From Candidatus Azobacteroides sp. (GTDB lineage Bacteria > Bacteroidota > Bacteroidia > Bacteroidales > Azobacteroidaceae), in NCBI GenBank assembly GCA_009783445.1, contig WRFY01000123.1, positions 1-63,023 on the forward strand: a stretch of DNA of 63,023 nt. The letters are read 5' to 3'. Shown piece after piece: positions 1 through 63,023 of the stretch; the first letter of the stretch is position 1; each line of letters starts with the position of its first letter. Position numbers and translations under genes: made by a program. The notes beneath the pieces are model-generated. The model ran no database searches, had not been told where the DNA came from, and saw only the letters and a program-made list of their open reading frames with translations.

Positions 1-41
1 CGAAAACTCTTTTCGTTGTTTTGATATTCGCTATATTTCAT
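1..41 (-). CDS. Start of an unknown protein, cut by the window edge
   Basis: Reading leftward from 41, an ATG opens a frame with no stop before the window edge (MKYSEYQNNEKSF). A Bacteroides-type -7 element (TACCTTTG on the minus strand) lies at 46-53, only 5 nt upstream of the ATG, so the transcript would be leaderless or nearly so. Thirteen codons are too few to recognise a family. The promoter is the main reason for believing this start. Confidence 0.35.
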   Translation of the reverse strand, partial: MKYSEYQNNEKSF

Positions 42-282
42 GCTACAAAGGTACGCACGCGCACGTAATATAAAAAATTTATTTTACATTAACTCTAATG
101 AAAATAATATCTCTTTTTATATTCCCTTTATTTTTCAAGCTATAAAATTAAGGAACAAACTCAAGAATTCATCATGCAAAGCGCAGCATATTAATGAATT
201 AAAATCCATTTGGTGATTATTTTGCATAGTCTCAAAAAATCACCGATTCAGCCATTCTGACATCTGTATTTTGCTTTTCGCT

Positions 283-324
283 AAAAACAAAAAACTCCCG
301 AAAATCAGTGACTTTCGGGAGTTT
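283..324 (-). terminator. Rho-independent terminator of tRNA-Phe
   Basis: A perfect 12-bp stem (292-303 with 313-324, 9-nt loop) lies just past the tRNA 3' end. Read on the minus strand, the second arm runs into a T-rich tract (TTTTTTGTTTTT). This is a textbook intrinsic terminator for the tRNA transcript. Confidence 0.85.
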
Positions 325-341
325 ACTTCTTTCTGCTTTCG

Positions 342-414
<73 letters not shown>

Positions 415-430
415 TCCTTTTTTGCGGTTG

Positions 431-462
431 CAAAGATAGTCTTCTTTTTTGAATTGTCCAAA
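431..462 (-). promoter_or_regulatory. Promoter of tRNA-Phe
   Basis: On the minus strand a TTTG -33 box (59-62 of the 400s) is followed after 20 nt by TATCTTTG (431-438), matching the Bacteroides sigma consensus TAnnTTTG. The tRNA 5' end at 414 lies 17 nt beyond, a fitting start distance. Confidence 0.8.
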
Positions 463-524
463 TTATTTGGAGATTTCCCGCACTTTAGAAAGAAAATGTT
501 TTTAAATGACTATTACATTTGCTG

Positions 525-2711
525 TTAATACTTTCCTTGCCGATCCGGTTTGGAGCCGTGGCGTCCTCCTCCCTGCTGTTCTTGACGTTCCTGATTTTCG
601 GGACGCGGAAATAATACCTTGCGCGACAATTTGAATTTACCCGTTTTAGAGTCGATTTCTGTCAATTTCACTTCCACCGAATCTCCTTCTTTCAAGCCGG
701 ATTCTTCTACTGTATCGAGGCGTTTCCAGTCGATTTCCGAAATGTGAAGCAATCCGTCTTTCCCCGGAAGAAATTCAACAAAAGCGCCATAAGGCATAAT
801 GGAACGAATTTTTCCCTGATATATTTCTCCTATTTCAGGTACAGCAACGATTCCTTTGATCCTGTTTCTGGCCATGTCGATGGAGTCTTTATTGGCTGCC
901 GCTATTTCTACACGGCCAATTCCATCTATTTCTTCAATAGTGATGGTGGTACCTGTTTCTTCTTGCAGTCCTTGAATGATTTTTCCGCCCGGACCAATAA
1001 CAGCGCCTATGAATTCTTTCGGAATGATGATTACTTCAATGCGCGGTGCATGCGGTTTCAAATCTTCACGAGGTTCGGAAAGCGTTTCCAATAATTTTCC
1101 CAATATATATTCGCGACCCTGTTTTGCTTGAGCCAGCGCATTTTCGAGAATTTCATACGATAGTCCCTCTACCTTGATGTCCATTTGCGTAGCCGTGATT
1201 CCTTTCGTCGTTCCTGCCACCTTAAAATCCATATCTCCCAAATGGTCTTCGTCGCCCAGTATATCTGAAAGTACGGCATATTTTTTGCCTTGATTTTCTG
1301 ATATGAGACCCATTGCGATGCCGGAAACAGGCCTTTTGATTTGTACTCCTGCATCCATCAGTGCGAGCGTTCCGGCGCAAACCGTTGCCATTGACGACGA
1401 ACCGTTGGATTCCAGAATGTCGGATACAATGCGGATAACGTATGGGTAAGTGGGGGCAATCATCGGCTTTAAGGCTCGATGAGCAAGATTTCCGTGGCCC
1501 ACTTCTCGGCGCCCTACTCCTCGTTGCGGTTTTGCTTCACCGGTAGCGAAGGGAGGAAAATTATAATGGAGCAAAAAACGTGCTTTTTCATTGTTTAGCA
1601 CATCGTCGATAATTTTTTCATCCAATTTAGTACCTAAGGTGACTGTTGCAAGCGCCTGGGTTTCACCTCGCGTGAAAATCGCGGCTCCGTGAGGCCCAGG
1701 TAAACAGTCGACTTCCGACCAGATAGGGCGGATATCGGTGGTTTTGCGGCCATCCAAACGAATGCCTTCATCTAAAATACACCGGCGCATGGCTTCTTTT
1801 TCTACGGCATGGTAATAACGGTCAATGAGAACTTCCTTTTCTTCCAGTTCTTCCTTCGTATATTGGGTCTTGTATTCATCCACGATGGCTTGAAATGCAT
1901 CCGAACGTTCCTGTTTTCCTTGTCCCGATCGGGCGAGAGCATATACCTTATCATACAGTTTCGCTTTGACGTCTTCCTGCAAAGCTTCGTCGTTTATTTC
2001 ATGAGAATATTCGCGTTTGACGGTCGTTCCCACTGCTTCCGCCAATTCGAGTTGAACCTTGCACTGAACCTTAATGGCTTCATGGGCAAACTTGATGGCT
2101 TCCAGCAAATCGGCTTCCGATACTTCGTTCATTTCTCCTTCCACCATCATAATATTGTCGATAGTGGCCCCTACCATAATATCCATATCAGCTTCTTCCA
2201 ACTGAGTCATCGTCGGATTAATCATGAATTGGCCGTTGATTCTAGCCACTCTGACTTCCGAAATCGGCCCATTGAAAGGAATGGTGGAAACAGCTAAGGC
2301 AGCAGAAGCTGCCAAACCGGCTAAAGCATCTGGCAAATCTTCTCCATCAGTAGAATAAAGAACGATATTTACAAAGACCTCTGCATGGTAATCATCTGGA
2401 AACAAGGGGCGCAAAGCACGGTCGATCAAACGGTCGGTCAATATCTCATAATCGGAAGCTCGACCTTCTCTTTTGGTGAATCCGCCCGGAAATCGTCCGA
2501 AAGCTGAATATTTCTCCTTGTATTCAACTTGCAGGGGCATAAAATCTACGCCCGGTTCTGCGTCTTTGGCCGCACAAACTGCTGCCAACATCATCGTGTT
2601 ATTTAATCTCAACACTACCGAACCATCAGTCTGTTTGGCCAATTTTCCGGTTTCGAGGGTAATAATCCTTCCATCACCCAAATCAATCGTCTTTACAATA
2701 GGATTAATCAT
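525..2711 (-). CDS. pnp: Polyribonucleotide nucleotidyltransferase (PNPase)
   Basis: PNPase degrades RNA 3' to 5' by phosphorolysis in the cytoplasm, as a homotrimer. The 728-aa product has the full family layout: a first RNase PH core (about residues 15-145), the helical linker, a second RNase PH core (about 320-460), a KH domain (about 555-615, with GxxG seen as IGPGGKI) and an S1 domain (about 620-690, GxFVEF and GLLHISEI). The usual length is about 700-730 aa. The tail is glutamine- and glycine-rich with basic residues, which is common in this phylum and may help bind RNA. A -7 box at 2755-2762 lies upstream of the ATG, and the divergent neighbour is a lipoprotein gene. Confidence 0.97.
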
Positions 2712-2754
2712 AAAAATCTCTCTCTAATTTTTTTCTCTAAAATTTAAAATTGAG

Positions 2755-2762
2755 CAAAGGTA
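2755..2762 (-). promoter_or_regulatory. -7 element for pnp
   Basis: TACCTTTG on the minus strand matches TAnnTTTG and lies about 45 nt before the pnp ATG. I see no clear -33 box at the expected spacing. Confidence 0.55.
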
Positions 2763-2784
2763 GTGAAATTTAAGCAGAATCACT

Positions 2785-2792
2785 TATCTTTG
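2785..2792 (+). promoter_or_regulatory. -7 element for the lipoprotein gene at 2816
   Basis: TATCTTTG matches TAnnTTTG, 23 nt before the ATG. It is arranged back-to-back with the pnp element, so the intergenic gap drives both genes. Confidence 0.55.
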
Positions 2793-2815
2793 TAGACAAT
2801 TTACAGTACATAATT

Positions 2816-3979
2816 ATGAAAAGGACTTTTAGACCGCTTGTTTTACTTTTTGTCCTTCTTTCTCTGGCGCTTTTTTCATGTAAAGACAGAAAACAGCATT
2901 TTACTATTCGGGGGGATATTCTGGGAGGAACAGCGAAAACGCTTTATTTTGAAAATGTGGGAATTTCGAGTATATCCATTTTGGATTCTGTCAGGTTGAC
3001 AAAGTCGAATTCATTTTTATTCCGACACCCTCGTCCCCAATCACCCGATTTTTACCGCCTACGTTTGGGAAATCAGATCATCAATCTGGCTATCGACAGT
3101 ACAGAGACGATTATAGTTGTTGCCGATGAAGCTCATTTTGCCCAAGAATATGTGTTGGAAGGAGATTGCGCAGAATCGTTGAAAATCAAAGATTTGACCC
3201 TTTTGCAATTCCAAACCAGCAACGCATACAATGCTTTGCAAAAACAGTTGGAGGAAGGAAGTATATCGGCTGACCAGTTTACAGAGGAGGCCAATGCGAT
3301 TATCAACCGCTACAAATCGGTCGCAAGAGAATACATCTTGGCTAATTTTGCATCTCCCTCAGCTTACTTTGCCTTGTTTCAGCAAGTCAATCATATGTTG
3401 ATTTTCGATCTCTACAATAAGGACGACAATAAATTATTCGGCGCCATTGCCAATCTCTGGAGTCAGACTTATCCCGAATCGCCCCGTACCCTTCAATTGA
3501 AAGTCTTATATACCAATTCAAGGACGACGTTGCGAAACGAACAGCCTATTGAAGTGAATGAAAGCGACGCCAAAGATTATTTCGATATTTCTCTCCTGTC
3601 GGTGAGTGGAAAAGAAGTGCGCTTATCGGAAGTTGGAACAGACAAAGTGGTTTTAATCGATTTCATTACTTATTCCGTTCCTACGGCTCCAGCTCATAAT
3701 CTATTGTTATCCAGTACGTATAATAAATACAGAACCGAAAATTTCGAAATTTATCAGGTATCGCTGGACATTGACGATCATTTGTGGAAAAATGCGGCAG
3801 TCAACCTGCCATGGATTTGTGTAAGGGATCCACAATCTATTTATTCGCCCACTGCACGAAAATATAATGTGGTAGATTTGCCGGTGGCATTTATTCGCAA
3901 TAAAAGCGGCGAGATCGTATTGCGTATTGACGATTTTAGTACTTTAGATGAAATTATTGCAAAACAGATAAAAATGTAA
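2816..3979 (+). CDS. Thioredoxin-like lipoprotein with DUF4369-type N-terminal region
   Basis: The 387-aa product starts with a lipoprotein signal (hydrophobic stretch, then LALFSC with C22), so it should be anchored in a membrane facing the periplasm. Residues about 28-120 resemble the DUF4369 beta domain found in Bacteroidota disulfide-type lipoproteins. The C-terminal third has the thioredoxin fold pattern (VVLIDFITYSVPTAP, later DLPVAFIRNKSGEIV). The CxxC active site is missing: the expected place reads TYSVPTAP. It is therefore probably not a thiol oxidoreductase, and a binding or structural role is possible. A short hairpin (3996-4009) followed by a T run may end the transcript. Confidence 0.72.
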   Translation: MKRTFRPLVLLFVLLSLALFSCKDRKQHFTIRGDILGGTAKTLYFENVGISSISILDSVRLTKSNSFLFRHPRPQSPDFYRLRLGNQIINLAIDSTETIIVVADEAHFAQEYVLEGDCAESLKIKDLTLLQFQTSNAYNALQKQLEEGSISADQFTEEANAIINRYKSVAREYILANFASPSAYFALFQQVNHMLIFDLYNKDDNKLFGAIANLWSQTYPESPRTLQLKVLYTNSRTTLRNEQPIEVNESDAKDYFDISLLSVSGKEVRLSEVGTDKVVLIDFITYSVPTAPAHNLLLSSTYNKYRTENFEIYQVSLDIDDHLWKNAAVNLPWICVRDPQSIYSPTARKYNVVDLPVAFIRNKSGEIVLRIDDFSTLDEIIAKQIKM

Positions 3980-4018
3980 AGAAAATCACTCTTTTGTGTT
4001 GTAAAACACCTTTTTGGG

Positions 4019-4050
4019 TTTGTTTTTTTTTCAAAAAGTGTTTAACTTTG
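4019..4050 (+). promoter_or_regulatory. Promoter of greA (and of its short leader RNA)
   Basis: TTTG (4019-4022), a 20-nt spacer and TAACTTTG (4043-4050) fit the Bacteroides consensus very well. The start point should be near 4057, leaving a leader of about 100 nt before the greA ATG. Confidence 0.8.
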
Positions 4051-4075
4051 TCCACAGTTAAACTTTAAAAAACAG

Positions 4076-4108
4076 GAGTTCCGATCTTTTTGATCGGAAT
4101 TCTTTTTT
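4076..4108 (+). terminator. Intrinsic terminator inside the greA leader
   Basis: An 11-bp stem (4076-4086 with 4092-4102, one G-U pair, 5-nt loop) is followed at once by TTTTTT. It lies between the greA promoter and the greA ATG, so it would end most transcripts after about 50 nt unless read through. It cannot serve the upstream lipoprotein gene alone, because the promoter lies between the two. Confidence 0.8.
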
Positions 4109-4157
4109 GTTTTTTACGTTTTTCACAAAAAGAAAATTTATCAAGGAAAAAAGTATT

Positions 4158-4628
4158 ATGGCAGTAAGTTACATGACAAGAGAAGGATTCAATAAATTAC
4201 GGGAAGAAGTAAATTATTTGGAATCTGAAAAACGCCCTGCTATATCCAAGCAAATAGCAGAAGCGCGCGATAAGGGCGACCTATCCGAAAATGCGGAATA
4301 TGATGCGGCCAAAGAGGCTCAGGGTATATTAGAAGCTAAAATAGCTCAATTGAAATCGTTGATCTCCAATGCACGGTTGATCGACGAAAGCCAGATTTCT
4401 ACCGACAGCGTTCAGATTATGAATAAGGTAACAATCCGGAATGTCAAAAACAATCAGCAAATGGTTTATACTTTGGTTTCCGAAAGCGAAGCAGATTTGA
4501 AAGTCGGGAAAATTTCAATCAATACGCCTATCGGAAAGGGATTAATGGGGAAAAAAGTGGGCGATATCGTCGCTATCACGGTTCCTTCAGGAGTACTTTC
4601 ATTCGAAATAATGAATATTTCATTATGA
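4158..4628 (+). CDS. greA: Transcription elongation factor GreA
   Basis: GreA rescues backtracked RNA polymerase by stimulating cleavage of the nascent RNA. The 156-aa product has the N-terminal coiled coil with the acidic tip GDLSENAEYDAAKE, which coordinates the catalytic Mg2+, and the C-terminal FKBP-like domain (VGDIVAITVPSGV). I chose the ATG at 4158 (MAVSYMTREGF) because an in-frame ATG at 4107 lies on the T run of the leader terminator and would add a non-conserved stretch. The stop overlaps the next ATG (ATGA), so greA is translationally coupled to the HIT gene. Confidence 0.95.
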   Translation: MAVSYMTREGFNKLREEVNYLESEKRPAISKQIAEARDKGDLSENAEYDAAKEAQGILEAKIAQLKSLISNARLIDESQISTDSVQIMNKVTIRNVKNNQQMVYTLVSESEADLKVGKISINTPIGKGLMGKKVGDIVAITVPSGVLSFEIMNISL

Positions 4629-5017
4629 GTATTTTTAGTAAAATTATAGCAGGCGAAATTCCTTCTTATAAGGTAGGAGAGAGCGAACGGTTCTATGCTT
4701 TTTTGGATATTCATCCGATAGCCGAAGGGCATGTATTAGTCGTTCCCAAAAAGGAAATAGATTATATTTTTGATTTAGACGACGATACTTTATCCGGCAT
4801 GATTATTTTTGCCAAGAAAATTGCTAAAGCTATAAAAAAAACGGTCGATTGCAAAAGAATTGCTCTCACGGTAATTGGCTTGGACGTGCCTCATGCACAC
4901 ATTCATTTAATACCTATCACGAAGGAATCCGACATGAATTTCAACGGTACGAGAAAAGAATTCTCTCCCGAAGAAATGGAGAAAATCGCCCATGACATAG
5001 CAGGGCATTTGGAATAA
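4625..5017 (+). CDS. HIT family nucleotide-binding protein
   Basis: The 130-aa protein carries the histidine triad HAHIHLIP near residue 95-102, the nucleotidyl-binding site of HIT hydrolases and transferases. The N-terminus (SIFSKIIAGEIPSYKV, then FLDIHPIAEGHVLVVPK) is typical of the HinT branch, which hydrolyses purine nucleoside phosphoramidates or AP4A-like compounds. Its ATG overlaps the greA stop by 4 nt. The physiological substrate cannot be read from the sequence. Confidence 0.92.
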   Translation: MSIFSKIIAGEIPSYKVGESERFYAFLDIHPIAEGHVLVVPKKEIDYIFDLDDDTLSGMIIFAKKIAKAIKKTVDCKRIALTVIGLDVPHAHIHLIPITKESDMNFNGTRKEFSPEEMEKIAHDIAGHLE

Positions 5018-5039
5018 ATCCCACAAACTGTACGTTCCG

Positions 5040-5969
5040 TTACTTGTGTAAGACCAGGGATTGAGCAAATTCGCGGGATATATAATTATCCATCGACAAG
5101 CACACTTCCGAGGCGAACGCTTTGGCAGGTTCGATCAGTTGATCCCATTGATTTTCGGACAAAGAGTTCAAATCGTCGCGGAAGAAGTTGTTTTGGATCA
5201 GAGCATAGGCAAATCCTGCATTGAAATTATCTCCAGAGCCGATCGTACTTACGGGAATCAAGGCCTCTACGGCATATTCCTTTTCAAAGAAAGGCGTTTT
5301 TAAGAGGATGGGTTTTTTCCCGCGGGTAACAATCAGGGGTTTGGATTCTACCGAAAAATACGTATTATAAATGTCAGCAATACTGAGTCCGGGAAATAAC
5401 ACGGCTAAATCTTCCTCTGAACAACGAACGACCGTCGACAACTGAAAATTTTCCAGAAAAGAATCCATCAATGCCAAACGTTCTTTTTCATGGGCTTTTC
5501 GAAAATTGATGTCGTAATATACAATGGCTCTTTGCTCTTTGACATACTGCAGGAAACGCTTCACTTTCTCCCTTAACACTGGATTTACGGCAAAATACGA
5601 ACCGAAAATCACCAGATCGTTTTCGCAGAGAGGAGGAAAAGCAATGTTCAGCCTTTTCTCAGGGAAATCGGTATAAAAGACGTATTCCGCCTGCTGTTTA
5701 TCATCCAGAAAGGCCAATGAAACAGGCGATTTCCCTTCTTCTAAGAGATCGGAATAAGCAGTCGAAAGATTATTTTCTTCCATAAACGACCGGATTAAAT
5801 CGCCTACTTTATCTTGTCCCAATTCGCTGATAAACAAGACAGGAAGGCCGCAACGTCCCAACGATACCATACAGTTGAAGGTAGAACCTCCCGGAACAGC
5901 TCTTTGCGGTTGATTGTTCCGGAAAATAATATCCAAAATGGTTTCCCCTATGCCAATAATTTTTCTCAT
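5040..5969 (-). CDS. PfkB-family carbohydrate kinase (fructokinase-like)
   Basis: The 309-aa product belongs to the ribokinase/PfkB fold. It has GGSTFN near the start for sugar binding and the C-terminal signature TIGSGDNFNAGFAYAL, with the catalytic Asp in GSGDNF. Fructose is a likely substrate by family resemblance, but other sugars are possible. The reading frame is open back to 6074. I chose the ATG at 5969 (MRKIIGIGETILDI) because homologues start with this strand and because the promoter at 6016-6045 lies downstream of the longer start. It is transcribed alone, convergent with the HIT gene. Confidence 0.85.
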   Translation of the reverse strand: MRKIIGIGETILDIIFRNNQPQRAVPGGSTFNCMVSLGRCGLPVLFISELGQDKVGDLIRSFMEENNLSTAYSDLLEEGKSPVSLAFLDDKQQAEYVFYTDFPEKRLNIAFPPLCENDLVIFGSYFAVNPVLREKVKRFLQYVKEQRAIVYYDINFRKAHEKERLALMDSFLENFQLSTVVRCSEEDLAVLFPGLSIADIYNTYFSVESKPLIVTRGKKPILLKTPFFEKEYAVEALIPVSTIGSGDNFNAGFAYALIQNNFFRDDLNSLSENQWDQLIEPAKAFASEVCLSMDNYISREFAQSLVLHK

Positions 5970-6015
5970 GACAATTAAAAAAATAACTATATAATGGTTA
6001 AAATGAAAGCGGGAA

Positions 6016-6045
6016 CAAAGGTAATGGTTTTTTGGGAGAAACAAG
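6016..6045 (-). promoter_or_regulatory. Promoter of the PfkB-family kinase
   Basis: On the minus strand TTG (6043-6045), a 19-nt spacer and TACCTTTG (6016-6023) match the consensus. The start point near 6009 places the promoter inside the longer open frame and so decides the start at 5969. Confidence 0.75.
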
Positions 6046-6374
6046 AGCGAAATATTCCAAGGCCTTTCCGGCATTCCTATAGCAAATGAGCGCTGATTGT
6101 CAATAGATTAAGGAAATTCGTTAGGTACGGTCTGTCTTAAAGCAAGAATTTTTGAGTTACTTGAGGCAAAGTATAAACTTTTTTCGCAAATTAACAGTTT
6201 TTATATTCGTATTTTTAGTTTTTTATAATAAAAAGTAGAATTCAAATAATATAAAAATATATCTTTGACGAGGATTTAATACTTCCTCGTAAAAAAAGGA
6301 AAAATTGGATTGTTAACTTTTTGTAAAAACATATCTCATTTATTTCTTTTTTATGTGATATGTTATAAATTCCT
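6046..6374. other. Gene-free, AT-rich stretch before exbB
   Basis: No coding frame, RNA gene or strong hairpin is visible here. The sequence is very AT-rich between the divergent kinase and exbB promoters and may contain upstream control sites for exbB that I cannot define. Confidence 0.5.
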
Positions 6375-6382
6375 TATATTTG
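6375..6382 (+). promoter_or_regulatory. -7 element for the exbB operon
   Basis: TATATTTG matches TAnnTTTG, 82 nt before the exbB ATG. No -33 box is clear at the right distance. Confidence 0.5.
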
Positions 6383-6463
6383 CAAATCATTAAGTACAAG
6401 AGAATGAGAATTTGGAATTAATATTTAAAATTTTATCTAACTTTAAAAGAACACAAAATTTTT

Positions 6464-7273
6464 ATGGAAACAAAAAAAACAAAAAGAGAGGGTAAAAAAT
6501 CTCGCGGTGTTTCAGCATTCGTTGTTATTATTATTGCGTTAATTTTGGCTGAATCATTTTTCTATTTCGTTTTAGGAAATCCTTCCAACTTTGAAGGAAA
6601 CGATCCTGCCAATCATCCACACAATTTATTAGGGACTATGTTTAAAGGGGGATTCGTTGTACCGATCATCTTAACTTTGTTGTTAACAGTTATCATTCTA
6701 AGCGTGGAACGCTTTTTCGCCCTTTCTAAAGCAAAAGGAAAAGGAAATTTAATCAATTTCGTCTATGATGTAAAAAATGAATTGAGAAAAAACAATATTT
6801 CAGCTGCTGAATCGCTTTGCGGAAAGCAAAAAGGCTCTGTAGCGGCTATTGTTGACGCTGGATTAAAAAAATATAAGGAAATGGAGACGGTCAGCATTCC
6901 CAAAGAACAAAAGATTGAGGAAATCAAAGCTGAAATAGAAGAAGCTACGGCGCTTGAATTGCCGTCGATGCAACAAAATCTTCCGATCATTGCTACGATT
7001 TCTACGTTGGGTACGTTAATGGGGTTGTTTGGAACCGTATTGGGGATGATCAAATCATTCCAAGCGTTAGGTCAAGCCGGAGCGGTCGACTCGGTGGCTC
7101 TTTCTGTGGGTATTTCAGAAGCTCTTGTAAATACGGCAACAGGGATTGCAACGGGCGCATTGGCTATTATCAGCTATTCCTATTTCAGCGGTAAAATAGA
7201 TAACATGACTTATGCCATTGACGAAATGGGATTTGCGCTTACTCAAACTTATGCCGAAACACATAATTCATAA
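6464..7273 (+). CDS. exbB: MotA/TolQ/ExbB proton-channel family protein
   Basis: ExbB forms the pentameric inner-membrane proton channel that powers TonB. The 269-aa product has a basic N-terminus, an extra membrane segment (about residues 18-38), then the family's segments near residues 64-86, 172-195 and 217-240. The long cytoplasmic stretch between has the usual AALELPSMQQNLPIIATISTLG region. Helix 3 residues (GTLMGLFGTVLGM) are those lining the channel in ExbB. The extra N-terminal helix is common in Bacteroidota homologues. It heads a cluster with two exbD and two tonB genes. Confidence 0.93.
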   Translation: METKKTKREGKKSRGVSAFVVIIIALILAESFFYFVLGNPSNFEGNDPANHPHNLLGTMFKGGFVVPIILTLLLTVIILSVERFFALSKAKGKGNLINFVYDVKNELRKNNISAAESLCGKQKGSVAAIVDAGLKKYKEMETVSIPKEQKIEEIKAEIEEATALELPSMQQNLPIIATISTLGTLMGLFGTVLGMIKSFQALGQAGAVDSVALSVGISEALVNTATGIATGALAIISYSYFSGKIDNMTYAIDEMGFALTQTYAETHNS

Positions 7274-7283
7274 GTAAAGTTTT

Positions 7284-7940
7284 ATGGCAAAAGTAAAAGT
7301 AAAGAAGCAAAGTACATTCATCGACATGACAGCGATGAGTGACGTGACTGTTCTTTTGCTTACATTTTTTATGTTGACATCGACCTTTATCTCAAAAGAG
7401 CCAATACAGGTAACCACCCCCAGTTCGGTTTCCGAAATCAAAATCCCGGAAACAAACTTGATGACCATTCTGGTTGACGAACATGGGAAAATCTTTCTGA
7501 GTTTGGATTTTCAGCAAGAGCTGGTGATGAAAACATTGCAGGATGTAGGCGCAGACTACGGCTATACGTTTACTCCTAAACAATACGATAGTTTCAAAAA
7601 ATTGAAATCGTTTGGACTCCCCATTAATTCCATGGCGGCATTTCTCGATTTGCCTGTCGATAAACAAGATGCCTATCTGACGGATGTGGCCAACGCGAGA
7701 GTGGGAATTCCTACCGATTCGGTCGAAGTAAGAGACGGTTTAGGAGTTATTTCGAAGGATAATGAATTCAAACGGTGGGTAAGCCATGCTACATCCAACG
7801 ACGATGCTTTGCAAATAGCGATCAAAGCCGATAGGAAAACCAATTATCCGGTAGTTAAAAAAGTGATAGACGATTTGAGGGATATGCGGAAAAACCGTTA
7901 TCTCTTGATCACGAATTTGAAAACGGCTTCCAGTGAGTGA
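7284..7940 (+). CDS. exbD: ExbD/TolR family biopolymer transport protein, copy 1
   Basis: The 218-aa product has one N-terminal membrane helix that begins DMTAMSDVTVLLLTFFML. Asp20 corresponds to the essential protonatable Asp of ExbD. The rest is a periplasmic domain, larger than that of E. coli ExbD (141 aa), with inserted helical sequence around residues 90-150. It lies 10 nt after exbB and 32 nt before the second exbD. The two paralogues could form a mixed dimer in the ExbB pore, which is inference. Confidence 0.9.
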   Translation: MAKVKVKKQSTFIDMTAMSDVTVLLLTFFMLTSTFISKEPIQVTTPSSVSEIKIPETNLMTILVDEHGKIFLSLDFQQELVMKTLQDVGADYGYTFTPKQYDSFKKLKSFGLPINSMAAFLDLPVDKQDAYLTDVANARVGIPTDSVEVRDGLGVISKDNEFKRWVSHATSNDDALQIAIKADRKTNYPVVKKVIDDLRDMRKNRYLLITNLKTASSE

Positions 7941-7972
7941 AGTTAAGTCATTAACCTATAAAAAAGAAAAAA

Positions 7973-8686
7973 ATGGCTGAAATACAAACGAACGATCATA
8001 ATGAAGGTGGAAAAAATAAACAGAAGAAGCAGCAGCTGCGCGTAGACTTTACCCCGATGGTAGACATGAACATGTTGCTGATTACATTCTTTATGTTTTG
8101 TACTACGCTTTTGAAGCCGCAAACGATGAATATTAACATGCCTACTAAGGACAAGCCGGTAGTGGATAGTGGAAACGATGTCCGAGCATCTGGCGCTGTT
8201 ACGGTTATACTGGCGGGTAATGATGAAATCTACTATTACTTAGGGATGCCCGCAGAAGACGGTTCTTCGTATGAAGATGCGAGCTTTTTGGTACAATCCT
8301 CTTATGCTCCGGATGGTTTTAGACAGGTATTGCTGAAAAAGAATGCAGGAACGTATGAACAAATTCAGGATTTGAAAGTCCAATTGCAGCGGGGAGAAAT
8401 CAACGATTCGATATTCAGGAAAATGTCGGCGGATATACAAGACAAAGCAATGAAAGAATTGAAGATTGCTCCTACGGTGATGATCAAACCTACGGATTTG
8501 TCGACCTATAAAAACTTGGTGGATGTATTAGACGAGATGTTGATTTGCAACATTGGCGCTTATGCAGTAATTGATATGAGTGATGGCGACCGCTATCTGC
8601 TGTACAAGAAAACAGGAAACAATGCTTATCTTACTCCTCAACAATTGGCACAGGGTAGCTCGGGAGTCAAAGGGAAAAAGAAATAA
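7973..8686 (+). CDS. exbD: ExbD/TolR family biopolymer transport protein, copy 2
   Basis: This is a 237-aa protein with a basic, polar N-terminus of about 25 residues, then the membrane helix DFTPMVDMNMLLITFFMF with the conserved Asp31. The periplasmic part carries a large insert (about residues 90-160) before the ExbD-like end. Sequence similarity to copy 1 is low outside the helix, so this is an old duplication. It sits between the first exbD and the first tonB in one operon. Confidence 0.9.
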   Translation: MAEIQTNDHNEGGKNKQKKQQLRVDFTPMVDMNMLLITFFMFCTTLLKPQTMNINMPTKDKPVVDSGNDVRASGAVTVILAGNDEIYYYLGMPAEDGSSYEDASFLVQSSYAPDGFRQVLLKKNAGTYEQIQDLKVQLQRGEINDSIFRKMSADIQDKAMKELKIAPTVMIKPTDLSTYKNLVDVLDEMLICNIGAYAVIDMSDGDRYLLYKKTGNNAYLTPQQLAQGSSGVKGKKK

Positions 8687-8718
8687 TAATTGTCTCACAA
8701 ATTAATGCAAAAAGAATT

Positions 8719-9540
8719 ATGACAAAAGACATTGATTTGACCTCGCAAAAATGGATGAACCTCGTTTTTGAAGGGAAAAATAAAGAGTATGGCGCGTATG
8801 TATTGCGCAATGAATCGTCTAATCGTCATTTCAAAGCTTTGGTAATTGTAACGATTGCCGGCTTGTCTCTGATATACCTGCCGAAATTGATTAGTTCGGT
8901 AATACCGAAGGCGCCTGAAATAGAACAAGTAACCGAAGTGACGATGACCGATGTGACGAAGCAGGAAATTCCGGAAGAAAATAAAATTAAGGAGATCGAA
9001 AAAGTTCCGCCTCCTCCGTTGTTGAAAGAAACCGTACAGTTCACCCCTCCGGTCATTAAAAAAGACGAAGATGTGAAAAACGAAGTGACTTCCCAAGAAA
9101 AATTGACCGATACCAAAGCGGCTATTTCCGTAGCAACGGTAGAAGGAGTCAAAGAAGGCGGCGTGGATATTGCTGATTTGCAAGAACACAAAGTAGTCGT
9201 TCAGGAAGAAAAGAAACCAGAAATCTTTTCTCACGTTGAAGTACCCCCTTCTTTTCCGGGCGGGGATAGAGAACTGATGAAATGGTTGCAGGAAAATATT
9301 TCTTATCCTGTGCCTGCAGCTGAACAAGGCATTCAAGGACGCGTTATTTTGCGTTTCGTAGTCGGCCCGGATGGAAGCGTAGGAAATGTGGAAGTACAAC
9401 GTTCGTTGGATCCAACTTGCGACAAGGAAGCCGTTCGCGTAGTGAAAAAAATGCCGAAATGGATTCCGGGCAAACAAAACGGAAATGCAGTATATGTTTA
9501 TTATACTTTGCCCGTATTGTTTAAGTTGCAAAACCAATAA
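8719..9540 (+). CDS. tonB: TonB energy-transducing protein, copy 1
   Basis: TonB spans the periplasm and passes energy from ExbBD to outer-membrane receptors. The 273-aa product has a cytoplasmic N-terminus (FEGKNKEYGAYVLR, conserved in Bacteroidota TonB), a membrane helix near residues 38-58, a proline- and acid-rich periplasmic region, and the C-terminal TonB domain (FPGGDRELMKWLQENISYP, GRVILRFVV, DKEAVRVVKKMPKW, PVLFKL). Five residues before the membrane helix are basic. It is a close paralogue of the next tonB. Confidence 0.93.
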   Translation: MTKDIDLTSQKWMNLVFEGKNKEYGAYVLRNESSNRHFKALVIVTIAGLSLIYLPKLISSVIPKAPEIEQVTEVTMTDVTKQEIPEENKIKEIEKVPPPPLLKETVQFTPPVIKKDEDVKNEVTSQEKLTDTKAAISVATVEGVKEGGVDIADLQEHKVVVQEEKKPEIFSHVEVPPSFPGGDRELMKWLQENISYPVPAAEQGIQGRVILRFVVGPDGSVGNVEVQRSLDPTCDKEAVRVVKKMPKWIPGKQNGNAVYVYYTLPVLFKLQNQ

Positions 9541-9850
9541 CGATCTTTATCCATTTGTGTGATAAGAAACATTTTCTGATGGCCGTTCAAAAAAGGCTGA
9601 TGAGGATGTTTAAGAGATATTGTTTTCATGATTGAACTGGCTCGATTCCCATTGGGAATTGTAAAGTGCGAGGAGCGAAGCGGGAGCAATCCGAAAAAGT
9701 AATTTTCAAGGGATTGTTTCAAGCGGTCGCCCCTCGTAACAATGTCTCAAACGGCTTTTGAGAAGTGGAGGAGAAAACCATATGTCTTTACAGGAAAAAC
9801 CAGAGCGAGTGTAGATAGCAAATTGTAACACATTGTAAAAAAGAAAAATT
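9541..9850. other. 310-nt gap between the two tonB genes with several small hairpins
   Basis: I find no coding frame and no TAnnTTTG promoter here. Visible structures are a near-perfect palindrome at 9645-9659 (7-bp arms, 1-nt centre), a CAATCC/GGATTG pair (9687-9692, 9711-9716) and a 7-bp hairpin TCTCAAA/TTTGAGA (9745-9751, 9757-9763). The string GAGCGAAGCGG near 9674 resembles short intergenic repeats of this phylum. The gap is unusually long for the middle of an operon. Confidence 0.45.
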
Positions 9851-10672
9851 ATGACTAATGATGTAGACTTGACCTCTCCCAAATGGTTAAACCTTATTTT
9901 TGAAGGCAAAAACAGGGAATATGGAGCTTACGTATTACGCGAGGATTCTTCCAATCGTCATATTAAAGCATTAGCGATAGTTGTACTGGTAGGTTTGGCA
10001 TTGATTTATCTGCCTGCACTCATCAAATCCGTAGCGCCTGTACACGTCAAAGTAGTGCAAAGCGAGGGAGTGAATTTTTCCAACATTTTCGAGGAAGAGA
10101 AAGAGAAAAATCAGGTGATTACCCCTCCGGAAGTAAAAGCGGTTATTCCGCCTTTAGCGGCTACTACCCGATTTGTACCTCCGATTATTGTTCCTGACAA
10201 CAAAGTCAAGGAGGATGATCTAACTCCGACGCAGGCTTCTTTGAGTGAAAATAATACAGAGATAGGAAGAGTCACGGTAGAAGGAGTGCAAAAAGGCGGG
10301 GTACATCCCGACGAAGTAGCTCCTATTATTGAGAAACCAGTTGTTCGCCAAAAACCGTTCATTACAGTTGAACAGCCGCCCTATTTTGACGGAGGTGAAA
10401 AGGCTTTATTGAAATGGGTGAGCGAAAACATGGTTTATCCCGCGGCAGCAAGAGAACGAGGCATACAGGGACTGGTGGTTCTGCGTTTCGTAATTGATCC
10501 CAACGGTTCGGTGAGCGATATTGAAATATTGCGCACCTTAGATCCCAGTTGCGACAAAGAAGCTGTTCGCGTAGTGAAAGCAATGCCGAAATGGAATCCG
10601 GGTAAACAAAATGGCCGCGCAGTACCGGTGTATTGCACTTTGCCAATTCGGTTTGTATTACAAAATAATTGA
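9851..10672 (+). CDS. tonB: TonB energy-transducing protein, copy 2
   Basis: This 273-aa TonB has the same layout as copy 1: conserved cytoplasmic N-terminus (FEGKNREYGAYVLR), membrane helix at about 38-58, variable proline-rich spacer, and the C-terminal domain (YFDGGEKALLKWVSEN, GLVVLRFVI, DKEAVRVVKAMPKW, PIRFVLQ). The ends are much better conserved than the spacer. This points to tandem duplication followed by divergence of the part that crosses the periplasm, perhaps for different receptors. Confidence 0.92.
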   Translation: MTNDVDLTSPKWLNLIFEGKNREYGAYVLREDSSNRHIKALAIVVLVGLALIYLPALIKSVAPVHVKVVQSEGVNFSNIFEEEKEKNQVITPPEVKAVIPPLAATTRFVPPIIVPDNKVKEDDLTPTQASLSENNTEIGRVTVEGVQKGGVHPDEVAPIIEKPVVRQKPFITVEQPPYFDGGEKALLKWVSENMVYPAAARERGIQGLVVLRFVIDPNGSVSDIEILRTLDPSCDKEAVRVVKAMPKWNPGKQNGRAVPVYCTLPIRFVLQNN

Positions 10673-10679
10673 ATAGAAT

Positions 10680-10904
10680 ATGCGTTCAGAAAATCCCAAT
10701 AAATTTGATGGACAGAAATTAGGATGGTCGATATTCGAAGGTGCGATGGCTATCCTTTATCTGGTATTTGCCTTTATTTTTCTTTTTCCTTCTCTTTTGC
10801 ATCTTCGTCTTGCTGTTCAGGATGGATTGAGAATAATGTTTGGAATCATCTTGGGGGTTTATGGAATATTCAGAATTTTTCGAGTGATAAAAAAAATGCG
10901 TTGA
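10680..10904 (+). CDS. Small membrane protein of unknown function
   Basis: This is a 74-aa protein with a polar N-terminus (residues 1-18), two predicted membrane helices (about 20-42 and 50-68) and a basic end (RVIKKMR). I do not recognise a family. The ATG lies 8 nt after the tonB stop, so it is part of the same operon, and a role with the TonB machinery is possible only by context. A large inverted repeat starts at the base after its stop codon. Confidence 0.7.
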   Translation: MRSENPNKFDGQKLGWSIFEGAMAILYLVFAFIFLFPSLLHLRLAVQDGLRIMFGIILGVYGIFRIFRVIKKMR

Positions 10905-10997
10905 CTATTTTTCTTTTTATCCTTCTGCACCTCATTGGGTTTTCTCCTCAAACGACGAAAAAACAAAGATGTGCAGAAGGATAAAAAAGAAAAATAG
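10905..10997. repeat. Near-perfect 26/27-bp inverted repeat (giant hairpin)
   Basis: The arms 10905-10930 and 10971-10997 are exact reverse complements except for one extra base in an A/T run. The loop is 40 nt (10931-10970). The arms read CTATTTTTC at the outer end and CCTTCTGCAC at the loop end. It lies between the small membrane protein and the lipoprotein genes of one operon. It may be a terminator or RNA-processing hairpin, or a small non-autonomous transposon remnant with terminal inverted repeats. Confidence 0.85.
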
Positions 10998-11018
10998 ATT
11001 CTGCCAAATGATAAGTTG

Positions 11019-11972
11019 ATGAAACCAGTATTGTATTTAAGCGTTTTATTTATTTTTTCACTGTCGCTTATTTCCTGTAAAAAGAAAGCAAAAAGTGAGG
11101 AGTGGAACGATACGCTCCATGCAGGTCTCATACGGATTTCCTGCGACGAACATTTTAGAGAATTGATGGATAATGAACTCATGGTTTTTGAAGCGCATTA
11201 TCCGGATGCTGCCATTATTCCGATTTATACAAGCGAACAGGAAGCTATCCGCTTACTGACGGAAGATTCGGTGCGTTTTGCATTGGTTACGCGGGATTTG
11301 AATCCAAGCGAACAGAAGAAATTGACAGACAGGGCAATGGAAGCAAGGAAAAATTTGATTGCTTTCGATGGGGTCGCACTGATTATCCATCCTGCAAATA
11401 AAGATTCCTTGATCAGTCTTCCCGTTTTACGAAAAATACTGAGAGGAGAAATTACCGAGTGGTCTCAAGTGAACCGCACCTCTTCTTTGGGAACCATTCG
11501 CGTCATATTCGACAATCGCGAATCGTCCGTTTTGCGTTATGCCGTCGATTCGATTGTGCGGGGAGATACGTTTTCCCCCAATTTGTATGCACTGAACGAT
11601 TATTTGGAAGTAATAGAAAAAGTGCGGCAAATGCCGAATGCGATCGGTTTGATAGGCATCAACGCCTTGCAGAAGGAAGCTCCCGTTAACCCGAATTTGC
11701 CGGACATCCGATTAATGAGACTGAGCAAGGAAGATCCTGCTACGGTGAAAAATAGTTATCTTCCTTATGCAGGCGATATCATGCAGGAAAACTATCCTTT
11801 ATGGCGGCCTGTTTATATCTTATTGTCCGATCCGAGAAGCGGATTATCTTCCGGATTAAGTATTTTTCTCGCCCATGAAGTGGGGCAGAAAATCATATTG
11901 CAATCGGGCTTGCTGCCGATTACCGATCCGCAGAATTTGTCCGTAAATATTAGCGATGAATTTCCAAAATGA
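11019..11972 (+). CDS. Phosphate-ABC-transporter-like substrate-binding lipoprotein
   Basis: The 317-aa product has a lipoprotein signal ending in LISC (Cys near residue 20) and the PstS-like periplasmic binding fold (FELVMDNELMVFEAHYPDA region, FDGVALIIHPANKDSLISL, LRGEITEW, FDNRESSVLRYAVDS). It lacks the strict PstS phosphate motifs, so the ligand is uncertain. Such genes commonly follow tonB-exbD clusters in Bacteroidales, which suggests a link to TonB energised uptake rather than a Pst transporter, because no permease or ATPase genes follow. A TTG at 11016 is an alternative start; the adjacent ATG at 11019 fits the signal peptide better. Confidence 0.75.
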   Translation: MKPVLYLSVLFIFSLSLISCKKKAKSEEWNDTLHAGLIRISCDEHFRELMDNELMVFEAHYPDAAIIPIYTSEQEAIRLLTEDSVRFALVTRDLNPSEQKKLTDRAMEARKNLIAFDGVALIIHPANKDSLISLPVLRKILRGEITEWSQVNRTSSLGTIRVIFDNRESSVLRYAVDSIVRGDTFSPNLYALNDYLEVIEKVRQMPNAIGLIGINALQKEAPVNPNLPDIRLMRLSKEDPATVKNSYLPYAGDIMQENYPLWRPVYILLSDPRSGLSSGLSIFLAHEVGQKIILQSGLLPITDPQNLSVNISDEFPK

Positions 11973-12017
11973 ATATCCAATTGACAACATAAATAAACGA
12001 TAATAATAATACGACAA

Positions 12018-13709
12018 ATGAAAATGAATAATAAGTTTTTACTGAGTTTGGCAATTTCTGTCTTTTTTTCTGCCTCTGGAATGTTTGCCAGCAGCAATGA
12101 AAGAGGAATTGATCTTTATCGAGCTGAATTGTATGGGGCAGCTAAACTATTTTTATTAGGTCAAAAAAATCAGTCAACACAAGATTTGGCGGAAACACAG
12201 TACTATTTGGGTCAGGCATACTCTAAGCTTCAACAACCGGATTCGGCGGCTTACTACTATGCCCAAGCCATAGAAACCGATCCGGCCTATCCATTCGGGT
12301 ATATCGGTGAAGGAATGTTGGCATTGGAAAACAAAGACGCCAAAGCGGCGGAAACATTATTTAGGAAAGCCAATGGACTCGCTAAAAAAGATCCATCGGT
12401 GCAAACAACTATAGCCGAAGCATACATCGCCGCACAGATGGATGCGGAGGCGGAAGACGCATTGGATAAAGCGCGGAAAGTAAACAAAAAATTTCCGGGT
12501 ATCTATCTGGCAGAAGGCGATATGCTGATGAAAGATGGAAAAGTGGGAGATGCTTGTGCTCGTTATGAAAATGCCATTCGTTTCGACGCATCCTATAAAG
12601 TAGCTTATCTAAAACTGGCTCAAGTATATAAAGAAATTAATACTACCGAAGCGCTAAAATATTTGGATCAATTGACGGCTATCGATCCGGATTATATTCC
12701 CGCTTATGCTTTAATTGGCGACATCAACCGCGATGCAGGATTCTATCTCCAAGCCTTGAAAGCATACGAAAAGTTTATTTCCATACCGGGAGTGCCGATT
12801 TTGCAACACGAACGATATGCACAGCTGCTTTATTTTACCGATCAATACGATAAATCGTTGCAAGAAATAGATTATGTGTTGCAGCAAGATCCAACTAATC
12901 CAATCATGCACCGGTTGCAGGCTTACAACAATTTCAAATTAGACAATAGTACGGTTGCGCTTCAGCAAATAACTCAATTTCTGCAAGACAATCCAGTCGA
13001 TAAACATATTTACTTAGATTATATTACGTATGGCCGTCTGTTGTTGAAAGCCAATCGAACAGACGAAGCGATCAGCGCTCTGCAAAAAGCTCAAGCTTTG
13101 GATCCGAGTAAATCGGAAATTTATAAAGAATTGACTTCTGCTTATGAAGCAGCTAGTAATTTTCCAGAGGCAGTCAATCAATACGAAAAATATTTTGAAA
13201 TAGAAAAAACGCCGACCGTTTACGACTATCTGAATTATGGAAGGGACAATTATATGGCTGCTTCTAAATATATTGATGCTGATTACTTAGCAACTCCTCT
13301 TTCGCCGGACCAAAAACAGGCAGACGATGCGTTGTTTTACAACTATGTTAAAAAAGGAAATGAGGCTTTTGCTGAAGTAATCGAACGTTCTCCCGATTCT
13401 TACCACGGTTATTTGTGGAGAGCGCGTCTGAACTCGTTTGTAGACCTCAGACGGCAACCAACGAAAAGTTCTCCTATGGAAGGCGTAGCTAAACCTTATT
13501 ATGAAGAGGCCTTATCTGTGATGTTGAAAAATAACGAGGATGGCAAACGAAACAATGACATCATCGAAGCTTACCACTATTTGGCATCTTATTATATTTT
13601 GCGGGATGATAAAGTAAATTCGGGCGAATATTTTAAGAAAATATTGAACATCGATCCAAATAATGCAGCGGCGAAAAACGCTTTGGACGCTATGAAAATC
13701 AAATATTAA
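12018..13709 (+). CDS. Exported tetratricopeptide (TPR) repeat protein
   Basis: The 563-aa protein has a signal peptide (residues 1-23, ending SASGMFA) followed by about ten TPR-like helical pairs across the length. Typical repeat stretches are AETQYYLGQAYSKLQQPD, PAYPFGYIGEGMLALENKD and PSKSEIYKELTSAYEAASN. TPR arrays bind protein partners, so this is probably a periplasmic scaffold. It is the last gene of the exbB-tonB operon, 45 nt after the lipoprotein. Its partner is unknown; cell-envelope assembly or TonB complexes are reasonable guesses from context. Confidence 0.82.
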   Translation: MKMNNKFLLSLAISVFFSASGMFASSNERGIDLYRAELYGAAKLFLLGQKNQSTQDLAETQYYLGQAYSKLQQPDSAAYYYAQAIETDPAYPFGYIGEGMLALENKDAKAAETLFRKANGLAKKDPSVQTTIAEAYIAAQMDAEAEDALDKARKVNKKFPGIYLAEGDMLMKDGKVGDACARYENAIRFDASYKVAYLKLAQVYKEINTTEALKYLDQLTAIDPDYIPAYALIGDINRDAGFYLQALKAYEKFISIPGVPILQHERYAQLLYFTDQYDKSLQEIDYVLQQDPTNPIMHRLQAYNNFKLDNSTVALQQITQFLQDNPVDKHIYLDYITYGRLLLKANRTDEAISALQKAQALDPSKSEIYKELTSAYEAASNFPEAVNQYEKYFEIEKTPTVYDYLNYGRDNYMAASKYIDADYLATPLSPDQKQADDALFYNYVKKGNEAFAEVIERSPDSYHGYLWRARLNSFVDLRRQPTKSSPMEGVAKPYYEEALSVMLKNNEDGKRNNDIIEAYHYLASYYILRDDKVNSGEYFKKILNIDPNNAAAKNALDAMKIKY

Positions 13710-14015
13710 GCAAGTTAAAAGTTAAAAAATAAGAAGCATATTTTAATTTATTTGTGTTATCATGAGGAAGTCCCGCAGAGACGCCGCGAACGTATTAAGT
13801 GGCATCCTGCGGGACTTATTTAAACTTAAAAGTCAGAATTTAGTTTCATTTTATTGTTGACATGAGGCTATAAATTTTATCGACGCCATAAGGTATTATA
13901 AAGGTATTATATTTTCTTTTCTGTATTCATTATGGATTTATCTAAAATCAACAGCATACTTTTTACATCGCCATCAAAATCAGAATACATAATTTTTTTT
14001 GAAAAAAATAACTTT
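13710..14015. other. Convergent intergenic region with an imperfect hairpin at 13768-13817
   Basis: This region separates the TPR gene from ispH, which run toward each other. It holds an 11-bp exact inverted repeat (13768-13778 with 13807-13817) extended inward by a GCC/GGC pair. A short T-rich stretch follows. It could act as a terminator for the TPR operon, or be a dispersed palindrome. The remainder is AT-rich with no coding frame that I can support. Confidence 0.5.
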
Positions 14016-14885
14016 TTATAGTTTAAATTCCATGCTTTTTACCCTTTTGGCGACTTCTTCCATCAACCATTTGGGGGTAGAGGTTGCTCCGCAAACGCCG
14101 ATTGATTTCGTATCATTCAACCACACCGGCTGAATGTCGTCCGGATCGGAAATCAGATACGTATTCGGATTGGCTTTTCGAGCTTCTTCCAACAGCACTT
14201 TCCCGTTCGAGCTTTTTTCTCCCGCTACGAATAGCACCAAATCGTGTTGCGAAGCAAATCGCTTGATATGAGGTATCCGGTTCGCCACCTGGCGGCAGAT
14301 CGTGTCGAATGAATGGAATATGACATTCTTATTTACAAGCAATTGTATTTCATCGACGATTTCTTTGAAACTGTCTACCGACATCGTTGTTTGAGAAAAC
14401 AGATAAATGTTTTTATTGAAATCCAATTTTCGGATATCTTCTTTTTTTTCGATGACAATCGCTTTTCCTTCAATTTGTCCTACTAAGCCATTGACTTCCG
14501 CATGACCGATTTTTCCGAAAATCACAATTTGCGAATTTTCCTTGTCGGAAGTTTGATAGCATTTTTTGATTCTTTTTTGCAACTGTAAAACTACCGGACA
14601 AGTAGCGTCGATGATTTGAATTTTATTTTGATCGGCTATTTCGTAGGTAGAAGGCGGTTCGCCATGAGCGCGAAGCAGCACTTTTTTCCCGTGCATTTGC
14701 TTCAATTGTTCATGGTCGATCGTTTGCAAACCTCTTTTTTTCAGTCGGTTGACTTCCTGACTATTGTGTACGATATCACCCAAACAGCAAAGTTCGTCTT
14801 GAGCGTTCAATTCTTTTTCAGCGCTCTGGATGGCATTGACCACGCCAAAACAAAATCCCGAATCTTGATCTATTTCTATCCGCAT
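14016..14885 (-). CDS. ispH: 4-hydroxy-3-methylbut-2-enyl diphosphate reductase
   Basis: IspH performs the last step of the non-mevalonate isoprenoid pathway, reducing HMBPP to IPP and DMAPP with an iron-sulfur cluster. The 289-aa product has the three cluster cysteines in the expected places: C12 in DSGFCFGV, the Cys of DATCPVV and that of [11 protein letters not shown]. It also has [10 protein letters not shown] and [13 protein letters not shown], which bind the diphosphate. Length fits the family (about 280-320). It is the last gene of a minus-strand operon starting at rmlC, and its product feeds the polyprenyl synthase encoded at 32.7-33.6 kb. Confidence 0.95.
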
Positions 14886-14927
14886 ATTCTATCCGCTTTT
14901 TACTTTCTTAAGATTATAATTTATATC

Positions 14928-15698
14928 TTACTGGCTATAAATTTGTTGACGCCTAAATTCGGCACAAATAATCGCTGCGGCTACAGCTACGTTCAACGAT
15001 TCCGTCGATTCGATCGATTCGATTGGAGACGGATAATTGGGAATATACAAACGATTGCTTATTTCTTTTTCCGTTTCGGGACGAATGCCGTTTCCTTCAT
15101 TCCCCATGACAATTATTCCCTTATCGCTCAATTTTTCCCGATAAATATCATTTCCTTCCAGAAAAGCGCCGTAGATAGGCAAATGTTTCAATTCCATCAA
15201 TAATTCCGGTAAAGATTCGTAGAATACCTGCACTTTGGCAATTCCGCCCATACTGGCTTGTACGCTTTTGGGGTTGTAAACGTCGACTGTGTCGGGAGAA
15301 CAAACGATATTTTTGATCCCAAACCAGTCCGCCAGACGGATGATTGTACCCAAATTGCCTGGATCTTGAATGCCATCCAACAGTAAACTCAGTTCATTTT
15401 CGAGCGCTTCTTTACGGAAAGGATGCTGAGGCTGTACGAAAACGGCAATGACTTCTTGTGGATTTTTCAATAAACTGGCTTTTTTTACCTCTTCTTCTTC
15501 CACTGCTATTAGTTCTTTGACGTTCAAATTTTCCTGCATGGCCATCCACGAAGGGCAAGCGATCAGCAACTCACATTCAAAAAAAGGCAGAATGCTCGCA
15601 ACCAATTTATTTCCTTCCGCCAGGAAAAGGCCGGATTCCATTCGCTGCTTTTTATTTTCGAGCGACTTTATCCATTTTATTTTATTTTTGCTTAACAT
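14928..15698 (-). CDS. TrmH/SpoU family RNA 2'-O-methyltransferase
   Basis: The 256-aa protein has an N-terminal substrate-binding region (KSLENKKQRMESGLFLAEGNKLV, the SpoU_sub_bind type) and a C-terminal SPOUT methyltransferase domain. The family motifs are all visible: DGIQDPGNLGTIIR (motif 1), GNEGNGI (motif 2) and IPNYPSPIESIESTESLNVAVAAAI (motif 3), which form the knotted SAM site. Target could be rRNA or tRNA. Its start overlaps the stop of the Gfo/Idh gene by 7 nt. Confidence 0.92.
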   Translation of the reverse strand: MLSKNKIKWIKSLENKKQRMESGLFLAEGNKLVASILPFFECELLIACPSWMAMQENLNVKELIAVEEEEVKKASLLKNPQEVIAVFVQPQHPFRKEALENELSLLLDGIQDPGNLGTIIRLADWFGIKNIVCSPDTVDVYNPKSVQASMGGIAKVQVFYESLPELLMELKHLPIYGAFLEGNDIYREKLSDKGIIVMGNEGNGIRPETEKEISNRLYIPNYPSPIESIESTESLNVAVAAAIICAEFRRQQIYSQ

Positions 15699-16750
15699 GC
15701 CGAGTAAATCCGCTCAATGATGTCCACTACCTTATATCCATCGTAAGCGTTGGTGGTTATGGTTTCGCCTTTTTTGTTTTGCAATACATTGATCACATTA
15801 TCTATTACATAATGATGATTCTGAGCCGAACCTTTATACGTTCCATAGTCGTTTCCCGGATTGGTGGGAGGCAACGGCGGCATTTTATAATCCTTGATAT
15901 GACAATATTCTACTTCGTTCATGTATTGTCCGCCAATTTTAACGGTACCGTTTTCGCCGATAATGGTTACGGAGCTTTCGAAATTGGCATCATATACCGA
16001 AGTGGAATAACAGAAGATGCCCCTCTCTCCTTTTACAAACCGGAATGTAACGATGCCGGAATCTTCAAAGTCGGTCAAGGACTGATGGTTGAAATTTTCG
16101 AAATGTGCCCGGATGTCGGCAATATCCCCAAACAGCCAGTACATCAAGTCGATAAAGTGAGAAAACTGCGTAAATAAAGTACCTCCGTCCAAGTCTTTGC
16201 TTCCATGCCAATTGCCGGGTGTGTAATAACGCTCGTCGCGATTCCAGTAGCAGTTAATTTGTACCAGATAAATCGCACCTAACAGTCCGGACGTTACAAC
16301 ATCCTTTATCCATACGCTTGGAGGAGAATAACGATTTTGCATGACGCAGAAAACGTTTTTGGCGTATTGGTTGGCTGTTGATAAAATATTTTTTGCATCC
16401 AAGGCGTTTAGCGACATGGGTTTTTCGATCACGACATGATGACCCGTTTCCAAACCTCGAAGCGCCATGGGAGCATGCAAACCGTTTGGAGTACAAATAT
16501 TCAAAACTTCCCATTCGATTTTTGAATTCAGCAGCGCTTCCAGATCAGTAAAAAACGGACATTTCCGAAGGGGGGGCGGGAGATTCAATTGTTCGAAAGG
16601 TAAAATATCGCAAATGGCCGCTAATTCCGCCTTTGAATTGCGTTGAATCATTTCAATATGCCGTTTTCCGATATGACCGCATCCCACTATGGCAAACCGC
16701 ACTCTCTCAATGGGTTCTATTCCACGTTCCGCTTGATCATCGGTTTCCAT
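15692..16750 (-). CDS. Gfo/Idh/MocA family oxidoreductase (WlbA/WbpB-like)
   Basis: The 352-aa protein has an N-terminal Rossmann domain (FAIVGCGHIGKRHIEMI) and the conserved EKP motif (HHVVIEKPMSLNALDAK) of the family, with a C-terminal beta-sheet domain containing DLDGGTLFTQFSHFIDLMYWL. The HxxD of this stretch is the usual catalytic region. It resembles enzymes that oxidise the 3-position of nucleotide-linked amino sugars in surface-glycan synthesis. Context supports this: it overlaps rmlB by 14 nt within the Rml operon. The exact substrate is inference. Confidence 0.85.
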   Translation of the reverse strand: METDDQAERGIEPIERVRFAIVGCGHIGKRHIEMIQRNSKAELAAICDILPFEQLNLPPPLRKCPFFTDLEALLNSKIEWEVLNICTPNGLHAPMALRGLETGHHVVIEKPMSLNALDAKNILSTANQYAKNVFCVMQNRYSPPSVWIKDVVTSGLLGAIYLVQINCYWNRDERYYTPGNWHGSKDLDGGTLFTQFSHFIDLMYWLFGDIADIRAHFENFNHQSLTDFEDSGIVTFRFVKGERGIFCYSTSVYDANFESSVTIIGENGTVKIGGQYMNEVEYCHIKDYKMPPLPPTNPGNDYGTYKGSAQNHHYVIDNVINVLQNKKGETITTNAYDGYKVVDIIERIYSAC

Positions 16751-17855
16751 ACATTTGACGGTAATAATGCTGATAATCGCCCGAAGTGACTTCTTCTACC
16801 CAATCTTGATTTTCGAGATACCAACGGATGGTCTTGACGATTCCTTCTTCAAACCGGGTTTCCGGATACCAACCCAATTCAGTTGTAATTTTGGTAGGAT
16901 CAATGGCATAGCGTTGATCATGACCCAAACGGTCTTTGACGTATGAAATCAAACTTTCATTGATCCAGGAAATATCTTCGCCGGACCTTTTCAGGACTTT
17001 TTTGTATTCTTTGTTTTCCTCCAGCAGATTCCGCACCGTAGAAATGGTCAACTTAACAATATCAATATTCTTTTTTTCATTGTGTCCGCCGATATTGTAT
17101 ACTTCGCCTACTTTCCCTTTGGCCAAAACCAGGTCTATGGCTTTGCAATGGTCTTCAACATACAACCAATCGCGTATGTTACTGCCATTTCCATACACAG
17201 GCAGTTGTTTTCCTTCCAGAATATTTTTAATAATCAGAGGAATTAATTTTTCCGGAAAATGGTAAGGCCCGTAATTGTTAGAGCAACGGGTAATGTTGAC
17301 CGGCATTTTGTAGGTTTCGCCATACGCTTTAACAATTAAGTCGGCTCCCGCTTTGGAAGCGCTGTATGGACTTCTTGGATCCAAAGGCGTTTTTTCGGTA
17401 AAAAATCCGGTTTCTCCTAAACTTCCATACACCTCATCAGTAGATACTTGCAAATACTTGACTCCGTCTTTATAAGTCGGATAACCGTTTTTGTCCTTCC
17501 CTGTCGCCCAGTATTTTTTGGCTGTTTCCAATAAATTTTGCGTTCCCAAAATATTGGTTTCAAGAAATAATTGCGGATTTTCAATGCTGCGGTCGACGTG
17601 GCTTTCCGCCGCAAAATTGACCAGCCATTGAACCCCATATTTTTCAAAGATCGGACAGGTCGCTTCCGCATCTTTGATATTTCCTTTTACGAAAATCAGA
17701 CGTTCGTCTTTCAAATCGTCTTTGATTGTTCCTAAATTGCCTGCATACGTCAAATCGTCTAACACGATGATCTGAATATCGCGATAATTTTTTAGTAAAT
17801 ATTTCACAAAATTGGCTCCAATAAATCCTGCGCCTCCGGTTACTAAATAAGTCAT
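16737..17855 (-). CDS. rmlB: dTDP-glucose 4,6-dehydratase
   Basis: RmlB converts dTDP-glucose to dTDP-4-keto-6-deoxyglucose using NAD+. The 372-aa SDR protein has GGAGFIG near the N-terminus, the active-site STDEVYGSLG and YSASKAGAD (YxxxK) motifs, and NNYGPYHFPEKLIP which binds the nucleotide sugar. I chose the ATG at 17855; a GTG three codons upstream (17864) is an alternative. It is followed with overlap by the Gfo/Idh gene. The rmlD reductase is not in this window. Confidence 0.95.
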   Translation of the reverse strand: MTYLVTGGAGFIGANFVKYLLKNYRDIQIIVLDDLTYAGNLGTIKDDLKDERLIFVKGNIKDAEATCPIFEKYGVQWLVNFAAESHVDRSIENPQLFLETNILGTQNLLETAKKYWATGKDKNGYPTYKDGVKYLQVSTDEVYGSLGETGFFTEKTPLDPRSPYSASKAGADLIVKAYGETYKMPVNITRCSNNYGPYHFPEKLIPLIIKNILEGKQLPVYGNGSNIRDWLYVEDHCKAIDLVLAKGKVGEVYNIGGHNEKKNIDIVKLTISTVRNLLEENKEYKKVLKRSGEDISWINESLISYVKDRLGHDQRYAIDPTKITTELGWYPETRFEEGIVKTIRWYLENQDWVEEVTSGDYQHYYRQMYGNR

Positions 17856-17882
17856 TTTGTCCACAAATTTTAAATTAAAAAA

Positions 17883-18746
17883 TTATTTTTTTAAAGATAA
17901 TAAATATTGTCCGTATTCGGTTTTTTCCAGTTTTTTCCCTAAACGATTGAGCCGAGCATTGTCGATCCACCCATTTCTCCATGCAATTTCCTCAATACAA
18001 GAGACATAGAAACCCTGCCGTTTTTGAATCGTCGCTACAAAATTGGACGCTTCCAACAAGCTGTCGCAATTGCCCGTGTCTAACCAGGCAAATCCCCGTC
18101 CAAAAAGCGTTACTTTCAGTTTCCCTTCTTCCAGATACGTTTTGTTTAGATCGGTGATTTCATATTCTCCTCTCGCAGAAGGATGTAATTCTTTTGCTCT
18201 TTTCACTACGGAATTGTCGTAAAAATACAATCCGGGTACTGCATAATTCGATTTCGGATTTTGAGGTTTTTCTTCGATCGACAACACTTTTCCCGATGAG
18301 TCGAAATCCACTACTCCGTAAGCTTTCGGGTCTTTGACGCAATAACCGAAAATGCAAGCGCCTTCGCGGTAAGCTTGCGCATCGTGCAACATGTTGGAAA
18401 ATCGTTGACCATAAAAAATATTATCGCCCAATATCAAGCAAACCGAATCATTGCCAATAAAGTTTTCGCCCAATACGAAAGCTTGTGCCAAACCGTTGGG
18501 GACTTCCTGTATCTTGTATTCGAACTGCATTCCCAAATCGTCGCCTGTACCTAACAGTTGTTGGAACATGGGTAAATCCCGCGGCGTAGAAATAATCAAC
18601 ACTTCCTTAATCTTCGCTAACATCAAAGTAGACAGTGGATAATAAATCATGGGTTTATCATATACCGGCATGATTTGTTTGGAAATGGATTTGGATAATG
18701 GAAAAAGGCGGGTAGCGCTTCCTCCCGCCAAAATAATGCCTTTCAT
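17883..18746 (-). CDS. rmlA: Glucose-1-phosphate thymidylyltransferase
   Basis: RmlA makes dTDP-glucose from dTTP and glucose-1-phosphate. The 287-aa product has the nucleotidyltransferase signature [17 protein letters not shown] (usually GGSGTRL; Ala replaces the second Gly here), followed by [16 protein letters not shown] and [10 protein letters not shown] with the metal Asp. Length is standard for RmlA. Its ATG overlaps the rmlC stop by 4 nt (ATGA). Confidence 0.96.
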
Positions 18747-19288
18747 ATTATAGAAATTTCTTTAAATAATTTACCTTTTTTATCTTTTTCGGACAATAGA
18801 AGTTGCGATTGATCCAATGGCCAGGGTATATTCAAATCCTGATCGAGGCAATAGATCGTTCGTTCCGCATCGGGTGCATACACATTATCTACTTTGTAGG
18901 AAAAAACGGCTGTTTTGCTTAAGACTAAAAAACCATGAGCGAATCCGCGAGGAATAAAAAACTGTCTTTTATTTTGGGCTGTCAGTTCCACCATCTGATA
19001 CTGACCGAAAGTGGGTGAGTTTTTTCGTATATCCACCACTACATCCAACACTTTCCCTTCTATCACTCTCACCAGTTTGGCTTGGGCAGCTTCTCCTTCC
19101 TGATAATGCAATCCCCTTAAAACGCCAAACGATGATTTGGATTCGTTCTCTTGTATAAAATTTACTTTCACGTTGTGTTTTTCAAGTTCCGACTTCTTAT
19201 ATGTTTCCATAAAATAGCCTCTGGCATCTTCTCTTAGTATAGGTTCGATAATCCACAAACCTTCAATTTCTGCTTTGATAAAATTCAT
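18743..19288 (-). CDS. rmlC: dTDP-4-dehydrorhamnose 3,5-epimerase
   Basis: RmlC epimerises dTDP-4-keto-6-deoxyglucose at C3 and C5. The 181-aa cupin has the catalytic stretch GVLRGLHYQ (with the active-site His), the [14 protein letters not shown] signature and a C-terminal DQDLNIPWP motif. It is the first gene of the minus-strand operon rmlC-rmlA-rmlB-Gfo/Idh-SpoU-ispH, with a -7 box at 19305-19312. Confidence 0.95.
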
Positions 19289-19304
19289 AAAATAGTTGTT
19301 TTTG

Positions 19305-19312
19305 CAAAATTA
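19305..19312 (-). promoter_or_regulatory. -7 element for the rml operon
   Basis: TAATTTTG on the minus strand matches TAnnTTTG, 17 nt before the rmlC ATG. No clear -33 box is seen. Confidence 0.45.
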
Positions 19313-19383
19313 ATCATTAATAAGTGAATATCCATGCTTATTCCCATTTTTCCGATAGAAGTGAAAAAAATAGGCGAATAATC

Positions 19384-19415
19384 TTGGAAAAACGGGATAA
19401 AAATATGTATCTTTG
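19384..19415 (+). promoter_or_regulatory. Promoter of tRNA-Cys
   Basis: TTG (19384-19386), a 21-nt spacer and TATCTTTG (19408-19415) fit the Bacteroides consensus. The tRNA 5' end follows at 19433. Confidence 0.78.
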
Positions 19416-19432
19416 CGATCGCAAAAATAAAG

Positions 19433-19503
19433 GGTACCTTGGCCGAGTGGCTAGGCAGCGGTCTGCAAAACCGCGTACGGCAGTTCGAATCTGCCAGGTA
19501 CCT
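19433..19503 (+). tRNA. tRNA-Cys (anticodon GCA)
   Basis: This is a 71-nt cloverleaf. The acceptor arms GGTACCT and AGGTACC pair perfectly, and the discriminator is T, as expected for tRNA-Cys. The anticodon stem GCGGT/ACCGC encloses CTGCAAA, giving GCA. The T arm is GGCAG-TTCGAAT-CTGCC. CCA is not encoded. A promoter precedes it and an intrinsic terminator follows. Confidence 0.96.
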
Positions 19504-19512
19504 CTGCGTCTA

Positions 19513-19545
19513 AAAATCCGATAGTTTCAAAGGCTGTCGGATTTT
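19513..19545 (+). terminator. Intrinsic terminator of tRNA-Cys
   Basis: A 12-bp stem with one G-U pair (19513-19524 with 19534-19545) and a 9-nt loop ends in TTTT, 10 nt after the tRNA. Confidence 0.8.
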
Positions 19546-19628
19546 CCTATTTTATACTAAATCAACAAATTACAACGATAAGTTCTAAATATAGAAATCA
19601 AAAAAGCGTAGCCCCCTTGTAGCCCGCG

Positions 19629-19784
19629 ATGAAAAATAACGAGAAAAATAGCCCAATTGCAGACCACGGTTTAAGAAAGATCAAAGTCTATTTCAGAGAA
19701 TCAAAAGAAAAATCAGGAGAAGGATTTGTCTGGATATGTTTTTATGTTATGCTATGTTCGGCTATAAATTGCGCTATCATATAA
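19629..19784 (+). pseudogene. Possible remnant of a tyrosine integrase N-terminus
   Basis: A 51-codon frame reads KIKVYFRESKEKSGEGFVW in its middle. This resembles the arm-binding start of Bacteroidota tyrosine recombinases (a beta strand, then RxSK, then a Gly-rich turn before the next strand). It stops before any catalytic domain. The position, about 125 nt after a tRNA gene and in a gene-poor gap, is what an abandoned integration site would look like. No second copy of the tRNA 3' end was seen, so this is a weak call. Confidence 0.28.
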
Positions 19785-20073
19785 TTGAAAATTTAGTCTA
19801 AGTTGGAATATGATTCCGTTTGATCCTTTTATTCGATTTTGCTTGTAAGATTGAATCATACGAATATCATTTTTTTCCCATACAAGCGAGGTGAAGTATG
19901 CGATATAATTTAGGCAAGTTTTTTTCTAAGCGATAGATATTTTCTTGTTCTCTCTCTTTTTAGATACTATAAAGCAAGAAAAAAACGGTTACTTTGTTAT
20001 GCACTCCCTCTTCTCTTCAGCCGAAAAAGATGCGACCCTTTTATTTATTTATCAGTAGATTAGAAGAATTCTG
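19785..20073. other. Gene-free gap between tRNA-Cys and tRNA-Pro, with a shared short repeat at 19817-19843
   Basis: No gene is supported here. The 27 nt at 19817-19843 match 27895-27923 (the leader of the RRM gene) except for two single-base gaps. The rest is AT-rich. Confidence 0.5.
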
Positions 20074-20146
20074 TCGAGATAGGGCGACTCGAACGCCCGG
20101 CCTCCACGTCCCGAACGTGGCGCGCTACCAACTGCGCTATATCTCG
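20074..20146 (-). tRNA. tRNA-Pro (anticodon CGG)
   Basis: A 73-nt cloverleaf lies on the minus strand. The acceptor arms CGAGATA and TATCTCG pair perfectly, with discriminator A. The anticodon stem CCACG/CGTGG encloses TTCGGGA, giving CGG. The T arm GGGCG-TTCGAGT-CGCCC and D arm are regular. CCA is not encoded. Confidence 0.95.
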
Positions 20147-20161
20147 TTTGCAAAAGTGGTG

Positions 20162-20191
20162 CAAAACTACAAATAATTTACGGAACTTCAA
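20162..20191 (-). promoter_or_regulatory. Promoter of tRNA-Pro
   Basis: On the minus strand TTG (20189-20191), a 19-nt spacer and TAGTTTTG (20162-20169) fit the consensus, 16 nt before the tRNA 5' end. Confidence 0.72.
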
Positions 20192-20200
20192 ACAAAATAT

Positions 20201-20989
20201 TTAATTTTCCTTTATTTCGAACGTATCTGCATCTTTCCATACTGGAAATTTTTCCCTGAAAGCCTGTATTTTTTCTTTACTTAAAGAAATGGTAAGCGCC
20301 GATTCTGTGTCTTTTCCTGCTTCCAGCATACTGTTTCCTTTGTAATCCAGTACGGTCGATTCTCCCTGATACGAAATGTCGTAAGCATCTTTTCCAATCC
20401 GGTTGACTCCGCAAACATAACACAGATTTTCAATGGCTCTGGCTCTCAGCAATACATTCCAGACGACAGCTCTCGTTTGAGGCCAATTAGCTACGCAAAG
20501 CAAAAGGTCGTATTCGTTGGCTTTGTTCCGAGTCCACACCGGAAAGCGCAAATCGTAACAAACAATCAAACGAATATTCCATTGTCGCCACGAAATGATC
20601 GGTTGGGCTTTTCCAGCTGTAAAAACTTCATTTTCTCCGCTGATTCGAAACAAATGCCGTTTATCGGAAAAAAAAGACTCTCCTTCGGGAGTAATAAAAA
20701 AACCTCTGTTGAATAAACGGTTCTCGCTTTCGGTAGCTAAAAAACTTCCCGCAATAGCCAGATCGTATTTTTTCGTCCAAGCTCGAATGGTCTGAACTGT
20801 ATTTCCTGCATTGGTTTCCGCCAGATAAGCCGCCTCCATCGAAAATCCAGTAGTAAACATTTCCGGAAGAACCGCCAAATCAGCTTTTCCCTCCAAGGAT
20901 GAAATCAAAGCTTCGTAATCGTTTAGATTTTTTTCTTTGTTTTCCCAGCTAATTCCGGATTGAATAATCCCCAGTCGAAGCTCATTCAT
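20201..20989 (-). CDS. Nitrilase-superfamily amidohydrolase (omega-amidase-like)
   Basis: The 262-aa product has the Glu-Lys-Cys triad of carbon-nitrogen hydrolases: Glu in LPEMFTTGFSM, Lys in DKRHLF and Cys in LIVCYDLRFPVW. The sequence resembles the YafV/Nit2 branch, which hydrolyses alpha-ketoglutaramate or alpha-ketosuccinamate made by transamination of glutamine. Length is standard. It ends 55 nt before the tRNA-Pro 5' end and begins 16 nt after the acyltransferase gene on the same strand, so the two are probably co-transcribed. Confidence 0.85.
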   Translation of the reverse strand: MNELRLGIIQSGISWENKEKNLNDYEALISSLEGKADLAVLPEMFTTGFSMEAAYLAETNAGNTVQTIRAWTKKYDLAIAGSFLATESENRLFNRGFFITPEGESFFSDKRHLFRISGENEVFTAGKAQPIISWRQWNIRLIVCYDLRFPVWTRNKANEYDLLLCVANWPQTRAVVWNVLLRARAIENLCYVCGVNRIGKDAYDISYQGESTVLDYKGNSMLEAGKDTESALTISLSKEKIQAFREKFPVWKDADTFEIKEN

Positions 20990-21005
20990 AAGTCATCATT
21001 CATTA

Positions 21006-21545
21006 TCAGACGGCAAATTGTGCAGGATGTTTGCCCGAAATATTTTTATACAGTTGTTTGATTTTTTCTATATCTCCTTGAACATCTCCGCTGGGAATAA
21101 AGTTTTCTATTATCCCGATTATTTTTTTTGCATAATCTAAATAAGCCAGCGCGATCGGAACTTGCGCTTTCCACGCAATGTAATAAAATCCGGATTTCCA
21201 CACCGGATTTTTTTTCCGCGTTCCTTCGGGAGCTATGGCCAATTGAAAGTATGTGCGCTTTTCAAATTCTTCTGCCATTTGTTCGGTCAGCGAAGTCTTC
21301 TTTTTCCTGTTAACTGGAAAGCCTCCAATGGCTTTTAAGAGGTATTTGACAGGAAAAAAGAACCAGCTTTTTTTTATTAAAAAATGGGGTTTTCCGCCGA
21401 TGGATTTGCAAAACAACATTCCGATAACGAAATCCCAATTACTTGTATGCGGCGCTACGCAAATAACGCATTTAGGTTCCAGTTTCTCTTTCATGGAAGA
21501 GCTCCAGCCCAAGGTTTTAAAAATAAATGAATAAATACTTTTCAC
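21006..21545 (-). CDS. Acyltransferase of the PlsC family
   Basis: The 179-aa protein has the acyltransferase motif HTSNWD (HX4D), the FPVNRKKKT region and APEGTRKK (motif III). These are the catalytic His-Asp pair and the phosphate-binding loop of 1-acyl-glycerol-3-phosphate acyltransferases. It is short for PlsC and resembles a branch often called glycerol acyltransferase, with an unknown acceptor. The best start is a GTG at 21545; the first ATG would cut 17 residues. A standard PlsC is encoded separately at 31.9 kb. Confidence 0.78.
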   Translation of the reverse strand: MKSIYSFIFKTLGWSSSMKEKLEPKCVICVAPHTSNWDFVIGMLFCKSIGGKPHFLIKKSWFFFPVKYLLKAIGGFPVNRKKKTSLTEQMAEEFEKRTYFQLAIAPEGTRKKNPVWKSGFYYIAWKAQVPIALAYLDYAKKIIGIIENFIPSGDVQGDIEKIKQLYKNISGKHPAQFAV

Positions 21546-21634
21546 AAATAATAATAATTTTTTTGAGAATGATTAGATAAATTTACATCATATTATTCAA
21601 ATTTGACACAACAAAATAGCTCTTTTTTCGTTAT

Positions 21635-23014
21635 ATGAATAATAGTTCCCATAGGTTTTATTCGAAAAAAGTAGCGGACAAAGATAAGATGAAAAAATCA
21701 ATAAAATCATATACTTTACATAATTATCATGCAATTCCGCAGATATTTTCCTTGCCCAAAGAAATGCTGCAGGAAATTGAAGTGGTAGGAAAAGTATTGC
21801 CATTTAAGACAAATAATTATGTTACAAACGAATTGATTGATTGGGAACGGGCGGATTCCGACCCTATTTTTACCTTGAATTTTCCAAGAAAAGAAATGCT
21901 GGAGAAAAAGCATTATACAATGATTGAGAAACTGATCGATGAACAGGCAAGCAAAAAAGTCATCGACAGGGAAATTCAAAAGATTCGCTTATCCTTGAAT
22001 CCCAATCCTTCGGGACAAGAGCAAAATGTCCCGTATCTGGGCGAAATCAAATTGAAGGGCGTTCAGCATAAATATCCCGAGACGGTATTGTTTTTTCCGA
22101 GTCAGGGACAGACCTGTCATGCTTACTGTACTTTCTGTTTTCGTTGGCCGCAATTTTCGGGAATGAACGAGCTTCGGTTTGCCATGAAAGAAATCGACTG
22201 GCTGCTTAAATACCTTCGTTTGCACAAGGAAGTAACAGACATTCTGTTTACCGGAGGCGATCCGATGATCATGAATGCTTCCTGTTTGAAATCGTATATC
22301 GATCCTCTGCTCGAACCGGCATACAATCACATCCACTCCATCCGTATCGGAACAAAATCGCTTTCTTATTGGCCTTACCGATATTTGAGCGACGACGACA
22401 GCGATGATATTTTCCATTTGTTTGATTCAATTATCCGCTCTGGAAAAAATCTCTCCATCCAAGCGCATTTCAATCATCCCCGCGAGTTATCGACGGAAGC
22501 CGTGAAATTGGCTATTAGCCGTATACGGTCGACAGGAGCCCAAATACGAACGCAATCGCCCCTGCTTCGTCATATCAACGATGATCCTGAACTGTGGGCG
22601 CAGATGTGGCGCAGACAGGTCGACTTCGGTTGCATACCTTATTATATGTTTATTGCTAGGGATACGGGTTCCAAACGTTACTTCGAATTGCCTCTGGAAA
22701 AATGCTGGCAAATATTCCGCAGAGCTTACCGGCAAGTAAGCGGTTTGTGCCGAACCGTGAGAGGCCCCAGCATGAGCGATATTGCCGGAAAAATACAGGT
22801 TTTAGGCGTGCAAGAAATAAAAGGAGAAAAAATTTTTGTCTTGCGTTTCATCCAAGCGCGAAATCCTGCATGGGTGCATGTGCCTTTTTTTGCCGAATAC
22901 GATTCCAAGGCCACATGGTTCAATCAACTTAAGCCGGCTTTTGGCGAAGAAAAATTCTTTTTTGAAGATCAATTAAATAAAATGACCGATAATCAATCGC
23001 TGTTATTCGAATAA
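21635..23014 (+). CDS. KamA-family radical SAM protein (lysine 2,3-aminomutase-like)
   Basis: The 459-aa product has the radical SAM cluster motif CHAYCTFCF (CxxxCxxC) near residue 153-161 and the GGDP motif that binds SAM (ILFTGGDPMIM). The surrounding sequence follows the lysine 2,3-aminomutase/EpmB family, including RIGTKSLSYWPYR. The C-terminus has RTVRGPSMSDIAGKI, which may hold the PLP lysine. It is longer at the N-terminus than EpmB and lacks other lysine-fermentation genes nearby, so the substrate is open. An ATG at 21689 is an alternative start. Confidence 0.8.
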   Translation: MNNSSHRFYSKKVADKDKMKKSIKSYTLHNYHAIPQIFSLPKEMLQEIEVVGKVLPFKTNNYVTNELIDWERADSDPIFTLNFPRKEMLEKKHYTMIEKLIDEQASKKVIDREIQKIRLSLNPNPSGQEQNVPYLGEIKLKGVQHKYPETVLFFPSQGQTCHAYCTFCFRWPQFSGMNELRFAMKEIDWLLKYLRLHKEVTDILFTGGDPMIMNASCLKSYIDPLLEPAYNHIHSIRIGTKSLSYWPYRYLSDDDSDDIFHLFDSIIRSGKNLSIQAHFNHPRELSTEAVKLAISRIRSTGAQIRTQSPLLRHINDDPELWAQMWRRQVDFGCIPYYMFIARDTGSKRYFELPLEKCWQIFRRAYRQVSGLCRTVRGPSMSDIAGKIQVLGVQEIKGEKIFVLRFIQARNPAWVHVPFFAEYDSKATWFNQLKPAFGEEKFFFEDQLNKMTDNQSLLFE

Positions 23015-23129
23015 TTTCTCCTTTTTATTTTTCTGTTACTTAAATAGTTATTATTTCATCGTTTCCAGACTTTTTACAAAATAAACAAAATAATTCAGCA
23101 AAAATCTTCTTATTTTTAAAATTAGGTAC

Positions 23130-23137
23130 TACCTTTG
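23130..23137 (+). promoter_or_regulatory. -7 element of the methylmalonyl-CoA operon
   Basis: TACCTTTG matches TAnnTTTG exactly, 43 nt before the epimerase ATG. No clear -33 box is seen. Confidence 0.55.
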
Positions 23138-23179
23138 TAGCCTGAATTTTTCATTTTTGCTAACTTAATAATTTAATTT

Positions 23180-23581
23180 ATGGATATCTCATGTATTGAG
23201 CACATTGGAATCGCTGTTAACAGTATCAGTGAAAGTCTTCCTTATTACGAAAAAATACTGGGTTTGAAATGTTACAATATCGAAGAAGTTGCGGATCAAA
23301 AAGTGAAAACAGCTTTCTTTCAGATAGGACAAACAAAAATTGAGCTACTTGAACCAACCTCTGAAGATTCCACCATCGCTAAATTTATTGAAAAGAGAGG
23401 GGAAGGGGTACATCATATTGCTTTTGCAGTTGCGGATGTGGCAGGCGCATTGGCCGAAGCTGAATCGAAAGGCGTCCGGCTGATCGACAAGGCTCCTCGC
23501 AAAGGCGCTGAAGGTTTGAATATCGCCTTTTTACATCCGAAATCAACAGGAAGCGTATTAACGGAATTATGCTGCAAATAA
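23180..23581 (+). CDS. mce: Methylmalonyl-CoA epimerase
   Basis: This enzyme interconverts (R)- and (S)-methylmalonyl-CoA. The 133-aa glyoxalase-fold protein has the metal-binding His of EHIGIAV, Glu in IELLEPTSEDS, and the second His of VHHIAFAV, with a final Glu in SVLTELCCK. Length matches the family. It is the first gene of the operon with mmdA (16 nt apart) and the other decarboxylase subunits, so it supplies the isomer that the decarboxylase uses. Confidence 0.95.
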   Translation: MDISCIEHIGIAVNSISESLPYYEKILGLKCYNIEEVADQKVKTAFFQIGQTKIELLEPTSEDSTIAKFIEKRGEGVHHIAFAVADVAGALAEAESKGVRLIDKAPRKGAEGLNIAFLHPKSTGSVLTELCCK

Positions 23582-23596
23582 GTAATCAATTATAAT

Positions 23597-25150
23597 ATGA
23601 GCAATCAATTAGATAAAGTAAGAGAGCTTATCGAACTAAGGGCAAAAGCCCGTTTGGGAGGCGGTGAAAAAGCAATTGAAAAACAGCATGCGCAGGGTAA
23701 ATATACTGCCCGCGAACGAATTACGATGCTGGTCGACGAAGGCAGCTTCGAAGAGTTGGACATGTTTATGGAACACCGTTGCACCAATTTTGGAATGGAG
23801 AAGAAGAAATACCTGGGCGATGGAGTGGTTACCGGATATGGGACCATCGAAGGACGCTTGGTGTATCTTTTTGCTCAAGACTTTACGGTTATTGGCGGAT
23901 CCTTGTCCGAAACAATGGCAAAAAAAATCTGTAAAGTAATGGATTTAGCCATGTTGATGGGCGCCCCTGTTGTGGGGCTGAACGATTCGGGAGGAGCGCG
24001 TATTCAGGAAGGAATCAACGCTTTATCCGGCTATGCCGAAATTTTCCAACGCAACATTCTGGCGTCCGGCGTTATTCCGCAGATTTCCGGCATCTTTGGC
24101 CCTTGCGCCGGAGGAGCTGTGTATTCGCCTGCATTGACTGATTTTACCATCATGGCCAAAGGAATGAGTTATATGTTCCTTACGGGACCCAAAGTCGTCA
24201 AAACAGTGACGGGAGAAGATGTAACCCAAGAACAGTTGGGTGGGGCGGAAGTCCATGCCACCCGTTCGGGAGTTACTCATTTTATGGTAGAGTCCGGCGA
24301 CGAAGGAATCGCCCTTATTCGTCGTTTGTTGAGTTATCTTCCGCAGAACAATCTGGAAGATCCTCCTATCCGCGAAACAAACGACCCCATCGATCGGTTG
24401 GAAGATTCGCTGAACGAAATAATTCCCGACAGTCCCAATCGTCCTTACGATATGTATGAAGTGATTGGTGCTATTGTCGACGACGGCGCATTCCTCGAAG
24501 TTCATGCCTATTACGCACCAAATATTATCGTCGGGTTCGCTCGCTTTAACGGACGTTCGGTAGGGATCGTGGCTAATCAGCCCAAAACTCTGGCCGGAGT
24601 TCTGGATATCAACGCATCGCGGAAGGCGGCACGCTTTGTCCGTTTTTGCGACGCATTCAACATTCCTATTGTAACGCTGGTCGATGTTCCGGGATTTCTT
24701 CCGGGAACGGGTCAGGAATACGGGGGAGTGATTGTTCATGGAGCCAAATTACTTTACGCATATGGGGAAGCGACCGTTCCTAAAGTGACGGTAACCCTGC
24801 GCAAATCGTATGGAGGGGCGTATATTGTAATGAGTTGCAAACAATTGCGCGGCGACATGAATTATGCATGGCCTACGGCGGAAATTGCGGTCATGGGAAG
24901 CGCTGGCGCTGTGGAAGTGCTGTATGCAAAAGAAGCGAAAGAATCGGACAATCCTGCAAAAGTATTGGCGGAAAAGGAAGCGGAGTATACTGAAGCCTTT
25001 GCCAATCCCTACAATGCGGCAAAATACGGCTACATTGACGATGTGATTGAACCGCGAAATACCCGTTTCCGCATCATTCGCGCACTCCAACAATTGGCCA
25101 CAAAGAAACAGACAAATCCAGCTAAAAAACACGATAATCTACCCCTATAA
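23597..25150 (+). CDS. mmdA: Methylmalonyl-CoA decarboxylase alpha subunit (carboxyltransferase)
   Basis: The alpha subunit moves the carboxyl group from methylmalonyl-CoA to biotin. The 517-aa product has both carboxyltransferase halves: the N-terminal one with [14 protein letters not shown] and [16 protein letters not shown], and the C-terminal one with [14 protein letters not shown] and [11 protein letters not shown]. The same family includes propionyl-CoA carboxylase beta. The neighbouring OadG-like and OadB-like membrane subunits, and the lack of a biotin carboxylase gene, make it the decarboxylase. Its stop overlaps the next ATG by one base. Confidence 0.93.
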
Positions 25151-26154
25151 TGAAAGAAAGAAGAATGAAAAGAATAAAGGAAAAGGAAATCAGGCAAAAA
25201 GCCATCCAAAGGATTTTCTTTATTTTCGTAGGCTTCATTGCTTTTATTTCGTCGAATCTTCAGGCGCAACGTACTACTTCTCTTAAACTCAATGAAATAT
25301 TGGTAATCAACCACGATAATTTTCAGGACAATTACGGGGAAAAAAATCCATGGATTGAAATTTACAATACATCTCCGGGAAACGTAGATATCGCGGGATG
25401 TTTCCTTACCAATACGATGGATGTTCCGAAAAAATACAAGGTGCCGAAAGGAGATGCTCTGACGAAGATCAAACCGCGCCAGCATGTACTTTTCTGGGCG
25501 GACAACCGGCCTTCGCGCGGAACTTTTCACCTGAATTTTACATTAGATAGTATTCAATCCAATTTCATTGCTTTGTTCGACTCCGACGGACGTACCCTGA
25601 TCGATTCCGTTACAATCCCTGCCGGACAGCATCCCGATATTAGCTACGGCTTGATAGAAGACGGCTGGACGCAAAGACAATTGAACGAAGAACTTCGTCA
25701 GAATCCTTCCTTTAAAGAGAAAAGAGGGGATCAACTGTGGGTTTCTTTTGAAAAGGTAACGCCCAGCTCCAATAACATAGTATTGGATACGAACGAGAAA
25801 ATAGACAATTTCAAGCTTAATGACAGCTTAGGCTTGGGAATGACGATTACGGCCATGGGCGTTGTATTTGTCGCTTTGATCATTCTCTATTTACTTTTCA
25901 AATTAGTAGGATATATAGCCGTATCTATGAGTCACAAGCGGGCGATGAAAGTCTCCGGAATGACGAAGGAAGAAGCAATTGGAATAACAACGCTATCGGG
26001 AGATCTTTTGGCTGCTATTGCTATGGCTATTTATGAAGCCACCGAACTGCATGATGAAGAGAACACCATCCTTACCATCAAGAATACGGCACGGAATTAT
26101 TCTCCATGGAGTTCAAAGATTTATACGCTAAGAGAAACCCCTAATAAAAAATAA
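25150..26154 (+). CDS. OadG-family subunit fused to a lamin-tail domain
   Basis: The 334-aa protein has a membrane segment or signal near residues 21-39 (ending NLQAQ), then a lamin-tail-like beta domain (about 43-208, with LNEILVINHD, NPWIEIYNTS and ending VTPSSNN), a second membrane helix (about 230-255) and a cytoplasmic OadG end. OadG-type gamma subunits normally are about 80-120 aa and hold the pump together. The extra domain would lie outside the inner membrane. Similar lamin-tail additions occur in Bacteroidota OadG proteins to my knowledge. The next ATG (25165) is an alternative start. Confidence 0.8.
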   Translation: MKERRMKRIKEKEIRQKAIQRIFFIFVGFIAFISSNLQAQRTTSLKLNEILVINHDNFQDNYGEKNPWIEIYNTSPGNVDIAGCFLTNTMDVPKKYKVPKGDALTKIKPRQHVLFWADNRPSRGTFHLNFTLDSIQSNFIALFDSDGRTLIDSVTIPAGQHPDISYGLIEDGWTQRQLNEELRQNPSFKEKRGDQLWVSFEKVTPSSNNIVLDTNEKIDNFKLNDSLGLGMTITAMGVVFVALIILYLLFKLVGYIAVSMSHKRAMKVSGMTKEEAIGITTLSGDLLAAIAMAIYEATELHDEENTILTIKNTARNYSPWSSKIYTLRETPNKK

Positions 26155-26176
26155 TATAACCCCCAGGAATAAATAT

Positions 26177-26593
26177 ATGAAAAGCTTCAAATACACCATT
26201 AACGGTAATGTTTATCGAATCGTTATAAACAGAATCGAGGATACCATTGCAGAAGTGGAAGTCAATGGGACCCCTTATAAAGTAGAGATGAATAAGCCAA
26301 CTAAAACACAAGTAGTTACGATTAATCGACCGGCTCAGACCACGGTAGCTCCTATTACGCGGCCGCCGCAAGCTGCGGGTTTAACCGCTTTACGTTCGCC
26401 GCTTCCGGGGGTTATTGTGGAAATCCTATGCAAAGTAGGCGATTCTGTAAAAAGAGGGCAAAAGTTGGTGGTACTGGAAGCCATGAAAATGGAAAACGCC
26501 ATCAATTCAGATAAAGACGGAGTGATAAAAGAGATAAAAGTTAATAAAGGAGATTCTGTATTGGAAGGAACAGATCTTATTATAATCGAATAG
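26177..26593 (+). CDS. mmdC: Biotin carboxyl carrier protein of methylmalonyl-CoA decarboxylase
   Basis: The 138-aa protein has a proline/threonine-rich linker (about residues 40-68) before a biotinyl domain. The biotin attachment motif is EAMKM at residues 101-105, with Lys104 the modified residue. It carries the carboxyl group from MmdA to the membrane pump. It is placed between the OadG-like and OadB-like genes, 3 nt before the latter. Confidence 0.95.
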   Translation: MKSFKYTINGNVYRIVINRIEDTIAEVEVNGTPYKVEMNKPTKTQVVTINRPAQTTVAPITRPPQAAGLTALRSPLPGVIVEILCKVGDSVKRGQKLVVLEAMKMENAINSDKDGVIKEIKVNKGDSVLEGTDLIIIE

Positions 26594-26596
26594 TGT

Positions 26597-27751
26597 ATGG
26601 ATTTCTTATCATTTTTAGGAGATAATCTCGAAACATTCTGGACGTATACGGGCATTGCCAATGTGACGATAGGTCATATAATCATGATTGTGGTTGGATT
26701 AGCCTTCATTTATCTCGCGATAGCAAAAGAATTTGAGCCCATGTTGCTGGTTCCCATCGGATTTGGTATCCTGATAGGCAATATTCCTTTCAAAGATGCT
26801 GGTTTGCAGTTGGGGATTTATGAGGAAGGATCAGTATTAAATATTCTTTATCAGGGAGTTACTTCTGGATGGTATCCACCGTTGATATTTTTGGGTATTG
26901 GCGCCATGACCGATTTTTCGGCTTTGATATCCAATCCCAAGTTGATGTTGATCGGAGCGGCCGCTCAGTTCGGTATTTTCGGCGCTTACATCATGGCTCT
27001 ATTCATGGGCTTTGAACCCAATCAAGCGGGAGCTATCGGCATCATTGGCGGAGCCGACGGACCTACGGCTATTTTCCTTTCTTCCAAATTGGCTCCGAAC
27101 TTGATGGGCGCCATCGCCATCTCAGCCTATTCGTATATGGCCTTGGTTCCTGTGATACAACCGCCCATCATGCGTTTACTCACATCCAAAAAAGATCGCG
27201 TAATCCGGATGAAACCGCCGCGCATCGTTTCCCAAACCGAAAAAATACTGTTTCCCATTTTCGGATTGTTGCTGACTTGTTTCCTAGTGCCTTCAGGACT
27301 CCCCTTGCTGGGATTGTTGTTCTTCGGCAATTTATTGAAAGAGTCGGGAGTAACCCGCCGTTTGGCAGAAACAGCTCGAGGCCCGTTGATCGATACCATC
27401 ACGATATTATTGGGAATGACCGTAGGGGCTTCCACGCAAGCAACCCAATTTTTAACCCTCAATTCGATCAAAATTTTTGGTTTAGGTGCCTTTTCCTTTA
27501 TTATCGCAACCGCGGCAGGCGTTTTATTTGTTAAATTTTTCAATTTATTTTTGAAAAAAGACAATAAAATCAATCCTTTGATCGGAAATGCCGGAGTTTC
27601 GGCAGTTCCCGATTCGGCGCGAATTTCTCAGATTATTGGATTGGAATACGATTCGACTAATTATCTGTTGATGCATGCTATGGGACCGAATGTTGCAGGT
27701 GTGATTGGATCTGCGGTAGCCGCTGGAGTTTTACTTGGATTCCTCGGATAA
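26597..27751 (+). CDS. mmdB: Na+-pumping decarboxylase beta subunit (OadB family)
   Basis: The beta subunit decarboxylates carboxybiotin and pumps Na+ out across the inner membrane. The 384-aa product has about nine to eleven hydrophobic segments and the family motifs GGADGPTAIFLSSKLAP (with the Na+-site Asp) and GNAGVSAVPDSAR near the end. Length is standard (about 370-430). As the last gene of the operon it is followed by a strong terminator. Confidence 0.94.
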   Translation: MDFLSFLGDNLETFWTYTGIANVTIGHIIMIVVGLAFIYLAIAKEFEPMLLVPIGFGILIGNIPFKDAGLQLGIYEEGSVLNILYQGVTSGWYPPLIFLGIGAMTDFSALISNPKLMLIGAAAQFGIFGAYIMALFMGFEPNQAGAIGIIGGADGPTAIFLSSKLAPNLMGAIAISAYSYMALVPVIQPPIMRLLTSKKDRVIRMKPPRIVSQTEKILFPIFGLLLTCFLVPSGLPLLGLLFFGNLLKESGVTRRLAETARGPLIDTITILLGMTVGASTQATQFLTLNSIKIFGLGAFSFIIATAAGVLFVKFFNLFLKKDNKINPLIGNAGVSAVPDSARISQIIGLEYDSTNYLLMHAMGPNVAGVIGSAVAAGVLLGFLG

Positions 27752-27768
27752 TTAATAGGATAAGTAAT

Positions 27769-27828
27769 AAAAAATGAAGAGAATGAGGAGCGAGTTGCAA
27801 TTGTTATTTCATTTTCTTCATTTTTTTT
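27769..27828 (+). terminator. Intrinsic terminator of the methylmalonyl-CoA operon
   Basis: The 18-nt arms 27769-27786 and 27809-27826 pair throughout with a single G-U, enclosing a 22-nt loop. The second arm ends in TTTTTTTT. Because the outer stem is A/T, it may work in both directions. Confidence 0.85.
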
Positions 27829-27861
27829 GATTTTTTCGTTTAATAATTCAACAATTTACTT

Positions 27862-27869
27862 TACCTTTG
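27862..27869 (+). promoter_or_regulatory. -7 element for the RRM gene
   Basis: TACCTTTG matches TAnnTTTG. The leader would be about 130 nt long, which is long for this genome, and contains the short sequence shared with 19817-19843. Confidence 0.55.
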
Positions 27870-28006
27870 TCCTAACATTTGAGTTTTTTAGAATCGTTTG
27901 ATTCCTTTTATTCGAGTTTTGCTATTCGGTCTAGTTCTAAACCTTCTATAATCCTCATCTGATCAAGTAAATCACAATTTTTTATTTACATATATTAATT
28001 TTAAAA

Positions 28007-28330
28007 ATGAACATTTTTATTGCAGGCTTGAGTTTCAAAGTAAACGATGCCGATTTAGCAAATTTATTTGAGGAGTATGGAACCATTTCTTCCGCAAGGG
28101 TGATAACAGATCGCCAAACAGGAAGATCTAAAGGTTATGGTTTTGTTGAAATGGACAATGAGGCAGCAGGAGAAAAAGCGATTTCTGAATTGAATGGCGC
28201 TGAATACGATGGCCGGACAATTTCGGTATCAGAAGCGCGTCCAAAAGATGGACGCCCCCAACAACAAAGACGTGATTTCCGCGGCAATAACAATCGTGGA
28301 AGCGGAGGTTATAATCGTAACAGATACTAA
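28007..28330 (+). CDS. Small RRM-type RNA-binding protein
   Basis: The 107-aa protein is one RRM domain (about residues 1-78) with RNP2 (IFIAGL) and RNP1 (KGYGFVEM), then an Arg/Gly/Asn-rich tail (RRDFRGNNNRGSGGYNRNRY). It resembles the cold-induced Rbp proteins of cyanobacteria and Bacteroidota, which bind single-stranded RNA. The long leader fits post-transcriptional control of such genes. Target RNAs are unknown. Confidence 0.93.
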   Translation: MNIFIAGLSFKVNDADLANLFEEYGTISSARVITDRQTGRSKGYGFVEMDNEAAGEKAISELNGAEYDGRTISVSEARPKDGRPQQQRRDFRGNNNRGSGGYNRNRY

Positions 28331-28342
28331 TTTTTATTTCCG

Positions 28343-28458
28343 AACACCCTTAATAATAGAATTTACTAATCCATAGGGCGTCTTTTTTGGCCTGTAAGGC
28401 ATTACAAATAAGCGCATAAGTTTTTTTGGAAAGGTAGTTCCGTGTTATTAAGGGTGTT
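28343..28458. repeat. 14-bp inverted repeat enclosing 88 nt
   Basis: The arms 28343-28356 and 28445-28458 are exact reverse complements (AACACCCTTAATAA and its complement). The 116-nt unit lies just after the RRM gene. It may be a transcription terminator-like fold, a structured RNA or a MITE-like element. No clear target-site duplication flanks it. The rest of the 337-nt gap up to nuoM holds only the nuoM -7 box. Confidence 0.7.
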
Positions 28459-28623
28459 TTGTGTTTTGTGCAGGGACGATCTTTCATAAACTAAAGCATA
28501 CAATTGATCAAGCGATGTCCTTGGTATCATGTTCTTCTGTAAACTATTCTTGATTAACTCTGTCTTCCAACTTATCTTTACCCGAAAGCTCGTAAAAAAT
28601 TTTCTATTCTCAAGATAAAATCT

Positions 28624-28631
28624 TAACTTTG
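28624..28631 (+). promoter_or_regulatory. -7 element for nuoMN
   Basis: TAACTTTG matches TAnnTTTG, 36 nt before the nuoM ATG. It indicates that nuoM-nuoN is transcribed on its own here. Confidence 0.55.
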
Positions 28632-28667
28632 CGCCCCGTAAACAAGAATGTAAATTAGATTAATCGA

Positions 28668-30143
28668 ATGAATATATTATCTTTATTTGTAGTCGTTCCG
28701 GTACTGATGATTGCCTCGTTGTTCCTTTGCAAGAGTATGAAAGCAATTCGCAGCGTGATGGTGACAGGCGCATCTATTTTAGTGATACTGGCTGCCGTAT
28801 TGATCGTATGGTTTTTTCAGGAAAGAGCTGTATCCAATGCCGAAATGCTGTTTGTCGATAGCATCATGTGGTATGCGCCCTTAAACATTTGCTATGCAGT
28901 AGGCGTGGATGGTATTTCGGTGGCCATGCTGGCATTGTCTGCCATAATTGTATTTACAGGGGTTTTCTCATCGTGGAACATGAATATGGCGAAAGAATAT
29001 TTTTTGTGGTATTGTCTCTTGTCGGTCGGCGTATTCGGATTTTTCATTTCGATTGATTTGTTCACCATGTTTCTATTTTATGAAGTAGCGTTGATTCCGA
29101 TGTATTTGTTGATCGGATTATGGGGAACAGGGCGGAAAGAATATTCGGCGATGAAACTGACCCTGATGTTGATGGGCGGTTCCGCCTTTTTAATGATTGG
29201 AATTATCGGCATTTATTATGCTTCCGGTCATGTTTCGATGAACTTATTGGAAATTGCCAAACTGCATATTCCTATCGAACGCCAACACTGGCTTTTCCCT
29301 GCTACTTTCTTGGGATTTGGCGTTTTGGGCGCTTTATTCCCGTTCCATACATGGTCGCCCGACGGTCATGCTTCGGCGCCGACGGCTGTTTCCATGCTTC
29401 ATGCAGGAGTCTTGATGAAGTTGGGAGGATACGGCTGTTTCCGCGTTGCCATGTACTTGATGCCGGAAGCGGCTCATGATTTAGGTTGGATATTCTTGAT
29501 ATTAACCGGTATCAGCGTCGTTTACGGAGCATTCAGCGCGGTGGTTCAGACCGACTTGAAATACATTAACGCTTATTCTTCTGTGAGTCATTGCGGATTG
29601 GTTTTATTTGCCATTTTAATGATGAATCAAACGGCCATGACAGGCGCTATTTTGCAAATGCTGTCGCACGGATTAATGACGGCTCTGTTCTTCGCCTTGA
29701 TTGGATTGATTTACGGGCGGACTCACACGCGCGACATTCGCGAAATGGGCGGTTTGATGAAAATAATGCCTTTTGCGTCGGTTTGTTATGTAATAGCAGG
29801 GTTGGCTTCGCTGGGATTGCCGGGTTTGAGCGGTTTCGTGGCTGAAATGACTATTTTTGTCGGCTCTTTTCAACAGGCCGATACCTTCCACCGAGTGTTT
29901 ACAATTGTTGCCTGTTGTTCAATTGTAATTACAGCGGTGTATATTTTGCGGACGATAGGAAAAGTTCTTTATGGACCAGTTCAGGACGAACGTCACATTG
30001 GTTTGCCGGATGCAACTTGGTTCGAAAAAATTTCTGTAGTTTGCCTGATTGCGGCAATTGTCTTCATCGGGATGTATCCATTTGGCATTTCCGAAATGAT
30101 CAATAACAGTTTGATTCCAATTATTGAAAAACTTAGCATTTGA
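28668..30143 (+). CDS. nuoM: NADH-quinone oxidoreductase subunit M
   Basis: NuoM is a proton-pumping antiporter-like subunit of complex I in the inner membrane. The 491-aa protein has about 14 hydrophobic segments, the conserved Glu of helix 5 (LFTMFLFYEVALIPMYLLIG), the broken-helix region FPFHTWSPDGHASAPTAVSML, and QTDLKYINAYSSVSHCGLV with the pumping Lys. Length is standard. It overlaps no other nuo gene upstream; only nuoN follows. Confidence 0.95.
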   Translation: MNILSLFVVVPVLMIASLFLCKSMKAIRSVMVTGASILVILAAVLIVWFFQERAVSNAEMLFVDSIMWYAPLNICYAVGVDGISVAMLALSAIIVFTGVFSSWNMNMAKEYFLWYCLLSVGVFGFFISIDLFTMFLFYEVALIPMYLLIGLWGTGRKEYSAMKLTLMLMGGSAFLMIGIIGIYYASGHVSMNLLEIAKLHIPIERQHWLFPATFLGFGVLGALFPFHTWSPDGHASAPTAVSMLHAGVLMKLGGYGCFRVAMYLMPEAAHDLGWIFLILTGISVVYGAFSAVVQTDLKYINAYSSVSHCGLVLFAILMMNQTAMTGAILQMLSHGLMTALFFALIGLIYGRTHTRDIREMGGLMKIMPFASVCYVIAGLASLGLPGLSGFVAEMTIFVGSFQQADTFHRVFTIVACCSIVITAVYILRTIGKVLYGPVQDERHIGLPDATWFEKISVVCLIAAIVFIGMYPFGISEMINNSLIPIIEKLSI

Positions 30144-30144
30144 T

Positions 30145-31572
30145 ATGAATTTCAACAACTTTTTATTCATGGGACAGGAAATAGGATTGGTAATCCTGTT
30201 CGTATTTTTATTCCTTTACGATACTTTCTGTTCTGAAAAAGGAAAACAATATTTTCAAATCATCGGGATTGTGCTGTTTGCGGCGCTGACGGTTTACGGT
30301 TTTTGTCCGCATAAAACGGGGGAAGCGTTTGGAGGAATGTATATCAGTTCTGCTCTGACGGTTTTAATGAAAAATATCCTGAATATTGCCACCTTATTAG
30401 TATTTCTGCAATCGCACAAATGGTTGTCTTCCGAAGGAACGGTGCACAAGCAAGGCGAGTTTTATACTATTGCACTGGTGACTTTGCTGGGGATGTACCT
30501 GATGATTTCTGCAGGAAACTTCATGTTGTTGTATATCGGAATGGAAACGGCTTCCCTGCCTTTGGCTTGCTTGGCAGCCTTCAATAAGCGAAAGGAAAAA
30601 TCGGCGGAATCGGGCGTGAAATACATTTTGATTTCCGCTTTCTCTTCCGGAATCATGCTGTTTGGATTATCGTTCCTATACGGGGGGTTAGGCTCCTTTT
30701 ATTTTGCCAATATGGCTGGGAGTGCGATGAACTCCCCCATGGTTATTCTGGGCTTTGTGTTTTTCTTTGCTGGTTTGGGATTCAAATTGTCGGTAGTTCC
30801 CTTCCATTTATGGGCAGCCGATGTATATGAAGGAGCGCCGACTGCCGTGACCGCCTATTTGTCCGTCGTATCCAAAGGAGCTGCCGCATTTGCTTTAATT
30901 TTTGCATTGTACCGGGTTTTCAGTCCCATAGAAGCCGTTTGGCAATTCATTTTGTGGGGTTTGGTGGCGATTACCATTACGTTGGGAAATTTGTTTGCTA
31001 TTCGTCAAAAAGATATCAAACGTTTTTTTGCTTTCTCATCCATTTCGCAGGCTGGCTACCTGTTGCTGGGCATCATGACCGGAACGGCACAAGGAATGAC
31101 GGCTACCGTTTACTATCTGGTGGTTTATTTATTTTCCAATTTAGCGGCTTTCGGCGTAATTGCGGCCGTAGAACATCAGGCCAATGGCGATACGCGCATT
31201 TCTGCATTCAATGGTTTATATAAATCCAATCCGGTGTTGACATTTGTGATGATGGTGGCCGTATTTTCTTTGGGCGGTATTCCTCCTTTTGCCGGATTTT
31301 TCAGCAAGTTTCTGATTTTCATGGCTGCTTACGAACAGGGATATCATCTGTTGGTTTTTATCGCATTGTTGAATACCGTAATTTCACTCTATTACTACCT
31401 GCTGATTATCACGGCGATGTTTATCCATAAACAAGAATCCGAAGCGGTTATACGATTCCGTACCGACAATTATAATCGGGTCAGCTTAGTGGTTTGTACG
31501 ATTGGGATATTTGTTGTGGGAATTTTGAGTTGTATTTATGAATACATTGGAACTTTGAGTTTTGGAATGTGA
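30145..31572 (+). CDS. nuoN: NADH-quinone oxidoreductase subunit N
   Basis: NuoN is the third antiporter-like subunit. The 475-aa product has about 14 hydrophobic segments, YIGMETASLPLACLAAF (conserved Glu), FHLWAADVYEGAPTAVTAYL, and KDIKRFFAFSSISQAGYLLLG (pumping Lys). The ATG at 30145 lies 1 nt after the nuoM stop (30143). A TTG at 30124 in frame would overlap nuoM and is less likely. The remaining complex I genes are not in the window. Confidence 0.95.
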   Translation: MNFNNFLFMGQEIGLVILFVFLFLYDTFCSEKGKQYFQIIGIVLFAALTVYGFCPHKTGEAFGGMYISSALTVLMKNILNIATLLVFLQSHKWLSSEGTVHKQGEFYTIALVTLLGMYLMISAGNFMLLYIGMETASLPLACLAAFNKRKEKSAESGVKYILISAFSSGIMLFGLSFLYGGLGSFYFANMAGSAMNSPMVILGFVFFFAGLGFKLSVVPFHLWAADVYEGAPTAVTAYLSVVSKGAAAFALIFALYRVFSPIEAVWQFILWGLVAITITLGNLFAIRQKDIKRFFAFSSISQAGYLLLGIMTGTAQGMTATVYYLVVYLFSNLAAFGVIAAVEHQANGDTRISAFNGLYKSNPVLTFVMMVAVFSLGGIPPFAGFFSKFLIFMAAYEQGYHLLVFIALLNTVISLYYYLLIITAMFIHKQESEAVIRFRTDNYNRVSLVVCTIGIFVVGILSCIYEYIGTLSFGM

Positions 31573-31574
31573 AA

Positions 31575-31742
31575 TTAAAATCTCTTCTGGAATAAAACAT
31601 ACGTAATAAAACCCAATACAATAAATAACCAACCAGCAAGCAAAGTAGTGTTGGTTTGGAAGTGAGCAAAAAAAGGCGCAATAAGTAGTAAAGCTCCCAC
31701 AAACAGGAATATAAATCCCAACTGTTTTAAAAAATATTTCAT
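31575..31742 (-). CDS. 55-aa small membrane protein
   Basis: A short minus-strand frame reads MKYFLKQLGFIFLFVGALLL, then a polar stretch and a second hydrophobic segment ending in KRF. It has two predicted membrane helices (about residues 7-26 and 34-50) with basic ends, the pattern of small inner-membrane proteins that I recall from many Bacteroidales genomes. The stop codon lies 3 nt from the nuoN stop (convergent). No function is known. It is supported by the strong helix pattern and by the absence of any other use of this gap. Confidence 0.6.
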   Translation of the reverse strand: MKYFLKQLGFIFLFVGALLLIAPFFAHFQTNTTLLAGWLFIVLGFITYVLFQKRF

Positions 31743-31827
31743 GAGATGCAATCAAAAATTTTACGCAAAGTAAAATCAAAATAGCGGGATATCAAAATTT
31801 TTTTTTCAAAAACTGGAAAAAGTTTTG

Positions 31828-31835
31828 TATTTTTG
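31828..31835 (+). promoter_or_regulatory. -7 element for plsC
   Basis: TATTTTTG matches TAnnTTTG, 27 nt before the ATG. Confidence 0.45.
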
Positions 31836-31862
31836 CATCAATGATATCGTATCCATAATAAC

Positions 31863-32633
31863 ATGAAGCACATTTTCATCTTTCTGTATCAGATTTTTAT
31901 CTGGTTGCCATTGTTTTTGTTAGCCACTGTTGTAACGGCTCTCGTCGTCACGATCGGTTGTTTTTTAGGCAATGAACGTTTTTTCAGCTATTATCCGGGG
32001 ATGTGGTGGTCCAGAATCGTTTGCATCATTACAGGATGTCCGGTAAAGGTGACCGGAAGAGAAAATTTAGATCGGAAGCAATCGTACATATTTGTTCCCA
32101 ATCATCAGAGCGCTTACGATATTTTCCTTATTTATGGTTATTTGGGTTTTCCTATCAAATGGATGATGAAGCAAAGTTTACGCAAAATACCCATTGTCGG
32201 TAAAGCTTGCGAAATGGCGGGATTTATTTTTGTGAACAAATCATCGCCCCAGACTGCTGCCAGAGCCGTTCTCGAAGCCGAACAAAAATTGAAAAACGGG
32301 GCTTCGGTGGTCATTTTCCCAGAAGGCTCGCGTACCCGAACGGGAGAGTTGGGGAAATTCAAAAAGGGAGCTTTTCAAATGGCGTTAAATTTGCAATTGC
32401 CGATCGTTCCGGTTACGATCAACGGTTCGTATGCTGTAATGCCGAGAGGAACGTATCTCATTCATCCGCACAAAATGGAATTGATCATCCACCCCGCGAT
32501 TCCTACAGAAGGTTTATATACGGCTAATTTGAGAGAAGCTGCCTGCCGCATTCGAACATTGAGCGAAGAATCGCTTGCAAAAATAACCTCCGCATTGAAA
32601 CCTGTGCGCAGCGAACAGTCCGGTCAATGCTAA
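31863..32633 (+). CDS. plsC: 1-acyl-sn-glycerol-3-phosphate acyltransferase
   Basis: PlsC adds the second acyl chain to make phosphatidic acid at the inner membrane. The 256-aa protein has two N-terminal membrane segments (about residues 8-35), the HX4D motif in NHQSAYD, FVNK and the FPEGSRTRTGEL motif III. It is the standard-length member of the family in this window. The ORF ends 31 nt before the convergent polyprenyl synthase stop. Confidence 0.92.
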   Translation: MKHIFIFLYQIFIWLPLFLLATVVTALVVTIGCFLGNERFFSYYPGMWWSRIVCIITGCPVKVTGRENLDRKQSYIFVPNHQSAYDIFLIYGYLGFPIKWMMKQSLRKIPIVGKACEMAGFIFVNKSSPQTAARAVLEAEQKLKNGASVVIFPEGSRTRTGELGKFKKGAFQMALNLQLPIVPVTINGSYAVMPRGTYLIHPHKMELIIHPAIPTEGLYTANLREAACRIRTLSEESLAKITSALKPVRSEQSGQC

Positions 32634-32664
32634 CTTTCCCAAGCGAAGACAAATTCCGGTGAAT

Positions 32665-33639
32665 TTACTTTTCCCTTTCAATGACATAATCAATCATATC
32701 CGCCAAAGCATTTTTCGCTTCCGAATCTGGAAAAAAATTGAGCAATTGAATGGTTTCGCCCTTTATTTTCTGCATTTTTGCCTGAGCGTATTCGATTCCT
32801 TTGTATTCCTTGGCAAAATCAATGAGGCATTTAATTGTTGTTGGGGAAAAATTCTGCTCGCGAATGAGGCGCATCATGGCTTCGGAACGTTCCGGAGGAG
32901 ATATTCTCAGGGCATAAATAAGCGGTAAGGTAATTTTCCCTTCCCGAATATCGTTGCCCGTAGGTTTGCCAATATCGCCCTGTTCAAAATAGTCGAATAT
33001 ATCATCTCTGATCTGAAAGCAAATACCTAAATTTTTTCCGATAGCCCAGAGAATTTTACGTTGTTCCTTATCCGCATTCGCCGACAAAGCGCCTAATTCC
33101 GAACAGGAAGCGAATAACGAGGCGGTTTTTTTCCAGATCACTTCGAAATAAACTTCTTCGTTGAGCATGATTTTGGAAGATGAAACCAATTGTACCAGTT
33201 CTCCTTCTACTAAGTTTTGCGCTAAATCCGACAAAATCCGAAGGATGAGAAGATTTCCCGTATTTACTCCCCGCATGATTGCTTGCGACAAAAGATAATC
33301 GCCCAACAGCACGGCCTTTCGGTTGTCGAATTGAGCCATTACGGAGGGCTGTCCGCGGCGTTCCATTGTATTGTCAACTACATCGTCGTGAACGAGCGTA
33401 GCCGTATGCAACAATTCCAAAATGACGGCGTACTGCAACGTTTCGGGCATGCATTTTCCACAAAGCTTTGCTGATAGGATCAGAATAAGTGGACGGATGC
33501 GTTTTCCATTTTTCTTCGAAACAAAATCGAGCATGAATCGAAAATTATGGGTAGAATGACGTAATGCTTCGCTATATAGTTTGTTGAACGCTTCCAGCTC
33601 TTCCTGTACCGATTGAGTAATATTTTGAATTTTTTCCAT
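32665..33639 (-). CDS. Polyprenyl diphosphate synthase
   Basis: The 324-aa protein makes long-chain (probably octaprenyl) diphosphate from IPP and an allylic primer. It shows both aspartate-rich motifs: DDVVDNTMERRGQPS (first, DDxxD type) and QIRDDIFDYFEQGDIGKPTGND (second). Length and the small residues before the first motif point to a long-chain product for quinone side chains or lipid carriers; exact chain length is inference. A -7 box lies at 33660-33667, and polA diverges from it. Confidence 0.9.
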   Translation of the reverse strand: MEKIQNITQSVQEELEAFNKLYSEALRHSTHNFRFMLDFVSKKNGKRIRPLILILSAKLCGKCMPETLQYAVILELLHTATLVHDDVVDNTMERRGQPSVMAQFDNRKAVLLGDYLLSQAIMRGVNTGNLLILRILSDLAQNLVEGELVQLVSSSKIMLNEEVYFEVIWKKTASLFASCSELGALSANADKEQRKILWAIGKNLGICFQIRDDIFDYFEQGDIGKPTGNDIREGKITLPLIYALRISPPERSEAMMRLIREQNFSPTTIKCLIDFAKEYKGIEYAQAKMQKIKGETIQLLNFFPDSEAKNALADMIDYVIEREK

Positions 33640-33659
33640 TATCCTTTTGAAATAGGTTG

Positions 33660-33667
33660 CAAAGGTA
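33660..33667 (-). promoter_or_regulatory. -7 element for the polyprenyl synthase
   Basis: TACCTTTG on the minus strand matches TAnnTTTG, 21 nt before the ATG. A looser match, TACCTTTA (33688-33695, plus strand), may serve polA. Confidence 0.5.
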
Positions 33668-33728
33668 GAAATAATATTTTTTTTTCATACCTTTACATTC
33701 AATAAACTCCAAATCATACATTGTTTTT

Positions 33729-36503
33729 ATGAAACTGTTTTTATTAGATGCATACGCGCTGATTTATCGTTCGTATTACGCGCTGATTAAGGCGCCTCGT
33801 ACCAATTCCAAAGGGTTCAATACTTCTGCTGTTTTCGGATTTGTAAACACATTGGAAGAAGTGTTGAAAAAGGAAAATCCAACCCATATCGGCGTGGCTT
33901 TCGATCCTCCGGGGCCTACCTTTCGGCACAAAGCCTTTGAAGAATACAAGGCACAACGGGAAGAAACTCCCGAAGTGATTCGAGCGTCGACGCCCATCAT
34001 CAAGGATATTATTCGCGCTTACAACATTCCGATTCTCGAGATTCCTTATTATGAGGCGGACGACGTAATCGGGACCATTGCTAAAAAAGCCTTGAAAAAT
34101 TACGAGGTTTTTATGATGACGCCCGATAAAGATTACGCTCAATTGGTCGACGACCATATATTTATTTATAAACCGAAATACGGTTCTTCCGATTTTGAAG
34201 TATTGGGCGTCCCGGAAGTGAAAGAAAAATACGGTTTGGAACATCCGCTCCAGATGATCGACTTATTGGGTCTGATGGGAGATAAATCGGACAACATACC
34301 CGGTTGTCCGGGAATCGGTGAAGTAACCGCTAAAAAATTATTAGCCCAATTCGGAAACATCGAAAATTTACTGGAAAATACCCATCAGTTGCAGGGGAAC
34401 GTGAAAGCAAAAATTGAAGAAAACAAAGATATGATTCTTTTCTCAAAATTTTTGGCTACGATCAAAACAGATGTCCCGATCGATTTTATTCCGGGAGAAT
34501 TAGTTCGAGAACCCATCAACGAGCTTGAACTTCGGAAAATTTTTGATGAACTGGAATTCCGTCAATTGGCCGTCCGTGTTTTCGGAGAAGATAAAAGTTC
34601 GGCAGTTGTCCGGAAGCAAACGCCGCAATCTTCTCTTTTCGACGAATGGGACGATGCAGACGAGAAAACCGATACCGGTAACTATTCGACGCTCAGCTCC
34701 ATTCAAACCATTCCGCACAATTATTTTCTGTTGGACGACGAAACAACGATCGCGATCTTAATTGACCGGATCAAGCAACAAGGTTATTTCACATTCGATA
34801 CGGAAACAACCGGCATTGATCCGTTGTCGGCCTATTTAGTAGGGATGTCGTTTGCCTTGAAAGAAGGAGAAGCTTATTACCTTCCCGTTGCGGAAAATCA
34901 AGAAAAAGCTCAAAAAACAGTCAATTTGTTTAAAGAAGTTTTGGAGGACAAAAGCCTGCTGAAAATAGGGCAAAATTTGAAATTTGACATTAATGTGTTG
35001 AAAAAATACGAGGTACGGGTAGATGGCCCGATGTTCGATACTATGATTGCCCATTATCTGATCAATCCGGAGTATCGCCACAATTTGAATTATTTAGCCG
35101 AAACGTATCTCAACTATCAGATGGTACACATTGAAGAATTGATTGGCAACAAAGGGAAAAACCAGTTAAATATGCGGCAGGTTCCGTTGGAACAAGTGGT
35201 CGATTATGCGGCTGAAGACGCGGACATCACTTATAAATTGAAGAATATTTTTGTCGAAATGATCGAAAAAAACAATTTCTCCGATTTGTTTTATAAAATA
35301 GAAATGCCTTTAGTATCCGTGTTGTCCGATATGGAAGAAGCCGGCGTCCGTTTAGACATTCCCGCTCTCAAGGAATCGTCCTTGACGCTGGCCAAGCATC
35401 TGGTTGAAATCGAACAGGAAATATTTCGAATGACAGGAAGAGAATTCAATATCAGTTCTCCGAAAATGGTTGGCGAAATATTGTTCGATCACCTGAAAAT
35501 TGATGAAAAAGCCAAAAAAACCAAATCGGGACAATACACAACCAGCGAAGACGTTTTGGAAAGTTTGAAAAGCAAGCATCCGGCGGTGGAAAAAATATTG
35601 GAATACCGCAAAGTAAAAAAACTATTGACTACTTATGTCGATGCTTTACCGGCTTTGATTAGTCCGAGAGATGGAAAAGTGCATACGACGTACAATCAAG
35701 TAACGACGTCTACTGGTCGTTTGAGTTCGACCAATCCCAACATGCAAAACATTCCGATACGAGACGAAGAAGGAAAAGAAATTCGGAGGGCATTCATTCC
35801 CGACGATGGATGTCTGTTTTTATCGGTCGATTATTCCCAAATCGAACTTCGCATCATGGCTCATTTAAGCGAAGACCGGAACATGATGGAAGCTTTTCGA
35901 AGCGGGCAGGACATCCATGCGGCCACAGCATCTAAAATTTTTGGCGTTCCTCTGTTGGAAGTGACTCGCGAAATGCGGAGAAAAGCGAAAACCGCCAACT
36001 TTGGAATCATTTACGGCATATCCGTTTTTGGTCTAAGCGAACAGTTACGGATTCTCCGCACAGAAGCCAAAGAATTGATTGACGGATATTTTGCCACTTT
36101 TCCCGAAGTGAAAAACTACATGGATAAAAGCATCAAGATTGCCCGCGAAAAAGGTTATGTAGAAACCATTTTTCACCGCAAGCGCTTTTTACCGGATATC
36201 AATTCGCGCAATTCGGTCGTGAGGGGATATGCCGAACGAAATGCTATCAATGCGCCCATCCAGGGTTCGGCTGCCGACATCATCAAGGTAGCAATGAATC
36301 GAATTTATAAGCGTTTTCGGGAAGAAGACCTTCGTTCGCGGATGATTATGCAGGTACACGACGAATTGAATTTCAATGTATTCCCTGATGAACTGGAACG
36401 CGTGAAGTCGATCGTAGTAGAAGAAATGGAAAATGCGACTCCCCTAAAAGTTCCTCTGATAGCCGAATGCGGCGTTGGAAATAATTGGTTGGAAGCGCAT
36501 TGA
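33729..36503 (+). CDS. polA: DNA polymerase I
   Basis: Pol I removes RNA primers and fills gaps. The 924-aa protein has all three parts: a 5'-3' exonuclease (about residues 1-290, FLLDAYALIYRSYYAL and the PGIGEVTAKKLL helix-hairpin-helix), an intact 3'-5' proofreading domain (FDTETTG, KFDINVLKK, YAAEDADITYKL) and the polymerase (SSTNPNMQNIP, motif A DYSQIELRIMAHLSED, motif B RRKAKTANFGIIYG, motif C QVHDELNF). Family length is typical (about 900-950). All exonuclease acidic residues are present. Confidence 0.97.
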   Translation: MKLFLLDAYALIYRSYYALIKAPRTNSKGFNTSAVFGFVNTLEEVLKKENPTHIGVAFDPPGPTFRHKAFEEYKAQREETPEVIRASTPIIKDIIRAYNIPILEIPYYEADDVIGTIAKKALKNYEVFMMTPDKDYAQLVDDHIFIYKPKYGSSDFEVLGVPEVKEKYGLEHPLQMIDLLGLMGDKSDNIPGCPGIGEVTAKKLLAQFGNIENLLENTHQLQGNVKAKIEENKDMILFSKFLATIKTDVPIDFIPGELVREPINELELRKIFDELEFRQLAVRVFGEDKSSAVVRKQTPQSSLFDEWDDADEKTDTGNYSTLSSIQTIPHNYFLLDDETTIAILIDRIKQQGYFTFDTETTGIDPLSAYLVGMSFALKEGEAYYLPVAENQEKAQKTVNLFKEVLEDKSLLKIGQNLKFDINVLKKYEVRVDGPMFDTMIAHYLINPEYRHNLNYLAETYLNYQMVHIEELIGNKGKNQLNMRQVPLEQVVDYAAEDADITYKLKNIFVEMIEKNNFSDLFYKIEMPLVSVLSDMEEAGVRLDIPALKESSLTLAKHLVEIEQEIFRMTGREFNISSPKMVGEILFDHLKIDEKAKKTKSGQYTTSEDVLESLKSKHPAVEKILEYRKVKKLLTTYVDALPALISPRDGKVHTTYNQVTTSTGRLSSTNPNMQNIPIRDEEGKEIRRAFIPDDGCLFLSVDYSQIELRIMAHLSEDRNMMEAFRSGQDIHAATASKIFGVPLLEVTREMRRKAKTANFGIIYGISVFGLSEQLRILRTEAKELIDGYFATFPEVKNYMDKSIKIAREKGYVETIFHRKRFLPDINSRNSVVRGYAERNAINAPIQGSAADIIKVAMNRIYKRFREEDLRSRMIMQVHDELNFNVFPDELERVKSIVVEEMENATPLKVPLIAECGVGNNWLEAH

Positions 36504-36622
36504 GGGATGCGGCTGAATAGAAAAGATGCTTGTTATATCCCTAACAGCTATGCTGGAGTGGGGGTATTTGTATTAATCCTTCGAAAAAGCGCATCCCAGA
36601 CATTTGGCTTTGGCTTTCATAA

Positions 36623-37420
36623 CTATTGTTTATTTAACTTTCTCTCATTTTTCGCTTCCTGCCAGAGCGTTTCCATTTCGGCAAGTTTCATATCCTTCAA
36701 AGATTTACCTTGTTCCGCCGCTTTTTTTTCCATATAATTGAATCGGTAGATAAATTTTTGGTTGGTGCGTTCCAAAGCATTGTCAGGATTGATTTTATAA
36801 AGCCGTGCAGCATTGATGAGACTGAAAAATAAATCGCCAAATTCATTTTCTATCCTCTCTGCATCCATAGCATTTATTTCGTTTTGCAATTCAGTAAATT
36901 CTTCCCGGACTTTTTCCCAAACGTCTTCTTTTTGTTCCCAATCGAAACCTACATTGCGGGCTTTATCCTGGATCCGGTGCGCTTTCGCTATGCTGGGTAA
37001 GGACGCAGGAACTCCTTCTAATACTGTTTTGTTTCCCCCCTTTTCCTTGAGTTTGATTTGTTCCCAATTTTGTTCCACCTCGTTCGCCGTTTCTGCATGG
37101 CCAGCGCCAAAAACATGCGGGTGGCGAAAAATCAACTTGTCGCAAAGGGCATTGCAAACATCCGCGATATCAAATTGTCCTTTTTCTTCGGCTATTTTAG
37201 CATAAAAAATAACGTGCAAAAGAACATCGCCTAGTTCTTTCTTTATTCCCGAAATTTCATTTTTAATAATTGCCTCACACAATTCGTAAGTCTCTTCTAT
37301 CGTATTGGTACGGAGGCTTTCATTGGTTTGTTTTTTATCCCATGGACATTTCACGCGCAGCTCGTCCAGAATATCCAACAAACGTCCGAATGCTTGCATC
37401 TTTGTTTCTTTCGTATGCAT
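36623..37420 (-). CDS. mazG: Nucleoside triphosphate pyrophosphohydrolase MazG
   Basis: MazG hydrolyses (d)NTPs to monophosphates and limits non-canonical nucleotides. The 265-aa protein has two tandem MazG domains, with acidic metal sites seen as EETYELCEAI and ELGDVLLHVIFYAKIAEE in the first, and EFGDLFFSLINAARLYKI in the second. CPWDKKQTNESL is the usual N-terminal signature. Length is standard. It is convergent with polA and lies just downstream of cdd on the same strand (22 nt apart). Confidence 0.94.
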   Translation of the reverse strand: MHTKETKMQAFGRLLDILDELRVKCPWDKKQTNESLRTNTIEETYELCEAIIKNEISGIKKELGDVLLHVIFYAKIAEEKGQFDIADVCNALCDKLIFRHPHVFGAGHAETANEVEQNWEQIKLKEKGGNKTVLEGVPASLPSIAKAHRIQDKARNVGFDWEQKEDVWEKVREEFTELQNEINAMDAERIENEFGDLFFSLINAARLYKINPDNALERTNQKFIYRFNYMEKKAAEQGKSLKDMKLAEMETLWQEAKNERKLNKQ

Positions 37421-37442
37421 AGTTTTTTATTTCTTAACTGTT

Positions 37443-37916
37443 TTAGATAGTAGAGCTAAAACAAAGCGGAAGTAAGTCGGTAATTTTTTCAACAAAATAT
37501 ATTTTCTTTTTACCATAAAGAATAATTTGAATCGGGTGATTATAGCGTATTTGCGCTTCCAGTATCACCTGTCGGCATCCTCCGCAAGGCGTAATCGGCT
37601 CGTTTGTAAAATCACCCTTGACGCAGGCGGCCACCGCAATTGTATCGACCGCTACATCCGGAAAACGAGCATTTGCATAAAACAAAGCGGTTCGTTCGGC
37701 GCATAAGCCAGAAGGATACGCCGCATTTTCCTGATTGTTTCCGCTGATAATCTCATTATTTGCTAAAAGAACCGCCGCACCCACTTTTATGCCCGAATAG
37801 GGGGCATAAGCCCTCTCTGTGGCTTCTTTTGCCACATCAATTAAATTTTTTTCGGTTTGATTTAACTCTTTGTCGTTACAAACTCTTATCTTTGCGCGAA
37901 AATTCAAAGTCCTCAT
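37443..37916 (-). CDS. cdd: Cytidine deaminase
   Basis: This enzyme deaminates cytidine and deoxycytidine. The 157-aa product has the zinc site: CAERTA (Cys and catalytic Glu) and PCGGCRQVI with the two other Cys ligands; YAPYSGIKVGAAVL binds substrate. Family length is about 130-160. The N-terminus is about 20 residues longer than in short homologues but begins with a conserved beta strand. Its -7 box is at 37936-37943. It probably forms a nucleotide-salvage unit with mazG. Confidence 0.94.
   Translation of the reverse strand: MRTLNFRAKIRVCNDKELNQTEKNLIDVAKEATERAYAPYSGIKVGAAVLLANNEIISGNNQENAAYPSGLCAERTALFYANARFPDVAVDTIAVAACVKGDFTNEPITPCGGCRQVILEAQIRYNHPIQIILYGKKKIYFVEKITDLLPLCFSSTI
37887..37894 (+). 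promoter_or_regulatory. -7 element for the glucosaminidase gene, inside cdd
   Basis: TATCTTTG on the plus strand lies within the first codons of the divergent cdd gene, 66 nt before the glucosaminidase ATG. Transcription from both genes would therefore overlap at their 5' ends. Confidence 0.4.
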
Positions 37917-37935
37917 AAAGGTATGTTTATTTAGA

Positions 37936-37943
37936 CAAAAATA
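37936..37943 (-). promoter_or_regulatory. -7 element for cdd
   Basis: TATTTTTG on the minus strand, 19 nt before the cdd ATG. Confidence 0.4.
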
Positions 37944-37960
37944 ATTTATTCATTTTATAT

Positions 37961-38902
37961 ATGAAAACATACAGATACATACTTATTCTATTTTGTGCTT
38001 TTTTTAATTTTATTAATGAGGTACAAGCTCAAAGCCTATCGTACCAACCCTTTCTGGACTACATCAATAAGTACAGCGATTTGGCGATTGAACACATGAT
38101 TGCTTACAAAATTCCTGCGAGCATTACTTTGGCGCAGGGAATTTTGGAATCTGGAGCGGGAGGAAGCGCTTTCGCTAAGGCAACCAACAATTATTTCGGA
38201 ATCAAATGCCATTCCGATTGGAGGGGCGATAGAAGTTATCAGGCAGATGACGGCCCTAATGATTGTTTTAGAAGTTATAGCAGCGTAGAAGAGTCGTTCA
38301 AAGATCATTCTCGCTTTTTGTCGGAACGAACCCGTTATTCTTCTTTATTTGATTTACACATATTGGATTACGAAGCTTGGGCTAAAGGTTTGCAAAAATG
38401 CGGCTATGCAACCGATAAATCGTATGCCAAAAAATTAATTAAGATCATAGAAGATTACGAATTGTACCGTTACGACCGGACTATTAAGAACCTTGAAGCA
38501 GATAATAAGCCGGATAATAAAATAACCTCTTCTCCCAGTCTTAGTAAACCAAGCCCTCCGATCGAACGAGTTTCCTTCAGAAGCCATGGTTTGGCATGCG
38601 TTATTGCCGGAAAAAACGACAGTTACAACAAAATAGCTGAAGATATGGGATTCAAGGTAAAAGATCTGATCAAATACAATGAAGTTCCTAACAATTTTCA
38701 GCTGCGTGCGGGCGATTTCGTTTATCTGGAAAAAAAGAATAGAGATGCGGTTAAACCCTATTTCGAACATGTGGTTAAAGCAGGGGAATCCATGCATGAT
38801 ATATCCCAAAAATATGGCATGCGGGTATCGCGTCTATATAAACTCAACAGAAAAGATTTTAGTTATGTTCCGATAGAAGGAGATATTCTTAGGCTTCGTT
38901 AA
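37961..38902 (+). CDS. Exported glucosaminidase with LysM repeats
   Basis: The 313-aa protein has a signal peptide (about residues 1-24), an N-acetylglucosaminidase domain of the FlgJ/LytG type (about 30-165: ITLAQGILESGAGGSAFA with the catalytic Glu, then NNYFGIKCHSDWRG), a low-complexity linker (KPDNKITSSPSLSKPSPP) and two LysM-like regions (about 207-258 and 268-312, the second with KAGESMHDISQKYGM). It should cut peptidoglycan in the periplasm during cell growth or separation. Confidence 0.9.
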   Translation: MKTYRYILILFCAFFNFINEVQAQSLSYQPFLDYINKYSDLAIEHMIAYKIPASITLAQGILESGAGGSAFAKATNNYFGIKCHSDWRGDRSYQADDGPNDCFRSYSSVEESFKDHSRFLSERTRYSSLFDLHILDYEAWAKGLQKCGYATDKSYAKKLIKIIEDYELYRYDRTIKNLEADNKPDNKITSSPSLSKPSPPIERVSFRSHGLACVIAGKNDSYNKIAEDMGFKVKDLIKYNEVPNNFQLRAGDFVYLEKKNRDAVKPYFEHVVKAGESMHDISQKYGMRVSRLYKLNRKDFSYVPIEGDILRLR

Positions 38903-38986
38903 AGTTAAAATTGATTTTAACAAATAATGGCAGGTGGAGTTGCAAAAAAATATCAAATTCTGCAATCTCTATGTTGCAATTATTGC

Positions 38987-38994
38987 TAAATTTG
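38987..38994 (+). promoter_or_regulatory. -7 element for pta
   Basis: TAAATTTG matches TAnnTTTG, 41 nt before the pta ATG. Confidence 0.45.
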
Positions 38995-39035
38995 TACCGT
39001 GAATTTCTATTGGTATTGATTTAATCTTTTTTTAT

Positions 39036-40049
39036 ATGGACATAATTCAGGCTATCATAAACAGGGCTAAAGCGAATAAACAACGGATTGTACTTCCTGA
39101 AGGGAGAGAAGAAAGAACGTTGCATGCAGCCGACCGTTTGATTGCAGACAAAGTGGCTGATGTGATTTTATTGGGAAATCCATCCGAGATACAGACTTTA
39201 TCGGAGCAATATCATCTTCATCATATTGAAAAAGCGACTATTATTGATCCGGTTTGTCATGAAAAAAAGGCGGAATATATTCAATTGTTAGTCGATTTGC
39301 GGAAAGCAAAGGGAATGACCCCAGAACAAGCCGCCAAACTGGTGGAAGATCCTTTGTATCTGGCTTGTTTGATGATCAAGAAGGGCGATGCCGACGGAGA
39401 AATTGCCGGAGCTTCCAATACAACCGGCGACGTTTTGCGTCCGGCTTTTCAGATTATAAAGACCCGTCCGGGAATCAGCGTCGTTTCCGGTGCCTTCCTG
39501 ATGTTTCTGCAAGACCGATCGTATGGTGAAAATGGAGTGATGGTTTTTGCCGATTGTGCTGTACTGCCCAATCCCAATGCAAAAGAGTTGGGCGAAATTG
39601 CTGTTGCAACGGCGCGAACCGCTCGCACTATATTAGGAGTCGAACCGAGAGTCGCCATGCTGAGCTTTTCGACCAAGGGAAGCGCTCATGACGAAATGAC
39701 GGAAAAAGTAATCGAAGCTACGCGAATAGCGGGCGAAATGGCTCCCGATTTGATTATTGACGGCGAATTGCAGGTCGACGCTGCTTTAGTTCCTTCGATA
39801 GGAAAAAGCAAAGCGCCGGGAAGTCCAGTGGCAGGCCGAGCCAATGTATTGGTTTTTCCCAATTTGGAATGCGGCAACATTGCCTACAAATTAGTGCAAA
39901 GATTAGGAAATGCAGAGGCCATTGGACCTATTCTTCAAGGAATGGCAGCTCCGGTCAACGATATATCGCGGGGATGTTCCGTCGACGATATCTACAAAAT
40001 GGTGGCTATTTGCGCCAATCAGGCAATCAGCAAACAAACCCGTATCTAA
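39036..40049 (+). CDS. pta: Phosphate acetyltransferase
   Basis: Pta converts acetyl-CoA and phosphate to acetyl phosphate. The 337-aa product is the short form with only the PTA_PTB domain: VLPEGREERTLHAADRL at the start, then AGASNTTGDVLRPAFQIIKT, LSFSTKGSAHDEMTEKVIEAT and the DGELQVDAALVPSIGKSKAPGSPVAGRANVLVFPNLECGN region, shown here in parts, which forms the CoA site. It is followed after 29 nt by a dehydrogenase and then ackA. Confidence 0.95.
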   Translation: MDIIQAIINRAKANKQRIVLPEGREERTLHAADRLIADKVADVILLGNPSEIQTLSEQYHLHHIEKATIIDPVCHEKKAEYIQLLVDLRKAKGMTPEQAAKLVEDPLYLACLMIKKGDADGEIAGASNTTGDVLRPAFQIIKTRPGISVVSGAFLMFLQDRSYGENGVMVFADCAVLPNPNAKELGEIAVATARTARTILGVEPRVAMLSFSTKGSAHDEMTEKVIEATRIAGEMAPDLIIDGELQVDAALVPSIGKSKAPGSPVAGRANVLVFPNLECGNIAYKLVQRLGNAEAIGPILQGMAAPVNDISRGCSVDDIYKMVAICANQAISKQTRI

Positions 40050-40078
40050 ATATATCTAAAGCTGAAGAATTGTTGATC

Positions 40079-41050
40079 ATGGCAGACACATTTATTGAAC
40101 CCATTGAACCTTTTGGCCTTTTTTCTAAAAACAGAAAAAAGTCTTTGTTTTCCAAAATTGGGGTAGTAGGAGCTGGAAGAGATGGACGAAATATCATTCG
40201 TTTGACTTCTTCCGCAGGATTGGAAGTCGTTTTCATAGAGGCTTCCCAAGAACGAATCGACTTCGCGATCGCACGCATCAGCGAAGGATTGGATAGTCGA
40301 ATCGAAAACTGGGGTTTGACTCCGGGTGAAAAAAGAGCGATCTTGGGACGAATCAATGGTTCGTTGTCATACGAAGATTTGAAGGATTGCGATTTTGTGA
40401 TCGAGTGTATTCGTTACGACACCCAAACAGGAGAGCGCGATACTGAATTACGCAAAAAAGCTTTCAAAGAAATTGAAAAATTCGTTTCGCCTGAAGCGAT
40501 CATTGCAACCAATACAACGACTGTGATTATCAGCGAATTGGCTTCCGAATTGCAATACAAAGAACGTTGCGTCAGTTTGCACTTTCCTATTGCTCATTCC
40601 GAAGCGAAAATGATAGAAATCGTGAAAAGTATTTATACGTCGGAAGAGGTATACAACAAAGTGCTTCTGTTGGCCAAACTCATCAAATATGAAACAATCA
40701 ATGTCCATGAAAGCAATGGTTTGGTAAGCATGCGTTTGATGGTTGTCTTGCTGAACGAAGCCTGTCAAATGGTATTGGAAAATGTGGCGTCGATGGAATC
40801 GATCGACCATTTAACAGAAATCGTATACGGAATGCGTTTAGGAATTTTCAAAATGGCAGATATCGTTGGAATCGAAAAAATTGTCCGCCTGATGGAAGAT
40901 ATGTTTAACGAATATGGCGATAAAAAATATAAACCCTCTCCTCTAATTTGGCGTCTTTACCGCACTCAGCAATTGGGAACGCGCTCAGGCAAAGGCTTCT
41001 TTGTATACGATAAAGGAAAAATAACTGGTGTTAATTCATTTTTTGCATGA
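40079..41050 (+). CDS. 3-hydroxyacyl-CoA (3-hydroxybutyryl-CoA) dehydrogenase
   Basis: The 323-aa protein has a Rossmann domain (IGVVGAGRDGRNII, GxGxxG type), the NTTTVIISELA stretch and the catalytic His of LHFPIAHSEA, where most relatives read HFFNP. The C-terminal helical domain ends with LGTRSGKGFFVYDKG, typical of Hbd. It would reduce acetoacetyl-CoA or act on similar 3-hydroxyacyl-CoA. The ATG at 40079 is chosen because the open frame upstream overlaps pta out of frame. Its stop overlaps ackA (ATGA). I recall this gene between pta and ackA in other Bacteroidales, but its role there is not clear. Confidence 0.82.
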   Translation: MADTFIEPIEPFGLFSKNRKKSLFSKIGVVGAGRDGRNIIRLTSSAGLEVVFIEASQERIDFAIARISEGLDSRIENWGLTPGEKRAILGRINGSLSYEDLKDCDFVIECIRYDTQTGERDTELRKKAFKEIEKFVSPEAIIATNTTTVIISELASELQYKERCVSLHFPIAHSEAKMIEIVKSIYTSEEVYNKVLLLAKLIKYETINVHESNGLVSMRLMVVLLNEACQMVLENVASMESIDHLTEIVYGMRLGIFKMADIVGIEKIVRLMEDMFNEYGDKKYKPSPLIWRLYRTQQLGTRSGKGFFVYDKGKITGVNSFFA

Positions 41051-42240
41051 AAATATTAGTGTTAAATTGCGGTAGCTCGTCCATAAAATACAAATTGCTG
41101 GATATGAGTACAAAAGATATACTGGCGCAGGGTGTTGTGGACAAAATCGGGCAAAATGGTTCCGTTTTGAAATTAACGCTGCCCAACGGCAATAAGGTTA
41201 TTTTGGAAGGAGAAATATTGGAACATCAAACGGGGATTGAATATGTTTTGGGCGTGATTATCAGTGAAAAATACGGATGTATCCGTTCATTATCCGAAAT
41301 AGACGCCGTAGGTCACCGAATGGTACATGGAGGCGTAAAATTCAATTCCAGCGTTTTGATCAACGACGAAGTAATCCAGAAAATTGTGGAATGCATCGAT
41401 TTAGCCCCTTTGCATAATCCGCCCAATCTGGAGGGTATTTATGCCATCAACGAACTGATGCCAAACGTTCCGCAAGTAGGCGTTTTCGACACGGCATTTC
41501 ATCAGACGATGCCCGATTATGCATACATGTACGGTCTTCCCTATTCTCTTTTCGAAAAATACGCTATCCGCCGATACGGATTTCACGGGACGAGCCATCG
41601 ATACGTATCGGAACGGGTCTGTAAATTTCTGGATGTTCCTTACAACGAACAAAGAATCATTACGTGCCATATTGGAAACGGCGCATCCATTACCGCCATT
41701 CAGAATGGACGGTCTATGGATACTTCCATGGGCATGACTCCAGTAGAAGGTTTGTTGATGGGTACGCGAAGCGGAGATGTCGACGCAGGCGTCTTGACCT
41801 ACATCATGGAGAAGGAAAACATCGGTTCGCAAGCCATTTCTACCATCGTGAACAAATACAGCGGCGTCTTGGGCGTTTCGGGCGTATCGTCCGATATGCG
41901 TGAGATCGATGCCGCTATTGGGGAAGGAAATGAAAGAGCGAATTTGGCATTAAAAATGTATGTTTACAAAATAAAAAAATACATCGGCGCGTATGCAGCC
42001 GCTTTGGGGGGCGTCGACATTATCGTGTTTACCGGTGGAGCAGGAGAAAATCAGATCGGAATCCGGAAAGCCAGCTGCGAAGGCTTGGAATTTATGGGAA
42101 TCAAACTGGACGATAAAGCCAATCAAATTCGGAGCGAAGAGGCCGTTATCAGCGCTGAAGATTCGAAGGTAAAAGTGGCTGTTATCCCTACGGATGAAGA
42201 GTACATGATTGCCTTGGATACACTTAACTTGCTGAATTAA
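41047..42240 (+). CDS. ackA: Acetate kinase
   Basis: AckA turns acetyl phosphate and ADP into acetate and ATP. The 397-aa protein of the ASKHA fold has the N-terminal signature VLNCGSSSIKY, the second signature GHRMVHGGVKF, the catalytic region FDTAFHQTMPDYAYMY and HIGNGASITAI, and FTGGAGENQIGIR near the end. Length is standard. Together with pta it is the substrate-level ATP step of fermentation. Its start overlaps the preceding stop by 4 nt. Confidence 0.97.
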   Translation: MKILVLNCGSSSIKYKLLDMSTKDILAQGVVDKIGQNGSVLKLTLPNGNKVILEGEILEHQTGIEYVLGVIISEKYGCIRSLSEIDAVGHRMVHGGVKFNSSVLINDEVIQKIVECIDLAPLHNPPNLEGIYAINELMPNVPQVGVFDTAFHQTMPDYAYMYGLPYSLFEKYAIRRYGFHGTSHRYVSERVCKFLDVPYNEQRIITCHIGNGASITAIQNGRSMDTSMGMTPVEGLLMGTRSGDVDAGVLTYIMEKENIGSQAISTIVNKYSGVLGVSGVSSDMREIDAAIGEGNERANLALKMYVYKIKKYIGAYAAALGGVDIIVFTGGAGENQIGIRKASCEGLEFMGIKLDDKANQIRSEEAVISAEDSKVKVAVIPTDEEYMIALDTLNLLN

Positions 42241-42281
42241 TAATATTTAATATATCCTTAACACTAATTACACGAAATAAC

Positions 42282-42312
42282 TTGACAAAGAAAATAGGTA
42301 ACCATACCTTTG
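42282..42312 (+). promoter_or_regulatory. Promoter between ackA and the dikinase-like gene
   Basis: TTG (42282-42284, in CTTGACA), a 20-nt spacer and TACCTTTG (42305-42312) match the consensus in full. The start point should be near 42319. The -7 box overlaps the loop of a small hairpin (42300-42306 with 42314-42320) followed by a T run, which may be the ackA terminator. Confidence 0.68.
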
Positions 42313-42324
42313 TTATGGTTTTTT
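42300..42324 (+). terminator. Probable ackA terminator
   Basis: A 7-bp stem AACCATA/TATGGTT with a 7-nt loop is followed by a T run through 42324. It overlaps a promoter -7 element, so termination of ackA and initiation of the next transcript share the same DNA. Confidence 0.55.
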
Positions 42325-42389
42325 CATAATAGTATTAGATTTAAGGTTAACAAAGATTGATTTAGGAAATTCGTGAGAATTTCCTTTTT
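42319..42389 (+). ncRNA. Candidate small RNA of about 70 nt
   Basis: A full consensus promoter (42282-42312) is followed, 52 nt after its -7 box, by a strong intrinsic terminator: 9-bp stem 42364-42372 with 42377-42385, GTGA tetraloop, then TTTTT. The transcript would be about 70 nt and contains no convincing coding frame. The gene downstream has a separate -7 box at 42451-42458, so this unit could be an independent small RNA or a leader attenuator. Evidence is structural only. Confidence 0.5.
42364..42389 (+). terminator. Intrinsic terminator with GTGA tetraloop
   Basis: The stem AGGAAATTC/GAATTTCCT is perfect, with a GNRA-type loop and a T run. A second 8-bp hairpin (42390-42397 with 42413-42420) follows at once. 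Confidence 0.82.
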
Positions 42390-42450
42390 CAGTTTAAATT
42401 CTGAAAAGAAAATTAAACTGAAATGTCATCATTAATTTCGTTATTTGTTA

Positions 42451-42458
42451 TACTTTTG
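42451..42458 (+). promoter_or_regulatory. -7 element for the dikinase-like gene
   Basis: TACTTTTG matches TAnnTTTG, 54 nt before the ATG. The leader can fold (42467-42471 with 42478-42482, closed by GGCG/CGCC at 42460-42463 and 42488-42491). Confidence 0.5.
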
Positions 42459-42512
42459 CGGCGGCAGAATAGAATTGTATTCAAATTCGCCCTTTGAAAA
42501 ATACACTAAAGA

Positions 42513-45491
42513 ATGAAACATCTTACAGATATAAAACAATTGGTTTTAAAAGACACTTCTTTTGCCAATTTAATGCAAAAACGGATACTCAACGTTTTAC
42601 TGATTGCTACTCGTTACGACGCTTTTATGTTGGAAAATGACGGACGGATTGAAGAACAAATTTTCAACGAATATACTTCGCTTAGTTTGCGCTATCCTCC
42701 GAGGTTTACCCAGGTTACGCGAGAAAAGGAGGCTTTGGCGGCGATGGAGCAAACGCACTTCAATTTAGTGATTTGCATGCCTAATATGGACAATGTAGAT
42801 ACTTTTGCTACCGCCAACCATATCAAATCGTTTTATCCGGATGTCCCTATCGTTGTCCTGACCCCTTTTTCGCGGGAAGTGACCAAGCGAATACTGAACG
42901 AAGACTTGTCGTCGATCGAGTATGTTTTTTCATGGTTGGGAAATTCCGATTTGTTGCTGGCCATTATTAAGTTGATGGAAGACCGGATGAATATAGACGA
43001 CGATATTGCTTCTGTGGGCGTGCAAACAATCCTGCTGGTGGAAGACTCCATCCGTTTTTATTCCTCTGTTTTGCCCCACCTATATAAATTTGTCTTGCAA
43101 CAATCGACGGAATTTGCCAAAGAAGCCCTGAACGCCCATCAACAAACGCTTCGGATGCGGGGACGTCCTAAAATTCTTTTGGCGCGTTCTTACGAAGAAG
43201 CCGAAAATTTGTACGACAAATACAAAGACCACATGTTGGGAATTGTCTGCGACATGAGTTTTTCTCGTCAAGGAAAAAAAGATTATTATGCAGGATATAA
43301 ATTTGGATGCAAGGTGAGGAACGAAGATCGATTTGTTCCCATCATTTTCGATTCGTCCGAATCGAGCAATAAATTGTATGCCGACGAACTCAATTGCAGT
43401 TTTATAGATAAAAACTCCAAAACTTTTCCGCAAGATTTACGCAAAGAAATCATGAACAATTTCGGATTTGGCGATTTTGTGATTCTCAATCCTAAAACCA
43501 AAACCGAAGTAACGCGGATTTGTTCCCTGAAAGATTTGCAAAAGAAAATATTTTATATACCCGACGATTCGTTGATTTATCATTTGTCGCACAATCATTT
43601 TTCCCGTTTTTTTTATTCGCGCGCGATTTTTCCGATTGCCGAATTTCTAAAACGAATTGACGTTTCGGACTATACCGATATGGACGAACCGCGCCAGATC
43701 ATTTTTGACGCCATTGTAAGTTACCGCAGGGTGAAAAATTCGGGGGTCATAGCCGTTTTTAAAAGAGACCGCTTCGATGAATATTCCAATTTTGCGCGAA
43801 TCGGCGAAGAATCCTTGGGTGGAAAAGGTCGGGGATTGGCTTTTATGGGACAAATGATCAAGCGGAAATACAGCTATTTAGAACAACAATTTCCTCATGC
43901 AATGATCCGGATTCCTAAAACGGTGGTTTTGGCGAGCGATATTTTTGATGAATTCATGGAATCCAATGATTTATACGAAATCGCTTTGCAGGACTTGCCG
44001 GATGAAGAAATTTTGAATCATTTTCTGCAAGCCGAGCTTCCGGAACGATTGATCGAAGATTTGATCGCTTTTTCCGAAGCAATCAACGCGCCTATCGCCG
44101 TGCGTTCTTCCAGCTTGTTGGAAGACTCTCATTACCAGCCGTTTGCTGGAATTTACAATACCTACATGATTCCAAAATTCAGGGATCAATATGAGATGCT
44201 GGTAAAAATCAGCAGAGCAATCAAAGGCGTGTACGCTTCCGTTTTTTTTAAAGATAGCAAAGCCTATATGACTGCAACTCAAAATCTTATTGATCAGGAA
44301 AAAATGGCGATTGTCTTGCAGGAAACGATTGGACAAGAATACGGCGATCGTTTTTATCCAACTATTTCGGGCGTTGCCCGTTCTTTGAATTTTTATCCGG
44401 TGGGAAACGAAAAACCGGAAGACGGAATAGCCAATGTAGCTTTGGGTTTGGGAAAATACATTATGGACGGAGGAATGACCTTGCGTTTTTCTCCTCTCCA
44501 TCCTCACAATATATTACAAACCAGTACATTGGATTTTGCTTTGAAAGAAACGCAAACTCGGTTCTATGCCTTGAATCTGAAATCGCTGACTTCCGAACAG
44601 TTTTCGATCAATGATGCATACAATCTCCTGAAATTGCCGGTGAAGGATGCAGAAAACGACGGTACGCTTCAATACCTTTCTTCTACTTACGACGCTGAAG
44701 ATCAGGTGTTGCGGGATGGTTTTTATCCGGGTCGAAATCGGAAAGTCATTACTTTTTCAGGAGTATTGCAATCCAACGTTTTTCCTTTGGCCGAAATTTT
44801 GGATTACATTCTGAAAGAAGGTCAGGAAGAAATGGGACGTCCAGTAGAAATTGAATTTGCAGTCAATCTGGGGAAGAACGAAGAGAAAGAAGTCGAAGGT
44901 ACGTTCTATCTTTTGCAAATCCGCCCAATTGTAGACTCCAGAGAAGTGATATCAGAAGATTTAAGCTGCATACAGGAAGAGGAAACTTTGCTGCATTCCA
45001 AGCATGTATTAGGGAACGGCATAATCAACGATGTTTTTGATATCATTTATGTAAAAACAGCGGGATTCAACGCGGCCAACAATCCTTTGATTGCCGTCGA
45101 GATTGAAAAACTGAACAAACAACTGACGGAAGAAGGAAAAACATATATTCTGGTAGGACCCGGACGGTGGGGAAGCAGCGATCCGTGGCTGGGCATTCCT
45201 GTGAAGTGGCCGCATATATCCAGTGCGCGCCTCATTGTGGAGTCGGATTTGGAAAATTACCGGATTGAACCGAGCCAGGGTACGCATTTTTTCCAAAATT
45301 TGACCTCTTTCGGAGTAGGGTACTTTACCATCCATCCTTATCTGAACGAAGGAGTTTTTGACGAAGCCTTTTTGAATTCTCAGCCGGCAGTGATGGAAAC
45401 CTCTTTCGTGCGCCATGTTCGTTTTGAAAAACCGATGATCATCAAAATCGATACGAAAAAAAATATTGGAGTTGTGATGAAACCTCTGTAA
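42513..45491 (+). CDS. Two-receiver, PEP/pyruvate-binding (PPDK_N-like ATP-grasp) protein
   Basis: The 992-aa protein has three parts. Residues about 25-155 and 170-305 are receiver-like domains. The second keeps the phosphorylation residues (Glu177-Asp178, Asp247, Ser281/282, Lys300); the first has lost the Asp (ICMPNMDN). Residues about 425-807 match the ATP-binding domain of pyruvate phosphate dikinase (GGKGRG at 436-441, AVRSSS at 529-534, EIEFAV, LQIRPI). The phosphohistidine and PEP-binding domains of true dikinases are absent. The last 185 residues, with GPGRWGSSDPWLG near 882-894, I cannot assign. I recall similar proteins in other Bacteroidota, without a known function. It follows the acetyl-phosphate genes directly. 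Confidence 0.8.
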   Translation: MKHLTDIKQLVLKDTSFANLMQKRILNVLLIATRYDAFMLENDGRIEEQIFNEYTSLSLRYPPRFTQVTREKEALAAMEQTHFNLVICMPNMDNVDTFATANHIKSFYPDVPIVVLTPFSREVTKRILNEDLSSIEYVFSWLGNSDLLLAIIKLMEDRMNIDDDIASVGVQTILLVEDSIRFYSSVLPHLYKFVLQQSTEFAKEALNAHQQTLRMRGRPKILLARSYEEAENLYDKYKDHMLGIVCDMSFSRQGKKDYYAGYKFGCKVRNEDRFVPIIFDSSESSNKLYADELNCSFIDKNSKTFPQDLRKEIMNNFGFGDFVILNPKTKTEVTRICSLKDLQKKIFYIPDDSLIYHLSHNHFSRFFYSRAIFPIAEFLKRIDVSDYTDMDEPRQIIFDAIVSYRRVKNSGVIAVFKRDRFDEYSNFARIGEESLGGKGRGLAFMGQMIKRKYSYLEQQFPHAMIRIPKTVVLASDIFDEFMESNDLYEIALQDLPDEEILNHFLQAELPERLIEDLIAFSEAINAPIAVRSSSLLEDSHYQPFAGIYNTYMIPKFRDQYEMLVKISRAIKGVYASVFFKDSKAYMTATQNLIDQEKMAIVLQETIGQEYGDRFYPTISGVARSLNFYPVGNEKPEDGIANVALGLGKYIMDGGMTLRFSPLHPHNILQTSTLDFALKETQTRFYALNLKSLTSEQFSINDAYNLLKLPVKDAENDGTLQYLSSTYDAEDQVLRDGFYPGRNRKVITFSGVLQSNVFPLAEILDYILKEGQEEMGRPVEIEFAVNLGKNEEKEVEGTFYLLQIRPIVDSREVISEDLSCIQEEETLLHSKHVLGNGIINDVFDIIYVKTAGFNAANNPLIAVEIEKLNKQLTEEGKTYILVGPGRWGSSDPWLGIPVKWPHISSARLIVESDLENYRIEPSQGTHFFQNLTSFGVGYFTIHPYLNEGVFDEAFLNSQPAVMETSFVRHVRFEKPMIIKIDTKKNIGVVMKPL

Positions 45492-45950
45492 AGAGCGGCT
45501 TGAAAATTCGTCAACAGGCTTCATTCCATAAAAACGCGATTGTCATGAACCAATCGTGCTTTTCGTTTGTTTTAAAAATGAAAAGCAAAACGGCAGATTT
45601 TTCACAAAAGAAACCTTTTCCAACCATTGAAATAACCCCCAAGAATTGCAAGAACAAAAAGATATTGATGTTTCTCATTGTTTATCAACAATTTTGAATC
45701 AATCATTATATTTGACACGAAAGGGAACTTTTTTAAAAAGATTCCTTCACATTAGGTTGTCGTCCCTGCTTGCCTTGGTGATCGAGCGGTAGGATTTCCT
45801 CTCTATTACAAGACTTGTCTCCTTATCGACGTTCCTTTGTGCGAAGCGGTTCAAGTGGAGGAATCTTTTCCCGTATGAGGCCATTCTTTGATAATTACTT
45901 CTTTATTGTATTTTTTTTCATGCAACATTCAATTATTTTTATTCCTTTAC
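45492..45950. other. Long gap with an 11-bp inverted repeat enclosing 112 nt (45736-45869)
   Basis: No gene is supported between the dikinase-like gene and the acyl-CoA synthetase. The exact arms 45736-45746 and 45859-45869 (AAAAGATTCCT and its complement) bound a 134-nt unit. Inside, GCGAAGCGG near 45841 followed by GGAGGAATCTTTT recalls the short GAAGAATC-type intergenic repeats that are frequent in Bacteroidota. It may be a degenerate member or a structured RNA. Confidence 0.45.
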
Positions 45951-45980
45951 TTTGATAATCCATATTTTTTGTTACTTTTG
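45951..45980 (+). promoter_or_regulatory. Promoter of the acyl-CoA synthetase gene
   Basis: TTTG (45951-45954), an 18-nt spacer and TACTTTTG (45973-45980) fit the consensus, with a slightly short spacer. The start would be near 45986, giving a leader of about 95 nt. Confidence 0.62.
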
Positions 45981-45983
45981 CAC

Positions 45984-46030
45984 AAAGTACATCAAAGTGT
46001 GTTATGAATCGAGCATGTACTTTATAACAC
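45984..46030 (+). promoter_or_regulatory. Two interleaved inverted repeats at the start of the acyl-CoA synthetase leader
   Basis: AAAGTACAT (45984-45992) is complementary to ATGTACTTT (46015-46023), and GTGTTAT (45999-46005) to ATAACAC (46024-46030). The pairs alternate (a, b, a', b'), so the two hairpins cannot form together as simple stems. They could be alternative RNA folds, a pseudoknot, or two overlapping operator palindromes placed at the transcription start. Confidence 0.65.
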
Positions 46031-46081
46031 TCAAAAAAATACACATGCAAGTTCCATACGATCGTTTAAAAACAAGTAGAT

Positions 46082-47737
46082 ATGAAAAAGGAAAATTTTA
46101 TTAAGCTTTATGAGGAAAGTTTTAGAATCAATTTTATTTACCCAGCTTTAACTGATTATGGGACAACCACATCCTATACCTATGGAGAATTAGCAAAAGA
46201 GATCGAAAAATTACATATTCTTTTTAGTAAATGTAATATCCAAGAGGGAGATAAAATTGCATTGGTGGGAAAAAACACGACGCAATGGTGTATAGCCTAT
46301 TTGTCTATTATCACTTACGGGGCAGTGGTTGTTCCGATTCTGCAAGATTTCAATTCCAAAGATATTCATCACATTATCAACCATTCGGAATCGATGCTTC
46401 TTTTTATTTCCGATGCTATTTGGGTCAATGTTGCAGACGGCGATTTACCTTTGTTGAGAGGCGCTTTTTCTCTTAACGACTGGAAAGTACTCTACCAAAA
46501 GGAAGGAGAAAGAATCGACGAGTTGATTCCCAATTTAGAGGCCTTATTTCAGGAAAAATATCCGGAGGGGTTTGGACCTCAACATATTCAATACATAGAT
46601 GTATCTAATGACAAGGTAAGGGTACTGAATTATACTTCAGGTACTACGGGATTCAGCAAAGGGGTTATGATTACGGGCAACAATCTATCGGGCAACATGA
46701 CTTTTGCTCATGTGACTTTCAATTTGAAACAGAAAGACGCGATGTTGTCTTTTCTTCCATTAGCGCATACGTACGGAGCTGCCTTCGAATTTTTGTATGC
46801 TTTAAGCGAAGGAACCCATGTGACATTATTAGGAAAAACGCCCTCGCCCAAAATTTTGGTGAAAGCATTCGAAGAGGTTAGGCCTACTTTGGTTATTGCA
46901 GTTCCTTTGATTTTGGAGAAAATACATAAAAAGATGATTTTGCCTGCCTTGGCGAAAAAAAACATTCGGTGGGCGTTGAAAGCGTCTTTTTTGAGAAAAC
47001 TGATTTATGCACAAATACACAAAAAACTGTTGAAAGCTTTTGGAGGTAATTTTAAACAAATCATCATTGGAGGCGCTCCCTTGAATGCAGAAGTGGAAGA
47101 CTTTCTGCTCAAAATTCATTTTCCAATATCGGTTGGTTATGGAATGACCGAATGCGCTCCGCTGATCAGTTTCTCGTTATGCAAGGATTACATTCCTCAT
47201 TCCTGTGGTAAAATATTGCCTTGCATGGAAGTACGAATTGATTCCGAAGACCCATATACCCTTGCGGGAGAAATTCAAGTCAAAGGGCAAAATGTAATGG
47301 CCGGCTATTATAAAAATGAGGAAGCCACTCGAAATGCATTCACCGAAGACGGGTGGCTGAGAACCGGCGATCTGGGAACCATCGACCGAAACTATAATAT
47401 ATTTATCCGCGGGCGTTCCAAAAACATGATTTTAAGCGCCAGCGGGCAAAACATCTACCCCGAGGAAATCGAAAACAAGCTAAACAATCTTCCGTTTGTA
47501 TTGGAAAGCGTAGTTGTGGATCGAAAAGGTAGATTGATCGCCTTGGTTTATCCAGATTACGATGCCCTCGCTTCGGAGGGAGTTGCTCAAGCCGATTTAG
47601 ACAAAATCATGCATCAAAACAAGGAAACATTGAATCACATGGTGGCCTCGTATGAAAAAATTGCAGCGATAGAATTGCAGCCCCACGAATTCGAAAAAAC
47701 GCCTAAAAAAAGCATCAAACGGTTTTTATATCATTAA
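46082..47737 (+). CDS. Long-chain acyl-CoA synthetase (AMP-forming)
   Basis: The enzyme activates a carboxylic acid, probably a fatty acid, through an acyl-AMP to acyl-CoA. The 551-aa product has the AMP-binding signature YTSGTTGFSKGVM, the VGYGMTECAPLIS motif, DGWLRTGDLG and the catalytic Lys near the end (EKTPKKSIKRFL). It resembles long-chain fatty acid ligases of this phylum and is shorter than FadD-type acetyl-CoA synthetases. It is a single gene with its own promoter and unusual leader. The substrate is inferred from family resemblance only. Confidence 0.87.
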   Translation: MKKENFIKLYEESFRINFIYPALTDYGTTTSYTYGELAKEIEKLHILFSKCNIQEGDKIALVGKNTTQWCIAYLSIITYGAVVVPILQDFNSKDIHHIINHSESMLLFISDAIWVNVADGDLPLLRGAFSLNDWKVLYQKEGERIDELIPNLEALFQEKYPEGFGPQHIQYIDVSNDKVRVLNYTSGTTGFSKGVMITGNNLSGNMTFAHVTFNLKQKDAMLSFLPLAHTYGAAFEFLYALSEGTHVTLLGKTPSPKILVKAFEEVRPTLVIAVPLILEKIHKKMILPALAKKNIRWALKASFLRKLIYAQIHKKLLKAFGGNFKQIIIGGAPLNAEVEDFLLKIHFPISVGYGMTECAPLISFSLCKDYIPHSCGKILPCMEVRIDSEDPYTLAGEIQVKGQNVMAGYYKNEEATRNAFTEDGWLRTGDLGTIDRNYNIFIRGRSKNMILSASGQNIYPEEIENKLNNLPFVLESVVVDRKGRLIALVYPDYDALASEGVAQADLDKIMHQNKETLNHMVASYEKIAAIELQPHEFEKTPKKSIKRFLYH

Positions 47738-47774
47738 TGGTAATGAAAAGCGGAGGCTTCGCCTCTATAAAATT

Positions 47775-48329
47775 TCAAGATATTTCTTCGAGAGTGCGGG
47801 CTGTGACTGTAAATTGTGATAGGTAGCCTTTACCGGAATTTTTGAGTTGTTCCCTTAGTTTTTGAATATCGTTTTTCATTATTTCGGCGGCGCGACCCGT
47901 TTCTCTTTGTTTTTTAACCCATGCGCTGTCGATGCAAGGAGTATGGTCGATGGGACAAAGCAACAGATTGGCTTTTTCCATATTCGTGATTTTCTCGCCG
48001 GTTATTTTTCTTTCCAATAGAAATCCCTCAATGGCAATGTTTTTCCCGTTATACGATTTATCGAAAGCGGCATTGGAATCCTGCGAGACAACTTTAATAA
48101 TAAGACCTTGAGAAGTTTGCAATTTCATTTTTTTCCCATTCGCACTGCAAACGTGCCGTATTTTACCGCTGAGCCGAATGTTCTGATTGATATATTTTTC
48201 AACCTCGTGGATTAAGTCCGGTTCTGAATGGACCATTTCATTTGCCAACACTTTTTCTGCAGATTTTACTTCAAGAGCAACAAGCGCTCCTCCAATTGTT
48301 AACAATTTCAAAAAATTACGGCGTTTCAT
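47775..48329 (-). CDS. Tat-signal protein with an OB-fold-like region
   Basis: The 184-aa protein begins with a twin-arginine signal (MKRRNFLKLLTIGGALVAL), so it should be exported folded. The middle (about residues 50-125: YINQNIRLSGKIRHVCSANGKKMKL, then NIAIEGFLLERKITG) resembles the small OB-fold domains, with one VC and a later LLCPIDHTPC pair of cysteines that could bind a metal. Function is unknown. The frame is open to 48374, but the promoter at 48355-48385 lies between that ATG and this one, which decides the start. A GAGGC/GCCTC hairpin at 47753-47765 separates it from the convergent synthetase gene. Confidence 0.75.
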   Translation of the reverse strand: MKRRNFLKLLTIGGALVALEVKSAEKVLANEMVHSEPDLIHEVEKYINQNIRLSGKIRHVCSANGKKMKLQTSQGLIIKVVSQDSNAAFDKSYNGKNIAIEGFLLERKITGEKITNMEKANLLLCPIDHTPCIDSAWVKKQRETGRAAEIMKNDIQKLREQLKNSGKGYLSQFTVTARTLEEIS

Positions 48330-48354
48330 ACAAAATAAAAATTTAAATATCGGA

Positions 48355-48385
48355 CAAAGGTATTGATAATGCATAAGTAATACAA
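48355..48385 (-). promoter_or_regulatory. Promoter of the Tat-signal protein gene
   Basis: On the minus strand TTG (48383-48385), a 20-nt spacer and TACCTTTG (48355-48362) match the consensus exactly, 26 nt before the chosen ATG. Confidence 0.75.
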
Positions 48386-48400
48386 TTTATTATTCTTTTA

Positions 48401-48431
48401 TTGTTTATATAGGTTTATTTGTGTACTTTTG
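48401..48431 (+). promoter_or_regulatory. Promoter of gdhA
   Basis: TTG (48401-48403), a 20-nt spacer and TACTTTTG (48424-48431). The leader is about 57 nt. The divergent promoter for the Tat-signal gene lies just 16 nt away, so regulators could act on both. Confidence 0.75.
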
Positions 48432-48495
48432 TCTTGCGAAAACCAGAATATAGAGCTGGAAAACTAACATTTTATTATTTAATTTTTATTTTACC

Positions 48496-49830
48496 ATGAA
48501 AACAGAACTCATTCTTCAGGCTTTAGAAGCCAAACATCCCGGCGAACTCGAATATTTGCAAGCCGTGAAGGAAGTATTATGTTCTATAGAAGACGTATAT
48601 AATGAACATCCGGAGTTTGAACAAGTTGCTATTATCGAACGATTGGTAGAACCGGATCGTATTTTTACTTTTAAAGTTCCCTGGATAGACGATAATGGGA
48701 AAGTGCAAGTCAATTTGGGCTACAGAGTACAATTCAATAACGCTATTGGGCCTTACAAAGGCGGCATTCGTTTCCATGCTTCTGTTACTTTATCCTCGCT
48801 CAAATTTTTAGGATTTGAACAAACCTTTAAAAATGCCTTGACCACCCTTCCCATGGGAGGCGGCAAGGGAGGTTCTGATTTCAGTATTCGGGGAAAATCC
48901 AATGCCGAAGTGATGCGTTTTAGCCAGGCGTTTATATTAGAATTATGGAGGCATTTGGGTCCGGACACAGACGTTCCCGCAGGAGATATAGGCGTGGGTG
49001 CGCGCGAAATTGGTTACATGTATGGCATGTATAAAAAATTGGCGCGAGAAAACACGGGTACCTTCACCGGAAAAGGATTGGATTTCGGCGGTTCGCTGAT
49101 TCGTCCCGAAGCTACCGGTTTCGGAGGAATCTATTTTGTGGTCAACATGTTGAAAGAAAAAGGGATGGAAATCAAAGACAAAACGATTGCCATATCTGGT
49201 TTCGGCAACGTAGCATGGGGAGCCGCTCTGAAAGCAAGCGAATTGGGCGGTAAAGTTGTGACTATTTCAGGACCAGATGGTTATATATATGATCCGAATG
49301 GTATATCGGGAGAAAAAATCGAATACATGTTGGACCTTCGAGCTTCTGGCGACGACATCGTCGCACCTTATGCCGAAAAATACGGCGTGGAATTTTTCCC
49401 GGGCAAACGTCCTTGGGAACAAAAAGTAGATATTGCTTTGCCTTGCGCTATTCAAAACGAATTGGATGAACGCGATGCGCAAACGTTGATTCGCAATGGA
49501 GTAACCTGTGTGGCTGAAATCTCTAATATGGGATGTACTGCCGAAGCGGTAGATTTGTTGATCGAAAAAGGCATCCTGTTCGCTCCCGGAAAGGCCGCCA
49601 ATGCAGGCGGCGTGGCTACCTCCGGTCTCGAAATGACTCAAAATGCCATGCATCTTCAATGGACGACAGAAGAAGTTGACGCCAAATTGCATCAGATAAT
49701 GAATGCTATTCATGAACAATGCGTCATTTATGGAAAGCAAATCGATGGTTATATCAATTATGTAAAGGGGGCAAATATTGCCGGATTTATGAAAGTAGCA
49801 AGAGCAATGATGGCCCAGGGAATTGTATAA
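48496..49830 (+). CDS. gdhA: NADP-type glutamate dehydrogenase
   Basis: The enzyme forms glutamate from 2-oxoglutarate and ammonium. The 444-aa hexameric-type protein has KGGIRFHASVTLSSLKFLGFEQTFKNAL in parts, then PMGGGKGGSDF with the catalytic Lys, PAGDIGVGAREIGYMYG (Asp that helps catalysis), and the Rossmann motif ISGFGNVAWGAA. Length (about 445) fits the hexameric bacterial class, which in this phylum is usually NADPH-linked; the cofactor is inference. Confidence 0.95.
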   Translation: MKTELILQALEAKHPGELEYLQAVKEVLCSIEDVYNEHPEFEQVAIIERLVEPDRIFTFKVPWIDDNGKVQVNLGYRVQFNNAIGPYKGGIRFHASVTLSSLKFLGFEQTFKNALTTLPMGGGKGGSDFSIRGKSNAEVMRFSQAFILELWRHLGPDTDVPAGDIGVGAREIGYMYGMYKKLARENTGTFTGKGLDFGGSLIRPEATGFGGIYFVVNMLKEKGMEIKDKTIAISGFGNVAWGAALKASELGGKVVTISGPDGYIYDPNGISGEKIEYMLDLRASGDDIVAPYAEKYGVEFFPGKRPWEQKVDIALPCAIQNELDERDAQTLIRNGVTCVAEISNMGCTAEAVDLLIEKGILFAPGKAANAGGVATSGLEMTQNAMHLQWTTEEVDAKLHQIMNAIHEQCVIYGKQIDGYINYVKGANIAGFMKVARAMMAQGIV

Positions 49831-49955
49831 TTCACTGTTTTTGAAAAAAAAATCAAATAAGACTGTTTTTTGAAAAAAAAAATTAATAGCTTTGTATGAT
49901 AATATAAATTTTAGATTAAGAAAGACAGTCTTATCTGCTAAATTGCTTATGTGCT
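49831..49955. repeat. Tandem direct repeat upstream of the DUF349 gene
   Basis: CTGTTTTTGAAAAAAAAAT (49836-49854 region) is repeated about 29 nt later with one more T and one more A. Both copies lie before a TAGCTTTG box (49887-49894). Such poly-A/T tracts can slip and alter promoter spacing. Confidence 0.5.
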
Positions 49956-51914
49956 ATGAATAAACCTGTAGAGTCGGAACGCATTATAAATGATAATGCG
50001 GGTGAAGAAAAAAAATTTAACGTTGCTTCTAATGAAGAAATTGTTCCTGTTGAAAAAGAAGTAACTGGTAGAGAAGAAGAAGTAGATGCTGCTGAAATTT
50101 CGGGGGATGAAACTTCTGTTCCCGAAAATGAAATTTCAGCTTCTGAAACGACCGCTCCAAAGGAAGAATCTGCCGATGCAGATGTCGAAAAATGGAGTAA
50201 AGAAGAAATTGTTGAACGTTTATCAACAATTGTTCAGCAAGACGTATTCGACGATTCGGTCAAAAAAGAAGTGGACAATTTGAAGCAAGCATTCTATAAA
50301 TGGAAAAAGGTGGAAACGGAAGCTGCCAAAAAAGCGTGGGTAGAATCCGGGGAGCGAGAAGAAAATTTTGTAAGTGAAGAAGATGAAAGCGAAGAAAAAA
50401 TTAAAAATTTATTAACAACATTTCGTGAAAAACGTGCGTCTGTGACAGCCGAAACGGAAAAAATCAAAGAAGAAAATCTGGCGATTAAAAAAGAGATTAT
50501 TGAAAAACTCAAAAAACTAATTAATAGCAAGGAAGATTTTTATAAGGTATATAACGAGTTTAAAAAGCTACAACAGCAATGGAAAGATACGAAGCAGATT
50601 CCTCAGGGAGCTGTCAACGATTTATGGAAGGAATACCAGCTTTACAGTGAAAAATTCTACGACTTGCTGAAAATCAACAATGAAATGCGCGATTATGATT
50701 TCAAGAAAAATTTGGAATTGAAACAAGCATTGTGTGTTGCCGTAGAAAAATTAGATGAAGAAAAAGATGTTATTTCCGCTTTTTACCAATTGCAAAAACT
50801 GCATCAGGAATGGAGAGAGATAGGGCCGGTAGCCCGTGAGCAGAGAGATGAAATCTGGTCGCGCTTCAAAAAGGCTTCTTCTGTCATCAATAAAAAGCAC
50901 CAAGAACATTTTGATCTGTTGCGATCGCTTGAGCAGCGAAACATGGAAGAAAAAACATCTCTTTGCGAAGATATAGAAGCTATTGATTATTCCAAACTGA
51001 CTACTTTCAAAGAATGGGACGAACAAAACAAACACGTTTTGGATCTTCAGGAAAAATGGAAAACCATTGGGTTTGCTCCTAAAAAATACAATGTCAAACT
51101 GTTTGAACGTTTCCGCGCCGCTTGTGACGTTTTTTTCCAGAAAAAAAGCGAATTTTATAAAGGCATCAAAGAAACGATGGACGTTAATCTGGAAAAAAAG
51201 AAAGAACTTTGCGAACAGGCTGAGGCATTGAAAGATAGCCAAGATTGGAAAGAAACAAGCGAGAAATTAATTGCTATTCAGAAAGAATGGAAAGCGGTGG
51301 GTCCTGTTTCCCGTAAATATTCGGATGCTATTTGGAAACGTTTTATCAGCGCTTGCGATTATTTCTTCGAACAAAAAAATATTCACTTTTCTTCCCAAAA
51401 ATCCGGAGAAGTGGACAATTGGAAGAAAAAGAAAGAAATTATTGCCAATATCAACGCTATTTCCGAATCGCTTCCAGCCAATGAAGCCATAGCTCAGTTG
51501 CGCGAATACATGGGACAGTTCAATAATACGGGACATGTTCCTTTCCGTGAGAAAGATAAGATATACAAAGAATATCGTGCAGCTGTCGACAAGCATTTCG
51601 ATCGATTGAAGGTAGACGAATCAGAACGCCGCTTGCAATCGTTCCGATATAGCATGAACGAAATGAACTCGACGGGTGAAAAATCAAAAAACAAACTTTT
51701 GAGCGAACGGGATAAATTAATGCGTAGTTACGAACGATTAAAAGGAGACGTTCAAACCTACGAAAATAACATTGGTTTTCTGTCCGTTTCTTCCAAAGGC
51801 GGAGGCGGCCTTGTGAAAGAAATGCAACGCAAAATCGAAAGTTTGAAAGATGAATTGGTGCTTATCGAAAAGAAAATTGAAGTGATCGATCAAAGTTTAG
51901 GGTTCAGCAATTGA
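49956..51914 (+). CDS. DUF349 coiled-coil protein
   Basis: The 652-aa protein begins with an acidic low-complexity stretch (about residues 1-65), then carries several DUF349 repeats of about 75 residues, recognised by the W-K-x-P pattern: QQWKDTKQIPQGAVNDLW, HQEWREIGPVAREQRDEIW, QEKWKTIGFAPKKYNVKLF, QKEWKAVGPVSRKYSDAIW, and NNTGHVPFREKDKIY. The C-terminal end is a predicted coiled coil. There is no signal peptide, so it is cytoplasmic. The function of DUF349 proteins is not established. The stop shares one base with the start of pfkA. Confidence 0.88.
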   Translation: MNKPVESERIINDNAGEEKKFNVASNEEIVPVEKEVTGREEEVDAAEISGDETSVPENEISASETTAPKEESADADVEKWSKEEIVERLSTIVQQDVFDDSVKKEVDNLKQAFYKWKKVETEAAKKAWVESGEREENFVSEEDESEEKIKNLLTTFREKRASVTAETEKIKEENLAIKKEIIEKLKKLINSKEDFYKVYNEFKKLQQQWKDTKQIPQGAVNDLWKEYQLYSEKFYDLLKINNEMRDYDFKKNLELKQALCVAVEKLDEEKDVISAFYQLQKLHQEWREIGPVAREQRDEIWSRFKKASSVINKKHQEHFDLLRSLEQRNMEEKTSLCEDIEAIDYSKLTTFKEWDEQNKHVLDLQEKWKTIGFAPKKYNVKLFERFRAACDVFFQKKSEFYKGIKETMDVNLEKKKELCEQAEALKDSQDWKETSEKLIAIQKEWKAVGPVSRKYSDAIWKRFISACDYFFEQKNIHFSSQKSGEVDNWKKKKEIIANINAISESLPANEAIAQLREYMGQFNNTGHVPFREKDKIYKEYRAAVDKHFDRLKVDESERRLQSFRYSMNEMNSTGEKSKNKLLSERDKLMRSYERLKGDVQTYENNIGFLSVSSKGGGGLVKEMQRKIESLKDELVLIEKKIEVIDQSLGFSN

Positions 51915-52930
51915 TGAGAATAGGCATTTTGTCGTCAGGCGGCGATTGTCCGGGTATTAACGCTACAATCCGAGGGGTTGGCAAAACAGCGTTGACCCAC
52001 TTTGGAATGGATGTGATTGGGATTAAAAGCGGATTCCAAGGACTTTTGAACAAAGAATACATCCTGCTTGACGATGAATCGCTTTCCGGTTTATTGAATT
52101 TGGGAGGAACTATCTTAGGTACCTCGCGTGAAAAACCATTCAAAAAATTACGAGACGGAAGCGAAGGTGAAAATCCGCAAATCATTATCGACAATTATAA
52201 AAAATTAGGCTTGGATTGTCTGGTTTGCATTGGAGGAAATGGGACACAGAAAACAGCCTATAAAGTTTCCCAATTGGGTTTGAACGTGATCAGCATTCCC
52301 AAAACAATCGACAACGATGTATGGGGAACAGATACCGCCTTTGGTTTTCATACCGCCGTAGATATTGCAACCGAGGCAATCGATCGCCTGCATTCTACAG
52401 CGAGTTCTCATAAACGGGTGATGGTGATCGAATTAATGGGTCACAAAACGGGTTGGCTTGCTCTCTATGCCGGCATGGCAGGAGGAGCCGACGTGATTCT
52501 GCTTCCCGAACTGGGATTTAATATCGAAAAAGTAAATAAAGCGATCCAAAATCGCGTTTTGAAAGGGAAACCTTATTCTATTGTTGTCATGGGAGAAGGA
52601 TTGACTATAGACAATCAGAAACGTTTGTCGGCTTCTTATATTTCTCAACTCATTGAAGAAGGTACGGGTATCGAAACGCGCACCACTATATTGGGATATG
52701 TCCAAAGGGGGGGAAGTCCTTCTGCTTTCGATCGAAATTTAGCTACCCGTTTGGGAGGTCATGCTACTGAAATGATATCTAAAGGCAAATTTGGCCAAAT
52801 GATTTGTCTGGTGAACGATGAAATTCAGTCCATTCCTTTGTCGGAAGTTTACGGCAAATTGAAATCAGTGAATCCCGACCATGACTTAATTATTCAAGGA
52901 AAGCGGATGGGGATTTCGTTTGGCGTATAG
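51914..52930 (+). CDS. pfkA: 6-phosphofructokinase
   Basis: The 338-aa protein phosphorylates fructose-6-phosphate. It has the N-terminal GGDCPGINATIRG loop, PKTIDNDVWGTD (catalytic Asp), MGHKTGWLALYAGMAGGAD and QRGGSPSAFDR. Two nucleotide-site positions are notable: the usual GGDGS is GGNGT (Asn for the metal-binding Asp, Gly kept at the position that favours ATP), while Lys replaces Gly before TIDND, a feature seen in PPi-type and mixed groups. ATP use is likely but not certain. I chose the ATG at 51914; a TTG at 51911 precedes it. Confidence 0.9.
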   Translation: MRIGILSSGGDCPGINATIRGVGKTALTHFGMDVIGIKSGFQGLLNKEYILLDDESLSGLLNLGGTILGTSREKPFKKLRDGSEGENPQIIIDNYKKLGLDCLVCIGGNGTQKTAYKVSQLGLNVISIPKTIDNDVWGTDTAFGFHTAVDIATEAIDRLHSTASSHKRVMVIELMGHKTGWLALYAGMAGGADVILLPELGFNIEKVNKAIQNRVLKGKPYSIVVMGEGLTIDNQKRLSASYISQLIEEGTGIETRTTILGYVQRGGSPSAFDRNLATRLGGHATEMISKGKFGQMICLVNDEIQSIPLSEVYGKLKSVNPDHDLIIQGKRMGISFGV

Positions 52931-52932
52931 AT

Positions 52933-52984
52933 AAAAAAAATCTCTGCCGACGCGGAATTGGATCCGCTCACAGAGATTTTTTAA
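52933..52984. terminator. Bidirectional intrinsic terminator between pfkA and rpsP
   Basis: A 12-bp stem (52935-52946 with 52971-52982) flanks an inner GCGGA/TCCGC stem (52952-52956, 52963-52967). A runs on one side and T runs on the other give U tracts for both convergent genes. Confidence 0.85.
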
Positions 52985-53021
52985 TTTTCCTTTATTTTTT
53001 ACAGAGATTTTATCGAAAGGA

Positions 53022-53567
53022 TTATGTATTAGCAACCGTTTCTGTTGCAGGTAAATCATTACTTTCTTTGACCGCTTCTTTCTCTTTCTCTCTCTTAGCG
53101 GCTGCAATTTGCTCTTTTTTAGCGGCAAGCGCTTCAGCTTTTACTTTATTAACGGCTTTTTCGGCATCTAATCTTGTTTTTAGAGCAGCTCTTTCGGCTT
53201 CATTCAATTTGCCTACAGCTGTTTTAACAGCCGACTGTTTGGCGTTTTTCCATGCCTGAAATTTGTTTTCTGCTTCCGCTTCGTTGAAAGCGCCTTTGGC
53301 AACGCCGCCTAATAAGTGTTTTTTAAGAAGAACTCCTTCGTCTGAGAGAATATTTCTCACTGTGTCAGTAGGTTGAGCTCCTACCGTCAGCCAATGCAAA
53401 GCTCTGTCGAATTTCAAATCTATTGTAGCAGGATTTGTATTGGGGTTGTAAGAACCAATCCTTTCTATAAATTTTCCATCTCGTGGAGCTCTGCTATCTG
53501 CGATCACAATATGGTAAAATGCATACCCTTTGCGACCATGTCTTTGCAATCTGATTTTAGTTGCCAT
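53022..53567 (-). CDS. rpsP: 30S ribosomal protein S16 with long C-terminal extension
   Basis: S16 is a small-subunit assembly protein. The first 85 residues of the 181-aa product are the conserved core ([20 protein letters not shown], then [38 protein letters not shown]). The remaining 95 or so residues are rich in Ala, Lys and Glu and should form a helix. E. coli S16 is 82 aa; the extended form is usual in Bacteroidota. Its -7 box is at 53614-53621. Confidence 0.95.
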
Positions 53568-53613
53568 TTGTTTAAGATATAATTTTGATTTTTGAAATTT
53601 ATATTAGCGGATG

Positions 53614-53621
53614 CAAAGGTA
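53614..53621 (-). promoter_or_regulatory. -7 element for rpsP
   Basis: TACCTTTG on the minus strand matches TAnnTTTG, 47 nt before the rpsP ATG. Confidence 0.5.
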
Positions 53622-53656
53622 ATGCTTTTTTCGGATTGAGCGATATGAATTCAACA

Positions 53657-54889
53657 TTATTTTCCTTTGTGGCTTAAGAGCCAAGCATCTTTGTGCTGGG
53701 GATAATCAGCACGAAACTGGATTAAGAATGCTTCCGCTTCTTCTTTGTCTTCGAATTGACGAACGTAAATCCGGTGTTTATTTTCATCGCTGATAATCTG
53801 AGCTGTAGGAAAATTGGATTTTTGAAAATCGCTCAATGCCTTTTCTGCCAGCGTAGAAGTTGGCATGCTGGCTATAACAATATAATATTGACGCTTGACG
53901 GTATTCTTGCCGCCCTCTTTATCCTTTTTATCAGCATTCTTTTTATTATTGTCATTATTATCACTATCTTTTTTATCAGCATCCTTATCCTTTTTATTTG
54001 CCTCTTTTTTATCCTCCTCTTTTTTCCCCTTTTCAGCGTCTTTTTTCTCCGCGTCTTTTTTCTCTGCATCTTTTTTTTCAGCGCCTTTCCGTTCTGTATT
54101 TTCTGTTTTCGTTTGTTCCTTTTGTTTTTCTTTTTCGGCGGCAATTGGTAAGTTTTGCGCAAGCATGGGTAAAGTCTGATCCAAGTTTGTTCCTTCTATT
54201 ATATTCATCGGAACGACGCTTTCCGTTGGAGTTTCAACGTTTGCAGTAAAATTTTTAGTTATTTTCGATGAAAAAGGGATGACGTTTGCTTCTTGCGAAT
54301 ATTTCCGCAAATGTTCATTCACAGGCGTAACGACCAGAAATAAGGCTGCCGCCACTGCCGCCGCCGAACCCGTCCACCGCAATATCCATTTGTTAATCGG
54401 AATAAAAATCGTCTCTTCGTTTTTCTCTTTCTGCTCCGAAAAAGGATGTTCAAGCGGCGCCTCCAAGTCTTTGAGGCTAGGTACATAAAAATGATATAAA
54501 CCAAAATAATTGGCATTACAACTCAAAATCGAGGAAGGGGTAAAAACAATTTTCCGCTCTTCTGACAACGAGAGGTTTCCTACCCACTGAATATGAACCA
54601 TTTCTTCTTCTGCTAATTGTCGGTTTAAGAAGTCTACATACGAACGAATTTGCAAACAGGCCGTTTGATAAGAAATGTTTTCTTCTTTGCGGAGCGAATT
54701 GGCCAGTAGTCCGTCGTTATGCCGGATTTCGGGATTGAATCCCAACGATTGTATGGGAAAACGCATCAAGCCCCTTTCTTGAGGCGGTTCTATCTCTCTG
54801 GGAGAAACGATAAAAGCGCCAAAACCCGGAATGATAAGACATTCGTGTTTTGTTAGCAAGTAAGCAATATGGAAATTTATTTTTTTCAC
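53657..54889 (-). CDS. HU-CCDC81 and SPOR domain protein
   Basis: The 410-aa protein has an N-terminal HU-like CCDC81 domain (about residues 3-125, FHIAYLLTKHECLIIPGFGAF), a membrane helix near 171-190, a lysine/aspartate/glutamate-rich repeat tract (about 251-331, with KKDAE repeated several times) and a C-terminal SPOR domain (about 334-408). SPOR domains bind denuded peptidoglycan glycan strands at division sites, so the protein should be an inner-membrane, division-linked factor with its C-terminus in the periplasm. The start is a GTG; the -7 box TACTTTTG (54894-54901) is only 5 nt upstream, which suggests a leaderless transcript. Confidence 0.88.
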   Translation of the reverse strand: MKKINFHIAYLLTKHECLIIPGFGAFIVSPREIEPPQERGLMRFPIQSLGFNPEIRHNDGLLANSLRKEENISYQTACLQIRSYVDFLNRQLAEEEMVHIQWVGNLSLSEERKIVFTPSSILSCNANYFGLYHFYVPSLKDLEAPLEHPFSEQKEKNEETIFIPINKWILRWTGSAAAVAAALFLVVTPVNEHLRKYSQEANVIPFSSKITKNFTANVETPTESVVPMNIIEGTNLDQTLPMLAQNLPIAAEKEKQKEQTKTENTERKGAEKKDAEKKDAEKKDAEKGKKEEDKKEANKKDKDADKKDSDNNDNNKKNADKKDKEGGKNTVKRQYYIVIASMPTSTLAEKALSDFQKSNFPTAQIISDENKHRIYVRQFEDKEEAEAFLIQFRADYPQHKDAWLLSHKGK

Positions 54890-54924
54890 AAGGCAAAAGT
54901 AAGAAAAAAAAATAAGATATACAC

Positions 54925-54977
54925 TAAATTTGCTATATATTCGTTAAATAAAAAGAATTGCTAAGATAACTTAGCAA
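54925..54977 (+). promoter_or_regulatory. Polysaccharide operon -7 element and leader hairpin
   Basis: TAAATTTG (54925-54932) matches TAnnTTTG. About 25 nt later an 8-bp perfect hairpin TTGCTAAG/CTTAGCAA (54958-54965 with 54970-54977, ATAA loop) lies in the leader of the export gene. It has no T run, so it is a possible regulatory or stabilising structure and not a terminator. Confidence 0.55.
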
Positions 54978-55007
54978 GGAAACAATAAACACTTTTATTT
55001 GTTATAT

Positions 55008-55817
55008 ATGAAACGAGCATGTACCATATTCATTTGGATCGCACCTCTTTTGCTTTTCTCTTGTATGACAGTTCCTCGCAACATTACCTATTTTCAGGAT
55101 TTGAATTCCTATCAACAACAACAACTCAGAGCAGGAGAAATGTATGAACCGATCATTAAAAATAATGATCAACTGTTGATTACTGTTTCGGCTCCCATTT
55201 TGGATCAGCAATCGGTCGCCCAATTCAATCTCCCGATGATTACTTATTTGGCTCCTGGAGAAACAACCTCTATACAGTCGAACTCTGTGCAAACTTACAT
55301 GGTGGAAAGCGACGGGACAATTGCATTTCCGGTACTGGGAAAAATCCATTTGGCTGGATTAACCAAATCGCAAGCCATCGAACAGATATCTCGACAGGTT
55401 TCCGATTATATTGCTAATCCCATTGTGAATATACAAATAGTATCATTTAAAGTGACTGTTTTAGGCGAAGTCGCCAAGCCGGGACCTATTGATGTGAAAA
55501 ACGAACGGATTTCTATTCTGGACGCTTTGGGCGCCGCCGGCGACCTAACTATTTATGGCAATCGCCAAAATGTATTATTAATCCGCGATAACAATGGTAC
55601 AATAGAATATGTGAAATTCGATCTGACAAAATCCGATTTATTTATTTCTCCTTATTATTATTTACAGCAAAATGATTTATTAGTGGTAGATTCCAACAAT
55701 ACCCGCAAACAGGACAGTAAATATGGAACTGCCGACACTTACAGAAATTCTCTGGTAACTGTTCTCTTTTCCGCAGTTTCTGTTATCATTTCTTTTCTGA
55801 ATATAGTGCTTAAATAA
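55008..55817 (+). CDS. Polysaccharide export lipoprotein (Wza/BexD-like)
   Basis: The 269-aa lipoprotein (signal ending LLLFSC) belongs to the outer-membrane polysaccharide export family. It has the N-terminal Poly_export domain (PRNITYFQDLN, YEPIIKNNDQLLITVSAP, then GTIAFPVLGKIHLAGLTKSQA) and an SLBB-like domain (FKVTVLGEVAKPGPIDVKNERISILDALGAAGDLT, shown in part), with a C-terminal hydrophobic segment. It forms the exit channel for capsule or exopolysaccharide. I chose the ATG at 55008; a TTG upstream is possible. Confidence 0.9.
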   Translation: MKRACTIFIWIAPLLLFSCMTVPRNITYFQDLNSYQQQQLRAGEMYEPIIKNNDQLLITVSAPILDQQSVAQFNLPMITYLAPGETTSIQSNSVQTYMVESDGTIAFPVLGKIHLAGLTKSQAIEQISRQVSDYIANPIVNIQIVSFKVTVLGEVAKPGPIDVKNERISILDALGAAGDLTIYGNRQNVLLIRDNNGTIEYVKFDLTKSDLFISPYYYLQQNDLLVVDSNNTRKQDSKYGTADTYRNSLVTVLFSAVSVIISFLNIVLK

Positions 55818-55848
55818 CAATAAAAATAATGAAACAATTGATTATTTT

Positions 55849-57450
55849 ATGAAAACTCAAGAAAATAAAACAGAGGGTGAACAAATAAAAGAAACCTTGC
55901 AATTCTGGTTGCATTATTGGTATATTTTTGTTATTAGCCTAATTGTTTGTGGAGCTATTGCCTGGATTTATCTTAAAACTACGACCCCTGTATTCAATGT
56001 TGCGGCCAAGGTAAACCTCCGTCACGACGAATCCCTTTTGGGCACTGGTTCTGTGGCTAGAACACAATCTATCATGAGCGCTTTTGGAATGGGCGGGGGA
56101 ACTGAAAATATTGAAGACGAAATTAAGAAAATGTCTTCTCATGGATATGTGAAAGAAATTGCCAAAAACCTTGATTTGAATAAGATTTATACCCAATTGA
56201 CCTGTTTTGGATTTGTTAAAAAACCCTTATACGATCAATCGCCGGTTGTCCTTTCTGTGGATCCGGAAATAGCGGATACCATGAGCGTCTTTATCTCGTT
56301 TATTTTAAACATAAAACCGGAATTAACGAAAATAAAAATGAAAATAGGGAAGCAGACCATCGGAAAATATGAAATAACTTCTTACCCTGCAACGATTCAA
56401 ACAAGTTTGGGACAATTTACTTTCGAAAAATCGCCTTATTATGAGGGATATAATCAGCCTCTAAACTTGAAAATCACTTATGCGAGTTATGACTTTATTG
56501 CTCAGATTTATCAAAAAATGTTGAGTATTGGCTTTGAGAAAAAAAGTTCAGATTTAATAGATATGAAAATGGCAGGGGAAAATATTCCTTTTATCAAAAA
56601 AGTTTTACTCGAAATGATTGCTATTTATAACAAAAAATGGGTGGAAGATAAGGATTTAGTCTCAAGTAAAACAATCGATTTTATAGACAGTCGTTTGTTA
56701 CTATCCAAAGATATGTTAGCAAACGTCGACAATCAGATACAACAATTCAAAGATAAATACAATCTTACCGAAATAGAAGCAGACGTAAAATCTTATCTTA
56801 CGATTAGCGGTGAATTGCAGGCTCAGTTATTAACTGCCGAAACGCAGTTAAACATTGTGGATATTATTGTAGATTTTGTGAGTGACGAGAAAAATAAATA
56901 TTCGCTGATTCCTTTCAATCTGAGTTTAAACGATCAAAACATGGCGACTGTGATCAGTAAATACAACGACGAATTAATCAAAAGAAACGAATTATACAAA
57001 AACAATGTTCAAAGCGCTTTGGCTCGTTCTTTAGATGAGGTGATAGAGGTTCAAAGGAAAAATTTGCTGGTTACTTTGGAAAATACACGAAAGAGCGCTC
57101 AGATAACACTTGCCAATCTGAAGAAGAAAGATAAAGAAAACAACGCAAAAATGGGTAAGATACCTGCCATTGAAAAAGATTACATCAATTTGCGTCGGGA
57201 GCAGGAAGTTCAACAATCCATTTATGTTTTTTTACTGGAAAAGCGAGAAGAAATTGGAATTCGGGGCATCAATCTGTTACCAAAATTGAAAATAATAGAT
57301 GCGCCTTATGTCGTTATCAAGCCGGTTTCTCCCGATCGTATGAAAGTGGCTATAACAACTTTATTTTTCGGAGGAATTATATTCCCTTTATCTGCAATTT
57401 ACAGCTTGCCATTTGTTAATAATTACATACGAAAAAGAAAAGAAAAATGA
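55849..57450 (+). CDS. Polysaccharide chain-length determinant protein (Wzz/GumC-like)
   Basis: The 533-aa protein has an N-terminal cytoplasmic stretch, a membrane helix (about residues 29-49), a large periplasmic part with predicted coiled coil (about 300-450) and a C-terminal membrane helix (about 503-523). This is the Wzz/GumC architecture that controls polysaccharide chain length and export. There is no C-terminal tyrosine kinase domain. Its stop overlaps the flippase ATG by 4 nt. The export partner is encoded just upstream. Confidence 0.88.
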   Translation: MKTQENKTEGEQIKETLQFWLHYWYIFVISLIVCGAIAWIYLKTTTPVFNVAAKVNLRHDESLLGTGSVARTQSIMSAFGMGGGTENIEDEIKKMSSHGYVKEIAKNLDLNKIYTQLTCFGFVKKPLYDQSPVVLSVDPEIADTMSVFISFILNIKPELTKIKMKIGKQTIGKYEITSYPATIQTSLGQFTFEKSPYYEGYNQPLNLKITYASYDFIAQIYQKMLSIGFEKKSSDLIDMKMAGENIPFIKKVLLEMIAIYNKKWVEDKDLVSSKTIDFIDSRLLLSKDMLANVDNQIQQFKDKYNLTEIEADVKSYLTISGELQAQLLTAETQLNIVDIIVDFVSDEKNKYSLIPFNLSLNDQNMATVISKYNDELIKRNELYKNNVQSALARSLDEVIEVQRKNLLVTLENTRKSAQITLANLKKKDKENNAKMGKIPAIEKDYINLRREQEVQQSIYVFLLEKREEIGIRGINLLPKLKIIDAPYVVIKPVSPDRMKVAITTLFFGGIIFPLSAIYSLPFVNNYIRKRKEK

Positions 57451-58838
57451 TTCGCTTAATCAAAGAAAGAATATTTACTTTTTTTAACGAAGGACATGAA
57501 CGAACAATTCTGACAAAAAAAAATATTGCAGCTTCTTTTGCCATTAAGGGATTGACTATTCTTATATCTTTAATTTTAGTTCCACTAACAATTAATTATG
57601 TGAATCCAGAACGGAATGGCATTTGGTTGACCATCTATTCAATGGTTTTATGGCTTAATTTGTTTGATGTTGGCTTAGGTAATGGCATGAAGAACAAATT
57701 AGCAGAAGCTAAAGCCAAAGGTGAAAATGAGTTAGCAAAAAAATATGTAAGTTCGACTTATGCTATTGTCGGGGGGATTTGTTTGATTGTATTTATTGTG
57801 TTTTGTTTTATTAATCCACAGTTAGATTGGATTAAAATGTTAGGCTCCGGAGCCAGTATAGAACCATATCGTCGAGAAATTTCCGGTTTGATATGGATTT
57901 CTATGGTTGCTTTTTGCATAACTTTTGTTTTTAATCTGCTTAAAAGTGTTTTAATTGCTGATCAACATCCGGCAATTAGTTCTTTTTTGGATATGTTGGG
58001 ACAATTGTTTACTTTAATGGGAATTTTTTTTCTGCTGAAAACAACTTCGCCTTCGCTGATTTATTTGGGATTAGTGACCGGTTTTGCGCCAATAATAGTA
58101 TATGTTGTTGCCAGTATATATTTTTTTCATACTAAGTATCGGGATTGGAGGCCCTCTTTTGGACAAGTGGATTTCAAATTAGCAAAAAACATGTTGAATT
58201 TGGGAGTAAAATTCTTTATTTCTACTGTTGCTGTAATAATGGTTAATCAAATGATACCATTTTTAATTTTACGGATTACCACTTCATCAGAGGTAACAAG
58301 TTTCAATGTAGCTTTACGGCTATTCAGTTTCGTATTTAATATAATAGTAATTGTTATAATTCCATATTGGAGTTCTTTTACAGATGCTTACACAAAAAAA
58401 GATTTTCTATGGATGAAAGTATCAATCACATATTTACAACGACTATTTTGGGGATTTTTGATTTGTCAGGCCTTGTTACTATTTTTTGCTCCCGTTATCT
58501 ATCAAGTATGGATAAATAGATGGATTGCAGAATCGGACAATATAATAACGATTCCCTTTCTCATGTCGTTGTCAGTATGTCTTTATATTTGCGCTACATG
58601 TTGGATGTCTATTTTCATGCATCCTTTGAATGGTATCGGAAAAATTAAACTGCAAGTTTACAGCTCAATGTTTGAAATGATCTTGTTTATACCTTTCGCT
58701 TTATTTTTAGGACATTATTGGGGAGCTCCTGGCATTGTATTGACTCCTGTCATCATCTACATTCCTCGAATGATTTGGACGCCTGTACAATTGCATCAAT
58801 TAATTAGTCAAAAAGCCACCGGAATCTGGAATAAATAA
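57447..58838 (+). CDS. Polysaccharide flippase (Wzx/MATE-like)
   Basis: The 463-aa protein has about 12-14 hydrophobic segments and the pattern of oligosaccharide-lipid flippases (N-terminal NIAASFAIKGLTILISLILVPLTI, then NPERNGIWLTIYSMVLWLNLFDVGLGNGMKNKLAEA region). It should move lipid-linked repeat units to the periplasm. The local sequence is markedly AT-rich, which suits a horizontally acquired glycan locus. Specificity cannot be read. Confidence 0.87.
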   Translation: MIRLIKERIFTFFNEGHERTILTKKNIAASFAIKGLTILISLILVPLTINYVNPERNGIWLTIYSMVLWLNLFDVGLGNGMKNKLAEAKAKGENELAKKYVSSTYAIVGGICLIVFIVFCFINPQLDWIKMLGSGASIEPYRREISGLIWISMVAFCITFVFNLLKSVLIADQHPAISSFLDMLGQLFTLMGIFFLLKTTSPSLIYLGLVTGFAPIIVYVVASIYFFHTKYRDWRPSFGQVDFKLAKNMLNLGVKFFISTVAVIMVNQMIPFLILRITTSSEVTSFNVALRLFSFVFNIIVIVIIPYWSSFTDAYTKKDFLWMKVSITYLQRLFWGFLICQALLLFFAPVIYQVWINRWIAESDNIITIPFLMSLSVCLYICATCWMSIFMHPLNGIGKIKLQVYSSMFEMILFIPFALFLGHYWGAPGIVLTPVIIYIPRMIWTPVQLHQLISQKATGIWNK

Positions 58839-58856
58839 TACGGCAAAGTAAAAAAT

Positions 58857-60209
58857 ATGATTTTTGTTGTTATAGTCATTTTTGCAATTGGTTTGTATAT
58901 CTATGGTCAAAAGGCTTGGACGTGGATTATTTTTTTCTTTTTTTTGACGTCTGGATTTAATTTAATTCCGGAAGAGCTAACAGATATTGGAATCATCAGC
59001 AAAGGAAGTGATTTTGCATTTCTCATTTTGATTGGAATTATAATCATTGATGTATTCTGTGTAAAAAATTACTTAAAACGAGACCGTTTCATTATGCTTC
59101 TCCTTTTATTCGGTATGGTTTTAGGAGCTTGTATTGTTTGGAGTAAATGGATAATCGGATTAACGTGGTCGGAAATTATTCGTTGTTGCCGTTACCAGTT
59201 TTTCTGGATTGCCTATCTTGCTTTTCGTAATATGGAAAAAGGACAATTAGAAAGTCTATTAAAATATCTATTTAATATTACGGTTTTCATTTCTGTTTTA
59301 TATCTTGCGCAAATAATATATCAGCAAACTATTTTAAACGAAGTAGGGATAACATGGGCAAATCTGTTTGGAATTAGAATTCCAAGATATTACAATCAAC
59401 CGGATTTGATTCAGTTTTGCACGTTTATGGCTGTTTTTAATAACCCCTACAGAGGGATGTGGAGGGTCGCTACTACTACTTTATTGATAATGGCTTTATT
59501 AGGAGCTTTTCATCGCAGTATGCAGGGTTTTTTTCTGCTTTCATTATTAATCGGATTCATTCTTAAACTTCCACATGTTAGAAAGATACAATTTTTGTCC
59601 CTATTATCAATTGCATTGCTTGGTGGCTTTCTTTTTGCGGGTTCACGTTTGATGAATTCTCGTACTTTTATAGATTTACAGAGAATCAGTAAAGGTTTAT
59701 ATGCAGATGTAGACGTCTTTGCACTCGAAGACTATTTCTATGAATCGACCTTCACTTTTAGACTTGCAGTATTGTATGAACGCAATCAATATCTTTGGGA
59801 TAATCCTAAAAAGCTATTGTTAGGAGCCGGACTTATTCCAGAAGATTCTCCAATGGCAAATACGTTTAATTTTAAAGTTGGATTGTTGGATGATATCACG
59901 GGAAGGGCGGTGCAGATTGATTGCGGCGATATATCCTATTCTTCTATGATCTTTCGTTTAGGGTATCTCGGTACAGCTATGTATTTAATGCTTCTTATTT
60001 ATTTATCTGTTTATTTCTACAAAAAACATAATCATAAGTACGGATTAGTTACTTTTCTTTTTGGGATAATGTCGTTTGGCGTTTCGTTTTTTTCATCCAA
60101 TTTATTATTGCCGGCAACTTACCTGTTGCCGCTTATAACTTATTGTATAATACAGAAAACAGAACAAGAAGAAGATTCTTCGGACATTTCATGTCTAACA
60201 AATATATAA
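58857..60209 (+). CDS. O-antigen/polysaccharide polymerase (Wzy-like)
   Basis: This 450-aa protein is very hydrophobic, with about 10-12 membrane helices and a larger periplasmic loop around residues 265-370. It has no enzymatic motif that I can name, but the shape and position between flippase and glycosyltransferase genes fit a Wzy polymerase or O-antigen ligase-like protein. Confidence rests on topology and context. Confidence 0.72.
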   Translation: MIFVVIVIFAIGLYIYGQKAWTWIIFFFFLTSGFNLIPEELTDIGIISKGSDFAFLILIGIIIIDVFCVKNYLKRDRFIMLLLLFGMVLGACIVWSKWIIGLTWSEIIRCCRYQFFWIAYLAFRNMEKGQLESLLKYLFNITVFISVLYLAQIIYQQTILNEVGITWANLFGIRIPRYYNQPDLIQFCTFMAVFNNPYRGMWRVATTTLLIMALLGAFHRSMQGFFLLSLLIGFILKLPHVRKIQFLSLLSIALLGGFLFAGSRLMNSRTFIDLQRISKGLYADVDVFALEDYFYESTFTFRLAVLYERNQYLWDNPKKLLLGAGLIPEDSPMANTFNFKVGLLDDITGRAVQIDCGDISYSSMIFRLGYLGTAMYLMLLIYLSVYFYKKHNHKYGLVTFLFGIMSFGVSFFSSNLLLPATYLLPLITYCIIQKTEQEEDSSDISCLTNI

Positions 60210-60217
60210 TAAAAACC

Positions 60218-61150
60218 ATGGATTCATTAGTAAACGATTACATGCAATTAAATAATTCTTTTCGAAAAAAAAAATTAATCTTTCGATTGGGGGCGCTTGC
60301 CGGTTTTTTTTCAGAGTATAACAATATGCTCCTTGCTATGTTGTATTGCTTGAAACATAAAATTCGTTTTGTACTTTATTCAAAAGATGCCGTTTTTCGC
60401 TATAAGCGGGGTTGGACAGATTATTTTCTTCCTTTTTGCACTGAAGATTTTTTTCCATATCAGAGACACAATCCGAGAGTCGCTGTTCCTTCCAAAAAAT
60501 ACGATCCGCGAGTGATCTTACATCATATATTACGTCCCAACACTTTTTTAACATTCGAACTATGGAATTCATTTCACAACCGGGCAATGGAAACGCAACA
60601 TTTCTACATTCCAGAATTGGGAATTGACGGAGGATTACAGGAAGCTTGTCGAGTATTGGCTAACTTAACTTGGCGATACAATGAAAACACAAAAAATGAG
60701 ATTGATAAATACATTTCATCATTAAATCTCCCAGAAGAATATGTTGGATTCCATATCCGTGCCGGAGATAAAATACAGGAAGCAGATTTATGGAATAATT
60801 CAATTTACATAGAAAAAGCCCAAAAATATTTGAATTTGCAAACAGCTTTCATATTAACTGATGATTATCACGTAATTGAAACTTTCCAAAACCAATTTAA
60901 AGATTGGCGCATTTATACCTTATGCGGAAAAGAAGAAAAAGGCTACTATCATCAGGATTTTTTAAAAAAAGACCACAAAGCGATCAAAGAAGCCTATATA
61001 AAACTTTTTGCTTCAATGGATATTTTGAGCCGTTCGAAACTTTTCGTTGGCACCTTCAGTTCAAACATTGGTATGTTTTTAGGCATGCGAATGAATCCAA
61101 ACAAAGCGCATGGAGTTGATTTGGAAAAATGGCAAATATGGACTTGTTAG
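60218..61150 (+). CDS. GT23-like (alpha-fucosyltransferase superfamily) glycosyltransferase
   Basis: The 310-aa protein has HIRAGDK (residues 179-185), then AFILTDDYHVIETF and SRSKLFVGTFSSNIGMFLGM (272-290). These match in order the HVRRTDK, TDD and CTFSS motifs of FUT8/NodZ-type (GT23) fucosyltransferases, which use GDP-fucose. The donor and linkage here are inference, and no GDP-fucose genes are in the window. Other in-frame ATGs at 60143 and 60191 would overlap the polymerase gene; the ATG at 60218 comes right after its stop and is preferred. Confidence 0.68.
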   Translation: MDSLVNDYMQLNNSFRKKKLIFRLGALAGFFSEYNNMLLAMLYCLKHKIRFVLYSKDAVFRYKRGWTDYFLPFCTEDFFPYQRHNPRVAVPSKKYDPRVILHHILRPNTFLTFELWNSFHNRAMETQHFYIPELGIDGGLQEACRVLANLTWRYNENTKNEIDKYISSLNLPEEYVGFHIRAGDKIQEADLWNNSIYIEKAQKYLNLQTAFILTDDYHVIETFQNQFKDWRIYTLCGKEEKGYYHQDFLKKDHKAIKEAYIKLFASMDILSRSKLFVGTFSSNIGMFLGMRMNPNKAHGVDLEKWQIWTC

Positions 61151-61161
61151 CAAGAGTAAGG

Positions 61162-62085
61162 ATGAACGAAAATATAAAAATATCGGTTTTAACATCATTG
61201 TATAACTGTGAAAACTTTTTACAGAACTATTTTGATGCGCTTGCTAAGATTGAAGGTAAAGACCAAATCGAAATCCTTATTTTACATAATGCTCCAAAGG
61301 AAAAAGAATTAGACATTATAAATAAAAATCTTCCTTCATTCGATTTCATTCGTCATATTATTATTCCTGAACGTGAAGGTTTGTATCGTACATGGAATAG
61401 AGGGATTCAACTATCCGAAGGAGAATATATTACTGTATGGAATGTTGATGATGTACGGTTTCCTAATAGCATTCTTCAACAAGCGGAAGCTTTGGATAAA
61501 AATCCACAAGCAGCCATCGCTTACGGCGATATATGGGTTTCTTCGCAATATGGCATTTGCGGCACAAGGAAAACTAAAAGTCCTGTTTATAGTCGTTTCT
61601 CACATAAAAAATTTTTGTCGGAATATCATATTTCCTGTTTTCAAATGTGGCGAAAATCTATTCATTCGATTGTTGGTTACTACGATGAACAATTCAAATG
61701 TATTGCCGATTTTGATTTTCAAATAAGGGCAGCTCTTCATTTTCCTTTTGTGAAAACCGATGAGCCTTTAGGTATTTATTTGGAAGATCAACCACATAAA
61801 TTAAGTTACAATGGTTTGCAGCCATTTGAATACAATATTCTTTGTTTGCGATACGGTGATTACAGGTACATGAATTTCTTTTTGTTGCCGGAAGCAAAAA
61901 AAAAATATCAACAAAAAAAGATGTTAATTTTTGAGGAATGGAAAGACTTTACAGAAAAGTCTCCTTTTGGATGGTTTTTCAAAATACGAGAAATTGTTTA
62001 TGCCAGTTTTAATTCCGTTTATTGGTTGTGCAGGCAAATAGCCAAAAAACTACTTTCTATTTTTAAAAAACAAAAAAAATGCTAA
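61162..62085 (+). CDS. GT2 family glycosyltransferase
   Basis: The 307-aa protein has the GT-A start ISVLTSLYNCENFLQNYF, the nucleotide-sugar region REGLYRTWNRGIQLSEGEY and WNVDDVRFPNS as the metal-binding DxD-like motif. The C-terminal part ends with a basic, hydrophobic helix that may attach to the membrane. The ATG at 61162 was chosen; ATGs at 61129 and 61138 would overlap the previous gene. Confidence 0.85.
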   Translation: MNENIKISVLTSLYNCENFLQNYFDALAKIEGKDQIEILILHNAPKEKELDIINKNLPSFDFIRHIIIPEREGLYRTWNRGIQLSEGEYITVWNVDDVRFPNSILQQAEALDKNPQAAIAYGDIWVSSQYGICGTRKTKSPVYSRFSHKKFLSEYHISCFQMWRKSIHSIVGYYDEQFKCIADFDFQIRAALHFPFVKTDEPLGIYLEDQPHKLSYNGLQPFEYNILCLRYGDYRYMNFFLLPEAKKKYQQKKMLIFEEWKDFTEKSPFGWFFKIREIVYASFNSVYWLCRQIAKKLLSIFKKQKKC

Positions 62086-62872
62086 CAACTATTTTTATAG
62101 CTACTTATGAAGGTGGACATTTATTATCTGCTTTGTTTAAGAGCCTCATGCGTCAATCCAATAAAAATTTTGAATAGATTTTGGTAAATGATGGTTCACC
62201 CGATAATACGGATGAAAGAGTGAAAGAAATGCAAGAAAAAGCTGATTTCCCATTCTATTATACTATAAAAAAGAAACAAATGTACTATAAAAAAGAAACA
62301 AATGGAGGAAAAACGACTGCGGTTAATTTAGCAATACAAGTTGCTAAAGGTGAAATGTGGCTAATGGTTGATCATGATGATTTTTTAAGTGATAATGCCA
62401 TCGAAGTTATCAATCAATATTATCCTCAAATTAAAGATGAGCAAGTTTATGTGGCATCGTTTTTTTAAGACATCATCACAATGGAAAATCCATTGGATAT
62501 CAAGAAAATCCAGATAATATCATAACTGATTTTTGTCCTTATCGTACCGCTTTCAAGATAATTGGAGATAGAACAGAAGTGATCAAAACCGATTATTTTC
62601 GAAAATTTTGTCCTATACCCACTTTTAAAAATGAAAATAATTGTTTAGTCGGATATATATGGTTAATTTTGTCAAAAGAATACAAGGCGCTATTCATTGC
62701 AAACGAAGAACCTATTTATTATTGTGAATATCTTCCTACCGGACGATCTTCAATCGATGTATATAAGACCGCGAGGGGAGAAATGTTAGGTTGGAATTTA
62801 CTTGCTTCCATGAAACAAGCGAGTGGGTGGCAAAAACGGAATGCACTCATTACGAGCAGCAATTTCTTGTAA
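62079..62872 (+). pseudogene. Broken GT2 family glycosyltransferase
   Basis: The frame starts MLTTIFIATYEGGHLL, overlapping the previous stop, and continues in the same frame past a TAG (62175-62177) with ILVNDGSPDNTDERV, a typical GT2 motif in which the lost residue is normally Trp. It then carries VDHDDFLSDNA as the metal site. After a run of seven T (62460-62466) the frame shifts and the protein resumes in the next frame (RHHHNGKSIGYQ to NALITSSNFL, stop 62872). A 22-bp tandem duplication (62261-62304) adds a third lesion. Slippage in the T run could partly restore the frame, but the nonsense codon would remain. Confidence 0.85.
62261..62304 (+). repeat. 22-bp tandem duplication inside the broken GT2 gene
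   Basis: Two exact copies of a 22-nt unit lie at 62261-62282 and 62283-62304. Because 22 is not a multiple of three, the duplication itself changes the frame. Confidence 0.85.
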
Positions 62873-63023
62873 TAAAAAATCTAAAATTTAGCAAGGCATA
62901 TAGCGATTTGTCTCATAAATGGGGTGTAATATAATAAACGTCATTAATATTTACTGATAAGTTTTAATATTTATATTTATTCATTTGCTTATCATTATTT
63001 TAAGTTTATAAGTGTGTATTTAT

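Follow-up and report, generated by a model that had tools for sequence, protein, structure and literature searches.

The DNA analysed here (the window) is a stretch of 63,023 nucleotides from Candidatus Azobacteroides sp., and it holds a gene whose product joins receiver domains to the ATP-using core of a dikinase. What does such a protein do, and with which partner? We found neither a function nor a link with glutamate dehydrogenase (GDH) for a REC-PPDK protein in the open-licence literature. The initial annotation, made from the letters of the window, had looked upstream, to the acetyl-phosphate genes pta and ackA, and had proposed a metabolic sensor or a novel phosphotransferase regulated by acetyl phosphate. 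In relatives, the recurrent neighbour of the gene is GDH, not pta/ackA. The joining of a receiver to an ATP-using dikinase core, together with frequent adjacency to gdh, makes the protein a good candidate for an on/off switch dedicated to GDH, and we give a probability of about one half to its being a signalling phosphotransferase dedicated to that enzyme.

A widespread gene with receivers and a dikinase core

The encoded domains run in the order REC1 (dead), REC2 (intact), helical domain, PPDK_N ATP-grasp and putative swivelling phosphohistidine domain:

42513..45491, + strand: REC-REC-PPDK_N gene, 2.98 kb, ATG start, product of 992 aa
42585..42995, + strand: REC1, residues 25-161, a pseudo-receiver without conserved phospho-Asp, Trp141 replacing Lys
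43017..43478, + strand: REC2, residues 169-322, with the E177/D178 pocket, Asp247 (43251-43253), S281 and K300
43479..43748, + strand: helical region, residues 323-412, with a largely conserved SxxxH, S364 and a weak DUF5752 signal below cut-off
43809..44960, + strand: PPDK_N ATP-grasp domain, residues 433-816, with invariant G436 G437 K438, R531 S532 S533, E537 D538, E781 and Q802
44964..45488, + strand: C-terminal domain, residues 818-992, with GPGRWGSSD, E910 and PSQGTHFF (H925 at 45285-45287)

The open reading frame first proposed is a genuine gene. A scan of a genome collection returned at least 578 related stretches; the 80 relatives kept, mostly from Dysgonomonadaceae, Tannerellaceae, Parabacteroides and Dysgonomonas, all cover residues 6-988 or more, with identities of about 65-80%. 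The gene is single-copy in its own genome. The protein is common across Bacteroidales and present in related bacteria too: a match was found in 132 of 149 genomes of a Bacteroidales sample (weakly in two cases, with E 1.5e-4 and 3.2e-5), and a sample of the phylum gave some match in 79 of 296 genomes, many of them receiver-only, with 50 full-length copies in 40 genomes. A plasmid collection held the full core on 3 Bacteroidales records and a 26% partial match on 15 Deinococcus records; on Deinococcus radiodurans plasmid records, this distant match is to the ATP-grasp part and carries the annotation PEP/pyruvate-binding or PEP synthase-related. A defence library searched with the gene gave no match. 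Rfam found three tRNAs only in the window, none of them near the gene, and the 590-bp gap behind it (45492-46081) contains no ORF of 80 aa or more and no Rfam match.

Residue conservation was read from an alignment of 135 copies, made of the window copy, 9 copies chosen by hand among the 80 close relatives, and 125 taken out of fetched regions. More than 500 aligned core residues were required of the latter, and split or cut copies (e.g. L158, L198) were excluded. The receiver counts refer to the 104 of these copies with more than 850 aligned positions. Many fetched regions had been picked because the two paralogues, or the two GDHs, were present, so counts taken from them describe non-random samples.

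One dead and one intact receiver

Two receivers had been announced in the initial annotation, one of them with all phosphorylation residues. Two receiver folds are indeed found (VIA-align, about 22-168 and 169-323), but the first is degenerate. In REC1, no conserved Asp was seen in the columns around the expected phospho-Asp position among the 104 aligned copies, and Trp141 occupies the expected Lys position in all of them. The sole Pfam Response_reg match (27.6 bits, below the gathering cut-off of 30.2) falls in this dead domain. The complete set belongs to REC2, where the acidic pair, the Asp, the Ser/Thr and the Lys of a receiver are all there: E177, D247, S281 and K300 are found in 104/104 copies and D178 in 103/104. 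A loss of Asp247 in homologues had been named beforehand as an argument against the initial reading; the residue is kept throughout these copies, window copy included. In the helical region that follows, H357 is present in 102/104 copies and S364 in 104/104.

A dikinase core without the PEP/pyruvate barrel

The PPDK_N-type assignment of the ATP-grasp domain holds well (E 2.5e-44), and the domain has the catalytic K/R/E/Q that marks PPDK and PEP synthase. G436, G437, K438, R531, E537, D538, E781 and Q802 are invariant in 135/135 copies, receiver-less ones included, and R804 is found in 120 of the 135, with Lys in the remaining 15. A sequence search of solved structures gave weak matches only, to ATP-grasp and receiver domains (E 0.05-0.25).

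It had also been claimed that the phosphohistidine and PEP domains of real dikinases are lacking. As far as sequence matches go this stands: Pfam finds neither PF00391 (PEP-utilizers) nor a C-terminal PEP/pyruvate-binding barrel in the window protein, which stops at residue 992. The protein could be pictured as a PPDK or PEP synthase which has diverged but goes on forming PEP or pyruvate, given its PPDK_N match and the RefSeq annotation "PEP/pyruvate-binding domain-containing protein". We hold this to be extremely unlikely, the barrel match being absent and a separate PPDK-like frame of 915 aa, the only PF00391 match of the genome (G000:C50), being encoded elsewhere.

The other half of the claim is less secure, because a phosphohistidine domain may be present by fold. 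The conserved look of the C-terminal GPGRWGSSDPWLG motif is confirmed by the alignment, G884-G887, D890 and G894 being invariant in 135/135 copies; H925 is kept in all 135 as well. When the structural model of the C-terminus was compared with known folds, it resembled most a strongly diverged swivelling phosphohistidine domain, an assignment which may be right at the level of fold and which sequence profiles do not support. The first seven entries listed in the fold comparison were six PPDK or rifampin phosphotransferase (RPH) structures and one pyruvate kinase C-terminal region. In full-model alignments to 1dik, 5hv3 and 5hv2, the alignment ends would put H925 on residue 455 or 825. The structure alignments used 65/81 sequences in the first case and 28 in the second. 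A Foldseek search of the C-terminal model against the PDB and viral models gave nothing at E 0.001 among the matches listed. With hhalign, four profile comparisons of the C-terminus with the phosphohistidine domain gave probabilities of 0.1-0.4%; the core matched PpsA locally at 97.6%, over residues 434-655 only, and a forced global alignment to PpsA did not place H925 on the PpsA His. A shallow PPDK profile reached 3.8% even on the ATP-grasp part, which makes the profile test weak both ways.

The pta/ackA neighbourhood was not found in relatives

In the window, pta and ackA do both lie upstream of the gene, as first described. Such an arrangement was searched for on the loci of 80 relatives, and no adjacency of the gene to pta-ackA was found. 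Flanks of 5 kb or more were available on either side in 40 of these loci, and none of the 80 carried pta, ackA or the 3-hydroxyacyl-CoA dehydrogenase gene. Likewise, ackA was on 0/25 congener loci, a set overlapping the 80 relatives. Moreover, a 272-bp gap follows ackA and includes a promoter-like site:

42451..42458, + strand: TACTTTTG, fitting the Bacteroidota -7 consensus TAnnTTTG

This site suggests that the gene has a predicted promoter of its own. Receivers can accept phosphate from acetyl phosphate in vitro, and with both genes upstream a sensor or phosphotransferase coupled to pta/ackA was a natural proposal. On the counts above and with this gap, we give it very little chance, and the acetyl-phosphate link was rejected as the main context. 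The initial interpretation is partly supported.

The 3-hydroxyacyl-CoA dehydrogenase gene of the window (40079-41050) lies between pta and ackA, and with an AMP-binding ligase gene (46082-47737) it may form a local acyl-CoA cluster.

Glutamate dehydrogenase is the recurrent neighbour

The proposed partner is found 3 kb downstream of the gene:

48496..49830, + strand: glutamate dehydrogenase (PRK14030, above cut-off)

Between the AMP ligase and GDH genes, a gene on the minus strand (47775-48374) has a DUF4920 match just below cut-off.

In the phylum sample, GDH was within 1.5 kb of at least 39 of 50 full-length copies, at least 9 of 11 short ones (about 585 aa) and at least 7 of 11 of a third form (mostly about 1060 aa). 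This count is based on 72 dikinase-core matches, weak receiver-only matches being left out, and a rough estimate puts the chance of such proximity below 1%. Among close relatives, 24 of the 40 loci that extend at least 5 kb to both sides had GDH within 5 kb, and 31 of the 60 that extend at least 1.5 kb had it within 1.5 kb; congeners had it on 12 of 25 loci, with flanks of up to 1.5 kb. In a probable Bacteroides genus, the gene was within 3.1 kb of GDH in 16/18 genomes, the regions having been chosen by GDH from 41 genomes. The Parabacteroides distasonis copy (WP_041525632.1), whose sole annotation is PEP/pyruvate-binding domain-containing protein, is encoded 195 bp from gdhA; a second GDH is found at 3.5 kb in the opposite direction. 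Across Bacteroidales, own genome excluded, at least 34 of 107 type-1 and at least 8 of 42 type-2 copies had a listed GDH at 5 kb or less.

Presence and absence were also compared. GDH was detected at E < 1e-100 in 40/40 genomes with full-length copies versus 56/256 others (raw counts, uncorrected for ancestry), and 5 genomes of the Bacteroidales sample, 3 of them 97% complete, had a gene copy and no GDH match. Among congeners, all 6 carriers tested, of the 25 besides the own genome, had GDH. Of the 12 congeners without the gene, 10 were also without GDH, one had GDH as a fragment and another had it intact. Three of these 10 are at least 93% complete (G385, G557, G553). In the other 7, the double absence may come from assembly gaps, since a gap would take out neighbouring genes together. 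G385 and G557 are reduced genomes (1.2 and 1.0 Mb, both 99% complete), and each is without the gene and without GDH. Finally, a mirror-tree comparison of the gene with GDH gave r = 0.47 (n = 67), against a maximum of 0.17 in 500 permutations.

Could the adjacency simply be due to co-transcription or to an ancient gene order, the protein having no functional connection with GDH? Many Bacteroidales copies are unlinked to GDH, and the mirror-tree signal could be due to shared ancestry. We nevertheless find a fortuitous association very unlikely in view of the co-absence in near-complete reduced congeners, of the several architectures found beside two GDH types, and of the repeated tandem units described below.

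Several architectures beside two types of GDH

Architectures linked to GDH are the REC-REC-core form, a paralogue of about 1160 aa, the core alone (about 585 aa), and long receiver-less forms. The second of these, a second Bacteroidales paralogue, has an extra N-terminal region which Pfam leaves unnamed and which we take to be GAF-like, and adjoins a second GDH in 9 fetched loci. Two consecutive gdh-REC-PPDK units are found in genomes of another class (L155, L159, L161, L162, L166). Copies in several architectures adjoin genes for bacterial NADP-type and archaeal-like GDHs. Among 8 neighbouring dehydrogenases, 4 pass the bacterial GDH model cut-off; the other 4 match archaeal GdhA best, at 373-565 of the 750 bits required, and as this is below cut-off, glutamate is their likely, not certain, substrate. 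No GDH residue cleanly marked the linked enzymes, N-terminal drift only being seen between 47 linked NADP-type, 20 linked archaeal-like and 20 unlinked GDHs.

Three long relatives were examined for further domains. L168 (1066 aa) and L187 (931 aa), both adjoining gdh, have a C-terminal NTP_transf_2 domain (28.9 and 30 bits, cut-off 21); the third, L179 (782 aa), has no nucleotidyltransferase domain, and Pfam finds none in the window protein. In L168, this domain could possibly bring about a second GDH modification. In the L168-L178 loci, the gene of about 1060 aa lies next to a short copy in 11/11 fetched loci, with a GDH gene upstream or near in 10 of the 11. These clusters combine an archaeal-like GDH gene, a core-only protein of about 585 aa and a relative of about 1065 aa.

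These forms bear on two other ways of explaining the link. One is a metabolic enzyme whose phosphoryl acceptor is a small molecule from the pathway of glutamate, 2-oxoglutarate and ammonia, GDH being a pathway neighbour and not the target. Receiver-less, core-only copies adjoining GDH would suit such an enzyme, as would the chemistry of RPH, which phosphorylates a drug. On the other hand, the receiver and nucleotidyltransferase fusions look regulatory, and the 585-aa form has no obvious substrate domain; we regard this explanation as rather unlikely. The second is a non-catalytic or chaperone-like activator, binding GDH as an allosteric switch whose conformation is changed by ATP and by REC2 phosphorylation. 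It would account for the same genomic link and would fit the reported activation in trans in E. coli that is mentioned in the Discussion. We judge it unlikely: H925, R531, E781 and Q802 are present in 135/135 copies, and such conservation of catalytic-type residues suggests phosphotransfer.

Discussion

REC2 and the PPDK_N ATP-grasp domain have conserved active-site residues, and conservation extends to several residues of the C-terminus, H925 among them. Beside these active sites and the genomic link, which are observed, we infer a series of phosphorylation steps, with their direction and their effect on GDH, for a signalling phosphotransferase dedicated to that enzyme. A phosphorylation signal, from a putative cognate histidine kinase, would reach Asp247 of REC2, and REC2 phosphorylation would control the ATP-grasp domain. 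Using ATP, the latter would phosphorylate His925 on the diverged swivelling domain, as in PPDK and PEP synthase. As the protein has no PEP/pyruvate barrel, the phosphoryl group would then be handed to a different acceptor; GDH is the likeliest one, and its activity would be altered.

A broader and more tentative version, which we consider possible but doubtful as a whole, is that Bacteroidota, and perhaps wider groups, control GDH covalently by dikinase-core enzymes. Phosphate would travel from ATP to His925 and then to GDH, or to Asp247 in a self-powered phosphorelay; sisters in gdh operons would add a nucleotidyltransferase, as a GDH counterpart of GlnE/GlnD; and the gene would be a trans-acting gene first noticed in 1996. 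In that year, Baggio and Morrison are said to have described trans-acting gene(s) downstream of or near gdhA of B. thetaiotaomicron, a 3-kb downstream segment reportedly restoring activity in trans in E. coli. A report on GDH activity in B. fragilis, reportedly by Yamamoto, dates from 1987, and we found no factor identified behind it in the open-licence literature. The REC-dikinase gene may be the 1996 gene. In a probable Bacteroides (L192), the gene order is GDH, REC-PPDK, catalase-like, GDH, malic-enzyme-like, the catalase and malic enzyme being named by their best NCBIfam match, below cut-off. REC-PPDK is there downstream of the second GDH, beyond the catalase, and upstream of and divergent from the first GDH. 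The catalase-like gene (7157-8641), between REC-PPDK and the second GDH, fits the published identity of BT_1971 of B. thetaiotaomicron, a catalase. Together, this identity and the L192 gene order suggest, by synteny, BT_1972 as the B. thetaiotaomicron orthologue.

Bacteroides are among the dominant gut bacteria, and the REC-dikinase family offers a precise candidate for GDH control, with named residues. GDH is described as a main ammonia-assimilation enzyme in Bacteroides (PMC4539542). If the proposal is true, a dikinase core has been reused for enzyme regulation. As far as the open-licence literature goes, the association with GDH across architectures, the pair of a dead and an intact receiver, the putative cryptic phosphohistidine domain and the sister proteins with a nucleotidyltransferase domain are new.

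The domain combination itself is already in print: REC joined to pyruvate phosphate dikinase, as in the window protein, was called "Bacteroides-like" and found in three Heimdallarchaeota (PMC5847659, J Bacteriol 2018), but the available part of that article gives these proteins no GDH link, C-terminal assignment or role. With PPDK and PEP synthase, the window protein shares the PPDK_N ATP-grasp core and possibly a swivelling His domain behind it; it differs by PSQGTHFF in place of the TSH/TCH motif, by the missing PEP/pyruvate barrel and by the receivers in front. RPH (5hv1, 5fbu) is the top match for both the ATP-grasp domain and the C-terminus, but has no receivers; in RPH, a drug-binding domain stands between the ATP and His domains. 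The 1996 trans-acting gene, reportedly on a segment of about 3 kb near gdh, would encode the same protein if our gene is its orthologue. GlnE and GlnD control glutamine synthetase and PII by nucleotidyl transfer. The window protein differs by having no nucleotidyltransferase domain, and without claiming homology, we note the likeness of a dedicated modifying enzyme for an enzyme of nitrogen assimilation, and of two relatives that carry NTP_transf_2 beside gdh.
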